Of a stretch of 54,532 nt of DNA, positions 1-54,532 are shown in pieces. Source of the DNA: Prolixibacteraceae bacterium (GTDB lineage: Bacteria > Bacteroidota > Bacteroidia > Bacteroidales > Prolixibacteraceae); the NCBI GenBank assembly GCA_019163175.1, contig JAFLKN010000058.1, forward strand, positions 1 through 54,532. Direction: 5' to 3'. The translations under genes were made by a program, and so were the position numbers. How positions within the stretch are numbered: the stretch's first letter is position 1; each line of letters starts with the position of its first letter. A model generated the notes under the pieces. That model saw nothing but the letters and a program-made list of their open reading frames with translations, had not been told where the DNA came from and made no database searches.

Positions 1-109
1 CAAGGTAAAGAATTGAAGGTTTAATTATTTTAAGATTAATTCAGAAATATAAATTTCCCACAAGAATATGAAGATATCGAGAATTAGCGTTTAGAATTCC
101 TTTTTCATT

Positions 110-1354
110 TCAATCTTTCAGATATAAATTACTGTCGCCGTAACTCAGAAAACGGTAATCATGTGCCAAAGCATGATTGTAAATGGAACGCCAATCGTCT
201 CCAAGATAAGCCGAAATCAATAACAACAATGTGCTTTGCGGCTGATGGAAATTGGTAATCAGCCCGTCAACAATCCTGAACTGATATCCGGGAGCAATAA
301 TAATTTGCGTGGATGCCGATAAATAATCGGTTTGATGTTTGTCTAAAAGGCCGGTCAGTGCCTTTAATGCCTGATTGGCCTGAATTGAATTTCCATTTTC
401 CCGGTAGGCCTCCCACTGCAAAACCTTTAAATCTTCGATGTTGATTTCCTGATTTTGACAAGCCTGCACACCAAGCCAGTAAAGGCTTTCCAACGTTCGG
501 ACAGATGTGGTGCCCACCGCAATTTTCTTTCCGGTATGATGAATAAGCTTGTTCAAAAAATCACGACTGATATACAAATGTTCGGAGTGCATTTCGTGTC
601 CCGAAATGGTTTCGCTTTTAACCGGCTGAAATGTTCCGGCACCCACATGCAGAGTTAGTTCGGCCAGTTCGTGTCCTTCATCTTGCAAATGAGTAAACAC
701 TTTTTCAGTAAAGTGCAATCCGGCCGTGGGGGCAGCTACCGAACCTTTTATTTTGGAATACACAGTTTGATAGCGTTCCAAGTCGCTTTGTTCTGTTTCA
801 CGATTCAGGTAAGGGGGAATGGGCAACGATCCGGCTTGTTCGATGATTCGTGAAAATTCAAAATCAGAGTTGTTCCAGCTAAACCGGATCAGACTTTTAT
901 TCGTTTCCGGATCAATCTGCTCAGCACACAATTCGATTTCGATTTCGTCAATCCAAATGATTTTCTTCAGGCGATCACCTTTCCACTTTTTTTGGTTGCC
1001 AATCATACATTTCCACGTGCACGATTCGGTTGTTTGAAATGCAATCTGGTAATCGGCCGGTTCGTGCGGATCAAGGCAGAATATCTCGATTTTGGCACCG
1101 GTTTCTTTCTGAAAATGCAGCCGTGCGCGAATAACTTTCGTGTTGTTGAAAATCAGCAAACTGTTAGCAGGTAGGTACTCTGGCAGATTTCGAAATTGCG
1201 TGTCCTCAATATTTCCGTTTTTCCAAACCAGTAGTTTCGACTGATCGCGTTCAGCCAACGGATATTTGGCAATTCGGGCATCGGGCAATTCATAGGCATA
1301 ATCGCTTATCGATATTCCCGTTACCTGTTCGTGGAGTTTATTTGTGTTTTCCAT
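110..1354 (-). CDS. queA: S-adenosylmethionine:tRNA ribosyltransferase-isomerase
   Basis: QueA transfers and isomerises the ribosyl part of S-adenosylmethionine onto 7-aminomethyl-7-deazaguanine at the tRNA wobble position, giving epoxyqueuosine in the queuosine pathway; it acts in the cytoplasm. The product is about 414 residues, slightly longer than the usual 340-410. Family motifs are visible: YELPDARIAKYPLAERD near the N-terminus, LLIFNNTKVIRARL, SVAAPTAGLHFTE, LHVGAGTFQPV and the C-terminal ITNFHQPQSTLLLL. I chose the ATG at 1354 (MENTNKLHEQ) over an in-frame ATG at 1390, because a well-formed promoter lies at 1369-1399, leaving a leader of only about 8 bases; the upstream ATG would sit in the promoter. 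The gene stands alone and is divergent from the Smr gene. Confidence 0.95.
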   Translation of the reverse strand: MENTNKLHEQVTGISISDYAYELPDARIAKYPLAERDQSKLLVWKNGNIEDTQFRNLPEYLPANSLLIFNNTKVIRARLHFQKETGAKIEIFCLDPHEPADYQIAFQTTESCTWKCMIGNQKKWKGDRLKKIIWIDEIEIELCAEQIDPETNKSLIRFSWNNSDFEFSRIIEQAGSLPIPPYLNRETEQSDLERYQTVYSKIKGSVAAPTAGLHFTEKVFTHLQDEGHELAELTLHVGAGTFQPVKSETISGHEMHSEHLYISRDFLNKLIHHTGKKIAVGTTSVRTLESLYWLGVQACQNQEINIEDLKVLQWEAYRENGNSIQANQALKALTGLLDKHQTDYLSASTQIIIAPGYQFRIVDGLITNFHQPQSTLLLLISAYLGDDWRSIYNHALAHDYRFLSYGDSNLYLKD

Positions 1355-1368
1355 AGGTTTCTGGCGGC

Positions 1369-1399
1369 CAAAATTACAGAAACAATGCATTCAGTCAAA
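1369..1399 (-). promoter_or_regulatory. queA promoter, Bacteroides type
   Basis: On the minus strand the -33 box TTTG (1396-1399) is followed by a 19-base spacer and the -7 box TAATTTTG (1369-1376), an exact match to TAnnTTTG. Transcription would start a few bases before the ATG at 1354, so the mRNA is nearly leaderless. Confidence 0.65.
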
Positions 1400-1455
1400 A
1401 TTGTTATGAAGCGAAACCTGATTTAAAATTTGAGATTCGGTCTGGTGTCTATTAT

Positions 1456-1486
1456 CTTGTGTCTTGCGTCTTTTATCGTAGTTTTG
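1456..1486 (+). promoter_or_regulatory. Promoter of the DUF2027/Smr gene
   Basis: The -7 box TAGTTTTG at 1479-1486 matches TAnnTTTG exactly; a near -33 box, CTTG at 1456-1459, lies 19 bases upstream. The ATG follows at 1505. The upstream part lies in a word-like repeat (TCTTGTGTCTTGCGTC). Confidence 0.55.
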
Positions 1487-1504
1487 TGTAAAATTTAGAA
1501 AAAG

Positions 1505-2545
1505 ATGAAAGCAGGAGATAAAGTCAGGTTTTTGAATGCCGTTGGTGGCGGTGTTATTAAATCGGTCATCAATAAAACGATGGTAAATGTTGAAGATTAC
1601 GATGGGTTTGAAGTACCAACCCTGATTAGTGAATTGGTGGTAGTTGACGATTCGCTGTCGATGAATGCCGAGAAGCGCTTTGCCCGGATTCGGGCCAACG
1701 AAAAAAAGGAAGAGCAGCCCGAAATAAAGGAACAACCCAAAGCAGAACCTAAATACATTGCCGGGAAAGATTCTCCGGATTGTTACCTGGCATTTGTTCC
1801 ACAGAATGAGGCCAATCCGGTTGACGGAGAACTGAAAGTTTACCTCGTAAACAACAGCAATAATTTTGTGCTTTACAATTACAGTCACCTGAAAAATAAG
1901 GTTTACCGCAGTGTTGAATCGGGCAAAATGAACCCGAACAGCAAACGATACCTGGAAAGTTTTACCCGGATGGATTTGAATGAATTACCCGATTTTCAGT
2001 TTCAGCTGATCTTTTTTCTGGAAGAATCGCCAAAACTGGAAAGTCCGGTGGTGAAAAACCTTCGTCTGAACCCGGTGAAGTTTTACCGCCAGAACAGCTA
2101 CGAAAAAACAAGATATTTCGCACAAAATGCCATTGTAATTTCGTTGCTCGAAGCCGACATGGAAAGCGAAGTTGCCAAACTCACCGAAACGGAAGTTGCC
2201 AAGGTAGTGCTCGAAAAAGACGAACCCAAAGTGGTGGTGAAACGCACTGTTTCGCCCGATTTGGTCGAGATCGATTTGCACATTCACGAATTATTGGAGG
2301 ATACCCGCGGATTGAGCAACCAAGAAATGCTGGAGGTTCAGTTGGGTCGTTTCCGCAACGAGTTGGAAACCGCCATTGCCAACGGAACTAAACGAATCGT
2401 TTTTATTCACGGCATTGGTAACGGCACGCTCAAACAGGAACTCCGTCAGGAACTCAGTACCAAGTTTAAAAAATACTATTTTCAGGATGCCAGCTTTAAG
2501 GAATATGGCTATGGCGCCACAATGGTGATTCTGAAAAACGCATAG
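1505..2545 (+). CDS. DUF2027 and Smr domain protein
   Basis: The 346-residue protein starts with a small beta-rich segment (MKAGDKVRFLNAVGGG), has a linker rich in Glu, Lys and Pro (about residues 60-80), a middle DUF2027 region, and a C-terminal Smr domain (about 250-346). The Smr signature is clear: the LDLHG-like motif reads IDLHIHEL and the second motif reads FIHGIGNGTLKQEL. Smr domains, as in the C-terminus of MutS2, bind nucleic acid and often act as nucleases; in related proteins the target is branched DNA or stalled ribosomes. There is no MutS ATPase part, so this is a stand-alone Smr protein. It lacks a signal peptide and should be cytoplasmic. The precise substrate cannot be read from sequence. 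Confidence 0.85.
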   Translation: MKAGDKVRFLNAVGGGVIKSVINKTMVNVEDYDGFEVPTLISELVVVDDSLSMNAEKRFARIRANEKKEEQPEIKEQPKAEPKYIAGKDSPDCYLAFVPQNEANPVDGELKVYLVNNSNNFVLYNYSHLKNKVYRSVESGKMNPNSKRYLESFTRMDLNELPDFQFQLIFFLEESPKLESPVVKNLRLNPVKFYRQNSYEKTRYFAQNAIVISLLEADMESEVAKLTETEVAKVVLEKDEPKVVVKRTVSPDLVEIDLHIHELLEDTRGLSNQEMLEVQLGRFRNELETAIANGTKRIVFIHGIGNGTLKQELRQELSTKFKKYYFQDASFKEYGYGATMVILKNA

Positions 2546-2559
2546 CGCTGCGCGCATTC

Positions 2560-2632
2560 AAAGTTACAGGTTTCAGGTTCCAAGTTCCAGAAACAACTTG
2601 AAACTTTAAATTTGGAACTTGAAACTAAATCC
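2560..2632. repeat. Word-like inverted repeat upstream of rnpB
   Basis: The gap between the Smr gene and rnpB holds recurring words of the kind GGTTCCAAGTTCC and GGAACTTGAAAC in inverted orientation. It is one of several different word-like intergenic repeats in this window. Its end supplies the -33 box of the rnpB promoter. Confidence 0.5.
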
Positions 2633-2641
2633 GCATCTTTG
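2611..2641 (+). promoter_or_regulatory. rnpB promoter
   Basis: TTTG at 2611-2614, a 19-base spacer, and CATCTTTG at 2634-2641 (one mismatch to TAnnTTTG). Initiation 4-7 bases downstream would fall at the first strand of the RNase P RNA P1 helix (2645-2652), so promoter and RNA start agree. Confidence 0.6.
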
Positions 2642-2643
2642 CC

Positions 2644-3040
2644 GCGCAAACCGCTCTATCGCTGTCCCGGGTAACCGGGAGAGAGGAAAGTCCGGGCAAC
2701 ACAGGGCACCATGCTTCTTAACAGGAAGGCGGGTGAAAGCTTGCAGTAAGGTAACAGAAAATGACCACCCGGTTTTGACGTGTCACGACCGGGAACGGGT
2801 GAAAAGGTGAGGCAAAAGCTCACCGGTGGTGGTGGCAACATCGCCAGCCGTACCTCTGATGGGTTGCAAAGCCAAATATATCATGATTTTCCGGTACGCC
2901 GGAATACAGAACGGCCCGTTTTGGTTCTTCGGAAGTCGTGAGGGGTAGGCTGCTCGATCAGCTTTGAGAAAAGCTGGCTAGACAAATGATAGGGGTCCCG
3001 AGTAATCGGGATACAGAACCCGGCTTACAGGTTTGCGTTT
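2644..3040 (+). ncRNA. rnpB: RNase P RNA (bacterial class A)
   Basis: This is the catalytic RNA of RNase P, which removes the 5' leader of precursor tRNAs. The conserved core GAGGAAAGTCCGGGC is at 2682-2696 and the matching 3' core ACAGAACCCGGCTTACAGG is at 3013-3031. The closing P1 helix is exact: CGCAAACC (2645-2652) pairs with GGTTTGCG (3030-3037). The CAGAA and GGGGTAGGCTGCTCGA segments between them fit the bacterial A-type fold. The length of about 395 bases is normal. A run of seven T follows P1. Reading frames that cross this region are accidental. Confidence 0.95.
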
Positions 3041-3049
3041 TTTTATAAA

Positions 3050-3085
3050 AAATAAGGCGATCATTGAGAGATGATCGCCTTATTT
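3050..3085. terminator. Bidirectional terminator between rnpB and the M56 gene
   Basis: A perfect 15-bp stem (3050-3064 with 3071-3085) with a 6-base loop, flanked by A- and T-rich sequence on both sides. It lies between two convergent genes and can serve both. Confidence 0.8.
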
Positions 3086-3113
3086 GATTTATTAAACTAC
3101 TAAAATCTTATCA

Positions 3114-5930
3114 TCATTGGTTGACGACAAGTTGACTCGATACTTTATTTTGATTTTCGCTGTCTAGGCCTACCACCAGATAGGTTCCTGGGGGAAGTTT
3201 GTTAATCGACAGTGAAAAAGTCGAACTATTTTTAGATTCTTTCCTGATTAATTTCCCAGTACTGTCATAAATACTTATTTCCAGCTTATTGGTTGATTCG
3301 GAACCAACCAATGTAATTCTCGTATTGTCACTTGTTGGATTGGGAAAAATGCTAAGTTTTAATGTTTTATTGTTTTTGGTGTATGAATTGGCTGTAGCTC
3401 TTAGTTTTTCATTGCTCTTCGGATGATAATCACCAGGGAGAACAAAGTTGATAGGCATTTCGTAGGTCACATCTACGTTTTCACCTTGCTGTTTGCCGGG
3501 GCTCCACTTGGGCATCGATTCTACAATTCGTTTTGCTTCCTTATCCAACGACGGGTCAACTCCACGTGAAACCTTGGCATTGGTAACCTTTCCGGTTTTA
3601 TCGACCACAAATTTCACAAATACCTGACCTTGTATTCCATTTTCAAGAGCAATCGTTGGGTATTTCAGGCTTGAATAAACAAAAGTCTTCAAAGCTTCGG
3701 TTCCGCCCGGAAACTGTGGCATTTCTTCAACCATGGTAAAGACATCGCCTGTTTTCTTTGTGGTAATTTCGAGCACTCCGTTTTTGCCTTTTTCACCGTA
3801 TTTTGCAGCTGCGGATTCATTTTTTAAAACATTGATTAACAGAATTGTTTCCGGATCGATACTTTCTATTTTCAAGTTTTCTGAAATTACGCCGTCTTTT
3901 ACAATCAAAGGTTTATTCCCAGTTTCAGCACTACGGATTCTGAATTCTGAACTTGAATGTTCTGCTGAGTTTTGATTTTGCATTTTTCCATATCCGACCA
4001 CAACAACATCAGATGTTCCATTTTGTGAAGTTGAGACTTCCTTCTTTATGGTAATCAGAATTACGCCGTTTTTACCTTTTTCACCGTAAATACTGGTAGC
4101 AGATTCGCCTTTTAGTACATTAACAGATTCAATCGTTTCATAAGGGATGTCATTCACATTCTGGTTTTCAGCAATTACTCCATCAATTACGATCAATGGT
4201 TTGGGGTCGGGTCCAGTTCCAGTGCTCCTGATTCTGAATCCTGAATTTGATTGTTCTGGCGAGTTATCTTTTTGCATTTTGCCATAGCCGATTACTTGAA
4301 CTTCTTCCGAATTATTGCCAGTTCCGGCTTTTCCTTTTTTCATCGAAATTAAAACAACTCCGTTTTTCCCTTTGTCGCCATATAAAATGGTGGCTGATTC
4401 ATCTTTTAAAACGCTAATCGATTCTATTGTTTCCGGGTCAAGGTTCTGTACATCTTTCGATTCTGCAACAATCCCGTCTTTCACATAAAGCGGTTCCTTC
4501 CCGGAACCATCGACTGTAACAAATTTTAAAGGACCATCAGCTTGAATTTTATAAGTTTCAGAATTCTGTTTATCGGATTTTAAGGTAATTAAAACAACCC
4601 CATCTTTTCCCTTTTCTCCGTATTTTTCAACTGAAGTTCTATTTTTAAGAACATCAACTCGGTCAATGTTATTTGGATTTATTTTTTCCAATTCAGCTTT
4701 TGTGGTTTCTTTTCCATCAATGATTATAAGTGCGTTTGATTTCATTAAATCGATTGGCTCTTCCTTTGCAGCTGCCGGTGCCTGATTGTTCAATTTTATA
4801 GAAATGGTTGCTCCTTTCAGGATAATCTTCATTTCCTTTTCGAAATCAGGATTAACTTTTGCCGACTCAAAACCAACATACGAAATCATTATTGGCGAAT
4901 CGTCAGTTACTTTGAGCATAAAATTTCCATTGTCGTCAGTCATTGTTCCGATTGTTTTGCCTAAAATAACAACTGATGCGCTTTTCAATGGTTTCCCCTT
5001 TTCGTCGCTAACTTTTCCTTTTATTGTTTTTTCGTTTTGAGTTGCATTTGCTGCAAGCTCTTCGGCCTGAACAAACTTGTATTCGGGCGCGGCAAAAGCA
5101 TAGAAAACCCCTGCTATAAGCGGCAGTACCAGTAAAAGTCTCAGTTTCCGAATTGGTGAACTTATAGTCTGTTTCATCATGGTAAATCGTTTTTTGTTGA
5201 GTGAATAATTGAATGAATTGGCCAGCGAAATCACTGGCCCGCCGAACATCTGGTTCAGCAATGCTGCACGGTAAATAGCCGGATTGGAGCTGCGCTGCAG
5301 CGCACGCTCGTCGGCCAGGTATTCGTGGTTTTGTCTGATCAGATGGCCATAAAGCCAAATGGCAGGATTAAACCATTGCATCGTGCGAAGGATTTCAAAA
5401 AGCAATAAATCAATCCAGTGCTGTTGCCTGACGTGCTCCATTTCGTGGTTCACAATTTCGTTCGTTTCGGTGTCGGAGATTGAAGGATTGACAAATACGA
5501 ACGAGAAAAATGAAAACGAAGCGGGATATTCGGCAGTACGGATCAATTTTGCTGAACTATGCTGAAGTACTTCTGACTTCCGAATGATATGGAAAACTGG
5601 AAGAGTCTGCCGCAGAATACGAAAGATCAGGTAAGCAATTCCTGAAATGTACATAAACAGGAGCAACACATTTTGAGTTAAAAATGGCTCATTCACTTCG
5701 GCAATTCCCTGAATCTGTGGCTCGAAAACTTCAGAAGTAGGAACAACAGGCAGTACCACAGTGTAATGCCAGGTAAAGAGTGGAAAAATAATGGAGACCA
5801 GAATTCCGGAAACCAGGTAAATGCGGTTCAAAACGAAGAACCGTTCGTTCCGGAGAAACAGCGCGTAAACCAAGGCAAAACCAGTAAGCCAAACCGACGA
5901 TTTAATCAGATATGTTGCTAATGCTTCCAT
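3114..5930 (-). CDS. M56 (BlaR1-like) membrane peptidase with CarboxypepD_reg-like, four SusC-plug-like repeats, TonB C-terminal and T9SS sorting domains
   Basis: A 938-residue mosaic. Residues 1-281 are a BlaR1/MecR1-type M56 metallopeptidase with about four membrane segments (near 8-27, 35-55, 88-105, 263-281) and the zinc motif HEMEH at 162-166. Residues 302-372 resemble the CarboxypepD_reg-like domain found in front of SusC receptors. Four repeats at about 398-451, 479-532, 577-630 and 673-726 read like the SusC plug (DGVIAEN..ETIESVNVLKGESAT..YGEKGKNGV); repeats 3 and 4 are each preceded by a SusC-like V(I/V)GYGKMQ motif. A TonB C-terminal domain (735-831, starting MPQFPGG) and a T9SS type-A sorting tail (858-938, starting IFPNPTSDNTRITL) follow. 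It lies 10 bases after a BlaI-type repressor gene, so it is probably the signal-sensing protease that inactivates that repressor. The signal is unknown. A T9SS tail on an inner-membrane protein is odd. Confidence 0.85.
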   Translation of the reverse strand: MEALATYLIKSSVWLTGFALVYALFLRNERFFVLNRIYLVSGILVSIIFPLFTWHYTVVLPVVPTSEVFEPQIQGIAEVNEPFLTQNVLLLFMYISGIAYLIFRILRQTLPVFHIIRKSEVLQHSSAKLIRTAEYPASFSFFSFVFVNPSISDTETNEIVNHEMEHVRQQHWIDLLLFEILRTMQWFNPAIWLYGHLIRQNHEYLADERALQRSSNPAIYRAALLNQMFGGPVISLANSFNYSLNKKRFTMMKQTISSPIRKLRLLLVLPLIAGVFYAFAAPEYKFVQAEELAANATQNEKTIKGKVSDEKGKPLKSASVVILGKTIGTMTDDNGNFMLKVTDDSPIMISYVGFESAKVNPDFEKEMKIILKGATISIKLNNQAPAAAKEEPIDLMKSNALIIIDGKETTKAELEKINPNNIDRVDVLKNRTSVEKYGEKGKDGVVLITLKSDKQNSETYKIQADGPLKFVTVDGSGKEPLYVKDGIVAESKDVQNLDPETIESISVLKDESATILYGDKGKNGVVLISMKKGKAGTGNNSEEVQVIGYGKMQKDNSPEQSNSGFRIRSTGTGPDPKPLIVIDGVIAENQNVNDIPYETIESVNVLKGESATSIYGEKGKNGVILITIKKEVSTSQNGTSDVVVVGYGKMQNQNSAEHSSSEFRIRSAETGNKPLIVKDGVISENLKIESIDPETILLINVLKNESAAAKYGEKGKNGVLEITTKKTGDVFTMVEEMPQFPGGTEALKTFVYSSLKYPTIALENGIQGQVFVKFVVDKTGKVTNAKVSRGVDPSLDKEAKRIVESMPKWSPGKQQGENVDVTYEMPINFVLPGDYHPKSNEKLRATANSYTKNNKTLKLSIFPNPTSDNTRITLVGSESTNKLEISIYDSTGKLIRKESKNSSTFSLSINKLPPGTYLVVGLDSENQNKVSSQLVVNQ

Positions 5931-5940
5931 GTTGTTGGTT

Positions 5941-6306
5941 TTAGTCTTTCGACAGTTCTTTCCGGGTTTCTTCCATCAATTGTTCCAAATCCTGAATAGT
6001 CAGGTCTTTTTCGCGGGCAAAAAACGAAGCCATTGCCGGAAACGAGTTGTTGAAATAGCTTTTCATTAATCCAAAAAGCTGAGTCTTTGAATAGTCTTCC
6101 TTCGTTACCAAAGGAAAATAAACATGCACGTTTCCGTAAGTGCGGTGCGATACAAAATCTTTCTTTTCCAGAATTCGCAGTACGGTAGAAACCGTGTTGC
6201 GCACGGGTTTTGGGTCGTCAAACCGGTCGCGGATATCTTTAACCAGACCTTCGCCCATTTCCCATAAATGTTGCATTACCTGTTCTTCTGCTTTTGTCAG
6301 TTGCAT
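5941..6306 (-). CDS. BlaI/MecI/CopY-family transcriptional repressor
   Basis: The 121-residue protein has the winged-helix BlaI pattern: MQLTKAEEQVMQHLWEMGEG, the recognition region around NTVSTVLRILEKKDFVSHR, and a C-terminal dimerisation helix (TIQDLEQLMEETRKELSKD). Family members bind DNA as dimers and are cleaved after signalling by the partner M56 membrane protease, which is encoded next, 10 bases downstream. The likely operators are two palindromes of the form GACTA-N6-TAGTC about 330-380 bases upstream, one inside the promoter, which points to autoregulation. The 5' leader is unusually long, about 310 bases, and holds a repeat element. The regulated stress is not shown by the sequence; beta-lactam resistance should not be assumed. 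Confidence 0.9.
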   Translation of the reverse strand: MQLTKAEEQVMQHLWEMGEGLVKDIRDRFDDPKPVRNTVSTVLRILEKKDFVSHRTYGNVHVYFPLVTKEDYSKTQLFGLMKSYFNNSFPAMASFFAREKDLTIQDLEQLMEETRKELSKD

Positions 6307-6344
6307 ATCAGTAGTTTTTTATGAATATCCAGTCTGCCTATGTT

Positions 6345-6590
6345 CTTTAATGGGGCTTTGCCCCCATTCCCCAATTACTTTTTTGTCTTGACACAAAAAA
6401 GTAATCAAAAAAGGTCAAGACTTCGTTCGCTTCGCTCGAAAAACCAACGCTTGACAACTAAAATCTTTTAAACTCTCCCGGTTTCACCGGGATCTAACAG
6501 AAAAGATTTTTTAACGTCGTCTTCACTTGTTTTTCGGCTCACCGAACAAGGTCGGGTGTCTTTCTGCGTGGACTTAATAGGTAAAAGAAC
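6345..6590. repeat. Nested inverted-repeat element in the blaI-type leader
   Basis: The region contains several hairpins: AATGGGG/CCCCATT (6349-6355/6362-6368), a perfect 13-bp stem ATTACTTTTTTGT/ACAAAAAAGTAAT (6374-6386/6393-6405) around the loop CTTGAC, and AAAATCTTTT/AAAAGATTTT (6460-6469/6501-6510) enclosing CCCGG/CCGGG (6477-6481/6487-6491). No reading frame is convincing. It resembles short dispersed elements seen in Bacteroidota genomes; membership of a named family is not claimed. Confidence 0.6.
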
Positions 6591-6624
6591 GGATATTCTA
6601 TTTTTATTTGTCAATCCTTCACAA

Positions 6625-6656
6625 CAAATATATGACTATAAAATTAGTCAGCCAAA
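6625..6656 (-). promoter_or_regulatory. Promoter of the BlaI/M56 operon
   Basis: On the minus strand TTTG (6653-6656), a 20-base spacer, then TATATTTG (6625-6632), both exact matches to the Bacteroides consensus. The spacer is almost wholly occupied by a palindrome, so repressor binding would block the polymerase directly. Confidence 0.7.
6633..6650. promoter_or_regulatory. Operator 1, TGACTA-N6-TAGTCA
   Basis: An 18-base palindrome with perfect 6-base arms (6633-6638 and 6645-6650), placed between the -33 and -7 boxes of the promoter that drives the BlaI-type gene. It is the proposed binding site of that repressor, by position and by sharing its arms with operator 2. Confidence 0.65.
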
Positions 6657-6673
6657 TATTTTTAGTTAAAATT

Positions 6674-6689
6674 GACTAAAAATATAGTC
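6674..6689. promoter_or_regulatory. Operator 2, GACTA-N6-TAGTC
   Basis: A second copy of the same dyad with the same 6-base spacing, 40 bp centre to centre from operator 1 and just upstream of the -33 box. A degenerate third dyad (ACT at 6693-6695, AGT at 6702-6704, shorter spacing) follows. Confidence 0.6.
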
Positions 6690-6775
6690 GGCACTAAAAA
6701 AAGTCATTCCTCAGTTAGAAAAAAGGAAAGGGAAACTGCCATGTGGACTGTAACCTGAGACTGAAAACTGCGGAC

Positions 6776-7342
6776 TTATTTTCCTTTTCGCCAATACTGC
6801 ATAGGATTTACTGAGGAATAAAGGCTTTTATTGACAAATTTTACATCGGCAATGGAGTAAAATGCATTGGGGTTGTAAGTCCGGATGATGTCGACTACAT
6901 GAGGCAAGTCGGTACGTTTAACAATGGAATAGATGATTGAAACTTCTTCAACAGCGCCGTGTGCTTCCTGATGCGTGATTCCGTAGCCATCTGCTTTCAG
7001 CTTTTCAATCAGCTTATGGGCATCAACACGGGTAATAATCTGAAGTTGAATAATCCCGACAGCCAGTTTCTCTTCGATGATCATACCAATATAGTTTCCT
7101 GTAGCAAACCCGGCGCCATAAGCCACGTAGCAAACCCAGTTGTCGAGGTTTTGTATAATCTTGCTGATGGCCAGCAACCAAATGAGTACTTCGAAAAAGC
7201 CGAGAATCGGTGCGATTATCTTCTGTCCTTTGGCCACCATCACAATACGAATGGTCCCGATGGTTACATCAGATATTCGGGCAAGAAAAATTAGCAGCGG
7301 GAGAAGCCCATAAGTAAACAGTTCACTATGATAGAAGTCCAT
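6776..7342 (-). CDS. UPF0316 / DUF2179 membrane protein
   Basis: The 188-residue protein has three hydrophobic segments in its first half (LFTYGLLPLLIFLARISDV, IIAPILGFFEVLIWLLAISKI, WVCYVAYGAGFATGNYIGM) followed by a soluble alpha/beta domain of the DUF2179 type (ITRVDAHKLIEKLKADGYGI through FYSIADVKFVN). This layout and the motif ISDVTIGTIRIVMVAKG are those of the UPF0316 family of unknown function; DUF2179 domains are often thought to bind small ligands. I chose the ATG at 7342 (MDFYHSELF) because the in-frame start 48 bases upstream would add residues encoded by an intergenic inverted repeat. It follows prfC on the same strand, separated by that repeat. Confidence 0.85.
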   Translation of the reverse strand: MDFYHSELFTYGLLPLLIFLARISDVTIGTIRIVMVAKGQKIIAPILGFFEVLIWLLAISKIIQNLDNWVCYVAYGAGFATGNYIGMIIEEKLAVGIIQLQIITRVDAHKLIEKLKADGYGITHQEAHGAVEEVSIIYSIVKRTDLPHVVDIIRTYNPNAFYSIADVKFVNKSLYSSVNPMQYWRKGK

Positions 7343-7363
7343 AGGGTAAATGTACGAAGTACA

Positions 7364-7445
7364 AAGGAAAAAGGCAAAAGTAAAAAGCAAAGAAACTCAA
7401 CAGAGCATTCCTTCATTTTGACTTTTGCCTTTTAACTTTTTCCTT
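7364..7445. repeat. Inverted repeat between prfC and UPF0316
   Basis: AAAGGCAAAAGT (7370-7381) and ACTTTTGCCTTT (7421-7432) form a perfect 12-bp stem, extended outwards by AAGGAAA/TTTCCTT. It overlaps the prfC stop codon. It may fold in the transcript and separate prfC from the downstream gene. Confidence 0.6.
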
Positions 7446-9018
7446 AAAATTCGGAAGTAAAGTGGAATTTAATGTCTTTAAATTCGCTTTGGGCCATATC
7501 GAGAATAAACTGGGAATCGGCCATAAACACATCACGACCACGTTTGTCGGTAGCCATTTTCTGGTGCTTGCGGTTCTTGAATTCGACCAGTGCTTTGGGG
7601 TTATCGCTCTGTATCCAGCAAGCTTTGTACATGGAAAGCGGCTCGAAACGACACTTTGCGTTATACTCGTGCTCCAAACGATATTGAATTACTTCAAACT
7701 GAAGTTGACCAACTGTTCCGATGATTTTTCGTCCGTTGAACTGGCTGGTGAATAACTGGGCTACACCTTCGTCCATCAACTGATCGACACCCTTATTCAA
7801 CTGCTTGGTTTTCATAGGGTCGGCATTCTCAACGAATTTAAATAATTCAGGTGAAAAGCTTGGCAAGCCTTTGAAATGAATCTCCTCGCCTTCACTAATG
7901 GTGTCGCCAATAATGAATGATCCATTATCAGGAAACCCAACAATATCGCCTGGAAAAGCATCTTCAATAATTTCCTTTTGGGAAGCCATAAAAGCCGTCG
8001 GGCTCGAAATACGGAAGGTTTTTCCGGTACGAACCTGTTTGTACATGCTGTTTCGCTCAAACTTTCCGGAGCAAACTTTTACAAATGCAATACGGCTGCG
8101 GTGATTGGGATCGATGTTGGCATGAATTTTAAAGACAAAACCACTGAATTTATCATCTTCCGGATTAACCAGCCGTTCTTCGGTTTGCACCGGACGGGGC
8201 CAGGGAGCAATCTTAACAAATGCATCAAGCAACTCCTGAACACCGAAATTGTAAAGCGCACTTCCGAAGAAAACGGGAGCCAAATCGCCTGCCAGATATT
8301 CGTCGTGGTCGAACGGAGGATAAACGCCGTAAACCAGATCCAATTCTTCGCGCAGTTTATGGGCATCGTTGCCAATCAGTTTTTCGAGTTCAGGACTATT
8401 TAAATCGTTAAATGCGATACCGGGTTCAATATCCTGAACGCTGGCTTTAAACAGGTTCAGACTTTTGTTGTAGATATTATAAACTCCTTTAAAATCGGGG
8501 CCATTGTTGATTGGCCAGCTCAACGGATTGATGCGGATTTGAAGTTGTCGTTCAATGTCGTCGAGCAATTCGAAAGTATCCTGAGTAGGGCGGTCGAGTT
8601 TGTTGATGAAAACAATAACCGGAGTTTTTCGCATCCGGCACACATTCATCAGTTTTTCGGTTTGAGGCTCAACACCTTTGGCAGCATCGATCACGATAAT
8701 TACGCTGTCAACGGCAGTCAGCGTGCGGAAAGTATCTTCCTGAAAATCCTGGTGACCGGGAGTATCCAGAATATTCACCTTGTAGCCATCGTACTCGAAA
8801 CCCATTACCGAAGTGGCAACCGAAATACCTCGCTGGCGTTCGATTTCCATAAAATCGGAAGTGGCTGCTTTCTTAATTTTATTGCTTTTTACAGCACCGG
8901 CAACACGAATAGCTCCTCCGAATAAAAGCAATTTTTCGGTTAGGGTTGTTTTTCCTGCATCGGGGTGACTCACAATGGCAAAGGTTCTTCTTCTGCGAAT
9001 TTCTGTCTGATTACTCAT
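7444..9018 (-). CDS. prfC: Peptide chain release factor 3
   Basis: RF3 is a translational GTPase that removes RF1 and RF2 from the ribosome after termination. The 524-residue protein has the full GTP-binding set: G1 [16 protein letters not shown], the switch region [13 protein letters not shown]3 DTPGHQDF, and G4 NKLD. The sequence [21 protein letters not shown] and the C-terminal [12 protein letters not shown] with the [13 protein letters not shown] end are characteristic of RF3 rather than EF-G. The length is normal. It appears to be transcribed alone or with the UPF0316 gene. A candidate -7 box lies just upstream of the ATG. Confidence 0.97.
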
Positions 9019-9043
9019 TACTACTCCATTTTTTTAGAAGCTG

Positions 9044-9051
9044 CAAAAGTA
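9044..9051 (-). promoter_or_regulatory. Candidate prfC -7 box
   Basis: TACTTTTG on the minus strand matches TAnnTTTG and lies 26 bases before the prfC ATG. No clear -33 TTTG was found at the right distance. Confidence 0.4.
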
Positions 9052-9201
9052 GAACAATATTTGACATGGATTGAAGGATTGAATGGTGAATGATCACAAA
9101 ATGAGACATTAATGGCCATTGATAGTGCTTAAAAGTAAAAAAATGACTACGAATGACACGAAGTAAACGACCTCAAATGATGAAAATATTTAGCGAAACT
9201 T

Positions 9202-10329
9202 CTATTTCCGAGCCTTTTGCAACCGCTCTGCCGATTTGATGGCTTTTGAGATTGTTTCCCAATATTTCAGGTGGAAAGCTCGATCTTCGGGCGATAGAAT
9301 TTCAAAATACGATTTTGGAGTATCGTCTGGCGCAAACTTCAGCTTTTTGCCTTCCTTATACAAAGCAGGAACTTCAGGATGAAACTGAACAGCAAATACA
9401 TTCGGATAGATACGGTGATGAATCCCTTCAATCACTTGTCCATCCATAGAGGTTGCTGTTACAACAAGGTCTTTGCCAAGCTCTTCGATTGATTGATGAT
9501 GACTGCTTAAAACCAAAGGATTCAGTTCCTTTTCGGCTTTTACAGTTTTAAGGAAAAATGGATGCGCCGTGTATAAAATATGATGAAAACTAATACCCAT
9601 AAACAAAGTGTCTTTCGCAACTTCCTGCCAGTAATTGCGATGCAACTGGTCCCTTTTTTGTTTCAGGTTTTCCTCAGCATTTTTCTTTTGATAAGTTTGA
9701 ACCGGAATATCCTGAGTAAGAGTTCCACCGGTGGCCACATTCATGCTTTGCAAACCAAGGCAAAAACCGCTGACAAAATACCCAGGCCTTTCCTTCAGAA
9801 AAGAAACAAATTGTTCGTTTTGCTTACCTCCCAGCAAGTGGAATAAAAAACTCAATTCGAAGGAATGACGATTGGGATCGGTAACATCGGAATAAAGATT
9901 TTTCTGGCCGTAAATCTCAGGCTGAATATCGGGTCCGCCAAAAAAGAAAATACCAACGGAATGATCGAAAAGGCTTTTAAATGTTTTGGTCCACTCATTG
10001 GGATGATATAGTCTTTCGGGACTTTCCTTTCCTTCAATCTTTTGCAAATGAAACCGACTCATTTCAGGTTTCTTAATCAGGTTTACCGATTTGTTGTAAT
10101 CGTAACTTTCTTCATCAGAATAAACACCAATAAATTCGGCATCGGAGAGCTGAAGAATATTATTTTGCAAAAGGAAATGGACAGTTTCGAGGTTTTGAAC
10201 AGTTGGATGAGCCAGCAGAACGTATGTTTTATCTGGCTTAATACCCGATTCAAGAAAATTTTGGGCAAAACCCGAACTTACAAAAACGGTGAATGCCAAC
10301 ACTAAAATGAGTCTTCCGAAAGTTTTCAT
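9202..10329 (-). CDS. Exported class I glutamine-amidotransferase-like protein (peptidase C26 type)
   Basis: The 375-residue protein starts with a Sec signal peptide (MKTFGRLILVLAFTVFVSSG, cleavage near FAQ at 21-23). The mature part has a class I glutamine-amidotransferase fold: the nucleophile elbow GFCLGLQ (Cys190), an oxyanion-region candidate FFFGGPDI (about 128-135) and the His/Glu pair in FHPE (His317, Glu319). The closest described group is gamma-glutamyl-gamma-aminobutyrate hydrolase (peptidase C26), which is normally cytoplasmic. With export, a glutamyl amide or peptide substrate in the periplasm is more likely than a biosynthetic role. The gene stands alone. Substrate and partner are not evident. 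Confidence 0.75.
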   Translation of the reverse strand: MKTFGRLILVLAFTVFVSSGFAQNFLESGIKPDKTYVLLAHPTVQNLETVHFLLQNNILQLSDAEFIGVYSDEESYDYNKSVNLIKKPEMSRFHLQKIEGKESPERLYHPNEWTKTFKSLFDHSVGIFFFGGPDIQPEIYGQKNLYSDVTDPNRHSFELSFLFHLLGGKQNEQFVSFLKERPGYFVSGFCLGLQSMNVATGGTLTQDIPVQTYQKKNAEENLKQKRDQLHRNYWQEVAKDTLFMGISFHHILYTAHPFFLKTVKAEKELNPLVLSSHHQSIEELGKDLVVTATSMDGQVIEGIHHRIYPNVFAVQFHPEVPALYKEGKKLKFAPDDTPKSYFEILSPEDRAFHLKYWETISKAIKSAERLQKARK

Positions 10330-10462
10330 GAATGTTCTATTTTCAGGTTTAATGAAATAATAGGATGAAATTAACGTTTTTCAACCGAACAGCGAAAAAA
10401 GTGGTGATGTTTGTTTTATTTGTTATTTTTAAAACTTCGAAATCCAGACAAAAAAACCGAAT

Positions 10463-11902
10463 ATGTCTTTTAAATTATTTTTTGCCAGCACCTTCGGATT
10501 GATCAAATCAACCGCAAAAATTGAAGCAGAACATGAAGCATTACTTAATGATTATCAAATGTTTTGTGAATTCGAGCAATCAAGTGAACAAAAAGAATAT
10601 CATGAACTTGAAGTGTTGGTGAAATCGGCAACTTTCAAACAAAAGAAAAAAGAACTTCAGAGTTTAATGCTCAAAGGAAGCAAAGAAGATGCCCAATTGA
10701 ATGAACTCAAAAAGCTTGGAAAGAACAGCCGACTTCAAAAATTCTACGCTACACACAAATCAGAAGAATTAAAAAGGTTTGAAAAAATATCCGGTTCTGA
10801 AACAATGAAAAAATACAAGGAGCTGAAAACCGCAGTTGAGCGGCATTCGTTAGCTGCCTTGAAGAAAATGGATAAACAATCGAAAGAGTTTGCCTTATAT
10901 ACTGAATTTCTGAGTTTACGAGACTCGGCGGATTTAATTTTCTTCCGCGATTTCAGGAAATCATCAGGATACAAAAATTACGAGTTAATGTTGGAGTCGC
11001 CTGAACGGAAACGATTTGAGGAACTTCAGAAAATTACCGCTTCTGACGAATTTAAAGCCCGGGTTGCCTATTTGGAAGATAAACACAAATGGGAAAAGAC
11101 AGAAGAATCGCTCAAAGAGAAACGTTTTGCCGAATTGCAAAAGATGCCTCAACTGATTAATTATTTGAAATACAAACATTCTTCGGCTCTTGATTTTTTC
11201 AAAAAATGGCATTTGGTTTTTGAAGATCGTTTTGCAAGCGGAAAACTTGATTTGCAGAAATGGCAAACACAATCGCATTGGGCGAGCCAGACAATAGGCC
11301 AGAATTTTTCGCAGATTGGCGATTTGCATGCGTTTACCGATGGCAAAAACATTTCGGTTGATGGGAAATCGCTAAAAATTGAAGTGCGCAAAGAAAGAGC
11401 TAAAGGTATGCAGTGGCGTATTCCGTTTGGTTTTGTTGAGCAGGAATTCGATTATACTTCGGGCATAGTTTCAACAGCTGGAACAGAATGGTGGAAACAC
11501 GGTTTGCTTGAAGCCAAAGTAAAATATTCGCCTGCTAATAATTTGGTTGATGCCATTTATTTATTGGGCGAAGAAAGTTCACCTCAAATTAATTTGGTTG
11601 AGATGGGTGTTAAAAACCGATTGGGCTTACTATCCAAATCTGCTGATGGAATTCAGGCGGACAGTGAAAGTATTGCAGGGCTAAAGGCGGGTGAATATTA
11701 TATTTTTACTTTGGAATGGACAACTCATTCACTGGTTTGGAAAATTAACGGCCGCGAAATGTTAAGCCTGAATCAGAATGTACCTGCTTTCAAAATGCAT
11801 TTAAACGCTGCCTCCATCGTGGTTGCTGAACCTGTTGACCATCTACCTCACCGATTCGAAATTGACTGGGTTCGGTTCTATCAACATGCTGATAAGAAAT
11901 AA
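10463..11902 (+). CDS. GH16-like (laminarinase-fold) pseudoenzyme with charged helical repeats
   Basis: The 479-residue protein has two parts. Residues 36-245 are highly charged, Lys/Glu-rich and helical, with a degenerate repeat visible in SEQKEYHELEVLVKS, SEELKRFEKISGSE, SPERKRFEELQKITASDEF and LKEKRFAELQK. Residues 248-475 resemble the concanavalin-A-like fold of glycoside hydrolase family 16: FEDRFASGKLDLQKW, the strand segment TSGIVSTAGTEWWKHGLLEAKVK and the closing RFEIDWVRFYQ. The GH16 catalytic signature ExDxxE appears here as QINLVE, with Gln375 and Asn377 in place of Glu and Asp; only Glu380 remains. Hydrolase activity is therefore unlikely, and carbohydrate binding or scaffolding is more plausible. 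There is no clear signal peptide. A PAS gene follows 7 bases later. Confidence 0.7.
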   Translation: MSFKLFFASTFGLIKSTAKIEAEHEALLNDYQMFCEFEQSSEQKEYHELEVLVKSATFKQKKKELQSLMLKGSKEDAQLNELKKLGKNSRLQKFYATHKSEELKRFEKISGSETMKKYKELKTAVERHSLAALKKMDKQSKEFALYTEFLSLRDSADLIFFRDFRKSSGYKNYELMLESPERKRFEELQKITASDEFKARVAYLEDKHKWEKTEESLKEKRFAELQKMPQLINYLKYKHSSALDFFKKWHLVFEDRFASGKLDLQKWQTQSHWASQTIGQNFSQIGDLHAFTDGKNISVDGKSLKIEVRKERAKGMQWRIPFGFVEQEFDYTSGIVSTAGTEWWKHGLLEAKVKYSPANNLVDAIYLLGEESSPQINLVEMGVKNRLGLLSKSADGIQADSESIAGLKAGEYYIFTLEWTTHSLVWKINGREMLSLNQNVPAFKMHLNAASIVVAEPVDHLPHRFEIDWVRFYQHADKK

Positions 11903-11909
11903 ATACACT

Positions 11910-12242
11910 ATGAATTGGACGGATGGATTTTTGGGCTCGATAACGGTTTGTGACCGTGAAGGAATTGTAGTTTATATGAATGATAGGTCAATACTGCAAT
12001 TCGACAAAGATGGTGGAGCTAGTCTTGTTGGCAAAAGTCTGATAGAATGCCATCCGGAGCCTGCCCGAAGTTTCCTGATGAAAATGCTTGCTGACCCAAT
12101 ACCCAATTCCTACACCATTGAAAAAAGAGGTATCCGCAAGATGATCCATCAAACACCATGGATGGAGAACGGTGAATTCAAGGGAGTTGTTGAAATTTCG
12201 TATGAAGTACCAATGGATCTGCCACACCACAAAAGAGACTGA
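11910..12242 (+). CDS. Single-domain PAS protein
   Basis: The 110-residue protein is one PAS fold and nothing more: GSITVCDREGIVVYMNDRS is the typical opening, followed by LVGKSLIECHPEPARSFLMK and a last strand in WMENGEFKGVVEISYEVP. PAS domains bind small ligands or cofactors or mediate protein contacts; this one has no attached kinase, GGDEF or DNA-binding domain. I chose the ATG at 11910 (MNWTDGFLG), since the frame further upstream runs inside the preceding gene. The 7-base gap suggests co-transcription with the GH16-like protein. Its ligand is not evident. Confidence 0.75.
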   Translation: MNWTDGFLGSITVCDREGIVVYMNDRSILQFDKDGGASLVGKSLIECHPEPARSFLMKMLADPIPNSYTIEKRGIRKMIHQTPWMENGEFKGVVEISYEVPMDLPHHKRD

Positions 12243-12370
12243 TTTCTTATTCAAACTGAGGTTAGATAAATAGCTTTAGAATTTAATGCATGAATCACCC
12301 CGACTGGCTATCTTATAGTTAGTTATATCTTTTTAACATACTTTAATCCCAATCCGTTTCAAAAATCTTT

Positions 12371-12378
12371 TATTTTTG
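12371..12378 (+). promoter_or_regulatory. Candidate -7 box for the DUF5686 gene
   Basis: TATTTTTG matches TAnnTTTG and lies 28 bases before the ATG at 12407. The -33 region is not well conserved. Confidence 0.35.
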
Positions 12379-12406
12379 TTCAGTACACGTCTAAAGTCAA
12401 TTGTAA

Positions 12407-15049
12407 ATGATTTTTCGAATTCTACTTCCTCTTTTTCTGTTTTGTACATCAATCGTTTCAGTTTTTGCGCAAGGTATTCGTGGCCAAATAACCAATGCAC
12501 AAGGCGAACCAATTCCTTTTGCAAATATTTATATACCACAATTGTCAACCGGAACTACGTCTAATATAGAAGGTAAGTACGATTTAAAACTTCCGGAAGG
12601 AAGCTGGAAAGTTTTGTTCCAGTATTTGGGTTACCAAACTGAAACACGTGAACTGACTATTGGCAAAACCATTCAGGAAATCAATATTCAGCTTGTTACA
12701 CAGGATTACCAGATTCCGGAGATTAAAGTACTGGCTTCGGGCGAAGACCCGGCTTATTACATTATGCGCAGGGCAATTGCCCTGGCTCCGTATTATCAGA
12801 AACAGGTTTCGAAATATTCGTGCAAAGTGTATCTGAAAGGTTCGGGAGTATTCGATAAAATTCCGTTTCTGTTTGAGAAGCAGATGAAAAAGGACGGCGT
12901 AAAAGAGAATGAAGCTTTTGTGATGGAAACAGTGAGCAAAATTGATTTTGAATTGCCTGATAAACTGAAACAGCAGGTTCTGGCGATGCGCTCTTCAGGA
13001 AAAGACAATAACACTTCGCCAATGGGCATGATTACCAACAATTTGTATGATGCCGATAAATACGGGGTTGTTTCGCCGGTAGGAAAAGGTGCATTGAAAG
13101 TTTATAAATTCAGGCTCGATGGCGTTTTTGAAGATCAAGGCAGAACGATCAATAAGATTAAAGTGATTCCCAAAACGAATGGGAACGATGTGTTTTCGGG
13201 TTACATTTATATTGCGGATGTGTTCTGGAATATTCATTCGGCTGATCTGAAACTACACATCCCAATGACTGATGTAAATGTGCACCAGGTATATGGTGAG
13301 GTAAATAAAAATACATGGATGCCGGTGAGTCTCGATTTTGATATGGATTTTTCGGGAATGGGTTTTAAAATGAAATTCCGTTATGTGGCTTCAATCAACG
13401 AATATAAAACCACATTAAATCCAGCACTTGATCACACTTTTCTGGATAAACTGAAGAATCAGCAACTTCAGGAACAACAAATGGTTGAGGCACTTACCGC
13501 CGAAGAAAAAAAATCCGAACAACTTTTGGAAAAATCGAAAGCTCAAAAACGCATTGAAGCGTTGATGCAGAAACAAGAACTGAATAACCGCGAGACAGTG
13601 AAACTGAATCGGCTTATTGAAGCCGAAGCCGAACGAAATAGTCCGCCTGAGCCGCTCGAAATAAAGTCGACTTTTCAGGTTAGCCAGAAACAAGTTAATA
13701 ATGATTCGGCTTACTGGGCAAGTTTAAGGCCAATTCCGTTAACTGAATCAGAAAAGGTGAGTTTCGTAAAAAAAGACTCTTTTCTGGTGGTCTCGGCCAA
13801 ACCCGAATTTCAGGATTCATTGCGCGATTCGAAGCGAAAATTCAAGCTAAAACATTTGGTGGTGGGCAAAACCTATGATTATTCCGTCGACTCGCTGAAA
13901 AAATACGAACGGTTCACTATTCCGAGCCTTCAAAATCCGACCTTACTCTCGTTTAATTCGGTTGACGGACTGCGGCTTGAATTACCTTTTAGCTACTACA
14001 AATCAGACAGTACGGGGCACATGAAGCGCTTCAGCCCAACTTTTGCCTATGCCTTTGCCCGAAAGAAACTGGATGCTGAATTCTCTTATCAGCAACGTTT
14101 AAATGGAATGAAAAACAGCTGGCTTTCAATTTCTGCGGGAACCACAACATCAGATTACAATCGGACTTCGGGTTTAAATACCCTGACCAACGACTTTTAT
14201 ACCATCTGGCTCGAAGAGAATTACAAGCGGTTTTACCGGCGCGATTTTCTGCAAATGATGGTAAGCCGCGATCTGGTAAATGGTTTGAATCTAAATGCCA
14301 CACTCGATTACAGCGAAAATAGTCCGCTAACTAACCATTCAACTTATTCGTTTATTAATTTCAAAGACAAGGAAATTCAGCCCAATATTCCTAGAAACAA
14401 CACGCTGTTACCCTGGCAAATGGAGCAACATCAATCGTTGATTGGCCGATTGGTTTTGGAATATACACCACAACACAGGTATTACATTCGGAACCACACC
14501 AAAATATATGCTGAAAGCAAATACCCGACTTATTCGCTGGTTTACAAAGGAGCTTTTTCTGGCATTTTGGGAAGCGATACCCGTTTTGATCTGGTGAAAA
14601 TCGGGATGCGACAGCGCTTAAAATTTGGTATCGACGACCATTTTTCATACAACCTTAGCGCTGGTGCATTTCTGAATTCTTCGAGAGTATATTTTGAAGA
14701 ATACCAGCATTTTAATTCGCAATCTACCGGATTCATGTTCAATAATGCGGAAAACAGTTTTCGCTTACTGCCTTTTTACGAATATTCAACACGTAAATCT
14801 TTTTTCGAGGCACATGCCAATTGGGAATCAAGGCGCTTTTTGCTCAAACAACTTCCACTCATCAAAAACGCCTCATTCTCTGAAAATTTGTTTGTGAATT
14901 TCCTTTCTACTCCTGAACTAAACAATTATGCTGAGATTGGTTACGGACTTAAACGTGTTTTCTTATTGCTGAATGTGGAGGCAATCGCCGGATTCGAAAA
15001 TGGTAAATACCAATCGGCTGGCATTCGAGTGAGTGTGAATTTGAAATAG
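12407..15049 (+). CDS. DUF5686 / CarboxypepD_reg-like outer-membrane protein
   Basis: The 880-residue protein has a signal peptide (MIFRILLPLFLFCTSIVSVF, cleavage after AQ) and a CarboxypepD_reg-like beta-sandwich at about 23-105 (IRGQITNAQGEPIPFANIYI through LGYQTETREL). A DUF5686 region follows. A strongly charged coiled-coil-like stretch sits near 350-415 (QEQQMVEALTAEEKKSEQLL and onwards). The last 350 residues alternate aromatic and polar residues, as in outer-membrane beta-barrels, ending with IRVSVNLK. DUF5686 proteins are common in Bacteroidota; their role is not settled. It is probably an outer-membrane protein facing the periplasm at its N-terminus. It stands alone. Confidence 0.85.
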   Translation: MIFRILLPLFLFCTSIVSVFAQGIRGQITNAQGEPIPFANIYIPQLSTGTTSNIEGKYDLKLPEGSWKVLFQYLGYQTETRELTIGKTIQEINIQLVTQDYQIPEIKVLASGEDPAYYIMRRAIALAPYYQKQVSKYSCKVYLKGSGVFDKIPFLFEKQMKKDGVKENEAFVMETVSKIDFELPDKLKQQVLAMRSSGKDNNTSPMGMITNNLYDADKYGVVSPVGKGALKVYKFRLDGVFEDQGRTINKIKVIPKTNGNDVFSGYIYIADVFWNIHSADLKLHIPMTDVNVHQVYGEVNKNTWMPVSLDFDMDFSGMGFKMKFRYVASINEYKTTLNPALDHTFLDKLKNQQLQEQQMVEALTAEEKKSEQLLEKSKAQKRIEALMQKQELNNRETVKLNRLIEAEAERNSPPEPLEIKSTFQVSQKQVNNDSAYWASLRPIPLTESEKVSFVKKDSFLVVSAKPEFQDSLRDSKRKFKLKHLVVGKTYDYSVDSLKKYERFTIPSLQNPTLLSFNSVDGLRLELPFSYYKSDSTGHMKRFSPTFAYAFARKKLDAEFSYQQRLNGMKNSWLSISAGTTTSDYNRTSGLNTLTNDFYTIWLEENYKRFYRRDFLQMMVSRDLVNGLNLNATLDYSENSPLTNHSTYSFINFKDKEIQPNIPRNNTLLPWQMEQHQSLIGRLVLEYTPQHRYYIRNHTKIYAESKYPTYSLVYKGAFSGILGSDTRFDLVKIGMRQRLKFGIDDHFSYNLSAGAFLNSSRVYFEEYQHFNSQSTGFMFNNAENSFRLLPFYEYSTRKSFFEAHANWESRRFLLKQLPLIKNASFSENLFVNFLSTPELNNYAEIGYGLKRVFLLLNVEAIAGFENGKYQSAGIRVSVNLK

Positions 15050-15132
15050 TGAACCGGAATATATGTTATAGTTTTCCGGAAAAATACAATTCATCGGCAG
15101 GCTGTAGCCAGTATGATTTATTCTACAATCCC

Positions 15133-15140
15133 TATATTTG
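15133..15140 (+). promoter_or_regulatory. Candidate hemH -7 box
   Basis: TATATTTG matches TAnnTTTG exactly, 75 bases before the hemH ATG at 15216. No good -33 box is seen at 19-21 bases. Confidence 0.4.
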
Positions 15141-15215
15141 CAATTCCCGTGATCAATTTGTTGAATGATTTGTTTTAATGAATCAACAAACTTGAATCAA
15201 ACAAAAAAAACAAGC

Positions 15216-16232
15216 ATGGAGAATAAGAAAACGGCGGTATTACTCATCAATTTAGGAACGCCCGATGAGCCAACAGTAAAAGCTGTTCGACGTTATTTAT
15301 CTGAATTTTTGAACGATCGCCGTGTAATTGATATCCCTTTGGTGTTGCAGAAAATACTGGTCAACCTGATTATAGTCCCTTTTAGGGCACCAAAGTCGAC
15401 CAAATTGTACCAACGTTTATGGACCGAAAAAGGCTCGCCATTATTGTACTTTTCTGAAAGTGTTGAGGCTAAATTACAGCAAAAACTAGATTCTAAAGCA
15501 GATGTTTTTCTGGCTATGCGCTACGGAAATCCATCTATCGGCAAGGCATTGTCGGCTATTAAAAATGGTGATTATGACCGTTTGGTAATTTTACCCTTAT
15601 TCCCGCAATATGCATCCTCAACCAATGGTACAGCCATTCAGGCAGTAATTGACCAGATACGGAAATGGAATACTATTCCGGAGATAAATGCCATCAGTCA
15701 ATTTTACGATCACCCCGCTTTTCTGGACGCTTTTGCCGAACGAATACAATCATATCAAACAGAAAATTACGACCATGTTATATTTTCTTATCATGGTTTA
15801 CCCAACCGCCATTTGGAAAAGAATCATCCGAATGAATCAATCAAAACTTGCAATTGCGAAAACGTTTTGCCCGAATTTGGAAAGTTTTGCTATAAAGCTG
15901 CCTGTTATCAGACAACACGGGAATTGGCGAAGCGTTTAAATTTGCCAAAAGAAAAATATTCCGTTTCATTTCAGTCGCGCTTATCCAACAATTGGATGAC
16001 TCCTTTCACTGATAAAACGCTTATTGATCTGGCAAAAAAGGGAAACAAAAAAATTCTGGTTACAGCGCCTGCATTTGTTTCCGACTGTTTGGAAACTACC
16101 GTTGAAATTGGATTCGAATACAAAGAAATGTTTATTGAAAATGGAGGTGAAAATTTACAGATGGTTGACAGCCTGAACGATTCACCTCAATGGATAAATG
16201 CATTGGAAGCAATTTTGGAGCCTTATCTTTAA
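15216..16232 (+). CDS. hemH: Ferrochelatase
   Basis: HemH inserts ferrous iron into the porphyrin ring in the last step of heme synthesis. The 338-residue protein starts KTAVLLINLGTPDEPT and has the active-site motif FSYHGLP with the catalytic His, and the late motif APAFVSDCLETTVEIGFEY with the conserved Glu. The stretch TCNCENVLPEFGKFCYKAAC is cysteine-rich and might reflect a metal site, but that is inference. I chose the ATG at 15216 over one at 15165, because family members begin just before KTAVLLINLG. The gene stands apart from the main heme run, separated by the phosphate transporter pair on the other strand. With hemY, hemF and hemN present, the protoporphyrin branch is expected. Confidence 0.96.
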   Translation: MENKKTAVLLINLGTPDEPTVKAVRRYLSEFLNDRRVIDIPLVLQKILVNLIIVPFRAPKSTKLYQRLWTEKGSPLLYFSESVEAKLQQKLDSKADVFLAMRYGNPSIGKALSAIKNGDYDRLVILPLFPQYASSTNGTAIQAVIDQIRKWNTIPEINAISQFYDHPAFLDAFAERIQSYQTENYDHVIFSYHGLPNRHLEKNHPNESIKTCNCENVLPEFGKFCYKAACYQTTRELAKRLNLPKEKYSVSFQSRLSNNWMTPFTDKTLIDLAKKGNKKILVTAPAFVSDCLETTVEIGFEYKEMFIENGGENLQMVDSLNDSPQWINALEAILEPYL

Positions 16233-16302
16233 ACAAATGAACGAAGATTAAAGAAAGTGTATTACAGAATACTTGTAAGTTTGGTTCACCCGAAGAAACA
16301 AA

Positions 16303-16336
16303 AAATGCATGCTGGAAAGTTCTCCAACATGCATTT
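16303..16336. terminator. Bidirectional terminator between hemH and pit
   Basis: AAATGCATG (16303-16311) pairs with CATGCATTT (16328-16336), continued after one mismatch by TGGA/TCCA (16313-16316/16323-16326). A-rich sequence precedes it and T/A-rich sequence follows. It lies between convergent genes. Confidence 0.65.
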
Positions 16337-16359
16337 CATATTTAAATAAGAAGGTTCAA

Positions 16360-17421
16360 TTAAATTCCCATTGCTGTAATTGCGAGATAAACCAATCCAG
16401 CAATAAACATGCTCACAGGTATAGTTAAAACCCATGCTACCAAAAGGTTGGAAGCTACACCCCAGCGAACAGCCGAAAGACGTTTAGTCATTCCAACACC
16501 CATGATTGAACCAGCAATAGTGTGAGTTGTACTTACAGGAATACCTAATCCCTGAGAAACTGCAAACAAAGTAACAGCCCCTGCTGTCTCAGCGGCAACA
16601 CCTTCCACTGGAGTAACTTTAGTGATTTTAGTTCCCATTGTTTTAACAATTCGCCAACCGCCCATCATGGTACCAACAGATATGGCAGTATAACAGGATA
16701 TCGGGATCCATGCCGGAACATGCAGGTGTTTTTTGCCAAGTGCGTCAACCGTTTCAGAAACATGAACCCAATCTGGAATATGAAGTCCATTGACATTCAG
16801 ATGAGCGATGTAAACCATCATCGCAGCACTTATAATTCCAACCACTTTTTGCGAGTCGCTTCCTCCATGACCTAAACTAAAAGCTCCGGAAGATACCAAC
16901 TGAAGTCTTTTGAACCATTTGTCGGCATGATGTGGATTGACTCTTCTACAAGTCCAGAGAATTACTAGGGTAATTAAATAGGACATTAACATTCCTATGA
17001 TCGGCGCAAGAAAAATGAATCCTATTGTTTTAAGAATTACGGCTTGATTAATAACAGCAAAGCTTCCGGTATGTGCAACGGCAGCACCGGCAAAACCACC
17101 AATTAAAGTGTGCGACGATGATGATGGAATTCCAAAATACCAGGTCAGAAGGTTCCAGATAATAGCGGCAACAATACCAGCTAAGATAACCTGAAGGCTG
17201 ATTACACTGCTATCTACAGTTTTAGCAACTGTATTGGCAACCTTTAGGTCAAAAATCCAGTAAGCAACAAAATTAAAAAAGGCAGCCCACATTACAGCCG
17301 GAAGAGGAGCTAGTACTTTTGTTGAAACTACTGTAGCAATTGAATTGGCAGCATCATGAAATCCGTTAATCAGATCAAACACAAATGCTAAAACGATAAT
17401 AACAATCAATATTGTAAGCAT
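16360..17421 (-). CDS. Pit-family inorganic phosphate transporter
   Basis: A 353-residue, very hydrophobic inner-membrane protein with about 8-10 helices and the two inverted PHO4 signatures: FDLINGFHDAANSIATVVST near the N-terminus and GIPVSTTHTIAGSIMGVG near the C-terminus, plus GIPSSSSHTLIGGFAGAAV in the middle. Pit proteins are low-affinity, cation-coupled phosphate (often metal-phosphate) carriers. It lies 42 bases after the DUF47 gene on the same strand; this pairing is well known and DUF47 proteins modulate Pit. No Pho-type regulatory site was recognised. Confidence 0.93.
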   Translation of the reverse strand: MLTILIVIIVLAFVFDLINGFHDAANSIATVVSTKVLAPLPAVMWAAFFNFVAYWIFDLKVANTVAKTVDSSVISLQVILAGIVAAIIWNLLTWYFGIPSSSSHTLIGGFAGAAVAHTGSFAVINQAVILKTIGFIFLAPIIGMLMSYLITLVILWTCRRVNPHHADKWFKRLQLVSSGAFSLGHGGSDSQKVVGIISAAMMVYIAHLNVNGLHIPDWVHVSETVDALGKKHLHVPAWIPISCYTAISVGTMMGGWRIVKTMGTKITKVTPVEGVAAETAGAVTLFAVSQGLGIPVSTTHTIAGSIMGVGMTKRLSAVRWGVASNLLVAWVLTIPVSMFIAGLVYLAITAMGI

Positions 17422-17463
17422 AGCCTGAAATAAAGAGTTTTGAAACTATAAACTGACCTTGAA

Positions 17464-18111
17464 TCAGGCGTATTTTACCAAAATAGTCTTAACCACATCA
17501 GAAACATCTTCAATTTTGTTGGCAATTTTTTCAATATTCTGAAGAATTTCTTTCTGTTTAATCAGCTCAATCGGATCTTTCTCATTTTCAAAAAGACTAG
17601 AAATAGCCATATGGTAATATTCATCAACGCGACTCTCAAGTTTATGTAGCTCTTTGCAGGATTTTAAAACTTTTTGTGAATTTTTAAAATCTTCCAATCC
17701 TCCTACAGCCACCTTGATCTGGAGACAGCCTTGATGAATAATTGCTACCATTTCTTTCATATAGCTGCTGAAATTAGTACAACGATACAAGTCCACTTTC
17801 CCAGACAAACTATAGATTAAATCAACCACATCATCAATTTTTGAAGTCAAGTCATTAATATCTTCCCGGTCAAATGGGGTAATAAATGAATGATTCAACA
17901 CATCGAAGATTTGATTGGTAAACTCATCACCCTTCTTTTCTATCGCCTTAATGGTTAGGCTTATAGCCCTTCTGTCATCAGCCGATGGAGAATTAAAAAG
18001 TTTTTCGAGCGCCGCAGAGGCTTCAATGGTATTCTCTGCAGCCTGATTAAACATGGCGTAAAACTTTTTTTCTTTTGGAACAAAATACTTAAGTAATCCT
18101 GAAAAATTCAT
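17464..18111 (-). CDS. DUF47 family (PhoU-like) Pit accessory protein
   Basis: The 215-residue, all-helical cytoplasmic protein belongs to the DUF47/PhoU-like group. Typical segments are YFVPKEKKFYAMFNQAAENT, IEKKGDEFTNQIFDVLNHSF, the metal-binding-type run ITPFDREDINDLTSKIDDVVD and a final NKIEDVSDVVKTILVKYA. Such proteins are encoded next to pit genes and adjust phosphate uptake. It is the first gene of this two-gene operon. Its start (MNFSGLLKYFVPKE) is the normal family start. Confidence 0.92.
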   Translation of the reverse strand: MNFSGLLKYFVPKEKKFYAMFNQAAENTIEASAALEKLFNSPSADDRRAISLTIKAIEKKGDEFTNQIFDVLNHSFITPFDREDINDLTSKIDDVVDLIYSLSGKVDLYRCTNFSSYMKEMVAIIHQGCLQIKVAVGGLEDFKNSQKVLKSCKELHKLESRVDEYYHMAISSLFENEKDPIELIKQKEILQNIEKIANKIEDVSDVVKTILVKYA

Positions 18112-18440
18112 ACTATTTATATTAATTGAAAAATCAATCTAAAATTCAGGGCACAAATATGCAAATAAGAATTATTTCAGAAGTAGAATATTTAATTAAA
18201 ATGTAATTTGTGTAATATATTTTTAATCGTTTTGCAATACCTTCCATGCCATTACATTAAATACAATCAAATCACACTTTTCGTGATGGTTAGGCATAGC
18301 GATTCTGATGACAAATATCAACAGACTTATAACTTACTTTTTGTTCGGAATTACTACATTTGCCCCACAACAAAAGAAAGAACTTAGCCGTTATTCAGGC
18401 GAAGTTTTAAACATCAGGTATTTACTTAAAATTAAAGACT
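18112..18440. other. AT-rich gap between the DUF47 and hemA regions
   Basis: This 329-base stretch separates divergent genes and must hold the promoter of the DUF47-pit operon. I see no exact TAnnTTTG box for the minus strand. A 73-codon frame beginning at 18308 has a signal-peptide-like start (MTNINRLITYFLFG) but overlaps the next frame and has no other support. Confidence 0.4.
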
Positions 18441-18797
18441 GTGTTTTTTCTAGGACTATTATCTACACCACTGCCCTATTTACTGCTAGCCGCATTTTAT
18501 TTTTTCGGCTTTGCAATGGGTCTGTTTAATAATAGCACAGGAGACGAAGCTGTTGAAACTATTTCAGCGGTAACTATACCAGTTGAAGCCAAGCAAAAAA
18601 CAGCAGAACCATCTACATTTTATTTTCAGGTAAATCCTACACAAAATCAAATTCAATCTGATGTTTTCATATCCGAAGATACTTCTTCGGCTCATTCACC
18701 AGATATCCGAACGACCGTTTTCCAAATAAGGAACACTGAAGTTCCAGATTTTCACTACAGCGGATTTAGTTTTTCGCGTCCTCCTCCATCTGTTTAA
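18441..18797 (+). CDS. Small membrane-anchored hypothetical protein upstream of hemA
   Basis: The frame encodes 118 residues starting at a GTG; the open frame begins at 18411 and contains no ATG before residue 26. The first 30 residues form one long hydrophobic segment (FFLGLLSTPLPYLLLAAFYF), followed by an acidic, Ser/Thr-rich soluble part ending in RPPPSV. It looks like a single-pass membrane protein with its tail outside or in the periplasm. I do not recognise a family. It precedes hemA by 128 bases on the same strand and might be co-transcribed. The real start is uncertain, and it could be a decayed gene fused in another frame to the preceding 73-codon frame. Confidence 0.4.
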   Translation: MFFLGLLSTPLPYLLLAAFYFFGFAMGLFNNSTGDEAVETISAVTIPVEAKQKTAEPSTFYFQVNPTQNQIQSDVFISEDTSSAHSPDIRTTVFQIRNTEVPDFHYSGFSFSRPPPSV

Positions 18798-18925
18798 TCC
18801 ATTAAAAGTTTGCACGCTTTTAAATTTTAGCCTTTGGGTAATCAATTTATCTAAAGTCAGCTAAAAAAAATCAACTTTTACTGTGCATAATTGTTTTGGG
18901 TTAGCAATCCTGATAAAGATACATT

Positions 18926-20179
18926 ATGATTGGGGTGATAGGAATTAGCTATAAGACAGCACCACTAGAAATTCGCGAGAGATTTTCATTTGCAAAAACT
19001 GATATAGTACCGTTTTCTGAATTGCTTCAGCAGGAAACAGAAATTGCCGATTTGGTACTTATTTCGACATGTAACCGGACTGAGATTTATTTCTCACAGG
19101 ATAAACATGACAACCAGACCGCATTTGAGCTCATCTATGAAATGGTCAAAAAATTCAAAGGAGTTACTGATCATTGCTGGCATTACTTTTACCATCGGGC
19201 AAATGCCGGTGCGGTGCGGCATTTGTTTGAAGTCAGTTCCGGATTGGATTCTCTGATTATCGGAGAAGATCAAATTATCGGACAGGTAAAAGAAGCTTAC
19301 ATCACTTGCACCGAATTGGCGCTTACTGATGCTGTTTTGATGAGACTTTTCCAGAAATCGTTTGAGGCTGGAAAGCGAGTGCGTACCGAAACTGGCATTA
19401 AACTTGGAATAACTTCGGTGAGCAGCGCTGCTGTTGAAATGTGTGCTTGTTTACTGAATGGGGTAAGTGATAAAAGTGTATTGCTTGTTGGTACTGGCGA
19501 AACCGGGAATCTTGCCCTTCAGAATATCTCGAAAAAAGGGGTTGGCCGGGTTACAGTAACCAATCGCACCTTCGAAAAAGCTGAACGAACTGCCGGAAAA
19601 TACAATGGAGTTGCTGTTCCATTTGAGAATTTTGCAGACTCATTGCCCGACAATGACATTGTAATGATTGCTACATCAGCCCCAAATCCTTTAATTACAA
19701 GGGAAATGGTTATCAAGTCGCTGGAATCAAGAAACAATAAAGCACAGGTATATATTGACTTGTCCGTTCCACGAAATATTGAAAAATCGGTAGCTGATCT
19801 TGAAAACATCAGCGTTTTAGGTGTTGACGACCTTCAGGAAATTGTAAAACAAACCACCGAGAAGAAGAAGGAAAGCGCCGAAAAAGCTAAAATTATTATC
19901 GACGACGTTGTAGCCGACTTTAACGAATGGCTTGCCAGCCGATCGCTGCGTCCGGCCATCAATACCATAACCACAAACCTTCAGACCATCAATCTGGAAG
20001 AATTATCAACCTACCGAAAATTAAATACTCCTGAAATGCAGGAAATCGTTGATGATTATGCCAAACATCTTACGCAGCGGTACACGCGTTTACTCATCAA
20101 AAACCTCAAAGATTTGACGGATAACGGAAAAAACATCGATTCGTTAAAAATCATCAATGATTTATTTAAATTCGACTAA
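18926..20179 (+). CDS. hemA: Glutamyl-tRNA reductase
   Basis: HemA reduces glutamyl-tRNA to glutamate-1-semialdehyde with NADPH, the committed step of the C5 heme pathway. The 417-residue protein starts MIGVIGISYKTAPLEIRERF and has the catalytic Cys in LISTCNRTEIY, the specificity segment FEVSSGLDSLIIGEDQIIGQ, a Rossmann NADPH site around VLLVGTGETGNLALQN and a C-terminal dimerisation helix region. The length is normal. It heads the hemA-hemC-hemD-hemB-hemL run; hemC follows after 46 bases. Confidence 0.97.
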   Translation: MIGVIGISYKTAPLEIRERFSFAKTDIVPFSELLQQETEIADLVLISTCNRTEIYFSQDKHDNQTAFELIYEMVKKFKGVTDHCWHYFYHRANAGAVRHLFEVSSGLDSLIIGEDQIIGQVKEAYITCTELALTDAVLMRLFQKSFEAGKRVRTETGIKLGITSVSSAAVEMCACLLNGVSDKSVLLVGTGETGNLALQNISKKGVGRVTVTNRTFEKAERTAGKYNGVAVPFENFADSLPDNDIVMIATSAPNPLITREMVIKSLESRNNKAQVYIDLSVPRNIEKSVADLENISVLGVDDLQEIVKQTTEKKKESAEKAKIIIDDVVADFNEWLASRSLRPAINTITTNLQTINLEELSTYRKLNTPEMQEIVDDYAKHLTQRYTRLLIKNLKDLTDNGKNIDSLKIINDLFKFD

Positions 20180-20225
20180 ATTATTTTGGCATTAAATCCG
20201 CTCGTTTTGCGATTGAACGAACTCA

Positions 20226-21167
20226 ATGAAAGAAATGATTAAAATTGGCACACGTGGTAGCCAACTTGCACTTTATCAGGCAAAAAAGGTAAAAGCTACG
20301 CTCGAAATATTGTTCCCCGGACTTCAGGTTGAACTCGAAATTATAAAAACAAAAGGTGATAAAATTCTCGATGTTGCGCTGTCAAAAATCGGCGACAAAG
20401 GATTATTTACCAAAGAAATTGAAAATGCACTGATCGATGGTACCGTTGATTTGGCTGTTCACAGTCTGAAAGACCTTCCCACTACCCTTCCTGAAGGACT
20501 TAAATTAGGCGCTGTTTTGGAACGCGGCGAATTCCGTGATGCTCTGGTCAGCAAAAACGGTAAAAAGCTCTCAGAACTTGGAGCAGGCGATGTGGTGGCA
20601 ACCTCTAGCTTAAGGCGTATTGCTGGCCTCCTGAAAATAAATAATCAGATTACAATTAAAGACATTCGTGGAAACGTAAATTCCCGTCTTCAGAAAATGG
20701 AAGATGGCTATTGCGATGCCATGATTATGGCGGCTGCCGGTTTACAGCGGCTTGGCCTTGAAAAATATATCACCGAAATTATCGATCCTGAAGTGATTCT
20801 TCCTGCTGTTAGTCAGGGTGCAATTGCCATCGAAACACGCATTGGCGACACCGAAGTTGAAACCTTAATGGCCAAAATCAACCATACCGAAACATGGAAT
20901 GCAGTGGTTGCCGAAAGGGCATTTCTGGCCGAACTTCAGGGAGGCTGCCAGGTTCCGCTTGGCTGTTTTTCGAGCATAACAAACGGAAAGCTAACACTTA
21001 GCGGTTTCGTTGCTTCGATTGACGGGAAAAGATACATTCGGGAGACAATTTCAGGAGAATTGGCTGAAGGAGCAAAACTTGGGATTGCACTTGCAGGTAT
21101 CATGCAGGAAAAGGGAGCTACCGAAATTCTGAATGAAATCAAATCGGGAAATCAACCTTTGATCTAA
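20226..21167 (+). CDS. hemC: Hydroxymethylbilane synthase (porphobilinogen deaminase)
   Basis: HemC joins four porphobilinogen units to hydroxymethylbilane. The 313-residue protein has the motifs IKIGTRGSQLALYQAK, SLKDLPTTLPEGLKLGAVL, TSSLRR and IRGNVNSRLQKM. The dipyrromethane cofactor attaches to the Cys in LQGGCQVPLG. The start at 20226 (MKEMIKIGTRGSQ) agrees with the family. hemD begins 5 bases after its stop, so the two are almost certainly translated from one mRNA. Confidence 0.97.
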   Translation: MKEMIKIGTRGSQLALYQAKKVKATLEILFPGLQVELEIIKTKGDKILDVALSKIGDKGLFTKEIENALIDGTVDLAVHSLKDLPTTLPEGLKLGAVLERGEFRDALVSKNGKKLSELGAGDVVATSSLRRIAGLLKINNQITIKDIRGNVNSRLQKMEDGYCDAMIMAAAGLQRLGLEKYITEIIDPEVILPAVSQGAIAIETRIGDTEVETLMAKINHTETWNAVVAERAFLAELQGGCQVPLGCFSSITNGKLTLSGFVASIDGKRYIRETISGELAEGAKLGIALAGIMQEKGATEILNEIKSGNQPLI

Positions 21168-21172
21168 TCAAA

Positions 21173-21943
21173 ATGAGCAAACTACTCGAAAATAAAGTAT
21201 TTATATCTACCCGGCCTGCAGGTCAGTCTGCTGAATTGGAGAATCTTCTGGCCGAAGAATCAGCAACACTTATTTCTATGCCAACTATAGAAATAAAGCC
21301 TTTGCCACTCGACGAGTTTGCCGTATCACAGCTAAAAAATCTGGCCGAATTCAACTGGATCGTTTTCACCAGCCCCAACGGCCTGAAATATTTCTTCGCC
21401 CGCTTGTTCGAAATTCAGAAGAATTATGGACTTCCGGAGCATTTAAAAATTGCGGTGGTTGGAAAAAAAACGGCCGCTCACCTGGAATGTTACGGCACTT
21501 CGGCTTCATTCATCAACCTCGGAAATACTGCTGAAGATTTTGTTGTTGATTTCTTTCACCGGGTTAATTTGGGCGAACGGGTACTTTTCCCAATCGGTAA
21601 TCTGGCTCGGACTGTAATCGAAGATAAAATCTCAAAAAAAGCGGTTTGCACCCGGATATTGTTTTACGAAACTTTGTTGCCTGAAACCGTTGACAATAAA
21701 GCTATTCAACTTATCGCGAATGATCAGTACGACATGATTGTTCTGACGAGTCCCTCTTCATGCACAAACTTGCTACAACTTCTACCCGAAAAAACAGATC
21801 CGTTAAAACTGCGGTTAGTTTGTATCGGACAAACAACATCGGCAGAAGTTATCCGTAACGGCATTGAACCACTAATCACTGCCGGAACAGCCAATTCGCA
21901 GGGAATTTATTCGGCTATTCTCAATTATTTTCAGAAAAAATAA
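21173..21943 (+). CDS. hemD: Uroporphyrinogen-III synthase
   Basis: HemD closes and inverts ring D of hydroxymethylbilane to give uroporphyrinogen III. The 256-residue protein is weakly conserved, as usual for the family, but shows the opening [20 protein letters not shown], the [16 protein letters not shown] segment, [14 protein letters not shown] and the late [14 protein letters not shown] followed by [15 protein letters not shown]. Its place between hemC and hemB, 5 and 17 bases from its neighbours, settles the call. Confidence 0.93.
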
Positions 21944-21960
21944 CACTAAATACATCAATT

Positions 21961-22929
21961 ATGTCTTTCCCAATCACACGACTCAGGAGATTAAGACACA
22001 CCCCTGTTTTACGCAATTTAGTACGCGAAACCATATTAACCCGCGACGATCTGGTTATGCCATTGTTCGTTTGTCCGGGTACCGGAGTAAATAACCCAAT
22101 TTCGTCGATGCCTGGAAACTCGCAATTATCTGTTGATTTGCTTGTTGAAGAATGTCGCAGGTTATATGGACTAGGTATTCAGGCTGTACTTTTATTCGGT
22201 ATTCCGGAACACAAAGACGAACACGGATTGGTGGCCTGCGAACACAACGGTATTGTGCAAAAAGCTGTTCGTGCGCTTAAAGCTGCCTTGCCCGATTTAT
22301 ACATTATTGCTGATATTTGCAATTGCGAATATACTACACACGGCCATTGCGGAACCATTGTGGATGGCGATGTGCACAACGATCTTACCTTGGTAACTCT
22401 GGCTAAACAATCGGTTTCGCTGGCACAAGAAGGTGTTGATATGGTAGCGCCCAGTGACATGATGGACGGACGTGTTGGGGCCATCCGCCGGGCTCTCGAC
22501 GACAATGGTTTTTACAATTTACCTATTATGGCTTATTCAGCCAAATATGCATCCAGTTTTTATGGGCCATTCCGTGAAGCTGCCGAAAGCGCACCCAAAT
22601 TTGGGAATCGTGCCACGTACCAGATGGATCCGGCCAATGGCAATGAGGCTTTGCGCGAAGTAGCCCTCGATATTGAAGAAGGTGCCGACATTGTTATGGT
22701 AAAACCTGCTTTAAGTTACTTGGATATTATTCAGCGTGTGAAAACAAATTTCAACATTCCGATTGCTGCTTATAATGTTAGTGGTGAATATTCCATGGTG
22801 AAAGCCGCGGCAGCCAATGGCTGGATTGATGAAAAACGAATGGTTCGCGAAATTCTGACTTCAATCAAACGTGCCGGATCGGATATCATTATAACCTACC
22901 ACGCGCAGGAAATTATCAAAGAATTGTAA
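21961..22929 (+). CDS. hemB: Delta-aminolevulinic acid dehydratase (porphobilinogen synthase)
   Basis: HemB condenses two 5-aminolevulinate molecules to porphobilinogen. The 322-residue protein has the active-site lysines in [17 protein letters not shown] and in [12 protein letters not shown], and the cysteine-rich metal site [12 protein letters not shown], which indicates the zinc-dependent type. The N-terminal [18 protein letters not shown] is typical. It follows hemD by 17 bases and precedes hemL. Confidence 0.97.
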
Positions 22930-22949
22930 AATAGCATCAAGACAAAAGA

Positions 22950-22981
22950 ATCAAGTATCTGGATTTTTCTTGATACTTGAT
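22950..22981. repeat. Hairpin between hemB and hemL
   Basis: ATCAAGTATC (22950-22959) and GATACTTGAT (22972-22981) are perfect inverted 10-mers with a 12-base loop; a related word GATACCTGATAC follows. It may tune read-through from hemB into hemL. Confidence 0.6.
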
Positions 22982-23006
22982 ACCTGATACTTCAAAATTG
23001 ATAATC

Positions 23007-24305
23007 ATGAAAAACTACATTCAAAGCATAACTGCTTTTCAGGAAGCACAAAAACATATTCCGGGCGGAGTAAATTCACCGGTGCGTTCATTTAAAAGTG
23101 TTGACGGTGATCCGTTGTTTATTGCCAGCGCCAAAGGAGCCAAGGTTTTCGACATCGATGGGCACGAATACATTGACTATGTTGGTTCGTGGGGCCCGAT
23201 GATTTTAGGTCATGCCCATCCGGATGTGATCATGGCGATTCAGAAAACAGCAGCTAAAGGAACCAGCTTCGGTGCACCAACCCTGCTCGAAACAGAGATG
23301 GCACTGCAAATCAAAAAAATGGTCCCTTCAGTAGATTCAATTCGTATGGTAAACTCCGGAACGGAAGCTACAATGAGCGCTTTGCGCTTGGCTCGTGGAT
23401 ATACCAACCGCGAATTGGTCATCAAATTTGAGGGTTGTTACCACGGACACAACGATAGTTTCCTAATCAAAGCCGGATCGGGTGCCTTGACTTTGGGAAC
23501 ACCTAATTCTCCTGGTGTTACTTCCGGAACAGCAAAAGATACGCTGACTGCAGGCTATAACGATCTGGATTCGGTCAATGAATTATTTATTCGTTACCCG
23601 GAACAGATTGCAGCATTGATACTGGAACCAGTTACCGGAAACATGGGCGTTGTAATTCCAAAGCCTGAATTCATTCAGGGAATACGTGACCTTTGTACAA
23701 AATACGGAACAGTACTGATTTTCGACGAAGTGATGACTGGCTTCCGCCTGTCGAAAGGTGGAGCACAACAAATACTCGGAATCACTCCCGATTTAACTTG
23801 CTTTGGTAAAATTATTGGCGGCGGTCTTCCTGTTGGCGCTTACGGCGGCAAGCAGGAAATCATGGATAAACTGGCTCCCAAAGGTCCGGTTTATCAGGCA
23901 GGAACACTCTCCGGAAACCCATTGGCCATGTCAGCAGGTCTCACTACATTGAAAATATTAGACGAAACCGATGGTTTTTACGATATGCTCGAAGACAAGT
24001 CGGCCCAACTGGGAGAAGGAATCAAAAAATGCTTAGCCGACCTTAATTTTCCTGGAGTGGTAAATCGTGTTGGCTCTATGTTTACACTTTTCTTTACCGA
24101 AGAAGATCGTGTAAATTCATTCGCAGATGCCTGCAAATGCAACACAGCTACCTACGCCAAATACTTTAAAATGGCTTTGGAAAGTGGAATCTACCTCGCA
24201 CCATCGCAGTTTGAAGCTGGATTTATGTCGGCGGCACACACTGCTAAAAAAATAGATAAAACCATTGAGGCCACTTACGAAGCATTGAAAGCGTTGAAGG
24301 GATAA
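23007..24305 (+). CDS. hemL: Glutamate-1-semialdehyde 2,1-aminomutase
   Basis: HemL uses PLP to convert glutamate-1-semialdehyde to 5-aminolevulinate, directly after HemA in the pathway. The 432-residue protein has [49 protein letters not shown], the Asp motif [16 protein letters not shown] and the PLP lysine in [18 protein letters not shown] chose the ATG at 23007; an in-frame TTG 30 bases upstream falls in the intergenic hairpin region. Length and start agree with the family. Confidence 0.97.
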
Positions 24306-24562
24306 ATCTATTAATAGAGCTGCGATCTAAGACTTCGGCTTAAACTCTGATGAACGTTTATAAAAGGAATTATGAATTCTCCTTTGATGGAATGTTTTTC
24401 AAAAAAAGGCAACTATGCATCAGCTATAAAACGTATTAACCTGATAGTCAAAACAAACATTAACCCAATTAATTCTGGCAGATTTTTTGAAGTAGCATTG
24501 GTGCTGATAAGAATTACGAAACAAATTTCAGCGAAAACAGGAAACAATTAAAACTTACGATC

Positions 24563-25798
24563 ATGAAAACAAAAATTGGAATCTTAGTTTTAGCCTTATG
24601 CACAATCTACTTCAATGTACAGGCTCAACGACGCATGGTTACTACAACTCGTGCAACAAGCAACGAAATAAGCGACAACCTTGACTTGGATGCAGTAGCT
24701 TCCATTTTCGGCGATTCAGAAAATCTGGAGGACTTTGAACGTCGGCTTAACGATCCGGATACCCGGATTTCGAACCTCGACTTAAATCAGGATGGTTATA
24801 TTGACTATTTACGCGTTCTCGAAAATTCTTCCGACCGCAATTCTCTGGTAGTTATTCAGGCAGTTCTTGACGAAGATGTTTTTCAGGATGTTGCCACCAT
24901 CGAAATAGAAAGAACTTCAAACAGCAATCACCGGATCCAAATTGTAGGTGATAGTTATATTTACGGCTCAAATTATATCATTGAACCTGTATTTTACCGT
25001 ACACCGTTAATCTTCTCATTCTTTTGGGGACCACGTTACAGCCCATGGCAATCACCTTACTACTGGAACTATTATCCAAGATGGTACAGCTATTACAGAC
25101 CATGTTCTCCGTTTAAATACCGCAGAAACGTTTATGCACATATCAATTACGAAAACAAATATCATCGTGGACACGACCGGAATATTCATTTTTCCGGAGA
25201 TAACTACAACCGAATCCGGAGAAATGATTTCGCAAACAGGCATCCTGAACGTGCTTTTGAAAGCAGACATCAAGGTATAAGTAACAGAAATGAATTAAAT
25301 AACAGAAGGCCTGATAACCAGGTTGGTCGTCAACGTGGAAACGATGTGCAACGGTCGAATGACAACCAATATCAGTACAACAAAAATGCAAATTCAGGCA
25401 GAGGCGAAAGACAAGGAAATGTAAATGAGGGCAGACGACCTTCTAATGTACAGTCAGGTACAAATCATTCCCGTCCGAGAGAAAGTAACAATATTGAGCA
25501 GAATCAAAGGAGATCATACCCAAGTAGTGGTTCAGAATTGAAAAAAGCTGATTCAAATCGTGAACCAATTCAAAGACGTTCTGTTTCACGGAGCAACCAA
25601 ACTTCCAATCCTGAACGATCAGCACCTCGCGTTGAGTCGAACAAAAGAAGTTCTGTTTCATCAGGAAGATCGAATTCGGAATCCATTAGAGGCAGATCAA
25701 ATTCTAATGCCAGACCAGCGCAGCAAAGTGAGAAAAAATCTGAATCAACAAAGAGCGAGTCTAAAAAAGATTCGCATGAAAGACGAAGAACAGAATAA
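24563..25798 (+). CDS. Exported low-complexity protein with an EF-hand-like loop
   Basis: The 411-residue protein has a Sec signal peptide (MKTKIGILVLALCTIYFNVQ, cleavage after AQ). Residues 38-130 look like a folded domain with a calcium-loop-like sequence, DLNQDGYIDYL (Asp73, Asn75, Asp77, Asp81). Residues 140-185 are rich in Tyr, Trp and Pro. From about 200 the chain is a long, disordered, basic tail of Arg, Asn, Ser and Gln. I do not recognise a named family. It sits between hemL and hemE on the same strand, with 257 bases upstream, so it may have its own promoter. No role in heme synthesis is implied by its sequence; a cell-surface or periplasmic location is likely. Confidence 0.75.
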   Translation: MKTKIGILVLALCTIYFNVQAQRRMVTTTRATSNEISDNLDLDAVASIFGDSENLEDFERRLNDPDTRISNLDLNQDGYIDYLRVLENSSDRNSLVVIQAVLDEDVFQDVATIEIERTSNSNHRIQIVGDSYIYGSNYIIEPVFYRTPLIFSFFWGPRYSPWQSPYYWNYYPRWYSYYRPCSPFKYRRNVYAHINYENKYHRGHDRNIHFSGDNYNRIRRNDFANRHPERAFESRHQGISNRNELNNRRPDNQVGRQRGNDVQRSNDNQYQYNKNANSGRGERQGNVNEGRRPSNVQSGTNHSRPRESNNIEQNQRRSYPSSGSELKKADSNREPIQRRSVSRSNQTSNPERSAPRVESNKRSSVSSGRSNSESIRGRSNSNARPAQQSEKKSESTKSESKKDSHERRRTE

Positions 25799-25831
25799 GA
25801 ATAAACATACAAACTAAATACTGATTATATT

Positions 25832-26866
25832 TTGACAACAAAATCCATTCTACTAAAAACACTCAACGGAGAGAAAACCGAACGACCACCCGTTTGGTTT
25901 ATGCGTCAGGCAGGACGAGTGTTGCCTTCGTACATGAAGATTAAAGAAGATTACACGTTCTGGCAAATGATGCAAAACCCTGAGGTAGCCGCTAAAGTAA
26001 CACTTTTGCCTATCGACGATTTGGGCGTAGATGCCGGAATCCTGTTCTCCGATATTTTGGTAATTCCTCATGCTTTGGGAATGGGCCTGGAATTTAACGA
26101 CAGCGGTCCACTTTTCGATCAGCCATTGGCCTATCGCGACAAACCGCTGGAAGGATTAAATCCTGATCCAACAAAGTTGAATTACATCTATGAGGTAATC
26201 GACGAAATTATCCGGACAAAAAAGGAAGAAACACCGCTGATTGGCTTTTGTGGTGCACCTTTGACCGTTTTGTTGTTCATGCTTCAAGGTTTGGGTCGAA
26301 AAGGCGATTTCCCCGAAGCCATTAAATTCATTTATGAAAATAAGGAAACAACCAAAAAGTTAATTGAAGTTGTAACCGATCTTTCAATTGTTTATGCAAA
26401 AGGACAGATAGAGCATGGAGTCGACGTTTTCCAGTTGTTTGATACGCACGCCGGATTGATTCCAGCCGATTTGTATCAGGAACTGTTTATGCCAGCGACA
26501 AAAAAAATTGCAGCTGCCGTGCGCGAAAAAGGTATTCCGTTCATCTTCTTTCCTAAAGGATTAGGAACCGGAATTGCTAAAATAACCCCGGATGATTGTG
26601 ATTACCTGAGCATCGACTGGCAAACTCCGCTCGATACTGCCCGAAAAATAGTCGATCCAAAAATCGGCTTGCAGGGAAATGTTGACCCACGTTTATTATA
26701 TGCAAGTCAGCCCGAAATTGAAAAGGCGCTGCAACCTTACATCGAATTTGGAAAGACTAATCAGAACTGGATTTTCAACCTCGGACACGGTTTTATGCCA
26801 GGTATTTCGTTCGAGAACGCCAGATTTCTGGCCGATTGGGTGAAACGAACCGATTGGAAGAGATAA
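25832..26866 (+). CDS. hemE: Uroporphyrinogen decarboxylase
   Basis: HemE removes the four acetate carboxyls of uroporphyrinogen III to give coproporphyrinogen III. The 344-residue protein has the signature RPPVWFMRQAGRVLPSY, the conserved FSDILVIPHALGM segment, GFCGAPLTVLLFMLQG, and the C-terminal FNLGHGFMPGISFEN. The start appears to be TTG at 25832: the open frame begins at 25805, has no ATG before the signature, and TTG yields MTTKSILLKTLNGEKTERPP, the usual family start. hemN follows after 91 bases that contain a nested inverted repeat. Confidence 0.96.
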   Translation: MTTKSILLKTLNGEKTERPPVWFMRQAGRVLPSYMKIKEDYTFWQMMQNPEVAAKVTLLPIDDLGVDAGILFSDILVIPHALGMGLEFNDSGPLFDQPLAYRDKPLEGLNPDPTKLNYIYEVIDEIIRTKKEETPLIGFCGAPLTVLLFMLQGLGRKGDFPEAIKFIYENKETTKKLIEVVTDLSIVYAKGQIEHGVDVFQLFDTHAGLIPADLYQELFMPATKKIAAAVREKGIPFIFFPKGLGTGIAKITPDDCDYLSIDWQTPLDTARKIVDPKIGLQGNVDPRLLYASQPEIEKALQPYIEFGKTNQNWIFNLGHGFMPGISFENARFLADWVKRTDWKR

Positions 26867-26870
26867 AAGA

Positions 26871-26948
26871 GTTGCGTGTTCCGAGTTACGGGTTTCGAAT
26901 TAATACCCGCAGTTCATGACACGCAACCCGTAACATGCAACCCGTAAC
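26871..26948. repeat. Nested word-like repeat between hemE and hemN
   Basis: GTTGCGTGT (26871-26879) pairs with ACACGCAAC (26919-26927), and GTTACGGGTT (26885-26894) pairs with either of two direct copies of AACCCGTAAC (26925-26934 and 26939-26948). The same words recur at 32592-32642. Confidence 0.7.
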
Positions 26949-26957
26949 ATTTTAATC

Positions 26958-28334
26958 ATGATCAATCGCGAATTACTCGAAAAATACAACAACCCGGTTC
27001 CCCGGTACACCAGCTATCCACCGGCTAATTTCTTTACTGAAGAATTTGGCCCAACCGATTATTTGAAAGCAGTGGATGACTCGAATCAGTGGAATCCCCA
27101 AAATATTTCCATTTACATTCATATTCCGTTTTGCCTGAAAATGTGCTTTTTCTGCGGATGCAATTCGTATGCACTTCGTCAGGCTGAAGTAGTTGAAGCC
27201 TATCACAAAGCGCTGATTCAGGAAATCAAAATGGTAACGGCAAGGCTGGATAAAAACCGCAAAGTTTCGCAGATTCACTATGGCGGCGGTACGCCAAACG
27301 CTATTCCGGTTGAGTATCTTCAGGAGATTAACGAGTTGTTGTTTTCAACTTTCGAGTTTATTCCCGAACCTGAAATTGCCATCGAAGTCAACCCGGCTTA
27401 CCTCACGTACGAGCAAATGACTGGCCTGAAAAAAGCCGGATTCAATCGGTTCAGCATCGGAATTCAGGATTTTAATACTGAAGTATTGGACGCTGTAAAC
27501 CGCGAAAAATCAGCTCTTCCTGTTGCTTATATAATTTCCTTTCTGAAAAAAGATTCACCAGCTATGGCCGTGAATCTCGATTTCATTTACGGCTTACCAA
27601 AACAAACGGCTGTCAACTTTTCGGAAACCATTCGCAAAGCTATTGAGTTGAAGCCTGACAGGTTGGTAACTTTTTCCTACGCCCATGTGCCATGGGTCAG
27701 TAAAATTCAGAAAAAATTGGAGAAAGAGGGACTTCCTGCTCCCGATGAAAAAATTAAAATGTATGAAGCTGCCTATTCGCTGATGACTCAAAACGGCTAC
27801 GAAGCCATTGGGATGGACCACTATGCCAACGCTGGCGATGAGCTCACTACAGCACGACGGAACAAGCAATTGCACCGTAATTTCCAGGGTTATTGCACGC
27901 GCCGCACCACGGGGCAGGTCTATGCTTTCGGAGTAACCGGAATCAGTCAGTTGGAAGGAGTATATGCACAGAATACCAAGTCGATCGACGAATATATTGC
28001 CAAAATTAATCAGGGTGAACTGACCACGATCAAAGGTTATACACTCTCCAAACAACAGGTTGTTGTACGCGAAGTGATTACTGAACTAATGTGTAACGAA
28101 CAAATCGTTTGGAGCCATTTGGGTGAAATTCTGGGCATGACTTCCGAAGATATTAAAAAACAAACCACCTATAATCCGGAACTGCTTCAGCAATTTGCAA
28201 CCGATGGACTGATCACTCTTTCCGACGAAAAAATACAAATTACCGAAGATGGGCAATTGTTTATCCGCAATGTCGCAGCCTCATTCGATCCGCTCATTCA
28301 GGCCGGACAAACCAATTTTTCTAAACCAGTATAA
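26958..28334 (+). CDS. hemN: Oxygen-independent coproporphyrinogen III oxidase
   Basis: HemN is a radical-SAM enzyme that decarboxylates coproporphyrinogen III to protoporphyrinogen IX without oxygen. The 458-residue protein starts NNPVPRYTSYPPANFF, binds its iron-sulfur cluster through CLKMCFFC, and has IHYGGGTPNAI and the C-terminal ELMCNEQIVW segment. Full length and the YTSYP opening fit true HemN rather than the shorter heme chaperone HemW. hemY begins 2 bases after its stop. Confidence 0.95.
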   Translation: MINRELLEKYNNPVPRYTSYPPANFFTEEFGPTDYLKAVDDSNQWNPQNISIYIHIPFCLKMCFFCGCNSYALRQAEVVEAYHKALIQEIKMVTARLDKNRKVSQIHYGGGTPNAIPVEYLQEINELLFSTFEFIPEPEIAIEVNPAYLTYEQMTGLKKAGFNRFSIGIQDFNTEVLDAVNREKSALPVAYIISFLKKDSPAMAVNLDFIYGLPKQTAVNFSETIRKAIELKPDRLVTFSYAHVPWVSKIQKKLEKEGLPAPDEKIKMYEAAYSLMTQNGYEAIGMDHYANAGDELTTARRNKQLHRNFQGYCTRRTTGQVYAFGVTGISQLEGVYAQNTKSIDEYIAKINQGELTTIKGYTLSKQQVVVREVITELMCNEQIVWSHLGEILGMTSEDIKKQTTYNPELLQQFATDGLITLSDEKIQITEDGQLFIRNVAASFDPLIQAGQTNFSKPV

Positions 28335-28336
28335 TC

Positions 28337-29722
28337 ATGGCTGAATCGCTCAAAACTGATGTCGTAATTATTGGTGCCGGTCTTACCGGATTAACTATGG
28401 CTCTTTACCTGAAAAAATCAGGAGTTGATTTTAAAATCATCGAGAAATCGGGCAAGCCCGGAGGAGTGATTCAAACCATCAGAGAAAAGGGTTTTGTTTA
28501 CGAAACGGGGCCGAATACAGGAGTTGTTTCGTGTCCTGAAATGACTGAATTGTTTGAAGAACTGGCCGGGAATTGCGAACTCGAAGTTGCTGACCCAAGC
28601 GCCAAACAACGTCTGATCTGGAAAAACCAAGCCTGGCATGCGCTACCTTCAGGGTTGATGTCGGCCATTGGTACACCGCTCTTTTCCTGGTACGATAAAT
28701 TCAGGATATTGGGCGAACCCTTCCGTGCAAAGGGAACCGACCCAAATGAAAAACTGTCTGATTTGGTTACAAGGCGAATGGGGCAAAGCTTTTTGGATTA
28801 CGCCGTAGATCCTTTCATTTCAGGAATATATGCCGGCGATCCCAGCAAATTGGTTACACGTTACGCCATGCCTAAACTCTGGAAACTGGAACAGGAATAC
28901 GGAAGTTTCGTTAAGGGTGCGATGAAAAAGGCCAAACTGCCAAAGACTGAAAGAGATAAAAAAGCGACAAAAGAAGTATTCTCAGCCAAGGGTGGTTTGG
29001 GTCGGCTAATTGAAGCTCTGTATGAAGCCGTAGGTTCTGAAAATATTCTGTTATCTGCTGAAGCAATGGTGAAACCAACATCGGATGGATTTCAGTTGCA
29101 GGTAACTACTCCCGAACAATTATTCACAATGGAAACGCGACATTTGGTAACAACCTGCGGAGCTTATGTATTACCCGGACTACTACCCTTCCTGAATGAT
29201 GAAGAAATTACTCCGTTCAACGATTTGAAATATGCCGCCGTAACGCAGGTTTTACTCGGATTTGAAAAGTGGAAAGGCATGTCGCTGCAAGCGTTTGGCG
29301 GATTAGTTCCCGGAAAGGAAAACAAAAATATTCTTGGCGTGTTATTTACCTCGTCGTTCTTCGAAGGCCGAGCTCCGCAAGGAGGTGCATTGCTTTCGGT
29401 ATTTATGGGAGGTACTAAACGTCCGGATATTGCTAAAATGGATAACGATCAGATTGAGGCCCTTTTGAATAAAGAGCTTCCACGCATGTTAAGCGACAGA
29501 AGTCTGAGCCCTGATATGATTCGAATTCACCGCTATCCGAAAGCGATTCCACAGTACACCGAAAGTTCCGGGAACCGTTTTGAAATGATTGAACAGCTTC
29601 AACAAAAATACCCCGGACTTATTTTGGCCGGAAACATACGCGACGGTATCGGTATGGCCGACAGGGTGAAACAAGGGCGTAACATAGCAGAAGAGTTGAT
29701 TGGGAAAATTGGAGATCATTGA
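28337..29722 (+). CDS. hemY: FAD-dependent protoporphyrinogen oxidase
   Basis: The enzyme oxidises protoporphyrinogen IX to protoporphyrin IX with FAD; some databases call it hemG. The 461-residue protein starts with the FAD-binding VVIIGAGLTGLTMALYL, then EKSGKPGGVIQTIREKGFVYETGPN, and ends with the second FAD segment LILAGNIRDGIGMADRVKQG. The middle segment FLDYAVDPFISGIYAGDPSKL is typical. It overlaps nothing and lies 2 bases after hemN, so the two are translationally coupled. The next gene, hemF, is 237 bases away beyond an array of hairpins. Confidence 0.95.
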   Translation: MAESLKTDVVIIGAGLTGLTMALYLKKSGVDFKIIEKSGKPGGVIQTIREKGFVYETGPNTGVVSCPEMTELFEELAGNCELEVADPSAKQRLIWKNQAWHALPSGLMSAIGTPLFSWYDKFRILGEPFRAKGTDPNEKLSDLVTRRMGQSFLDYAVDPFISGIYAGDPSKLVTRYAMPKLWKLEQEYGSFVKGAMKKAKLPKTERDKKATKEVFSAKGGLGRLIEALYEAVGSENILLSAEAMVKPTSDGFQLQVTTPEQLFTMETRHLVTTCGAYVLPGLLPFLNDEEITPFNDLKYAAVTQVLLGFEKWKGMSLQAFGGLVPGKENKNILGVLFTSSFFEGRAPQGGALLSVFMGGTKRPDIAKMDNDQIEALLNKELPRMLSDRSLSPDMIRIHRYPKAIPQYTESSGNRFEMIEQLQQKYPGLILAGNIRDGIGMADRVKQGRNIAEELIGKIGDH

Positions 29723-29726
29723 TTAA

Positions 29727-29889
29727 AACTCCGAAGGAGTTAAATTTTAATGACCGCCAGCAGAGCTGGCGGAAAACAAGAAAATAAAAAAAACAACCCG
29801 CAATCGGGTTGAATAATAAGAAAATTCAACCCCTTATCAGGGGTTGTTCGTTTACATCAAATTTTTTAACCCCTAATTTTATTGGGGGT
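29727..29889. repeat. Array of five hairpins (REP-like) between hemY and hemF
   Basis: Five consecutive small hairpins: AACTCC/GGAGTT (29727-29732/29736-29741), CCGCCAGC/GCTGGCGG (29754-29761/29765-29772), CAACCCG/CGGGTTG (29794-29800/29805-29811), CAACCCC/GGGGTTG (29827-29833/29840-29846) and ACCCC/GGGGT (29869-29873/29885-29889). Stems share the CAACCC theme but differ in loop. No coding capacity is seen. The layout is like REP/BIME arrays. Confidence 0.7.
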
Positions 29890-29959
29890 CATTAATATGG
29901 TAACCTTCGGATACTATTTAAAAAATTGAGATTAATAAAATAACCAAAATACAAGCACT

Positions 29960-30859
29960 GTGAACGTATCGAAAACCGCCGCTATTTACAAAAGCATACA
30001 AAAAACCATTTGCCAGACACTTGAAGAAGCCGATGGAACAGGCAAATTTACTGAAGACGCATGGGAAAAAGAGATTGGCTCCGGATTGACCTGTGTGATG
30101 CAAAACGGATCGATCATCGAAAAAGCAGGCGTCAATTTTTCTCATGTCCGCGGGAGTTTTAACGAAAATATGGCTAATCTGTTGGGCGAAAATGCCAAAT
30201 CCTTTGCAGCCACAGGTGTTTCGTCCATCCTTCACTCCGGAAATCCTTTCGTACCAACGATACACATGAATGTGCGTCATTTCAGCCTCGACAATGGCTC
30301 ATCATGGTTTGGCGGCGGAATTGACCTCACTCCAACTTACATTAATCCGGAAGAAGCCCGCTGGTTTCATCAAACCCTGAAAGACATTTGTGACCAGTAC
30401 AATACCAGCTTTTATCCGGAATGGAAAACATGGGCCGATGACTATTTCTACCTCTCTCACCGTCAGGAAACGCGCGGTGTGGGCGGGATATTCTTCGATC
30501 GCATTCAACCTGCTGATGCAGCTGATCTCGAAAAAATGCTGAATTTGACTTCAGATTTACTTCGTATTTACCCCATTATTTACAGTCGGTTGATGAAAGA
30601 TAACGGGCACAAAGCGTTTACCGAAGCTCAGAAAAGATGGCAAAAGATTCGTCGTGGCCGCTATGTTGAATTCAACCTGATACATGATCGTGGCACCAAA
30701 TTCGGATTGGAATCTGACGGCAATATCGAATCTATTTTGGTTAGTCTACCTGCAGAAGTAGAATGGGTGTATCAATACCAACCTGAAGCCGGAAGCCCCG
30801 AAGCCAAAACACAGGAATTGCTGAAAAAGGGAATTGAGTGGGTTAATTATCAATTCTAA
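29960..30859 (+). CDS. hemF: Oxygen-dependent coproporphyrinogen III oxidase
   Basis: HemF performs the same step as HemN but uses molecular oxygen. The 299-residue protein has the motifs GSGLTCVMQNGSIIEKAGVN, the conserved HMNVRHFSLD, WFGGGIDLTPTY, GVGGIFFDRI and RRGRYVEFNLIHDRGTKFGL. The start appears to be GTG at 29960; the open frame begins after a stop at 29936 and holds no ATG before the conserved part. It closes the heme run, and converges with the four-helix-bundle gene 11 bases later. Confidence 0.96.
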   Translation: MNVSKTAAIYKSIQKTICQTLEEADGTGKFTEDAWEKEIGSGLTCVMQNGSIIEKAGVNFSHVRGSFNENMANLLGENAKSFAATGVSSILHSGNPFVPTIHMNVRHFSLDNGSSWFGGGIDLTPTYINPEEARWFHQTLKDICDQYNTSFYPEWKTWADDYFYLSHRQETRGVGGIFFDRIQPADAADLEKMLNLTSDLLRIYPIIYSRLMKDNGHKAFTEAQKRWQKIRRGRYVEFNLIHDRGTKFGLESDGNIESILVSLPAEVEWVYQYQPEAGSPEAKTQELLKKGIEWVNYQF

Positions 30860-30870
30860 ATTATAAATGG

Positions 30871-31230
30871 TTAATGGGGCTGATTGGATTTGGTCGATTT
30901 GAGAATTCGGGTTACCAATCGGATTAATTCTTCGGCATCACTATTCATGCTATCAAATTGATCTTTTGTTAAGAAGTTCGTCTCAGCTAATAACTCCAGC
31001 CAATAAATCGTTTCGTTGATTTCCTTTTGTGCAATTGCCATTTTGTGTATGAAATCTGGCTTCGATTCAGCATGTTCAGCCTCTCTGACCATTGCGCCAA
31101 CACTTGTACCACTTCTCAACAACTGCTTCGATAAAACAAATTCCTTTTTAGAATCAACTAAAAACTGATAGAGTTTAACAATCCGAACCGCGAAAGCAAA
31201 ACTTTTATTTTTAACAATGTTTTCTTTCAT
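30871..31230 (-). CDS. Four-helix-bundle protein (23S rRNA intervening-sequence protein family)
   Basis: The 119-residue protein is of the S23/IVS type: KENIVKNKSFAFAVRIVKLY, KKEFVLSKQLLRSGTSVGAM, REAEHAESKPDFIHKM and QKEINETIYWLELLAET. Family members form a four-helix bundle and pentamers; they occur in rRNA intervening sequences and widely as free genes. Their function is not established. I chose the ATG at 31230, four residues inside the longest frame, because family proteins start MKENIV. It is downstream of tilS on the same strand, with the stop of tilS 13 bases before the chosen ATG. Confidence 0.88.
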   Translation of the reverse strand: MKENIVKNKSFAFAVRIVKLYQFLVDSKKEFVLSKQLLRSGTSVGAMVREAEHAESKPDFIHKMAIAQKEINETIYWLELLAETNFLTKDQFDSMNSDAEELIRLVTRILKSTKSNQPH

Positions 31231-31242
31231 AACGGCATTCAT

Positions 31243-32583
31243 TTACAATTTATCATTAACAATTAACCATTTGATTCTACAAATTCGTTTGGTCTTCGCG
31301 GTAATTTTAAACCGGTCATCTAATCGCTTGCCAACAATCCAAACAAACTGATTTCCGCTGGCTAAAATCCATGCATTTTCTTTTTCCGGAATAGAGTATT
31401 TTTCATCAATGAAGAAGTCACTGAGTTTCTTCAGACCAGTCATACCTAAAGGTTGAAAATATTCACCTTCCTGCCAATGGCGTAGGATTAATGGAAAAAC
31501 AAGCTGATCGAGATCCAGATCAACGGTATTGGCATGAGTTGAAAACCGGAAATCAGCAGTCCTGTCGAATTTATCGATAGATAAATGAAGCGGATAACTT
31601 ATTTTGGTAGTGTTTTCTTCCAGATAAAAAACCTGGATTGATTTAGTTTTAAAAGGCGAAATGAGTATGTATTCACGGTCTTTAATCAAACGGTAGTCTT
31701 CCGAGAAAAATTTACGCCCTGATTCCTTATTTAGCGAATCAATAATATCGTCAACCTGCTCAATCTGAAAGCCAAATTCGCGAATCATCTCAAATAAAAT
31801 GGTTCTCAACGGACTAAATTCCTGCAACTTTTCAATGTGAATTATCACCCCCATATCATCTTCAGAATAAACAAAAGCTTTGATTTCATTCATTCTTTGC
31901 TGAAAAAGCAGACCTGTTTCGTGCAGGTTTCCAATGGTCTTCAGCGCATTTCGTCGGAATGCAGGATTTACCTGTTCAAGTAACGGAAGAATCTCATGGC
32001 GTATCAGGTTTCGTTTGTAAACGGTATCCATATTGCTTGAATCGGTCCGGTAAGCAATTGACATTCGCTTGCAGTAATCCAGAATTTCGTCGCGATTAGT
32101 AAAAAGCATGGGACGAATAATCCGACCCGATCTGGGCTGAATTCCGCTCAAACCCTTTATTCCGCTGCCACGAGAAAGGTTAATCAGAAACGTTTCGATC
32201 ACATCGTCCTGATGATGCGCTGTTGCCAATAAATCAAGTCCGTTTTTAAACAGGATTTCATTAAACCAGCTGTAGCGGAGATCGCGGGCCGCCATTTCAA
32301 TCGAAATACCTTTTTCCAAAGCATAATCTTCAGTATTAAAATGCTTCACATAGAAAGCCAGGTTATGCTGATCACAATAATCGGCCACAAACTGCTCATC
32401 ACAATCAGATTCAACGCCCCTCAGGTTAAAATTACAATGAGCCACGGCAACCGGAAATCCGGCATTGGTGAATAAATGCAGCATTAGCATGGAATCGGCG
32501 CCACCACTTACCGCCAGTAAAATGCGCTGTGCCGAATGAAACAGCTTTTCTTCGTGAATATATTTCAGAAATTGTTCAACCAT
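31243..32583 (-). CDS. tilS: tRNA(Ile)-lysidine synthetase
   Basis: TilS attaches lysine to the wobble cytidine of tRNA-Ile(CAU), so that it reads AUA. The 446-residue protein has the ATP-pyrophosphatase P-loop AVSGGADSMLMLHL, the segment ATAHHQDDVIETFLINLSRGSGIKGL and KRNLIRHEILPLLEQVNP, and a C-terminal domain with FQPLGMTGLKKLSDFFID. I chose the ATG at 32583 (MVEQFLKYIHEE), since the 24 residues upstream in frame are encoded by a heptamer repeat (NTQHATRNTQH) and are not part of the family. Confidence 0.95.
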   Translation of the reverse strand: MVEQFLKYIHEEKLFHSAQRILLAVSGGADSMLMLHLFTNAGFPVAVAHCNFNLRGVESDCDEQFVADYCDQHNLAFYVKHFNTEDYALEKGISIEMAARDLRYSWFNEILFKNGLDLLATAHHQDDVIETFLINLSRGSGIKGLSGIQPRSGRIIRPMLFTNRDEILDYCKRMSIAYRTDSSNMDTVYKRNLIRHEILPLLEQVNPAFRRNALKTIGNLHETGLLFQQRMNEIKAFVYSEDDMGVIIHIEKLQEFSPLRTILFEMIREFGFQIEQVDDIIDSLNKESGRKFFSEDYRLIKDREYILISPFKTKSIQVFYLEENTTKISYPLHLSIDKFDRTADFRFSTHANTVDLDLDQLVFPLILRHWQEGEYFQPLGMTGLKKLSDFFIDEKYSIPEKENAWILASGNQFVWIVGKRLDDRFKITAKTKRICRIKWLIVNDKL

Positions 32584-32591
32584 GTATTTAT

Positions 32592-32642
32592 GTTGCGTGT
32601 TGCGTGTTGCGTGTTGGGTGTTGCGTGGAATTAACCCGTAAC
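32592..32642. repeat. Heptamer tandem repeat and AACCCGTAAC word between pepT and tilS
   Basis: Five tandem copies of GTTGCGT (32592-32626, one copy reads GTTGGGT) followed by AACCCGTAAC (32633-32642). The same words form the repeat at 26871-26948. Confidence 0.75.
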
Positions 32643-32666
32643 CCGAATCTCGCAACTCGAAACGGT

Positions 32667-33893
32667 TTATTTTTTTGCTACCAGTTCTGCAATCCTTACA
32701 ATTACCTCAACCGCTTTTTGCATTGATTGTACCGGCACAAATTCATACGGACCATGAAAATTATGACCACCGGCAAAAATATTGGGGCAAGGCAGACCTT
32801 TCCAGGAAAGCTGTGCTCCATCAGTTCCTCCGCGAATAGCTTTTATTTTTGGTGTGATTCCAACATCTTTCATCGCCTGTTCAGCCAGATCAACAATGTA
32901 TTTTACGGGCTCAACCTTCTGTTTCATATTATAGTACTGGTCATGCATTTCAAGCAGTACAGTATCCTGTCCGTATCGAAAATTTATGAGCTGGCAAACC
33001 TCTTTCATCAGATTTTTCTTGGCTTCGAACTTGACCAAATCATGATCGCGAATAATATATTCGATTTTAGTAGACGAAACATCACCTTCAAATGAAGTCA
33101 GATGGAAAAAACCTTCATATCCTTCGGTATGCTCCGGACGTTGATCTGCCGGTAAAGCCTGAATAATCTGAGTGGCAACATGCATCGAATTAATCATTTG
33201 GTTCTTTGCCGATCCGGGATGAACACTCCGGCCTTTCACCAGAATTTTTGCACCTGCAGCATTGAAATTCTCATATTCCAACTCACCAATTTCACCGCCA
33301 TCCAGCGTATATGCGAAATCAGCCTTAAATTTTTCAACATCAAAATGTTTTGTTCCCTGCCCCACTTCCTCATCGGGAGTGAAGCAAATTCTGATTTTGC
33401 CGTGCTTAATCTCCGGGTGTTGGATCAGGAAATCCATCGCAGTAATAATCTCGGCCAATCCAGCTTTATCGTCAGCGCCAAGCAATGTTTTTCCATCGGT
33501 TGTAATCAAATCCTGACCACTGTATTTCAACAATTCAGGAAAGTCAGCCGGACTTAAAACTATTTTTTGTTCCGAATTCAAAACCAAATTCTGCCCCAGA
33601 TAATTTTTGACAACCTGTGGATTTACATTTTCGCCTGAATAATCAGGACTGGTATCCATGTGCGAAATAAAGCCGATAACAGGAACCGGATGATCAACAT
33701 TGGACGGAAGCGTAGCTGTTACATATCCAAACTCGTCGCGGGTTACTTCAGCCAAACCAATCTCCCTCAATTCACCGGCCAGCTGATCAGCAAAAATCAA
33801 TTGCCGCGCTGCACTCGGAAAGGTTTCACTATCAGGATCAGAAGTGGTAAATACCTTACTATATCTTAAAAATCTGTCTAAAACTTGCTCCAT
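32667..33893 (-). CDS. pepT: Peptidase T (tripeptide aminopeptidase)
   Basis: PepT is a cytoplasmic M20 zinc peptidase that removes the N-terminal residue of tripeptides. The 408-residue protein has the metal-site motifs [66 protein letters not shown] and the C-terminal [19 protein letters not shown] with [11 protein letters not shown] chose the ATG at 33893 ([13 protein letters not shown]), the normal family start; a longer frame adds 14 residues (from 33935). It lies 60 bases after the 228-residue hypothetical gene on the same strand. Confidence 0.93.
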
Positions 33894-33953
33894 TTCCACA
33901 CAATTTTCGAATGACTTTCGGTAATCATTCATCATTATTAATTTACAATTTCT

Positions 33954-34640
33954 CTAAACGTCGTCCGAATTAAATTTAAAGCCCAGACGTTTGCCGGTCT
34001 GAATTCGGGAATGATTGATTTCAACATGCATTTGCTCAACAGTTGCGATTTTTACCTGATCGTAAGGCGGAACCAACAAATCAAAATCAATGGCATACTG
34101 TACCGTTGTTTCAATAATATCTTTCAGGTATTCTTTCGTTAATTCGTCAGTTGCAAAATCTTTCACCAATTCACTCGATTGCCTTTTGCCTTCAACAAAA
34201 AAGTGATTTTCGCGGTTCACAAAAATACGGGCTACCAGATACCCCAAATCTTCGTAACGACTGTATTTAAACGAATCGGCCAAAAAATTATAGATATTAA
34301 ATACTCCACAATAGGCATTTAACGGATTGTTTTTGATGTAGTCGAGTTTCCAAATCGGGTGTTCGCGATTGAAAACAAACACATTTGAATGCATACTAAA
34401 AATAAGCATATCTCCTCCAATCCTGAATTCGGCTTCAAAAAGTCCTTTCTCCTGAAAGGTGGGCAATACATTTTCATCGACTTTATCTTTTAATTTTTCC
34501 CTGTACTCCTCGGCAAGCTCTTTCAAAACTTCTTTCAGTAAAGCAAACGAACTGATGGTTTTGCGGTAGACTTCTTGCTTTAAGTTGGTTTTAAGAATGA
34601 TTCCCTCAAGTTGACTGGCATTATTTGTTTCTGTACTCAT
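33954..34640 (-). CDS. Conserved-looking hypothetical protein
   Basis: A 228-residue soluble protein without signal peptide or membrane segment. Residues 15-60 are helical and charged (KTISSFALLKEVLKELAEEY), the middle is an alpha/beta part (FEAEFRIGGDMLIFSMHSNVFVFNREHPIW, aromatic-rich) and the end is acidic. I do not recognise a named family. It lies between proS and pepT on the same strand. A strong terminator separates it from proS, so it probably has its own promoter and may be co-transcribed with pepT. Composition is like the neighbouring genes. Confidence 0.75.
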   Translation of the reverse strand: MSTETNNASQLEGIILKTNLKQEVYRKTISSFALLKEVLKELAEEYREKLKDKVDENVLPTFQEKGLFEAEFRIGGDMLIFSMHSNVFVFNREHPIWKLDYIKNNPLNAYCGVFNIYNFLADSFKYSRYEDLGYLVARIFVNRENHFFVEGKRQSSELVKDFATDELTKEYLKDIIETTVQYAIDFDLLVPPYDQVKIATVEQMHVEINHSRIQTGKRLGFKFNSDDV

Positions 34641-34669
34641 AGCATCGATTAATTATACCATAAAAATAA

Positions 34670-34697
34670 GAAAAGCAGCCAATTTTGACTGCTTTTC
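34670..34697 (-). terminator. proS terminator
   Basis: GAAAAGCAG (34670-34678) pairs with CTGCTTTTC (34689-34697) over a 10-base loop; in the direction of proS transcription a T-rich stretch (TTATTTTTAT) follows. Confidence 0.75.
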
Positions 34698-34718
34698 GGG
34701 AATCTGATTTTATGCTTT

Positions 34719-36194
34719 TTAATAAGATAGTGCAAATAAAACCCGTCCATTCGAAGGTTTTCCGGAATACATACATTTTCCTTCCTCCGGAACCTGATCA
34801 AATGGAATGCAGCGAATAGTCGCCTTGGTTTCATCTTTAATTTTCTGTTCTGTTTCGGAAGTGCCATCCCAATGAGCCGAAATAAAGCCACCCTTGTTTT
34901 GGAGCACCTCTTTAAACTCCTCGTATGTTTCAACCGGAGTTGTCATTTCTTTGCGGAAAGCAAATGCCTTATTGTAAATATTTTCCTGAATATCAGTAAG
35001 CAATTGCTGAATATACAATTCAATTCCGTCCATAGAAACCACCTGTTTTTCCAGAGTATCGCGACGTGCAACTTCGACTGTTCCGTTTTCCAAATCGCGT
35101 GGGCCAATGGCAATACGAACCGGAACGCCTTTCAATTCATATTCAGCGAATTTCCATCCCGGTTTTTTGTTATCGTTGTTATCAAATTTTACCGAAATAC
35201 CCAGTTCTTTCAATCTGGAAATGATGGTGTCAACTTTTTCTGAGATGGCTGCTAGTTGCTCCATCTGTTTGTAAATAGGAACAATCACAACCTGAAAAGG
35301 AGCCAATTTAGGAGGTAAAACCAAACCATTATCATCAGAATGAGCCATAATAAGCGCTCCCATTAATCGGGTTGATACTCCCCACGAAGTAGCCCATACA
35401 AAATCTTCATTACCTTCCTTGGTCGCAAAACGAACATCGAACGCTTTGGCAAAATTCTGTCCAAGAAAGTGTGAAGTGCCGGACTGCAATGCTTTTCCGT
35501 CCTGCATCAAGGCTTCAATAGTGTATGTTTCCAATGCTCCGGCAAAACGTTCGTTAGCCGATTTTGCACCTTTAATTACAGGCATTGCCATAAATTGCTC
35601 GGCAAAAGTTGCATACACATTTACCATTCGTTCTGTTTCTTCCAAAGCTTCCTGACTTGTGGCGTGGGCAGTATGCCCTTCCTGCCATAAAAACTCAGCA
35701 GTCCGGAGAAACAAGCGCGTACGCATTTCCCACCTAACAACATTGGCCCATTGATTGATCAGAATTGGAAGATCGCGATAAGATTGTATCCAGTTTTTAT
35801 AAGTACTCCAAATAATTGTTTCAGAAGTTGGGCGAACAATGAGTTCTTCTTCGAGTTTAGCATCCGGATCAACGATGATTCCTTTCCCATTCGGATCGTT
35901 CATCAGCCGATAATGCGTAACTACAGCACACTCTTTTGCGAAGCCTTCCACATGACTGGCTTCCTTACTAAAAAAAGATTTGGGAATAAATAACGGGAAG
36001 TAGGCATTCACATGTCCGGTCTCCTTAAACATCTTATCAAGCTGTGCCTGCATCTTTTCCCAGATTGCATATCCGTATGGTTTGATCACCATGCATCCTC
36101 TAACCGCAGAATTATCAGCCAAATCAGCCTTGACAACCAGGTCGTTGTACCACTGAGAATAATTTTCGCTGCGTGAAGTCAATTCTTTTGCCAT
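34719..36194 (-). CDS. proS: Prolyl-tRNA synthetase
   Basis: ProS charges tRNA-Pro with proline. The 491-residue protein is the shorter, archaeal/eukaryotic-like type without the bacterial editing insertion. It has the class II motifs [19 protein letters not shown], the motif 2 segment [28 protein letters not shown], and motif 3 with [20 protein letters not shown], then an anticodon-binding domain ([41 protein letters not shown]) and the C-terminal zinc-type domain ending FALSY. It is divergent from the lipoprotein gene, 95 bases away. Confidence 0.96.
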
Positions 36195-36274
36195 TTTTTA
36201 ACTTTTGGTATGGTATTTGCGTTTTTCGTACTAGATTTATAGCCTACAAAGAAAGTAAAATAATTATTCATTAT

Positions 36275-36289
36275 AAAGGAGGGTGTACT
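36275..36289 (+). promoter_or_regulatory. Strong Shine-Dalgarno of the lipoprotein gene
   Basis: AAAGGAGGG at 36275-36283, 6 bases before the ATG at 36290, is a perfect complement to the anti-SD core. Other genes in this window start without such a site, so this one is unusual and fixes the start. Confidence 0.8.
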
Positions 36290-37858
36290 ATGAAAACGAA
36301 ACTTCCAGTCATCGCAGTTATTGCAATTTTGGCCAGTGCTTGTACCACGGGAACATACATGACCAAGAATTACGATGATGACATCTATTTTTCTCCCGCA
36401 GATGTACCACCTGTCGCCATTGTTGAAGACGAGGTTCCTGTAACTGAGAAATCGGCAAAAATTAACAATTCTGATGCCAAAAATCAACGGATTGTTATGA
36501 GTCAGACAGATAAGAATGCTGATGGCACCTTGTCTGTAAACAATTACATTTATCAGCCAGAGAAGCAAAATTCCAACAATCAATCCTACCAAATGGATGA
36601 TCAGGAACTGCTTGAATCTGACACCACTGTTTACTATGATGATGACGAAGTAAAATACGTTATCAATAACTATTACGACGATAATGATCTGGATTACACC
36701 TACCGGATCAACCGCTTTCACAGACCATTCTGGGGAAGTTCATTGTTTTTTGACGACTGGTATTACGGTTATTCTCCCTACTATTCAGGATATTACCCCT
36801 ATGGTTGGGATTATGGATGGGGTTATAACTCATGGTACGGTGGTGGATGGGGTTACCCATATAGTTATTACGGAGGATACTACTCTCCATTCTATTTCAG
36901 CATGGGAGGATATTGGGGTGGTTACGGAGGATATTACAATAACTACTACGGAGGATACTATGGCGGTTATTATGGCGGCGGAGGTAGCTATTACAGCAAC
37001 AATCGTGAGGTAGCCCGGAGAAGATCAACCGACTTGAATGTGCCCAATGGCCAATTAAATATTAACAATGTATCTCTTGGAGGCCGAGGTAATAACCTAA
37101 AAGGTGGAATTTCTGCCAGTCAGACGGGTGATCAAAATGGAACTCGCAGCACATGGGTTGAAAACGGACATGTTAGAGGCCGTTCTATAGACGCTTCAGG
37201 CAACAGCCAGGATACTAAAAATGCTACAATTGTAAATAACCGCAGAGAATATACCAATCCTGATGGAAGCAGAAGCAGTAATGTTACCGGTGGTCAGGTT
37301 CAGGGTAGAAGTGATTCTCGTATACAAACAATACGTCCGGAGTCGACCTCAGGAAATGCACGCAGATCATACGCACCTTCAACAACAGGGAAAACATATA
37401 GTCAGGGCAGAGCGGTAACACAGAGTCAGAATTACACTCCAAGTTATAACAAGCCAAGAGTTGTAAATCAATCCAATTACAATAACAATGGTTATACCCG
37501 TCCATCGACTTCAGAATCAAGTGCTCCCCGTTCAAGCATAAGAAGCTCTAGTTACGGTAGCTCAGGATCAACTTACAGCCAGCCAAGAAGTTCTTCGTCG
37601 ATGAGACAAACCTACAACTCAAGTTCATCTTACTCAAGCGGTTCAAGCTCATCATCAGGTAGAAGTTCAAGCTATAGCGGTTCTTCAAGCCCAAGCTACA
37701 ATAGTTCTCCAAGTCAAAGTTACAGTTCTCCTGCACGAAGTAGTTCTTCTTCATCAGGTGGAGGTTATAGTGGTGGTGGAAGCTCTGGTGGTGGTGGAAG
37801 TAGCTCTGGTGGCGGAAGTAGCTCTGGCGGCGGCGGAGGTTCAGGTAGCAGAAGATAA
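36290..37858 (+). CDS. Tyr/Gly/Ser-rich surface lipoprotein
   Basis: The 522-residue protein starts with a lipoprotein signal (MKTKLPVIAVIAILASAC, lipobox ASAC, Cys18). An acidic region with Asp/Tyr clusters follows, then a Tyr/Gly/Trp-rich segment (about 175-245, many YGGYY and WGYP-like units), a middle part that looks weakly folded (DLNVPNGQLNINNVSLGGRG, VENGHVRGRSIDASGN), and a long Ser-rich tail that ends in a Gly/Ser run (SSGGG units). I do not recognise a family. It should be anchored in a membrane, probably the outer membrane. The start is fixed by a strong Shine-Dalgarno site. The FadL-like gene follows 54 bases later. The Gly/Ser end is made of short repeated codons and could vary in length by slippage. 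Confidence 0.8.
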   Translation: MKTKLPVIAVIAILASACTTGTYMTKNYDDDIYFSPADVPPVAIVEDEVPVTEKSAKINNSDAKNQRIVMSQTDKNADGTLSVNNYIYQPEKQNSNNQSYQMDDQELLESDTTVYYDDDEVKYVINNYYDDNDLDYTYRINRFHRPFWGSSLFFDDWYYGYSPYYSGYYPYGWDYGWGYNSWYGGGWGYPYSYYGGYYSPFYFSMGGYWGGYGGYYNNYYGGYYGGYYGGGGSYYSNNREVARRRSTDLNVPNGQLNINNVSLGGRGNNLKGGISASQTGDQNGTRSTWVENGHVRGRSIDASGNSQDTKNATIVNNRREYTNPDGSRSSNVTGGQVQGRSDSRIQTIRPESTSGNARRSYAPSTTGKTYSQGRAVTQSQNYTPSYNKPRVVNQSNYNNNGYTRPSTSESSAPRSSIRSSSYGSSGSTYSQPRSSSSMRQTYNSSSSYSSGSSSSSGRSSSYSGSSSPSYNSSPSQSYSSPARSSSSSSGGGYSGGGSSGGGGSSSGGGSSSGGGGGSGSRR

Positions 37859-37912
37859 ACCGAAACAATTAGAAACGAACTGAATTCAAAACAAACAATA
37901 AATACCGAAAAC

Positions 37913-39454
37913 ATGAAAAAACTAGTATACACCATCAGTATCATTCTGTTTACCTGCGGCGCTTTTGCTCAGGATCTGACAGACGCTTTAAGATATTCGA
38001 ACTACAAGATCAGCGGAACAGCCCGATCGGCAGCTATGGGTAATGCTTTTGGTGCTTTGGGTGGTGATTTTTCTTCGCTCAGCATCAATCCTGCCGGAGT
38101 TGCTGTGTACCGTACCGGTGAATTCACCTTCACTCCTTCTGTTGGGAAGAGCAGTGTAGATGGAACCTTTCTCGGAAATACTATTAATGAATCAAAATAC
38201 AATGTTGGCATCAACAATATTGGCTATGTAACCACCATTCCAACCGGTGAAAACAGTGAAACAGGTTTGGTAAGCATTAGTTTTGGCTTAGGATTTAACC
38301 AGTTGGGAAGTTTTTCGATGAATATGCTTGCCGAAGGTGCAAATTCAAATCATTCAATTCTCGATTACTTTACAAACAATGTAAATAACCCGGTCATTAA
38401 TTCTGATGATTTTGATCCTTATTATGAACGTTTGGCCTGGGATACCTATCTTCTGAATTATGATGAACAGAACGATGAGTATTTCAATGATATAACCGAT
38501 AATAATCATGGATATTATAAAGAAGGCAATGTTGATCGTTATAGCTTGTCGCAACGGAAATCAACTGAAAGGAAAGGATATATCAATGAATATCTGGTTT
38601 CGCTTGGAGCAAATTTCAACCACAAATTCTATGTCGGTGGAATATTGGGTATTCACAGCATCTACTTTAAAGAAAATGCTGGTTTGTATGAATGGGATGC
38701 AAATAATAAGATTCAAGGAAAAGACATTCCCTATTTCAACGAACTCAATTTCAATACTTATCTGAAAACTACAGGTAGCGGTTTTAATCTAAAACTTGGA
38801 TTCATATACAAACCTATCAACAATTTAAGATTGGGACTCGCCGTTCATACGCCTACATTCTATAAGTTCAATGATTTGTACAACAGCAGTATGACTTCAT
38901 CAATAACCTATTTATCTGATGGAAAGACCGAAGATTATTCAGCCAAGCCAAGTAAAGATGGAGTTTATGATTACGAAATTGAAACACCTTTAAAAGTTAT
39001 TTTGAGTGGTGCTTATGTAATTGGCAAATCAGGTTTAATTAGTGTGGATTACGAACTTGTTGATTATTCAACAGCCAAGTTGAAAAACGGAACCGGAAAC
39101 TATACTTATTACAATGAGAACCAAACAATAAAAAGTGCTTACAAAACAGTAGGAAATCTTCATGTTGGTGGAGAATATCGTGTAAATAAAAATTTCAGCT
39201 TAAGAGCTGGATACGAAAATTTCCCCAGTGTTTATAAATCGACATATTTAACTTCACACAACCCCAATGGAGGTGCAGATTATTCTACTGTTGCCGGAGG
39301 CTTTGGATTTAAACAAGGCAAATTTTTCCTCGATGCTACAGTAAAGCATATCATAAACGAAGAGTATTTGAAACTTTACCCGGGATCACCAAATATGGCC
39401 GATTATAATGTTTCTCAGAACAATGTTATATTCACTCTGGGTTATAAATTCTGA
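37913..39454 (+). CDS. FadL/OmpP1/TodX-type outer-membrane protein
   Basis: The 513-residue protein has a signal peptide (MKKLVYTISIILFTCGAFAQ) and then the FadL-like opening: SGTARSAAMGNAFGALGGDFSSLSINPAGVAVYRTGEF, with the typical N-P-A turn. The rest alternates polar and aromatic residues in beta-barrel fashion and ends in IFTLGYKF, an aromatic C-terminus. FadL-type proteins carry hydrophobic compounds across the outer membrane; in Bacteroidota the substrates are mostly unknown. It is downstream of the Tyr/Gly-rich lipoprotein and closed by a terminator, so the two probably form one operon. Confidence 0.85.
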   Translation: MKKLVYTISIILFTCGAFAQDLTDALRYSNYKISGTARSAAMGNAFGALGGDFSSLSINPAGVAVYRTGEFTFTPSVGKSSVDGTFLGNTINESKYNVGINNIGYVTTIPTGENSETGLVSISFGLGFNQLGSFSMNMLAEGANSNHSILDYFTNNVNNPVINSDDFDPYYERLAWDTYLLNYDEQNDEYFNDITDNNHGYYKEGNVDRYSLSQRKSTERKGYINEYLVSLGANFNHKFYVGGILGIHSIYFKENAGLYEWDANNKIQGKDIPYFNELNFNTYLKTTGSGFNLKLGFIYKPINNLRLGLAVHTPTFYKFNDLYNSSMTSSITYLSDGKTEDYSAKPSKDGVYDYEIETPLKVILSGAYVIGKSGLISVDYELVDYSTAKLKNGTGNYTYYNENQTIKSAYKTVGNLHVGGEYRVNKNFSLRAGYENFPSVYKSTYLTSHNPNGGADYSTVAGGFGFKQGKFFLDATVKHIINEEYLKLYPGSPNMADYNVSQNNVIFTLGYKF

Positions 39455-39472
39455 TTTTTTAATAAAAAAGGG

Positions 39473-39504
39473 AAAGCCGGTTAATCATAGCCGGCTTTTC
39501 TTTT
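39473..39504 (+). terminator. Terminator after the FadL-like gene
   Basis: AAAGCCGG (39473-39480) pairs with CCGGCTTT (39491-39498) over a 10-base loop, followed by a T-rich stretch. Confidence 0.8.
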
Positions 39505-39632
39505 GGCCAAGATTTTCAACAAAACTTTACTCCGATTTTGGTAGTAACGGTTTTTACCCATATCAATTTCTTACCAAAAGTTTTTTTTTCAGGTCCGTTT
39601 ACTCTAAATTAGCTAAAACTAACGTACGAAAA

Positions 39633-39905
39633 ATGTCAAATTTTACTGAAGTCGCCTTTGACACAGCGATGAAATCTTTTGAGGAAGCAGAAAGGAATGG
39701 GAGCAGATGGCGGATGGGAGACTTTTCAACTTCGAAATGGCTTCAGGAGAAGAATATTAATTTCAACGAAATAGTTTCGTTTTCAAAAAATATGCCCGAT
39801 TCAAAAATTGTTGTTATTGGGGAAGGCTCCGCCGAAGGATTTTACATTTACTCGCAAAAACAGAAAACATGTTATAAATTTGAGCACAAATTGGCTGAAG
39901 TTTAA
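39633..39905 (+). CDS. Small hypothetical protein upstream of the methyltransferase
   Basis: A 90-residue soluble protein (MSNFTEVAFDTAMKSFEEAE and onwards) with an N-terminal helix and a C-terminal alpha/beta part (KIVVIGEGSAEGFYIYSQKQ). I chose the ATG at 39633; the frame is open further upstream but runs back over the terminator. I do not recognise a family. Its stop lies 3 bases before the methyltransferase ATG, so it is the first gene of the small-protein/methyltransferase/DUF4954/nagB operon. Confidence 0.7.
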   Translation: MSNFTEVAFDTAMKSFEEAERNGSRWRMGDFSTSKWLQEKNINFNEIVSFSKNMPDSKIVVIGEGSAEGFYIYSQKQKTCYKFEHKLAEV

Positions 39906-39908
39906 TTC

Positions 39909-40640
39909 ATGGAAAATAAAAGTATGACTTCTCATTTTGAAGACCCGATTGGAAGAGCAGTTTTTGATTACCATTTCAATTCCATCAATCAACCTGTAAT
40001 TGTCCATTCCGACGATTTCGATGACGATACCATTGACACGTCCTATTTATTCAGGTCGTACAAGCAAATGCCTGCCCTCGAAAAAAAAGCCATGAATCTT
40101 TGCAGTGGAACGATTCTCGATATTGGAGCCTGCGCCGGGCCGCACTCGTTTTACCTTCAGCAAAAAGGATTTGAAGTTACTGCTCTGGAAACATCGGCGC
40201 TTTGTTGCGAAGTTCTAAAAAACAGGGATATCAAAAATATAATTCAGCAAGATATCTTTAAATTCAATCAACAACCATTCGATACAATTTTGCTCCTGAT
40301 GAACGGTACCGGAATTGCAGGTACTCTTAGTGGATTAGATATATTGCTACATCACCTGAAAGGGCTGCTCAATCCAGGAGGTCAAATTCTGATAGACTCA
40401 TCCGACCTTATTTTTCTTTTTGAAGAAGAAGATGGATCTGCACTGATTGATATTTCAGCAGGTAAATATTACGGCGAGCTGGTATTTCAGACCGAATATA
40501 AAAACTGGATCAGCCAACCCTTTCCCTGGTTATATGTTGATGTTGATAACCTGAGAAACTCCACAGAAAAAAATCAGCTCAAACTCGACAAAATATTTAA
40601 AGGAGCGCATTACGATTATTTGGCCCGAATAACTTTATAA
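39909..40640 (+). CDS. Class I SAM-dependent methyltransferase
   Basis: The 243-residue protein has the SAM-binding motif ILDIGACAGPHSFYL (motif I), an acidic residue after the next strand (VTALETSALCCEVL), a motif with the sequence FDTILLLMNGTGIAGTLSGL (motif IV-like) and LLNPGGQILIDSSDL (motif V region). It is cytoplasmic. The acceptor cannot be read from the sequence. It lies 3 bases after the small protein and 2 bases before the DUF4954 gene, so tight coupling with that beta-helix protein is likely. Confidence 0.85.
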   Translation: MENKSMTSHFEDPIGRAVFDYHFNSINQPVIVHSDDFDDDTIDTSYLFRSYKQMPALEKKAMNLCSGTILDIGACAGPHSFYLQQKGFEVTALETSALCCEVLKNRDIKNIIQQDIFKFNQQPFDTILLLMNGTGIAGTLSGLDILLHHLKGLLNPGGQILIDSSDLIFLFEEEDGSALIDISAGKYYGELVFQTEYKNWISQPFPWLYVDVDNLRNSTEKNQLKLDKIFKGAHYDYLARITL

Positions 40641-40642
40641 CT

Positions 40643-42664
40643 ATGAAGGACTTAAAAAACAACTCGCAATACCGGGAGCTTAATGTAGACGAAATTGAAA
40701 CGCTGAAGAAACAAGGGTGTGCAGCTACCGATTGGAAACAAATTTTGGTTGGTCCGGTTTTCAATCCGGAACATGTTTACCATGTACAATTCTCGGGGTC
40801 TGTCAGAATAGGCGACAATTCCGGAACTGTTGAATTTAGCGGAGGGATCGTTCGCAACTGCGGAATCTACAATGCCAGCATTCACAATTGCACCATTGGC
40901 GATCATGTTTACATTCATCAGATTAGTAACTACATGGCCAATTACGATATTCACGACCACGTGATTCTCGAAAACATTGAACTGTGCTATATTGACGGGG
41001 AATCAAGTTTTGGCAATGGTATCAAAGTTTCTACGCTCGATGAAACAGGCGGACGCGGCGTAATGATATACGATAAATTGTCGGCACACCTTGCCTATTT
41101 TCTGGCCTGGTACAAACACCGCCATTGCCTGATTTCAGAGTTAGAGTCAAAAATTTCGCAATATGCCGAATCAGTAAAAAGTAATCGCGGAATAATTGGT
41201 TCTCATTCAATTATTCGAAATTGTAGATCGATTAAAAATGTCAAATTCGGACCCTTTAGCCAGGCTTTGGGTTGTACCCGGCTCGAAAACGGATCGGTGA
41301 ACAGCAATGAATTTGCACCTGTAAAACTGGGCGCTGGAATTTTAGCTGAAAATTTTATCGTGTCTTCCGGAGCCGAGATATCCGATGGAACTATTATTTC
41401 AAACTGTTTTATTGGTCAGGGTTGCAGTTTGGGGAAACAGTACTCAGCCGAGAATTCGCTGTTTTTTGCCAATTGCCAGGGATTTCATGGCGAAGCCTGT
41501 TCCATTTTTGGTGGTCCCTACACGGTAACCCACCACAAATCAACCCTGCTCATTGCCGGAATGTTCTCTTTTTGTAATGCCGGTTCAGGTTCTAACCAAA
41601 GTAACCACATGTACAAACTAGGCCCTATCCACCACGGAATTGTGGAACGTGGCTCTAAAACCACTTCCGACTCATACATTCTCTGGCCTGCAAAAATCGG
41701 AGCTTTCACGCTCGTGATGGGCCGCCACTATAAAAACACCGACACTTCCGATTTACCATTTTCATACCTGATTGAAAGCAAGGATGACAGCTGGATTGCT
41801 CCCGGAATTAACCTCAGGAGTGTTGGCACCATTCGCGACGTAATGAAATGGCCACGACGCGATAAACGTAAAGATCCGGAAAAACTTGACTGCATCAACT
41901 TCAACCTGCTCAGTCCGTTTACAATCAAAAAAATGCAGAAGGGACTTGGCATTTTAAATAGTCTGAAAGAGATTTCAGGAGAAACAACTGAGGTTTTTGC
42001 CTACCGGAATACCCTGATCAGCAAAAGCGCTTTGGAAAAAGGTATCGATTTATATGACATGGCTATATATAAATTTCTCGGAAACTCCGTAATTTCGCGA
42101 CTTGAAAAATGTGAGGTTCAGTCTCTGGAAGAACTCCGGGACTGCCTGAAACCAAAACACGACATTGGGCAAGGAGAATGGAGCGATTTAGCCGGCTTGA
42201 TTGCTCCTAAGACTGAAATCAATACACTGATCCGAAACATTGAGCGAAAAGAATTTGTGAACCTTGAGGATATAGAACAGGAATTCAAAAACATGCATCA
42301 GTCCTATTACGAGTACGAATGGACCTGGGCTGCTGAATTGCTTGTTGAAAAGACTGGGAAAAAGATTGAAGAACTCCTGATAAACGACCTTATTCAGTTG
42401 ATTCAGAATTGGAAGAAAAGTGTTATCGGCCTGGATCAGATGTTATATGAAGATGCTAAAAAGGAGTTCAGGCTCGATTCGATGACCGGTTTCGGTATGG
42501 ACGGGAATAAGGCCACCCAGAAACTCGATTTCGAAAAAGTAAGAGGGAGCTTTGAAAGTAACGATTTTGTCAACGAAATTGTGAGCCACATTCAGCGTAA
42601 GACTCTTCTTGGTGAAAAAATGATTGCGCAATTAACACGAATTGAAAAAAATCATCAGAATTAA
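40643..42664 (+). CDS. DUF4954 family left-handed beta-helix protein
   Basis: The 673-residue protein has a long N-terminal half made of short turns of a left-handed beta-helix ([71 protein letters not shown]), as in hexapeptide acyl- and nucleotidyltransferases. The conserved block [40 protein letters not shown] and [18 protein letters not shown] is characteristic of DUF4954. The C-terminal 230 residues are helical. Function is not established. Its position directly before nagB, with 5 bases between, suggests amino-sugar or nucleotide-sugar metabolism. Confidence 0.85.
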
Positions 42665-42669
42665 ATATT

Positions 42670-43497
42670 ATGAGACTTATTATTCAGGACAACCATCAAT
42701 TAGCTTCCAAATGGGCAGCTAATTACATCGCCCGAAAAATTATTCTGGCACAACCAACAGCTCAAAAGCCTTTTGTTTTAGGCCTTCCAACAGGTTCATC
42801 GCCACTTGGGATATATTGCGAACTTATCAATTTATATAAAGAGGGAGTGGTTTCGTTCCGTAATGTGGTAACTTTTAACATGGACGAATATGTTGGATTA
42901 CCCAAAAATCACCCTCAGAGCTACCATACCTTTATGTGGGAAAATCTGTTTACCGAAATTGACATCCTTCCTGAAAACGCCAATATTTTAAACGGAAACG
43001 CTCCGGATATTAAAGCCGAATGTCAGGCTTACGAAGACAAAATTAAAGCGGTTGGTGGAATAGATTTGTTTTTGGGTGGAATTGGCCCCGATGGACATCT
43101 GGCTTTCAATGAACCGGGATCATCATTGGCCTCGCGTACACGCGATAAAGAACTGAATTACGACACGAAAGTGGCTAATTCGCGTTTCTTCGATAACGAC
43201 ATTAACAAAGTACCCAACTCTTCGCTTACTGTTGGAATTGGAACCGTAATGGATGCCAAAGAAGTTTTAATTATTGTGAACGGTTACAACAAAGCACGCG
43301 CTCTGCAACATGCCATTGAGGAGGGTGTGAACCACATGTGGACCATCAGCGCATTGCAGCTGCACCCACGCGGAATGATTGTTTGCGACGAACCTGCCAC
43401 CTACGAACTGAGAGTTGGAACATACAAGCACTTTAAATCAATTGAAGCAAATAATCTGAATCCTGATAATTTGCTGAATTCAAATTTGGTGTGGTAA
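42670..43497 (+). CDS. nagB: Glucosamine-6-phosphate deaminase
   Basis: NagB converts glucosamine-6-phosphate to fructose-6-phosphate and ammonia. The 275-residue protein has [40 protein letters not shown] with the catalytic Asp, [19 protein letters not shown] with the His, and the allosteric-type C-terminal part. Length and order agree with the family. It ends the operon of small protein, methyltransferase and DUF4954, and is followed by a strong terminator. Confidence 0.97.
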
Positions 43498-43584
43498 AGC
43501 TTATGAAATCAGTCCTCTCTATTTTAGCTTGAGGTCTGAGCTTCGCACTACAAGAAATATTTTTCACAAACCATTTTAGAAAAT

Positions 43585-43619
43585 GATCCGATAGTTCTTT
43601 ACTGTCGGATCTTTTTTTT
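43585..43619 (+). terminator. nagB operon terminator
   Basis: GATCCGA (43585-43591) pairs with TCGGATC (43605-43611), extended inwards by a T-G wobble and AGT/ACT, and followed by a run of eight T. Confidence 0.85.
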
Positions 43620-43796
43620 GCTTGTACTCATATTTTGGAAAGCACCGAAGCTGCGAACATAAAATTTACGTACATTTGAAACTAATGATGCGCCGGAAAA
43701 CGAACAGAATGTACGCAAACGATCAAGGTATATCAATAATTTTCAGAATATAAATTCCCGTAATTGAGAAAGTCTAGAACACAAAAAGAAACGAGT

Positions 43797-45239
43797 ATGG
43801 GAGATCAAAATATTATAAATAAAATAATTCTCGAAAACTTCTCGAGAATGAAATATTTAAGTCTGATTATGATCTTCTATTCCGTGTTTATTTTGGTTTT
43901 AGATTTTGGTCCTTTCAACGTTTGGAGCAATGATTCCATTCAAATATTCAGGATACTTGACGTTTCGTTTACACTTTTTTCTCTTTTCTCATCCATGTTT
44001 TTCTGGTCTTACCCAAAAGATGATTTTCTCGTAAAAAATCTGGGTATTAAACTAAGTCTCTTCTTTGTATTAATTTGGTCTGGGATCATGACCGGAATAG
44101 AATTAAGCTCTATCGGATTTTCAACCTTAATTGTAGTTGTACTAATCTCCGTCTTTTTCGTCTATAACAATCTGATCACGTCAATAGTCTTTTTCTCAGG
44201 AGCATTTTTTACCTTAATTGGTACGGTATTCATTCGAAACGGTATGGATGAATCATTTATTCCATCCTTAATAGTCCTTATTCCCATCATTGGAATTTCG
44301 GTTTTAATATCGCAAAAAAACTACTTAAGCAAAGTTAAAGAACTAACAAACACAGAGAGGTTGAAGGAATTAAATCAGGAATTGGGCGCGATTAAAGAAA
44401 CACTGGAAGAAAAAGTAAAAAGACGAACAGCCGAATTGTTTATTGCTAAAGAAAAGGCTGAAGAAAGTGATCGGTTAAAATCGGCTTTTCTGGCTAATAT
44501 GAGTCACGAAATCCGCACACCGATGAATGGAATACTCGGTTTTGCTGAACTGCTTAAAGAGCCTGACCTATCAGGTGAAGAGCAGACCAATTACATCACG
44601 ATGATTGAGGAAGGAGGAGCCAGAATGTTAAGCATCATCAACAACCTGATCGATATTTCAAAATTGGAATCGGGTATGACCAAAATCTCCATCACAGAAA
44701 CAAACGTAAACGCGCAGCTCGAGTACATCCACTCTTTCTTCAAGCCTGAAATTGAAAAGAAAGGTATGCAGTTTATCCTGAAAACAAACCTGGAAGAAGT
44801 GGACGCTACTATTCATACCGATATGGAAAAAATATACGCCATACTGACCAACCTGGTTAAGAATGCCATCAAATACAGTGAGCATGGCTATATTGAAATA
44901 GGATGCAGCTTAAAAGAAAAAAATGCCCATTCTGAAAACTCAGTCAATGGGCATAATGGAAGTTCCGAACTCGAATTTTATGTCAGAGATACAGGCATTG
45001 GTATTATTCCAGAAAGGCAAAATGCAGTTTTCGAACGATTTATCCAGGCCGACATTGATGACAAAAGGGCTTTGCAGGGAGCCGGCCTTGGATTATCAAT
45101 TTCGAAAGGCTACGCTGAAATATTGGGCGGAAGAATGTGGATGGAAAGCGAGGCAGGGAAAGGATCGGTATTCTATTTCACAATACCATACAACACCAAA
45201 CCCCTACAATCCTACGAAACCCAAATGGCCTTCAGCTAA
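43797..45239 (+). CDS. Membrane sensor histidine kinase
   Basis: The 480-residue protein has six hydrophobic segments (about 19-37, 51-70, 84-100, 108-123, 127-146, 155-171), a coiled-coil linker (180-230), a HisKA domain with the phosphoacceptor in SHEIRTP (His237) and a HATPase domain with the N box NLVKNAIKYSEHG (Asn356), DTGIGI (398-403), FERFIQ and GAGLGLSI (about 428-435). A short hydrophilic insert (ENSVNGHNGSS) lies between N and G1 boxes. There is no receiver domain and no response regulator gene nearby, so it is an orphan kinase here. The membrane part has no large periplasmic domain, which suggests sensing within the membrane or through a partner. I chose the ATG at 43797 over an upstream TTG. 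Confidence 0.9.
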   Translation: MGDQNIINKIILENFSRMKYLSLIMIFYSVFILVLDFGPFNVWSNDSIQIFRILDVSFTLFSLFSSMFFWSYPKDDFLVKNLGIKLSLFFVLIWSGIMTGIELSSIGFSTLIVVVLISVFFVYNNLITSIVFFSGAFFTLIGTVFIRNGMDESFIPSLIVLIPIIGISVLISQKNYLSKVKELTNTERLKELNQELGAIKETLEEKVKRRTAELFIAKEKAEESDRLKSAFLANMSHEIRTPMNGILGFAELLKEPDLSGEEQTNYITMIEEGGARMLSIINNLIDISKLESGMTKISITETNVNAQLEYIHSFFKPEIEKKGMQFILKTNLEEVDATIHTDMEKIYAILTNLVKNAIKYSEHGYIEIGCSLKEKNAHSENSVNGHNGSSELEFYVRDTGIGIIPERQNAVFERFIQADIDDKRALQGAGLGLSISKGYAEILGGRMWMESEAGKGSVFYFTIPYNTKPLQSYETQMAFS

Positions 45240-45288
45240 TATCCATATGCTTTCAAGAAGAAATAAGTGCAAAACTAAAGGTTCGCTT

Positions 45289-45945
45289 TTACTGCCCTGA
45301 TCCTAATATTTTCCACAAATCCTGCGGCTTCTCGCTAAAAACTTCGTTAAATAAATACACCGAACCCACTATAAAAGCAATAAAGCCCAACGCAATAATG
45401 ATTTGCGCCCACGATGTTTTCTGTATTTCGTGCCGGTCTTTAATTTCGCAAACTTCGCCAGGGCAGTATTGAGCTTTCTTACCATAGTACCAGCCATAAA
45501 ACAGACAACCCAAACAAATTCCGAAAGCCGATTCGAACAATAGGAAAATAAGGCAAATCAAACAGATTAAACCAGTGATAGGACTATAGGAATTCACAAA
45601 TACAACCAATACCAACATTATCAAACCCATAATCAGGCCGATAACCCATGCAAACTTTTTTTGTGCTGCGCCAACGTACTCCGGAACTTGCCTGCGTACA
45701 ATCCACCGGCCTATAATCAGGGTTGGTGAAAATTTCGGACTAATAAAAACCCTAATCAGAAAATCAAGCAGGAAAGCTAGTATAAAATACTTCAGCATTG
45801 CAAAATTCCCTTTTGTAATGGCAATCACGATGGCTAAAAAAGCCCATACAAATAATATTCCGGCAGCTGCCCGAATTTCCCGTTCGTTCAAGACCGGAAT
45901 TACATAGCCGTCTACGTCTTCACCAAATTTGATCACTTTGCTCAT
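45289..45945 (-). CDS. DUF4395 domain membrane protein
   Basis: The 218-residue protein has a DUF4395 domain: DVDGYVIPVLNEREIRAAAG, the segment LDFLIRVFISPKFSPTLIIG, and several transmembrane helices (FVWAFLAIVIAITKG, VIGLIMGLIMLVLVVFV, LICLICLIFLLFESAFGICLG). A short cysteine-bearing stretch CPGEVCEI follows the membrane part, then one more helix. DUF4395 proteins are of unknown function and sometimes occur with thiol-redox genes. It converges with the histidine kinase gene, 49 bases away. Confidence 0.85.
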   Translation of the reverse strand: MSKVIKFGEDVDGYVIPVLNEREIRAAAGILFVWAFLAIVIAITKGNFAMLKYFILAFLLDFLIRVFISPKFSPTLIIGRWIVRRQVPEYVGAAQKKFAWVIGLIMGLIMLVLVVFVNSYSPITGLICLICLIFLLFESAFGICLGCLFYGWYYGKKAQYCPGEVCEIKDRHEIQKTSWAQIIIALGFIAFIVGSVYLFNEVFSEKPQDLWKILGSGQ

Positions 45946-46120
45946 ATTTTTTAGTTTTAGTTAAACATCCTGAAATCGAACAAAAAAGATACGAAATAGT
46001 TTTGATAAACCAATTTTTAAAAGTTCTACATTTCTGTTCGACCAATCACAACAATCCTACACCAATGTAGTGTAAGCGAATAATAACCATTCATTATCAG
46101 CACATTAATTTAGTGGCAGA

Positions 46121-46153
46121 ATTTTTGATTACCTACCTTCCTGAATCAAAAAT
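46121..46153. promoter_or_regulatory. Perfect inverted repeat just before the Rop-like gene
   Basis: ATTTTTGATT (46121-46130) and AATCAAAAAT (46144-46153) are perfect inverted 10-mers around a 13-base loop, ending 8 bases before the ATG at 46162. This could be an operator or an mRNA hairpin that covers the start. A possible -7 box TAGTTTTG is at 45997-46004. Confidence 0.5.
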
Positions 46154-46161
46154 CGGAAAAT

Positions 46162-46383
46162 ATGAAGGCAGAAGAAATTGGTGAACTTGAAATTTTAGTC
46201 AATAAACTCAAATTTAAGGCCGGACAGAAAGCAAGCGACCTTCACGATTTAATAGAAGATCGTTTAATGACAGATTTTGAAGATATTCCGTCGTACGCAA
46301 AAACAGCATACGAGGCCTGCAGAGAATGGAGTACAAAAAACAACGAGTTACAGGCAGCCAAACAGAAGCAAGTAAATAGTTGA
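46162..46383 (+). CDS. Rop-like / DUF683 (CCE_0567-type) small protein
   Basis: The 73-residue protein is a helical hairpin: ELEILVNKLKFKAGQKASDL then HDLIEDRLMTDFEDIPSYA and KTAYEACREW. This pattern, with (K/R)xGQxxxDLHDLxED and DFExIPxxAxxAY, matches the Rop-like DUF683 family, one member of which (CCE_0567) is described as a metalloprotein and whose genes often lie in nitrogen-fixation clusters. No nif gene is visible here. The role outside nif clusters is not established. It stands alone with a striking inverted repeat before its start. The family call is from recognition and should be tested. Confidence 0.6.
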   Translation: MKAEEIGELEILVNKLKFKAGQKASDLHDLIEDRLMTDFEDIPSYAKTAYEACREWSTKNNELQAAKQKQVNS

Positions 46384-46454
46384 AGCGAATCTCATTTTAA
46401 AATTCGACTGATTTTTGAATCTGCGATTTAATCTTTTTTGCAACACGACTGTTA

Positions 46455-46462
46455 TAGATTTG
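46455..46462 (+). promoter_or_regulatory. Candidate -7 box before the 46488 gene
   Basis: TAGATTTG matches TAnnTTTG exactly and lies 25 bases before the ATG. The -33 region has no TTTG at 19-21 bases. Confidence 0.4.
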
Positions 46463-46487
46463 CATAAATGGCAGTAATATTTCTGAT

Positions 46488-46973
46488 ATGGAAATCTTTG
46501 ACAACGAACGAAATCTGAAGTTTATATTGGAGGAAATCAAAAAGGCAGATACATTTTATATGCTCTTCAAAAAAGAGTTTTCCGAATTAACCTATACCAG
46601 TATCCATCAGTTTTATCCGGAAATACGGCCATGCGAAGAAATTGATGAGCTTCTGGAAGCCTACGCCGTTGCAATTTTAAATGCCACTGAATCGGTAATC
46701 GATAAAGATCGGAATTATCCGTTGTACCGCCTGGAAGAAGAATTGGGCACCATGAATCGACTTACTTTAAAACTTCAGAAACTGGAAAAGAACAGCGACT
46801 TTCGGGAAGCAGTTCATCTGCATGCAAAAGAGCTTATGGTGAAGTATTTTGTTGCCATTTACGACTTATCCTCCACCGGATTCCGCTTGTTGGAGAAAAA
46901 CGCAAAACTCTACAATTGGGAATTTATTTCAAATTTTGAAAGCATTTTAGAGTCTCACGCATCCATCAGCTAA
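46488..46973 (+). CDS. Alpha-helical hypothetical protein
   Basis: A 161-residue, almost fully helical, acidic cytoplasmic protein (LKFILEEIKKADTFYMLFKK, EEIDELLEAYAVAILNATES, LEEELGTMNRLTLKLQKLEK). No signal peptide, membrane segment or metal motif is visible, and I recognise no family. Its last three codons and stop lie in the 26-base repeat that also occurs at 51685-51710, so the natural C-terminus may have been changed by repeat insertion. It follows the Rop-like gene by 104 bases on the same strand. Confidence 0.65.
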   Translation: MEIFDNERNLKFILEEIKKADTFYMLFKKEFSELTYTSIHQFYPEIRPCEEIDELLEAYAVAILNATESVIDKDRNYPLYRLEEELGTMNRLTLKLQKLEKNSDFREAVHLHAKELMVKYFVAIYDLSSTGFRLLEKNAKLYNWEFISNFESILESHASIS

Positions 46974-47043
46974 AGCAGACGGCAAAGGATATCAACCCTT
47001 TAAATAAAACCCAGTCAAATTTAATGCGCCTATCCTTTGCCGT
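46966..47043. repeat. Inverted repeat and first copy of a 26-base dispersed repeat
   Basis: 46966-46991 is identical over 26 bases to 51685-51710. In addition ACGGCAAAGGATA (46979-46991) pairs with TATCCTTTGCCGT (47031-47043), a perfect 13-bp stem. The repeat overlaps the stop codon of the upstream gene. Confidence 0.8.
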
Positions 47044-47071
47044 TGGTTTCAACCAACGGAGAACATAATCG

Positions 47072-50000
47072 CTATTCATTCCTCAACGCCTGCACCAAAT
47101 TCTGTTTGAAAGCCATACGAATAGCCACAAAGCTAAACACAGCGCCGCTTAAAATAACCAATACTGAAATGGCAGGTAGCCAAATCCACAGGCTGGCATA
47201 GAGCGAAGAAATCAAAGTGGGTAGACCACTCAATACTGCCGGAATCAGGCCAATTAAAACGGAAATGATCATCAGGAAAAGCTTTTCGCGCATCACAATC
47301 CGCTGAATAATGGGTTTGGAGAAACCTAACGACAACAGCAAAGCATATTCAGGAATTTGCTCAAACGTAATTCGGAAGATTAATATTCCAAGTCCGAGTG
47401 TGCCAATTAAAAGTCCTAGTGCACCCAACATCAGGAAAATGTTGAGGTACGTATTTTCAACAGTGTAAAACGACAGCAAACGATCGGTCGTGCGACTGAT
47501 TTCGGGGCCGTAATTGCGCATGCCAGTTTGCAAATCGCTGGCAACCGCAGTGGTGTCGGGCACATCAATCAAAAATACATTCGAGCCACTCACAGATGGA
47601 AATGCCCGGTTGAAATGATCTTCCGCTATAATTACATTGCCCTGAAATACCGAATTGGCCAATCCGCCCACCAGTTTCAGTTTCAAATCTTTTCCATCTT
47701 CGGTTTTATACATCAGCGTATCGCCCACACTTTTCATCAATCCCCACTGAATCACGGTTTGGTCGGCAATGGCCGGAATTACCTCATCAGCCAAAGTTTT
47801 AATTAGTGTCAGCCACGGATGCTGCGTATCCAAATCGTCGGTTCGTGTGGCAAAAGTAAATGCTCCGCGCTGATCAAAAGCAGCCGGATTGCAGGCAATC
47901 AAACGAGGCCGCGAAATTTTGTTCAGGTTCAGGCAACTGGCATCGTCGCCCGGCTGCGACTGGAACTGCACCAGTTCAGCAGTTTCCGGAATATTCAGGT
48001 CTTCCCTACCCTGCTTACTGTTAGCGTCAAAAAGCACCGGCATGGTGGTTTCCACAAAATAGTTGTATCCGCCCGTTCCCGAAGATGGCAATTCTGCTTT
48101 TGAAGTTAAATCTTTGCGGTTCAGTCCGGTGGAAACGACCATAAACACACCCACCGACAGAAAACTCACAATCATCACATTGCGGCGCCATTCTCCGGCA
48201 ATCCGTTTCAGCAGAAAGCTACGCAGTGAAAAATCCATAGCCCTTTCCTGAAAGGCCAACCGGCGCATCCAGAAATCGAACAACAAAATCAAACCCGGAA
48301 GCAATCCAAAACCGCTGATAAAGAACATTTCAGGATTAATCTCGCCACTCCGGAAACCCATTGCAAAAAGAAGGAAAAAGGAAAAAGTAATCAGGAAAAG
48401 GCCTAAACCAAGCGACCATCGTCCGCTTTTAATTTTAATTGAAATCTGTTTTCGCTGCAAAGCGATCGCTTCGTTTTTCAGGAAACGGGTCAGAATAAAC
48501 CAAACGGCAGTAATCGATAGTACAGCAATAATCAGGCTTCCCATGATCAGCGAAACCGGGCGAATATGAATGTTGACAATCGAAGTGCGGACAATCTCGA
48601 CCCAAATGGTATTTATGGCTTGCAAAATCAGACGATTGTACCAGATACTGAACGGAATGCCGAGCAAAATACCGACCAGCACAAATACAGAAGCTTCGGC
48701 CAAAAACAATTTGCGAATCGCCGGAAACGAAAAACCGAGTGCGGTCAAGGTTCCGATTTCGGTCTTTCGGAATCCGAGGTAAAGTTTGAACAACAGGAAA
48801 GCCAGCAATACCGCGGCAAACAGCACAAAAAAGCTGAGGCCGATAAACAAACCGCCAAAGTCGGTGCCGCCACTGGCAGCCGCGAGTCCGTCGGTTTTTA
48901 CATCGCGAACCTCGAACCCAAGCTGAGCAGGCAAAAGTCCGGCCAGCAGTTGGTTTTCAAACTCAGACTTTTTCAGTCCGTCAATGCGAATCGCAGTGGT
49001 TTGTCCAAAGCGGTTTCCCCACAGTTTTTGCGCCGTTTCGAGCGAAACAAACGCTTTAGGAGTTCCTTTGTGTGCCTTCCAGTAATCTTCGTCAAGAGGC
49101 CTTATTTTCTTCAAATCCACAGGTACACCGGTTTTCCAGTCGCGGCAGTTTCCGGCGTCCGAAAGCCCTGGAATCACCGGAGCTAACTGAGGATCAGCTT
49201 TTGCACCTTCGATTTTGAAGATCGAACTGATCAAAAAGGTGGTATCTTTCTGAACCAATCGGCGCAACGGCCCAACCTCAAAATACGAAACCTTTACCTG
49301 ATCACCGACTTTGGCTTTCAGGTCATCGGCTAACCATTCGCTGACCGCCATTTGATTTCCTGAAAGCTTCGGATCAGTTGACACAAACGAATACGGAGTT
49401 TGCTTTCCATTCAGGGTAAACTCGTTTACAAAATAGCTAAAAATGGACTGCGCACCGGAAACCTGTTTCAGGCTAAATTGCTCAACCATTGGTTCAACAA
49501 ACACCCGATCAGATATTAATTCCGTGTAATTCAGTTCCAGATTTTCTCTGATTTTTAGGTTCACATCGTCAAGTTTCCAACCTTTTTGCAGGTTTTGAAT
49601 CAGTTCTTCTCCGGAAATACCTTCGCCAAACAATAATACATTGGCTTTTTGCTGAAGTCCCATTTGTTCGTTTAACCACTTCAAATTCAGGAAAACATTG
49701 CGTGGCGCAGATTGTATATTTTTCAGATTGAAATTGCCCAATTCATCCGGGTTCAGGATTCGCGCCACCGAAACACGAAACGAAACCGTCGATTCTTTTT
49801 CGGAAACAAAAGGCGTATTGGCTGGAAATGTATTTAGTTTATTCAGCCGAAGCAAAAACTCATCACCCACTTTCAGGCCGGAAAGCGAAGCAAGATTTTC
49901 ATTGATCGCCACTTCGTTATTTTGCAGTTGAAATACCTCAGGATAATTGGCGAAATTTCCAATTGTCGCATCAACTCCCCAAACTGCCAATTGATTGATC

Positions 50001-50305
50001 CTAAGGTCACCGCCATCAATCACGCCAAAGCCATTGGCACGGAGCAAAGCTGCCGTTTCTATTCCGGTTTTTTCAGCCAGTTCATTAGCAAGCTGAGTTC
50101 TGAACAAGCGTTCGCCTGCCGTAATCACCTGCGAAGTTTTGCCCAACCGCTGCACGGTAATCTGCTGCAAGCTGTATTTCACCGAATCACCAATAATGAG
50201 CGCACCCACCAGAATGGCTGTGCTTAAAGCGATTCCGAGAATTATCGTCAGGTTCAGCCTTCGATAGAACCAGACAGATTTCAGTATCAGTTTGTAAATG
50301 GACAT
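47072..50305 (-). CDS. FtsX-type ABC transporter permease
   Basis: The 1077-residue protein has an N-terminal membrane helix (LTIILGIALSTAILVGALII), a large periplasmic MacB-PCD-like domain, three helices in an FtsX arrangement (GLFIGLSFFVLFAAVLLAFL; ASVFVLVGILLGIPFSI; LIMGSLIIAVLSITAVWFIL), further helices (SLGLGLFLITFSFFLLFAMG), a second periplasmic domain and a C-terminal FtsX block (LNIFLMLGALGLLIGTLGLG ... SVLVILSGAVFSFVAIRMAF). It is therefore a double-length permease of the LolC/E or MacB superfamily, whose members work by mechanotransmission rather than channelling. Its ATPase is probably the product of the gene at 50998-51663. Substrate unknown. Confidence 0.88.
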   Translation of the reverse strand: MSIYKLILKSVWFYRRLNLTIILGIALSTAILVGALIIGDSVKYSLQQITVQRLGKTSQVITAGERLFRTQLANELAEKTGIETAALLRANGFGVIDGGDLRINQLAVWGVDATIGNFANYPEVFQLQNNEVAINENLASLSGLKVGDEFLLRLNKLNTFPANTPFVSEKESTVSFRVSVARILNPDELGNFNLKNIQSAPRNVFLNLKWLNEQMGLQQKANVLLFGEGISGEELIQNLQKGWKLDDVNLKIRENLELNYTELISDRVFVEPMVEQFSLKQVSGAQSIFSYFVNEFTLNGKQTPYSFVSTDPKLSGNQMAVSEWLADDLKAKVGDQVKVSYFEVGPLRRLVQKDTTFLISSIFKIEGAKADPQLAPVIPGLSDAGNCRDWKTGVPVDLKKIRPLDEDYWKAHKGTPKAFVSLETAQKLWGNRFGQTTAIRIDGLKKSEFENQLLAGLLPAQLGFEVRDVKTDGLAAASGGTDFGGLFIGLSFFVLFAAVLLAFLLFKLYLGFRKTEIGTLTALGFSFPAIRKLFLAEASVFVLVGILLGIPFSIWYNRLILQAINTIWVEIVRTSIVNIHIRPVSLIMGSLIIAVLSITAVWFILTRFLKNEAIALQRKQISIKIKSGRWSLGLGLFLITFSFFLLFAMGFRSGEINPEMFFISGFGLLPGLILLFDFWMRRLAFQERAMDFSLRSFLLKRIAGEWRRNVMIVSFLSVGVFMVVSTGLNRKDLTSKAELPSSGTGGYNYFVETTMPVLFDANSKQGREDLNIPETAELVQFQSQPGDDASCLNLNKISRPRLIACNPAAFDQRGAFTFATRTDDLDTQHPWLTLIKTLADEVIPAIADQTVIQWGLMKSVGDTLMYKTEDGKDLKLKLVGGLANSVFQGNVIIAEDHFNRAFPSVSGSNVFLIDVPDTTAVASDLQTGMRNYGPEISRTTDRLLSFYTVENTYLNIFLMLGALGLLIGTLGLGILIFRITFEQIPEYALLLSLGFSKPIIQRIVMREKLFLMIISVLIGLIPAVLSGLPTLISSLYASLWIWLPAISVLVILSGAVFSFVAIRMAFKQNLVQALRNE

Positions 50306-50319
50306 ATCAGTTTTTGTTT

Positions 50320-50386
50320 AAACACAAAGGCACGAAGGCACAAAGAATATTTAAAATTAACTTCGTGACTCTATGGCTTTGTGTTT
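50320..50386. repeat. Inverted repeat between permease and DUF1697 genes
   Basis: AAACACAAAG (50320-50329) pairs with CTTTGTGTTT (50377-50386), and CACGAAG (50331-50337) with CTTCGTG (50361-50367). Word-like, similar in style to the other intergenic repeats here. Confidence 0.65.
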
Positions 50387-50387
50387 A

Positions 50388-50930
50388 TTATGAGTTTATC
50401 ATTTCATGCAATTTCATTACAGTTTTCCAGTTTCGGGTGGTTGCCGAAACTTTCAGTTTTGATTCGAAAAACGGATTGGTCAGCTTTGAGGTTCCATAAC
50501 CAGCAGCGCAGAAAATAAACACATCCTTCCCGATGATTTCATATCGATCAGGCATAAACTGAAACGGTTTAATTTTCTCCAGTAATTCCTGGGAAGGAAC
50601 TTCCTTCAGACAAGTGAGGTGCAACCGGTCGATATCCACATTTTCTTCTTTCAGAAATGGATTTTGAGCTATGGATTCTGCCCATTCTTCTGCCGTTCGG
50701 ACAAGAACCGGAATATCAAATCCGAATGATTCGCTGAAAGCCTTCTGCAAGCGAGTTTCCAATTCAGAAATAGATTCGGACCGAGACCATTCAAAAACCA
50801 CATTTCCACTTTGGATGTAGGTTTGTACATTCTGCAAGCCCATGTTTTCGCATAGCTTTTTCAGGTCGGTCATCGGTACCTTCCGGCCTGTTCCAACATT
50901 AATTCCGCGAAGTATAGCTATGTAGCGCAT
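50388..50930 (-). CDS. DUF1697 domain protein
   Basis: The 180-residue protein shows the DUF1697 opening: YIAILRGINVGTGRKVPMTD, LKKLCENMGLQNVQTYIQSG and NVVFEW, then ETRLQKAFSESFGFDIPVLV and a C-terminal RNWKTVMKLHEM motif. It is cytoplasmic; the function of the family is not known. It lies between the ABC ATPase and the permease genes on the same strand, with repeat-bearing gaps on both sides, so it separates two genes that normally adjoin. Whether it is part of the transporter operon is uncertain. Confidence 0.9.
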   Translation of the reverse strand: MRYIAILRGINVGTGRKVPMTDLKKLCENMGLQNVQTYIQSGNVVFEWSRSESISELETRLQKAFSESFGFDIPVLVRTAEEWAESIAQNPFLKEENVDIDRLHLTCLKEVPSQELLEKIKPFQFMPDRYEIIGKDVFIFCAAGYGTSKLTNPFFESKLKVSATTRNWKTVMKLHEMINS

Positions 50931-50997
50931 GATGTTGAAATTTGAAAATTTGGAGTTTAAATGCTATGTGACCTATGTGTCTATTGTGGTTCCCGAA

Positions 50998-51663
50998 TCA
51001 GGATTCAACCAGGTTGCCGTCTTCAAGCCGATAGATCCGATCCATTTTTCTGGCTACATCCATCGAATGTGTGACCACAATTAGGGTAACTCCTTCTTCC
51101 TGATTCAGTTCGACCAGCAAATCGGTCAGGTTAAAAGCAGATTCCTGATCGAGTGCACCGGTAGGTTCATCGGCCAGAATCAGTCCGGGACGGTTGATTA
51201 ATGCCCTTGCAACCGCAGTTCGCTGGCATTCGCCACCCGAAAGTTCAGATGGTTTTTGGTGAGCGACTTCCGACAATCCCATCCGGGATATCAATTTCTG
51301 AGCGCGTTCCAATGTTTCTTTTCCCTGAAGTTTTTTGTCAGTCAGCGTTGGTAAAAGTATGTTTTCGAGCAAGGTGAGTTGCGGCAACAGGTGGTGCATC
51401 TGGAACACAAAACCTATTTTTTCATTCCGGAATGCGGCCATTTGCTGATCGGAAAATAACGACAAATCCTCATTTTTGAAGTACATTTTGCCTGAATCAG
51501 GTCGATCCAAAGTTCCGATCAAGTTCAGTAAAGTGGTTTTACCCGAACCTGACGGCCCAACAATGGCAACTCGCTCTCCAGCTGCAATTTCCAAATCAAG
51601 CTGATCGAGAATCGTACGATCTTTAGAGTAGGATTTGGTTACTTTTTCGAGTTTAAGTAGCAT
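50998..51663 (-). CDS. ABC transporter ATP-binding protein (LolD/MacB type)
   Basis: The 221-residue ATPase has Walker A GPSGSGKTTLLNLIG, Q loop FVFQMHHLLPQLTLLEN, signature LSGGECQRTAVARAL, Walker B GLILADEPTGALD and the switch His in VVTHSMD. Sequence and length put it with LolD, MacB and FtsE-like ATPases, which pair with FtsX-type permeases. The likely partner is the 1077-residue permease, two genes downstream. It lies 85 bases after the glycosyltransferase gene. Confidence 0.95.
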   Translation of the reverse strand: MLLKLEKVTKSYSKDRTILDQLDLEIAAGERVAIVGPSGSGKTTLLNLIGTLDRPDSGKMYFKNEDLSLFSDQQMAAFRNEKIGFVFQMHHLLPQLTLLENILLPTLTDKKLQGKETLERAQKLISRMGLSEVAHQKPSELSGGECQRTAVARALINRPGLILADEPTGALDQESAFNLTDLLVELNQEEGVTLIVVTHSMDVARKMDRIYRLEDGNLVES

Positions 51664-51681
51664 AGTTTATTTTTTTCATGT

Positions 51682-51710
51682 CCGTCAGCTAAAGCAGACG
51701 GCAAAGGATA
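51682..51710. repeat. Second copy of the 26-base dispersed repeat
   Basis: 51685-51710 is identical to 46966-46991. Here it also carries the small hairpin CCGTC/GACGG (51682-51686/51697-51701). Confidence 0.8.
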
Positions 51711-51748
51711 AGTCCCTTCGATCATTATTTTTACTTTTCTAGGAATGA

Positions 51749-53038
51749 CTACACTTTTAATGCGCCTTCATACACCGCCACCATCTTTTTGGCTTGTGCA
51801 TGAATATCAAAATGTGCCTTCACACCGGCAATTCCGGCAGCACTTAATTCCTGAAGGCGGGCATCGTCAAAAATAAGTTCACCAAGGGCTTTCGCCAACA
51901 ATTCCGGTTTATTTTCACCGTAAACGACACCACCACCACTGATTTCAATGACTTCGGAGAAAGCACCCAAAGCAGGTTGAACCATTGGAATTCCGGAAGC
52001 CATCGCTTCAAGCATGTACAAGCCGAAAGCCTCTCCATTTAATACCGGAACCGAAATTAAGCGCACCGAATCGAAAAATTTCTGGCGTTCTTCGCCTTCA
52101 AATTCATCGACCCAAAATACATCGGCTTCGAGTTTTGCTTTGGCCAGTTTTCGTTTTTGCTCTTTCATAAATTGCAGGTCATCACCGGTTTTTCCCCCGG
52201 TTATTTTAAGCTGAACCGCCGAATACTTCGGATCTTTCCGGAGTAAAACAAAGGCATCAACCAAAACGGCCAAACCATTTTCTTCGCACATCCGCGAAAG
52301 GTAGCCAATCATTGGTCCCTTTTCAGCAATTGGTTTAGGCGAATAATCAGCCGCATCAACACCCAAATGAACGGTTTGCATTTTGCTTTCTGGAATTGTC
52401 ATGCGCTGATGTATTTCCGAAGCAAAATAATTGCTGACGGGAATAAACACATCCACATCCCGACCTCGTTCACTCATCAAATCCCATACTTCTTTTCTGA
52501 AATGATCATCCATCGCATCCACCCATACATCTTCGTCCTGAAGCGAGCAAATCACCGTAATGTTCATCCGCTGTTTAATCCGGTGAGCCAGTCCGAGCAG
52601 CAAGGCATTCGAGAGGTGAACCACATCGGGTTTGGCCTCATCGGCCAACCAATCTACCAATCGCTCAAGTTCTTCTTTTTGGCCGCCATCTTCACCCAAC
52701 AACATCGAAATCGTCATTCCTTCCAAACCTTTGGCACGGGTTGAACCGGCCTTTCGTGCAGCCATTTCCAGCACACTTTTCGAATCGAGTGCATGTTCTA
52801 TAAATGCAGGCATGTGTCTGAAAATCGGGAATTGCTGCTTGAGATAAAGGTTCACTGCGCCGTAAAAAACCGGCACTTCGTCCAGATCGTGGGCATCGTC
52901 GAAAATAGGGAGATACAAAGGAACCTTGATGGTATCGTGCCCCAAATCCTTCAAAGCCCTGACAAATTTGCTGTCGCGCATACAGTTTCCGCAGTAGAAA
53001 CTACCACCCGAGCCTGGAATAATTTGTGCGATTTTCAT
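51749..53038 (-). CDS. Glycosyltransferase family 4 protein
   Basis: The 429-residue protein has the GT-B fold of family 4: N-terminal KIAQIIPGSGGSFYCGNCMR, the acceptor-domain part PDVVHLSNALLLGLAHRIKQ, the interdomain VFIPVSNYFASEIHQRM and PMIGYLSRMCEENGLAVLVD, and the nucleotide-sugar motif EAFGLYMLEAMASGIPMVQP with the EX7E glutamates. It is cytoplasmic or loosely membrane-bound. Acceptor and donor cannot be read. It lies between the propeller gene and the ABC ATPase gene, which suggests that the product is an exported glycan or glycolipid. Confidence 0.9.
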   Translation of the reverse strand: MKIAQIIPGSGGSFYCGNCMRDSKFVRALKDLGHDTIKVPLYLPIFDDAHDLDEVPVFYGAVNLYLKQQFPIFRHMPAFIEHALDSKSVLEMAARKAGSTRAKGLEGMTISMLLGEDGGQKEELERLVDWLADEAKPDVVHLSNALLLGLAHRIKQRMNITVICSLQDEDVWVDAMDDHFRKEVWDLMSERGRDVDVFIPVSNYFASEIHQRMTIPESKMQTVHLGVDAADYSPKPIAEKGPMIGYLSRMCEENGLAVLVDAFVLLRKDPKYSAVQLKITGGKTGDDLQFMKEQKRKLAKAKLEADVFWVDEFEGEERQKFFDSVRLISVPVLNGEAFGLYMLEAMASGIPMVQPALGAFSEVIEISGGGVVYGENKPELLAKALGELIFDDARLQELSAAGIAGVKAHFDIHAQAKKMVAVYEGALKV

Positions 53039-53043
53039 AGGAG

Positions 53044-53176
53044 AAGCCCCTCCCCAGCCCTCCCCGAAGGGGATGGAGTAATAATGCTCTGTTCCATGTT
53101 TGTCACTTTATATTAAAGGTACTTTTCAAAATTGCATTTTTCAAGCCCCCTCTTTCGGAGGGGGTTTGGGGGAGGC
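53044..53176. repeat. G/C-rich inverted repeat between propeller and GT4 genes
   Basis: AGCCCCTCCCC near 53044 is mirrored by GGGGGAGGCT near 53167-53176. Inside are CCCCCTC/GAGGGGG (53146-53152/53158-53164) and a CCCTCCCCGAAGGGG hairpin (about 53058-53072). It is much richer in G+C than the rest of the window. Confidence 0.7.
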
Positions 53177-53177
53177 T

Positions 53178-54284
53178 CTACCCAAACACATAAATCCGTC
53201 CATCGCCTGCTCCAACAATAATTTTTCCTGAAACGACTGCCGGACTGCCAATTATCGGACTGCCCAATTCGTATTTCCAAAGTTCGGTTCCGGTTTTCAG
53301 ATCATGAATATACAACATTCCATCCATGGTTCCGGTAATTACTTTTCCGGAGGCAATCACCGACGACGACTCCACGCGGTTGCTGGTTTTTACCTTCCAA
53401 ATAACTTTGCCATTGCTTTTATCGAAACAGTAAATGAACTTATCCTGATTCCCGATAACAATGAAATTTCCGCTCAGCGCCGGAGATGCAATGAATGGCA
53501 GATTTTTATCTTTTTCGTGATAGGTCCATGCAATTTTCCCCGCCTCCAAATCGATGCTAAAAAATTTGCCTTCGTAATCGCCAACATAAGCAAACTTGCC
53601 GTCAATAACCGGCGAAGAAGCCACATAGGTTTCCAACTTGATCTTTTTAAACACCTTTCCAGTCTCGATGTTCACTAAATGTACAAAACCATCGCAACCG
53701 CCAAACACAGCATTTTTTCCATAAAGAGCAGGTGCACCGTTAATGTAATTATCCGACTCGTAGCGCCAAATGCTGTCACCTTTGTCGAACCCAAAACAAT
53801 GCAAGTTATAGTCATAACTACCAACAAATAAACGCATTTGTTTACCCATTTTCAGCCAGTTGGCCGATCCCATGATTTGGTTATCGGTTTTGTATTTCCA
53901 GATTTGTTTACCAGTTTTTTCGTCAAGCCTGAAAAACAGACCATCGAGTTGACCAAATAGAACCGAACCATTCAACAACAAAGCCGGCGCTTCAATAGCA
54001 TTCCCGGAGTCGAATTTCCATTTCAACTTTCCGTCGAAACCAATGGCATACATTGTTCCGTCTGTCGATCCGCAAAAAATCGTCTGCCCTGAAATAACTG
54101 GTGAGGCTTTAATGTCATCGCCCGTTTGAAATGAGGACAACAGCTTAGGTTTCTCCGGAATACTGGCAGAAATCGCACCCGAAAGCTGCTGGGTTCCGCG
54201 AAAGATAGGCCACGACTGCGCCGAAAGAAAGCCTGAAAAAACAAAAATAGAAAATATGAGTAATTGTATTTTTTTCAGACTCAT
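53178..54284 (-). CDS. PQQ-type beta-propeller repeat protein, exported
   Basis: The 368-residue protein has a signal peptide (LKKIQLLIFSIFVFSGFLSA, cleavage near AQS) and seven or eight propeller blades with the typical W/F-x-F/Y-D/K-G pattern: GTMYAIGFDGKLKWKFDSG, DGLFFRLDEKTGKQIWKYKT, GFVHLVNIETGKVF, YEGKFFSIDLEAGKIAWTYH, KFIYCFDKSNGKVIWKVKT, GMLYIHDLKTGTELWKYELG and GRIYVFG. Blades pair a TGK or AGK turn with I/V-x-W. The PQQ-coordinating residues of true dehydrogenases are not evident, so a scaffolding or binding role in the periplasm, as in BamB, is more likely. It follows the ThuA-like gene by 42 bases. Confidence 0.9.
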   Translation of the reverse strand: MSLKKIQLLIFSIFVFSGFLSAQSWPIFRGTQQLSGAISASIPEKPKLLSSFQTGDDIKASPVISGQTIFCGSTDGTMYAIGFDGKLKWKFDSGNAIEAPALLLNGSVLFGQLDGLFFRLDEKTGKQIWKYKTDNQIMGSANWLKMGKQMRLFVGSYDYNLHCFGFDKGDSIWRYESDNYINGAPALYGKNAVFGGCDGFVHLVNIETGKVFKKIKLETYVASSPVIDGKFAYVGDYEGKFFSIDLEAGKIAWTYHEKDKNLPFIASPALSGNFIVIGNQDKFIYCFDKSNGKVIWKVKTSNRVESSSVIASGKVITGTMDGMLYIHDLKTGTELWKYELGSPIIGSPAVVSGKIIVGAGDGRIYVFG

Positions 54285-54326
54285 GGGATAAACTTTCTTT
54301 TAATTAACAAATATTTTTGGACACAC

Positions 54327-54532
54327 TTATTTCTTCAGTTCAAACTTCCGGCTTGGTGATTCATCGGCAGATGGAAAATCATCAGGTACAGGAATGGTTA
54401 CCTTGCCTGTTGCTGCCCATTGGACCCCTCGAATAAACGATGTGATGAAACCAACACCTTCGCATGAATAATCATCATGTCCGAGGGTGGTATGAAAAAT
54501 ACGTCCTTTCCCATAGGTCAATACCATCAGGA
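54327..54532 (-). CDS. ThuA-like domain protein, C-terminal part (cut by the window end)
   Basis: Only the last 68 codons are in the window. The frame stays open to the edge, so the ATG at 54527 is probably internal. The part GKGRIFHTTLGHDDYSCEGV and FITSFIRGVQWAATGKV is typical of the C-terminus of ThuA-like (trehalose-utilisation-like, glutamine-amidotransferase-fold) proteins. These are often exported in Bacteroidota and occur with sugar-degradation genes. The rest lies outside. It precedes the propeller gene on the same strand. Confidence 0.7.
   Translation of the reverse strand, partial: LMVLTYGKGRIFHTTLGHDDYSCEGVGFITSFIRGVQWAATGKVTIPVPDDFPSADESPSRKFELKK

Follow-up and report, generated by a model that had tools for sequence, protein, structure and literature searches.

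The locus described here lies in a 54,532-nucleotide stretch of a Prolixibacteraceae genome (the window) and raises the question of why a zinc protease of the BlaR1 type should be fused to repeats of a SusC plug, a TonB C-terminal domain (TonB_C) and a type IX secretion system (T9SS) sorting domain. The gene coincides exactly with an open reading frame (ORF) called on the window, and its features are collected in the table below. An earlier note on this DNA had recognized an M56 peptidase with a HEMEH motif, a TonB_C and a T9SS type-A end, all of which were borne out by profile searches, and the segment-by-segment search that it proposed as a check matched every domain kind. In Pfam, matches above the curated cut-offs were obtained for Plug (E 1.1e-27), TonB_C (755-831, E 2.3e-21), CarbopepD_reg_2 (303-376, E 9.1e-14), Por_Secre_tail (861-935, E 8.8e-13; 48.8 bits against a cut-off of 27) and Peptidase_M56 (148-238, E 2.9e-11; 43.5 bits against 31), and NCBIfam returned five SusC/RagA stretches, four SusC-signature stretches and the T9SS type-A tail (40.8 bits against 23). 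All six domain kinds exceed the Pfam or NCBIfam curated cut-offs, apart from the full-length SusC model, which finds plug and N-terminal extension (NTE) stretches only and, as expected, stays below its cut-off (248.6 bits against 368.25). The domains named earlier were therefore all present, while the NTE at residues 302-376, the upstream blaI gene and its operators had been left out. The RNase P RNA gene (bacterial class A; window 2643-3043) adjoins the 3' end of the sensor gene.

Features of the blaI-m56 locus (window positions; residue numbers refer to the M56 protein)
Feature	Position	Strand	Evidence
M56 sensor-protease gene, 938 aa	3114..5930	-	ORF, Pfam, NCBIfam
M56 domain, residues 1-284, four hydropathy transmembrane segments	5079..5930	-	profile and hydropathy
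HEMEH zinc motif, residues 162-166	5433..5447	-	sequence, alignment
SusC-type N-terminal extension (NTE, CarboxypepD_reg-like), residues 302-376	4803..5027	-	
Half-plug unit 1, residues 401-448	4587..4730	-	plug HMM
Half-plug unit 2, residues 481-528	4347..4490	-	plug HMM
Ton box 1, residues 542-551	4278..4307	-	Ton-box score matrix
Half-plug unit 3, residues 579-626	4053..4196	-	plug HMM
Ton box 2, residues 640-649	3984..4013	-	Ton-box score matrix
Half-plug unit 4, residues 675-722	3765..3908	-	plug HMM
TonB C-terminal domain (TonB_C), residues 738-831	3438..3719	-	
T9SS type-A C-terminal domain (CTD, tail), residues 859-937	3120..3356	-	Pfam, NCBIfam, fold comparison
BlaI-like repressor gene, 121 aa, its end 10 bp upstream of the M56 gene	5941..6306	-	Penicillinase_R E 3.9e-27
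Proximal operator palindrome GACTA-N6-TAGTC (predicted)	6634..6649	.	
Distal operator palindrome (predicted), 40 bp away	6674..6689	.	
Promoter-like TTTG-N20-TAnnTTTG, proximal operator between its two elements	6625..6656	-	

A sequence error joining two genes had been raised as a possible source of this domain order, and none was found. Fusions of the same kind recur in many separate assemblies, and for each of seven segments the median dN/dS falls between 0.12 and 0.25 (seven genomes compared in 15-21 pairs, with dS saturated in 0-9 pairs per segment), being 0.12-0.18 in the plug units, NTE and TonB_C. Because of this recurrence and the low dN/dS, which indicates purifying selection, the ORF is regarded as a genuine single gene, and joined genes or a frameshift are ruled out.

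The four plug repeats are present but similar rather than near-identical as first described, their DNA copies being 65-78% identical to a reference copy over a 49-nt core, and the conserved core of the protein repeats comprises 48 aa. Pfam recovers four Plug stretches at a permissive setting and three at E<=0.001; the plug HMM was built partly from the window's own units, which makes its finding of four units partly circular, and Pfam and NCBIfam agree independently. The units correspond to the C-terminal half of the SusC plug, most of the N-terminal, weak half being absent. The VGYG motifs, formerly placed between the repeats in general, occur before repeats 3 and 4 and not before the others, and there they match the Ton box of SusC proteins in the same genome, as scored with a matrix made for the present analysis. 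One plug half has been described as mechanically strong (PMC5413942); in repeats 3 and 4 a Ton box is joined to this half, and most of the half that is unfolded by force is missing. The NTE of B. theta has been implicated in interaction with TonB, according to a citing paper (PMC12204202). Judged from its sequence, the sensor carries periplasm-facing parts of SusC (NTE, plug units, two Ton boxes) plus the Ton-box-binding domain of TonB. It shares NTE and Ton box with SusC/RagA proteins and has neither a whole plug nor a beta-barrel; with TonB it shares the TonB_C fold, and in place of the single N-terminal transmembrane helix of TonB it has four hydropathy segments and an M56 domain. Docking of the sensor's own Ton boxes on its TonB_C was not predicted in the models, in which the Ton-box stretches have pLDDT <50.

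The protease itself appears intact. Residues H162, E163, H166, E203 and D207 are invariant in 19/19 aligned M56 proteins, and E203 is presumably the downstream Glu zinc ligand of the M56 site. Transmembrane segments start at residues 3, 30, 83 and 258 in a hydropathy scan. The M56 part of the full-length predicted model has low confidence and is too poor for a fold test; fold searches covered pdb libraries only. By analogy with BlaR1, this would be an inner-membrane protein whose zinc site faces the cytoplasm while a half of ~650 residues extends into the periplasm.

A BlaI reading frame lies directly upstream of the M56 gene in 20/26 loci. The blaI promoter contains a palindrome pair in 22/22 loci, namely the window and 21 of the 26 (L145, where no blaI start was found, and L147-L150 were left out), with 18 exact GACTA-N6-TAGTC pairs, four with a changed end base, and a spacing of 39-41 bp. 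In 16 of these 22 loci the proximal palindrome lies between TTTG and TAnnTTTG, which we take to be Bacteroidota promoter elements. Between operator and blaI, the window carries a ~270-bp dispersed repeat (6330-6600; other copies, 82-92% identical, on contigs C2, C4, C6, C24 and C38), so that the promoter stands ~340 bp from blaI. L126 has a similar insert at this position, and an unlike one of ~115 bp is found in L137, where blaI upstream of position 1193 shows no read-through in the frame viewed, though a start was found, owing to assembly error or decay.

The reach of the repressor appears to be short. The 5.9-Mb draft genome holds two exact copies of the operator motif, and each lies at the blaI-m56 promoter; a reversed-pattern control gave 22 sites against these 2, and the rarity of the operator may therefore reflect general word rarity. 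In 20 of the 22 other genomes of the genus, the search yielded 52 sites (control 305), with the operator pair at the blaI-m56 locus in 19/20; the one genome devoid of operator sites, G005, is also devoid of an M56 match. G014 has another pair; like the window's locus, it lies at a contig end behind a prfC-like gene, and we interpret it as a duplicate of the locus within that assembly. Twelve scattered single sites were found besides the pairs, and the three viewed (G013 C109, G015 C106 and G012 C1; ORFs in two) had no paired operator. In the sensor's own genome, a promoter-context pattern allowing <=1 mismatch gave two exact matches (this promoter and that of a paralogue on contig C27) and three with one mismatch, against a control of 8. 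No downstream gene is common to all 13 loci compared, although two share a gene pair, and the operon is therefore confined to blaI and m56. On exact matching, which misses degenerate operators, the only exact operators of blaI-m56 are those of its own promoter. The paralogous blaI-M56 pair (C27:17278-17459; L035, L222-L225) has its own operator type, AACTAA-N4-TTAGTT, with 6 sites in the genome, four at the paralogue promoter and two elsewhere (control 3).

Within the genus, plug units are present in 16 of the 18 complete family proteins, NTE together with TonB_C in 15, a T9SS tail in 7 and a BamA-type POTRA in 3. The maxima are 4 plug units (5 in the truncated L132) and, both in L137, 3 TonB_C and 2 tails. 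POTRA stands alone, with neither plug nor TonB_C, in L140 and L142 and follows four plug units in L139; Pfam confirms it in L139 and L142. Scoring Ton boxes were found in 7/25 family proteins, with 8 boxes in total, several of the 25 proteins being cut by contig ends; a ninth match in L137, inside TonB_C, was left out of the count, and degenerate Ton boxes seen by eye in the alignment, at the same place in further members, also stand outside it. In Mariniphaga-type members (L143, L146) a proline-rich stretch resembling TonB's spacer follows the Ton box.

Beyond the genus, 58 complete M56 ORFs were compared, drawn from best search matches and 20 hand-picked stretches and scanned with family-built profiles, which makes them neither a random nor a full count; TonB_C was present in 20, a plug unit in 10, either in 27 and NTE in 2, and a T9SS tail or POTRA in none. 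Across 20,455 aa of M56 proteins outside the genus, no scoring Ton box was found. The survey for the same domain order proposed in the earlier note thus recovers the plan of M56 with TonB_C or plug and not the tail (0/58), the NTE being rare. M56-TonB_C and M56-plug fusions are common in Bacteroidota, and the window's sensor is a variant on that plan in which NTE, plug units, Ton boxes, TonB_C and tail are strung into one long array. No paper on such fusions was found in a literature search for M56/BlaR1 combined with TonB or plug; an M56/MecR1-TonB group reportedly features in a review of TonB by Chu et al. (2007).

Among known systems, BlaR1/MecR1 with BlaI/MecI resemble the pair in having an M56 protease with HExxH, an adjacent BlaI-family repressor and a palindromic operator at the promoter. 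In PMC7593790, BlaR1 is described as being cut, and as cutting BlaI, once its sensor is engaged, and the same source presents cell-surface signalling as a route by which the state of a transporter reaches transcription via an inner-membrane protein. Unlike BlaR1/MecR1, the window's sensor has SusC/TonB parts and no penicillin-binding domain, and no target beyond the pair itself was found with the exact operator. SusC/RagA transporters share with it the NTE, the Ton box and the C-terminal plug half; unlike them, it lacks the barrel and most of the weak N-terminal plug half, and would sit in the inner membrane with a protease. Like the TonB-dependent receptor and anti-sigma factor of cell-surface signalling, the sensor may relay transporter state through an inner-membrane protein, but cleavage of BlaI would replace the sigma factor, and the receptor's own parts are contained in the sensor. 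Elsewhere in the genome (L228:751-2413 and 2592-4001; C2:498550-501800), an ORF with sigma-70 region 4 overlaps that of an anti-sigma-like protein which combines a SusC NTE, a SusC-kind Ton box and a TonB_C scoring below the cut-off (weak, 20.2 bits); next to this pair stands a vWA protein that likewise has NTE and Ton box. Inner-membrane signalling proteins have thus acquired the NTE-Ton box combination on more than one occasion.

The explanation that we prefer, and to which we would give about an even chance, is a BlaI-M56 module of two genes that regulates itself and uses its periplasmic half to monitor TonB-dependent uptake. The simplest version is one of competition: loaded SusC transporters would release Ton boxes, for which the sensor's TonB_C could compete, and these and the boxes of the sensor would vie for TonB and for the sensor's TonB_C, either of which might engage the sensor's own boxes; the NTE may add a further contact. 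A changed engagement would move the transmembrane helices and switch on the protease, which would cut BlaI and derepress the blaI-m56 promoter. Reading of uptake is favoured because TonB_C could compete for SusC Ton boxes and the sensor's own boxes could bind TonB. The earlier note had suggested that the protein senses SusC/TonB uptake by imitating the plug; the NTE, two Ton boxes and TonB_C strengthen this reading, although a scoring Ton box is present in 7/25 family proteins only, and we still infer the signal from domain content. Not every orthologue can have TonB uptake as its input, since L140 and L142 carry POTRA but no plug or TonB_C. As far as the evidence goes, the pair has no target other than itself, and the sensor protein may therefore double as the output. 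BlaI would then set the amount of an M56 decoy, in which non-unfolding plug halves present Ton boxes alongside a motorless TonB domain, and high uptake or overcommitted TonB would lead to cleavage of BlaI, more decoy and damped TonB/SusC traffic, as in a proteolytic homeostat; such a role as its own effector is speculative and, in our judgement, unlikely.

Several other explanations have to be weighed against uptake reading. The protein might be a general envelope-stress M56 sensor, whose borrowed domains are exchangeable binders of misassembled outer-membrane proteins (SusC plugs, BamA-type POTRA) rather than readers of uptake. The replacement of plug and TonB_C by POTRA in L140 and L142, its place beside plug units in L139 and the fast change of module make-up inside one genus are consistent with this; however, NTE and TonB_C occur together in 15/18 complete proteins, and stress alone hardly explains Ton boxes paired with a Ton-box binder, which leaves a stress sensor improbable but worth keeping in mind. 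The genome has 53 SusC genes above the cut-off that could act as donors, and recombination with them might also have pasted plug pieces into a fast-changing, weakly constrained tail, as the variable copy numbers among close relatives would allow. Such drift is already disfavoured by the purifying selection in plug units, NTE and TonB_C; moreover, reading frames are kept across many genomes and the units match one plug half, not random pieces, so that we consider it quite unlikely. A beta-lactam-type BlaR1/BlaI resistance switch would use the same protease and repressor families, but no penicillin-binding domain was found among 14 Pfam matches to E 10, the blaR1 model scored 23.8 against a cut-off of 400, and the two-gene operon has no beta-lactamase. 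A switch of this type is thus extremely unlikely, and identity with the beta-lactam sensor BlaR1 is rejected for want of the penicillin-binding sensor domain.

The tail bears on another suggestion of the earlier note, that the C-terminal half is cleaved and exported, with T9SS carrying the periplasmic half outside once cleavage had followed signalling. By sequence the CTD is genuine, its fold is compatible with T9SS CTDs, and the genome encodes the T9SS translocon SprA. Against this, unrelated Ig-like folds gave similar Z in the fold comparison, and the tail is present in only 7/18 complete orthologues (missing in 11), at two places in the family, requiring two changes on a tree of 25 M56 domains. 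Near the CTD end, 7/7 tails have Q or H (Q in the window's sensor) where, by commonness in the same genome, K stands in 25/28 other CTDs. Instead of a Sec signal peptide and a soluble mature protein, the sensor has internal transmembrane segments and an M56 domain, whereas in 13 other CTD proteins with the N-terminus in the locus no segment starts after residue 15, in a hydropathy scan with a stricter threshold than for the sensor. Export is therefore weakly supported, and we regard it as very unlikely.

For the blaI-m56 module as an uptake reader, the restriction of the operator to its own promoter suggests, as far as sequence goes, a stand-alone device for reading or damping nutrient uptake. 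With an operator identified, and private to the pair by exact matching, the question can be tested with one reporter. The locus indicates that BlaI-M56 pairs need not serve resistance, and that a plug half called mechanically strong (PMC5413942) can be reused as a separate module with a Ton box attached. The family also bears on how Bacteroidota, in which tens of SusC transporters share few TonB proteins, may sense TonB load, as one protease holds both halves of the Ton-box contact.
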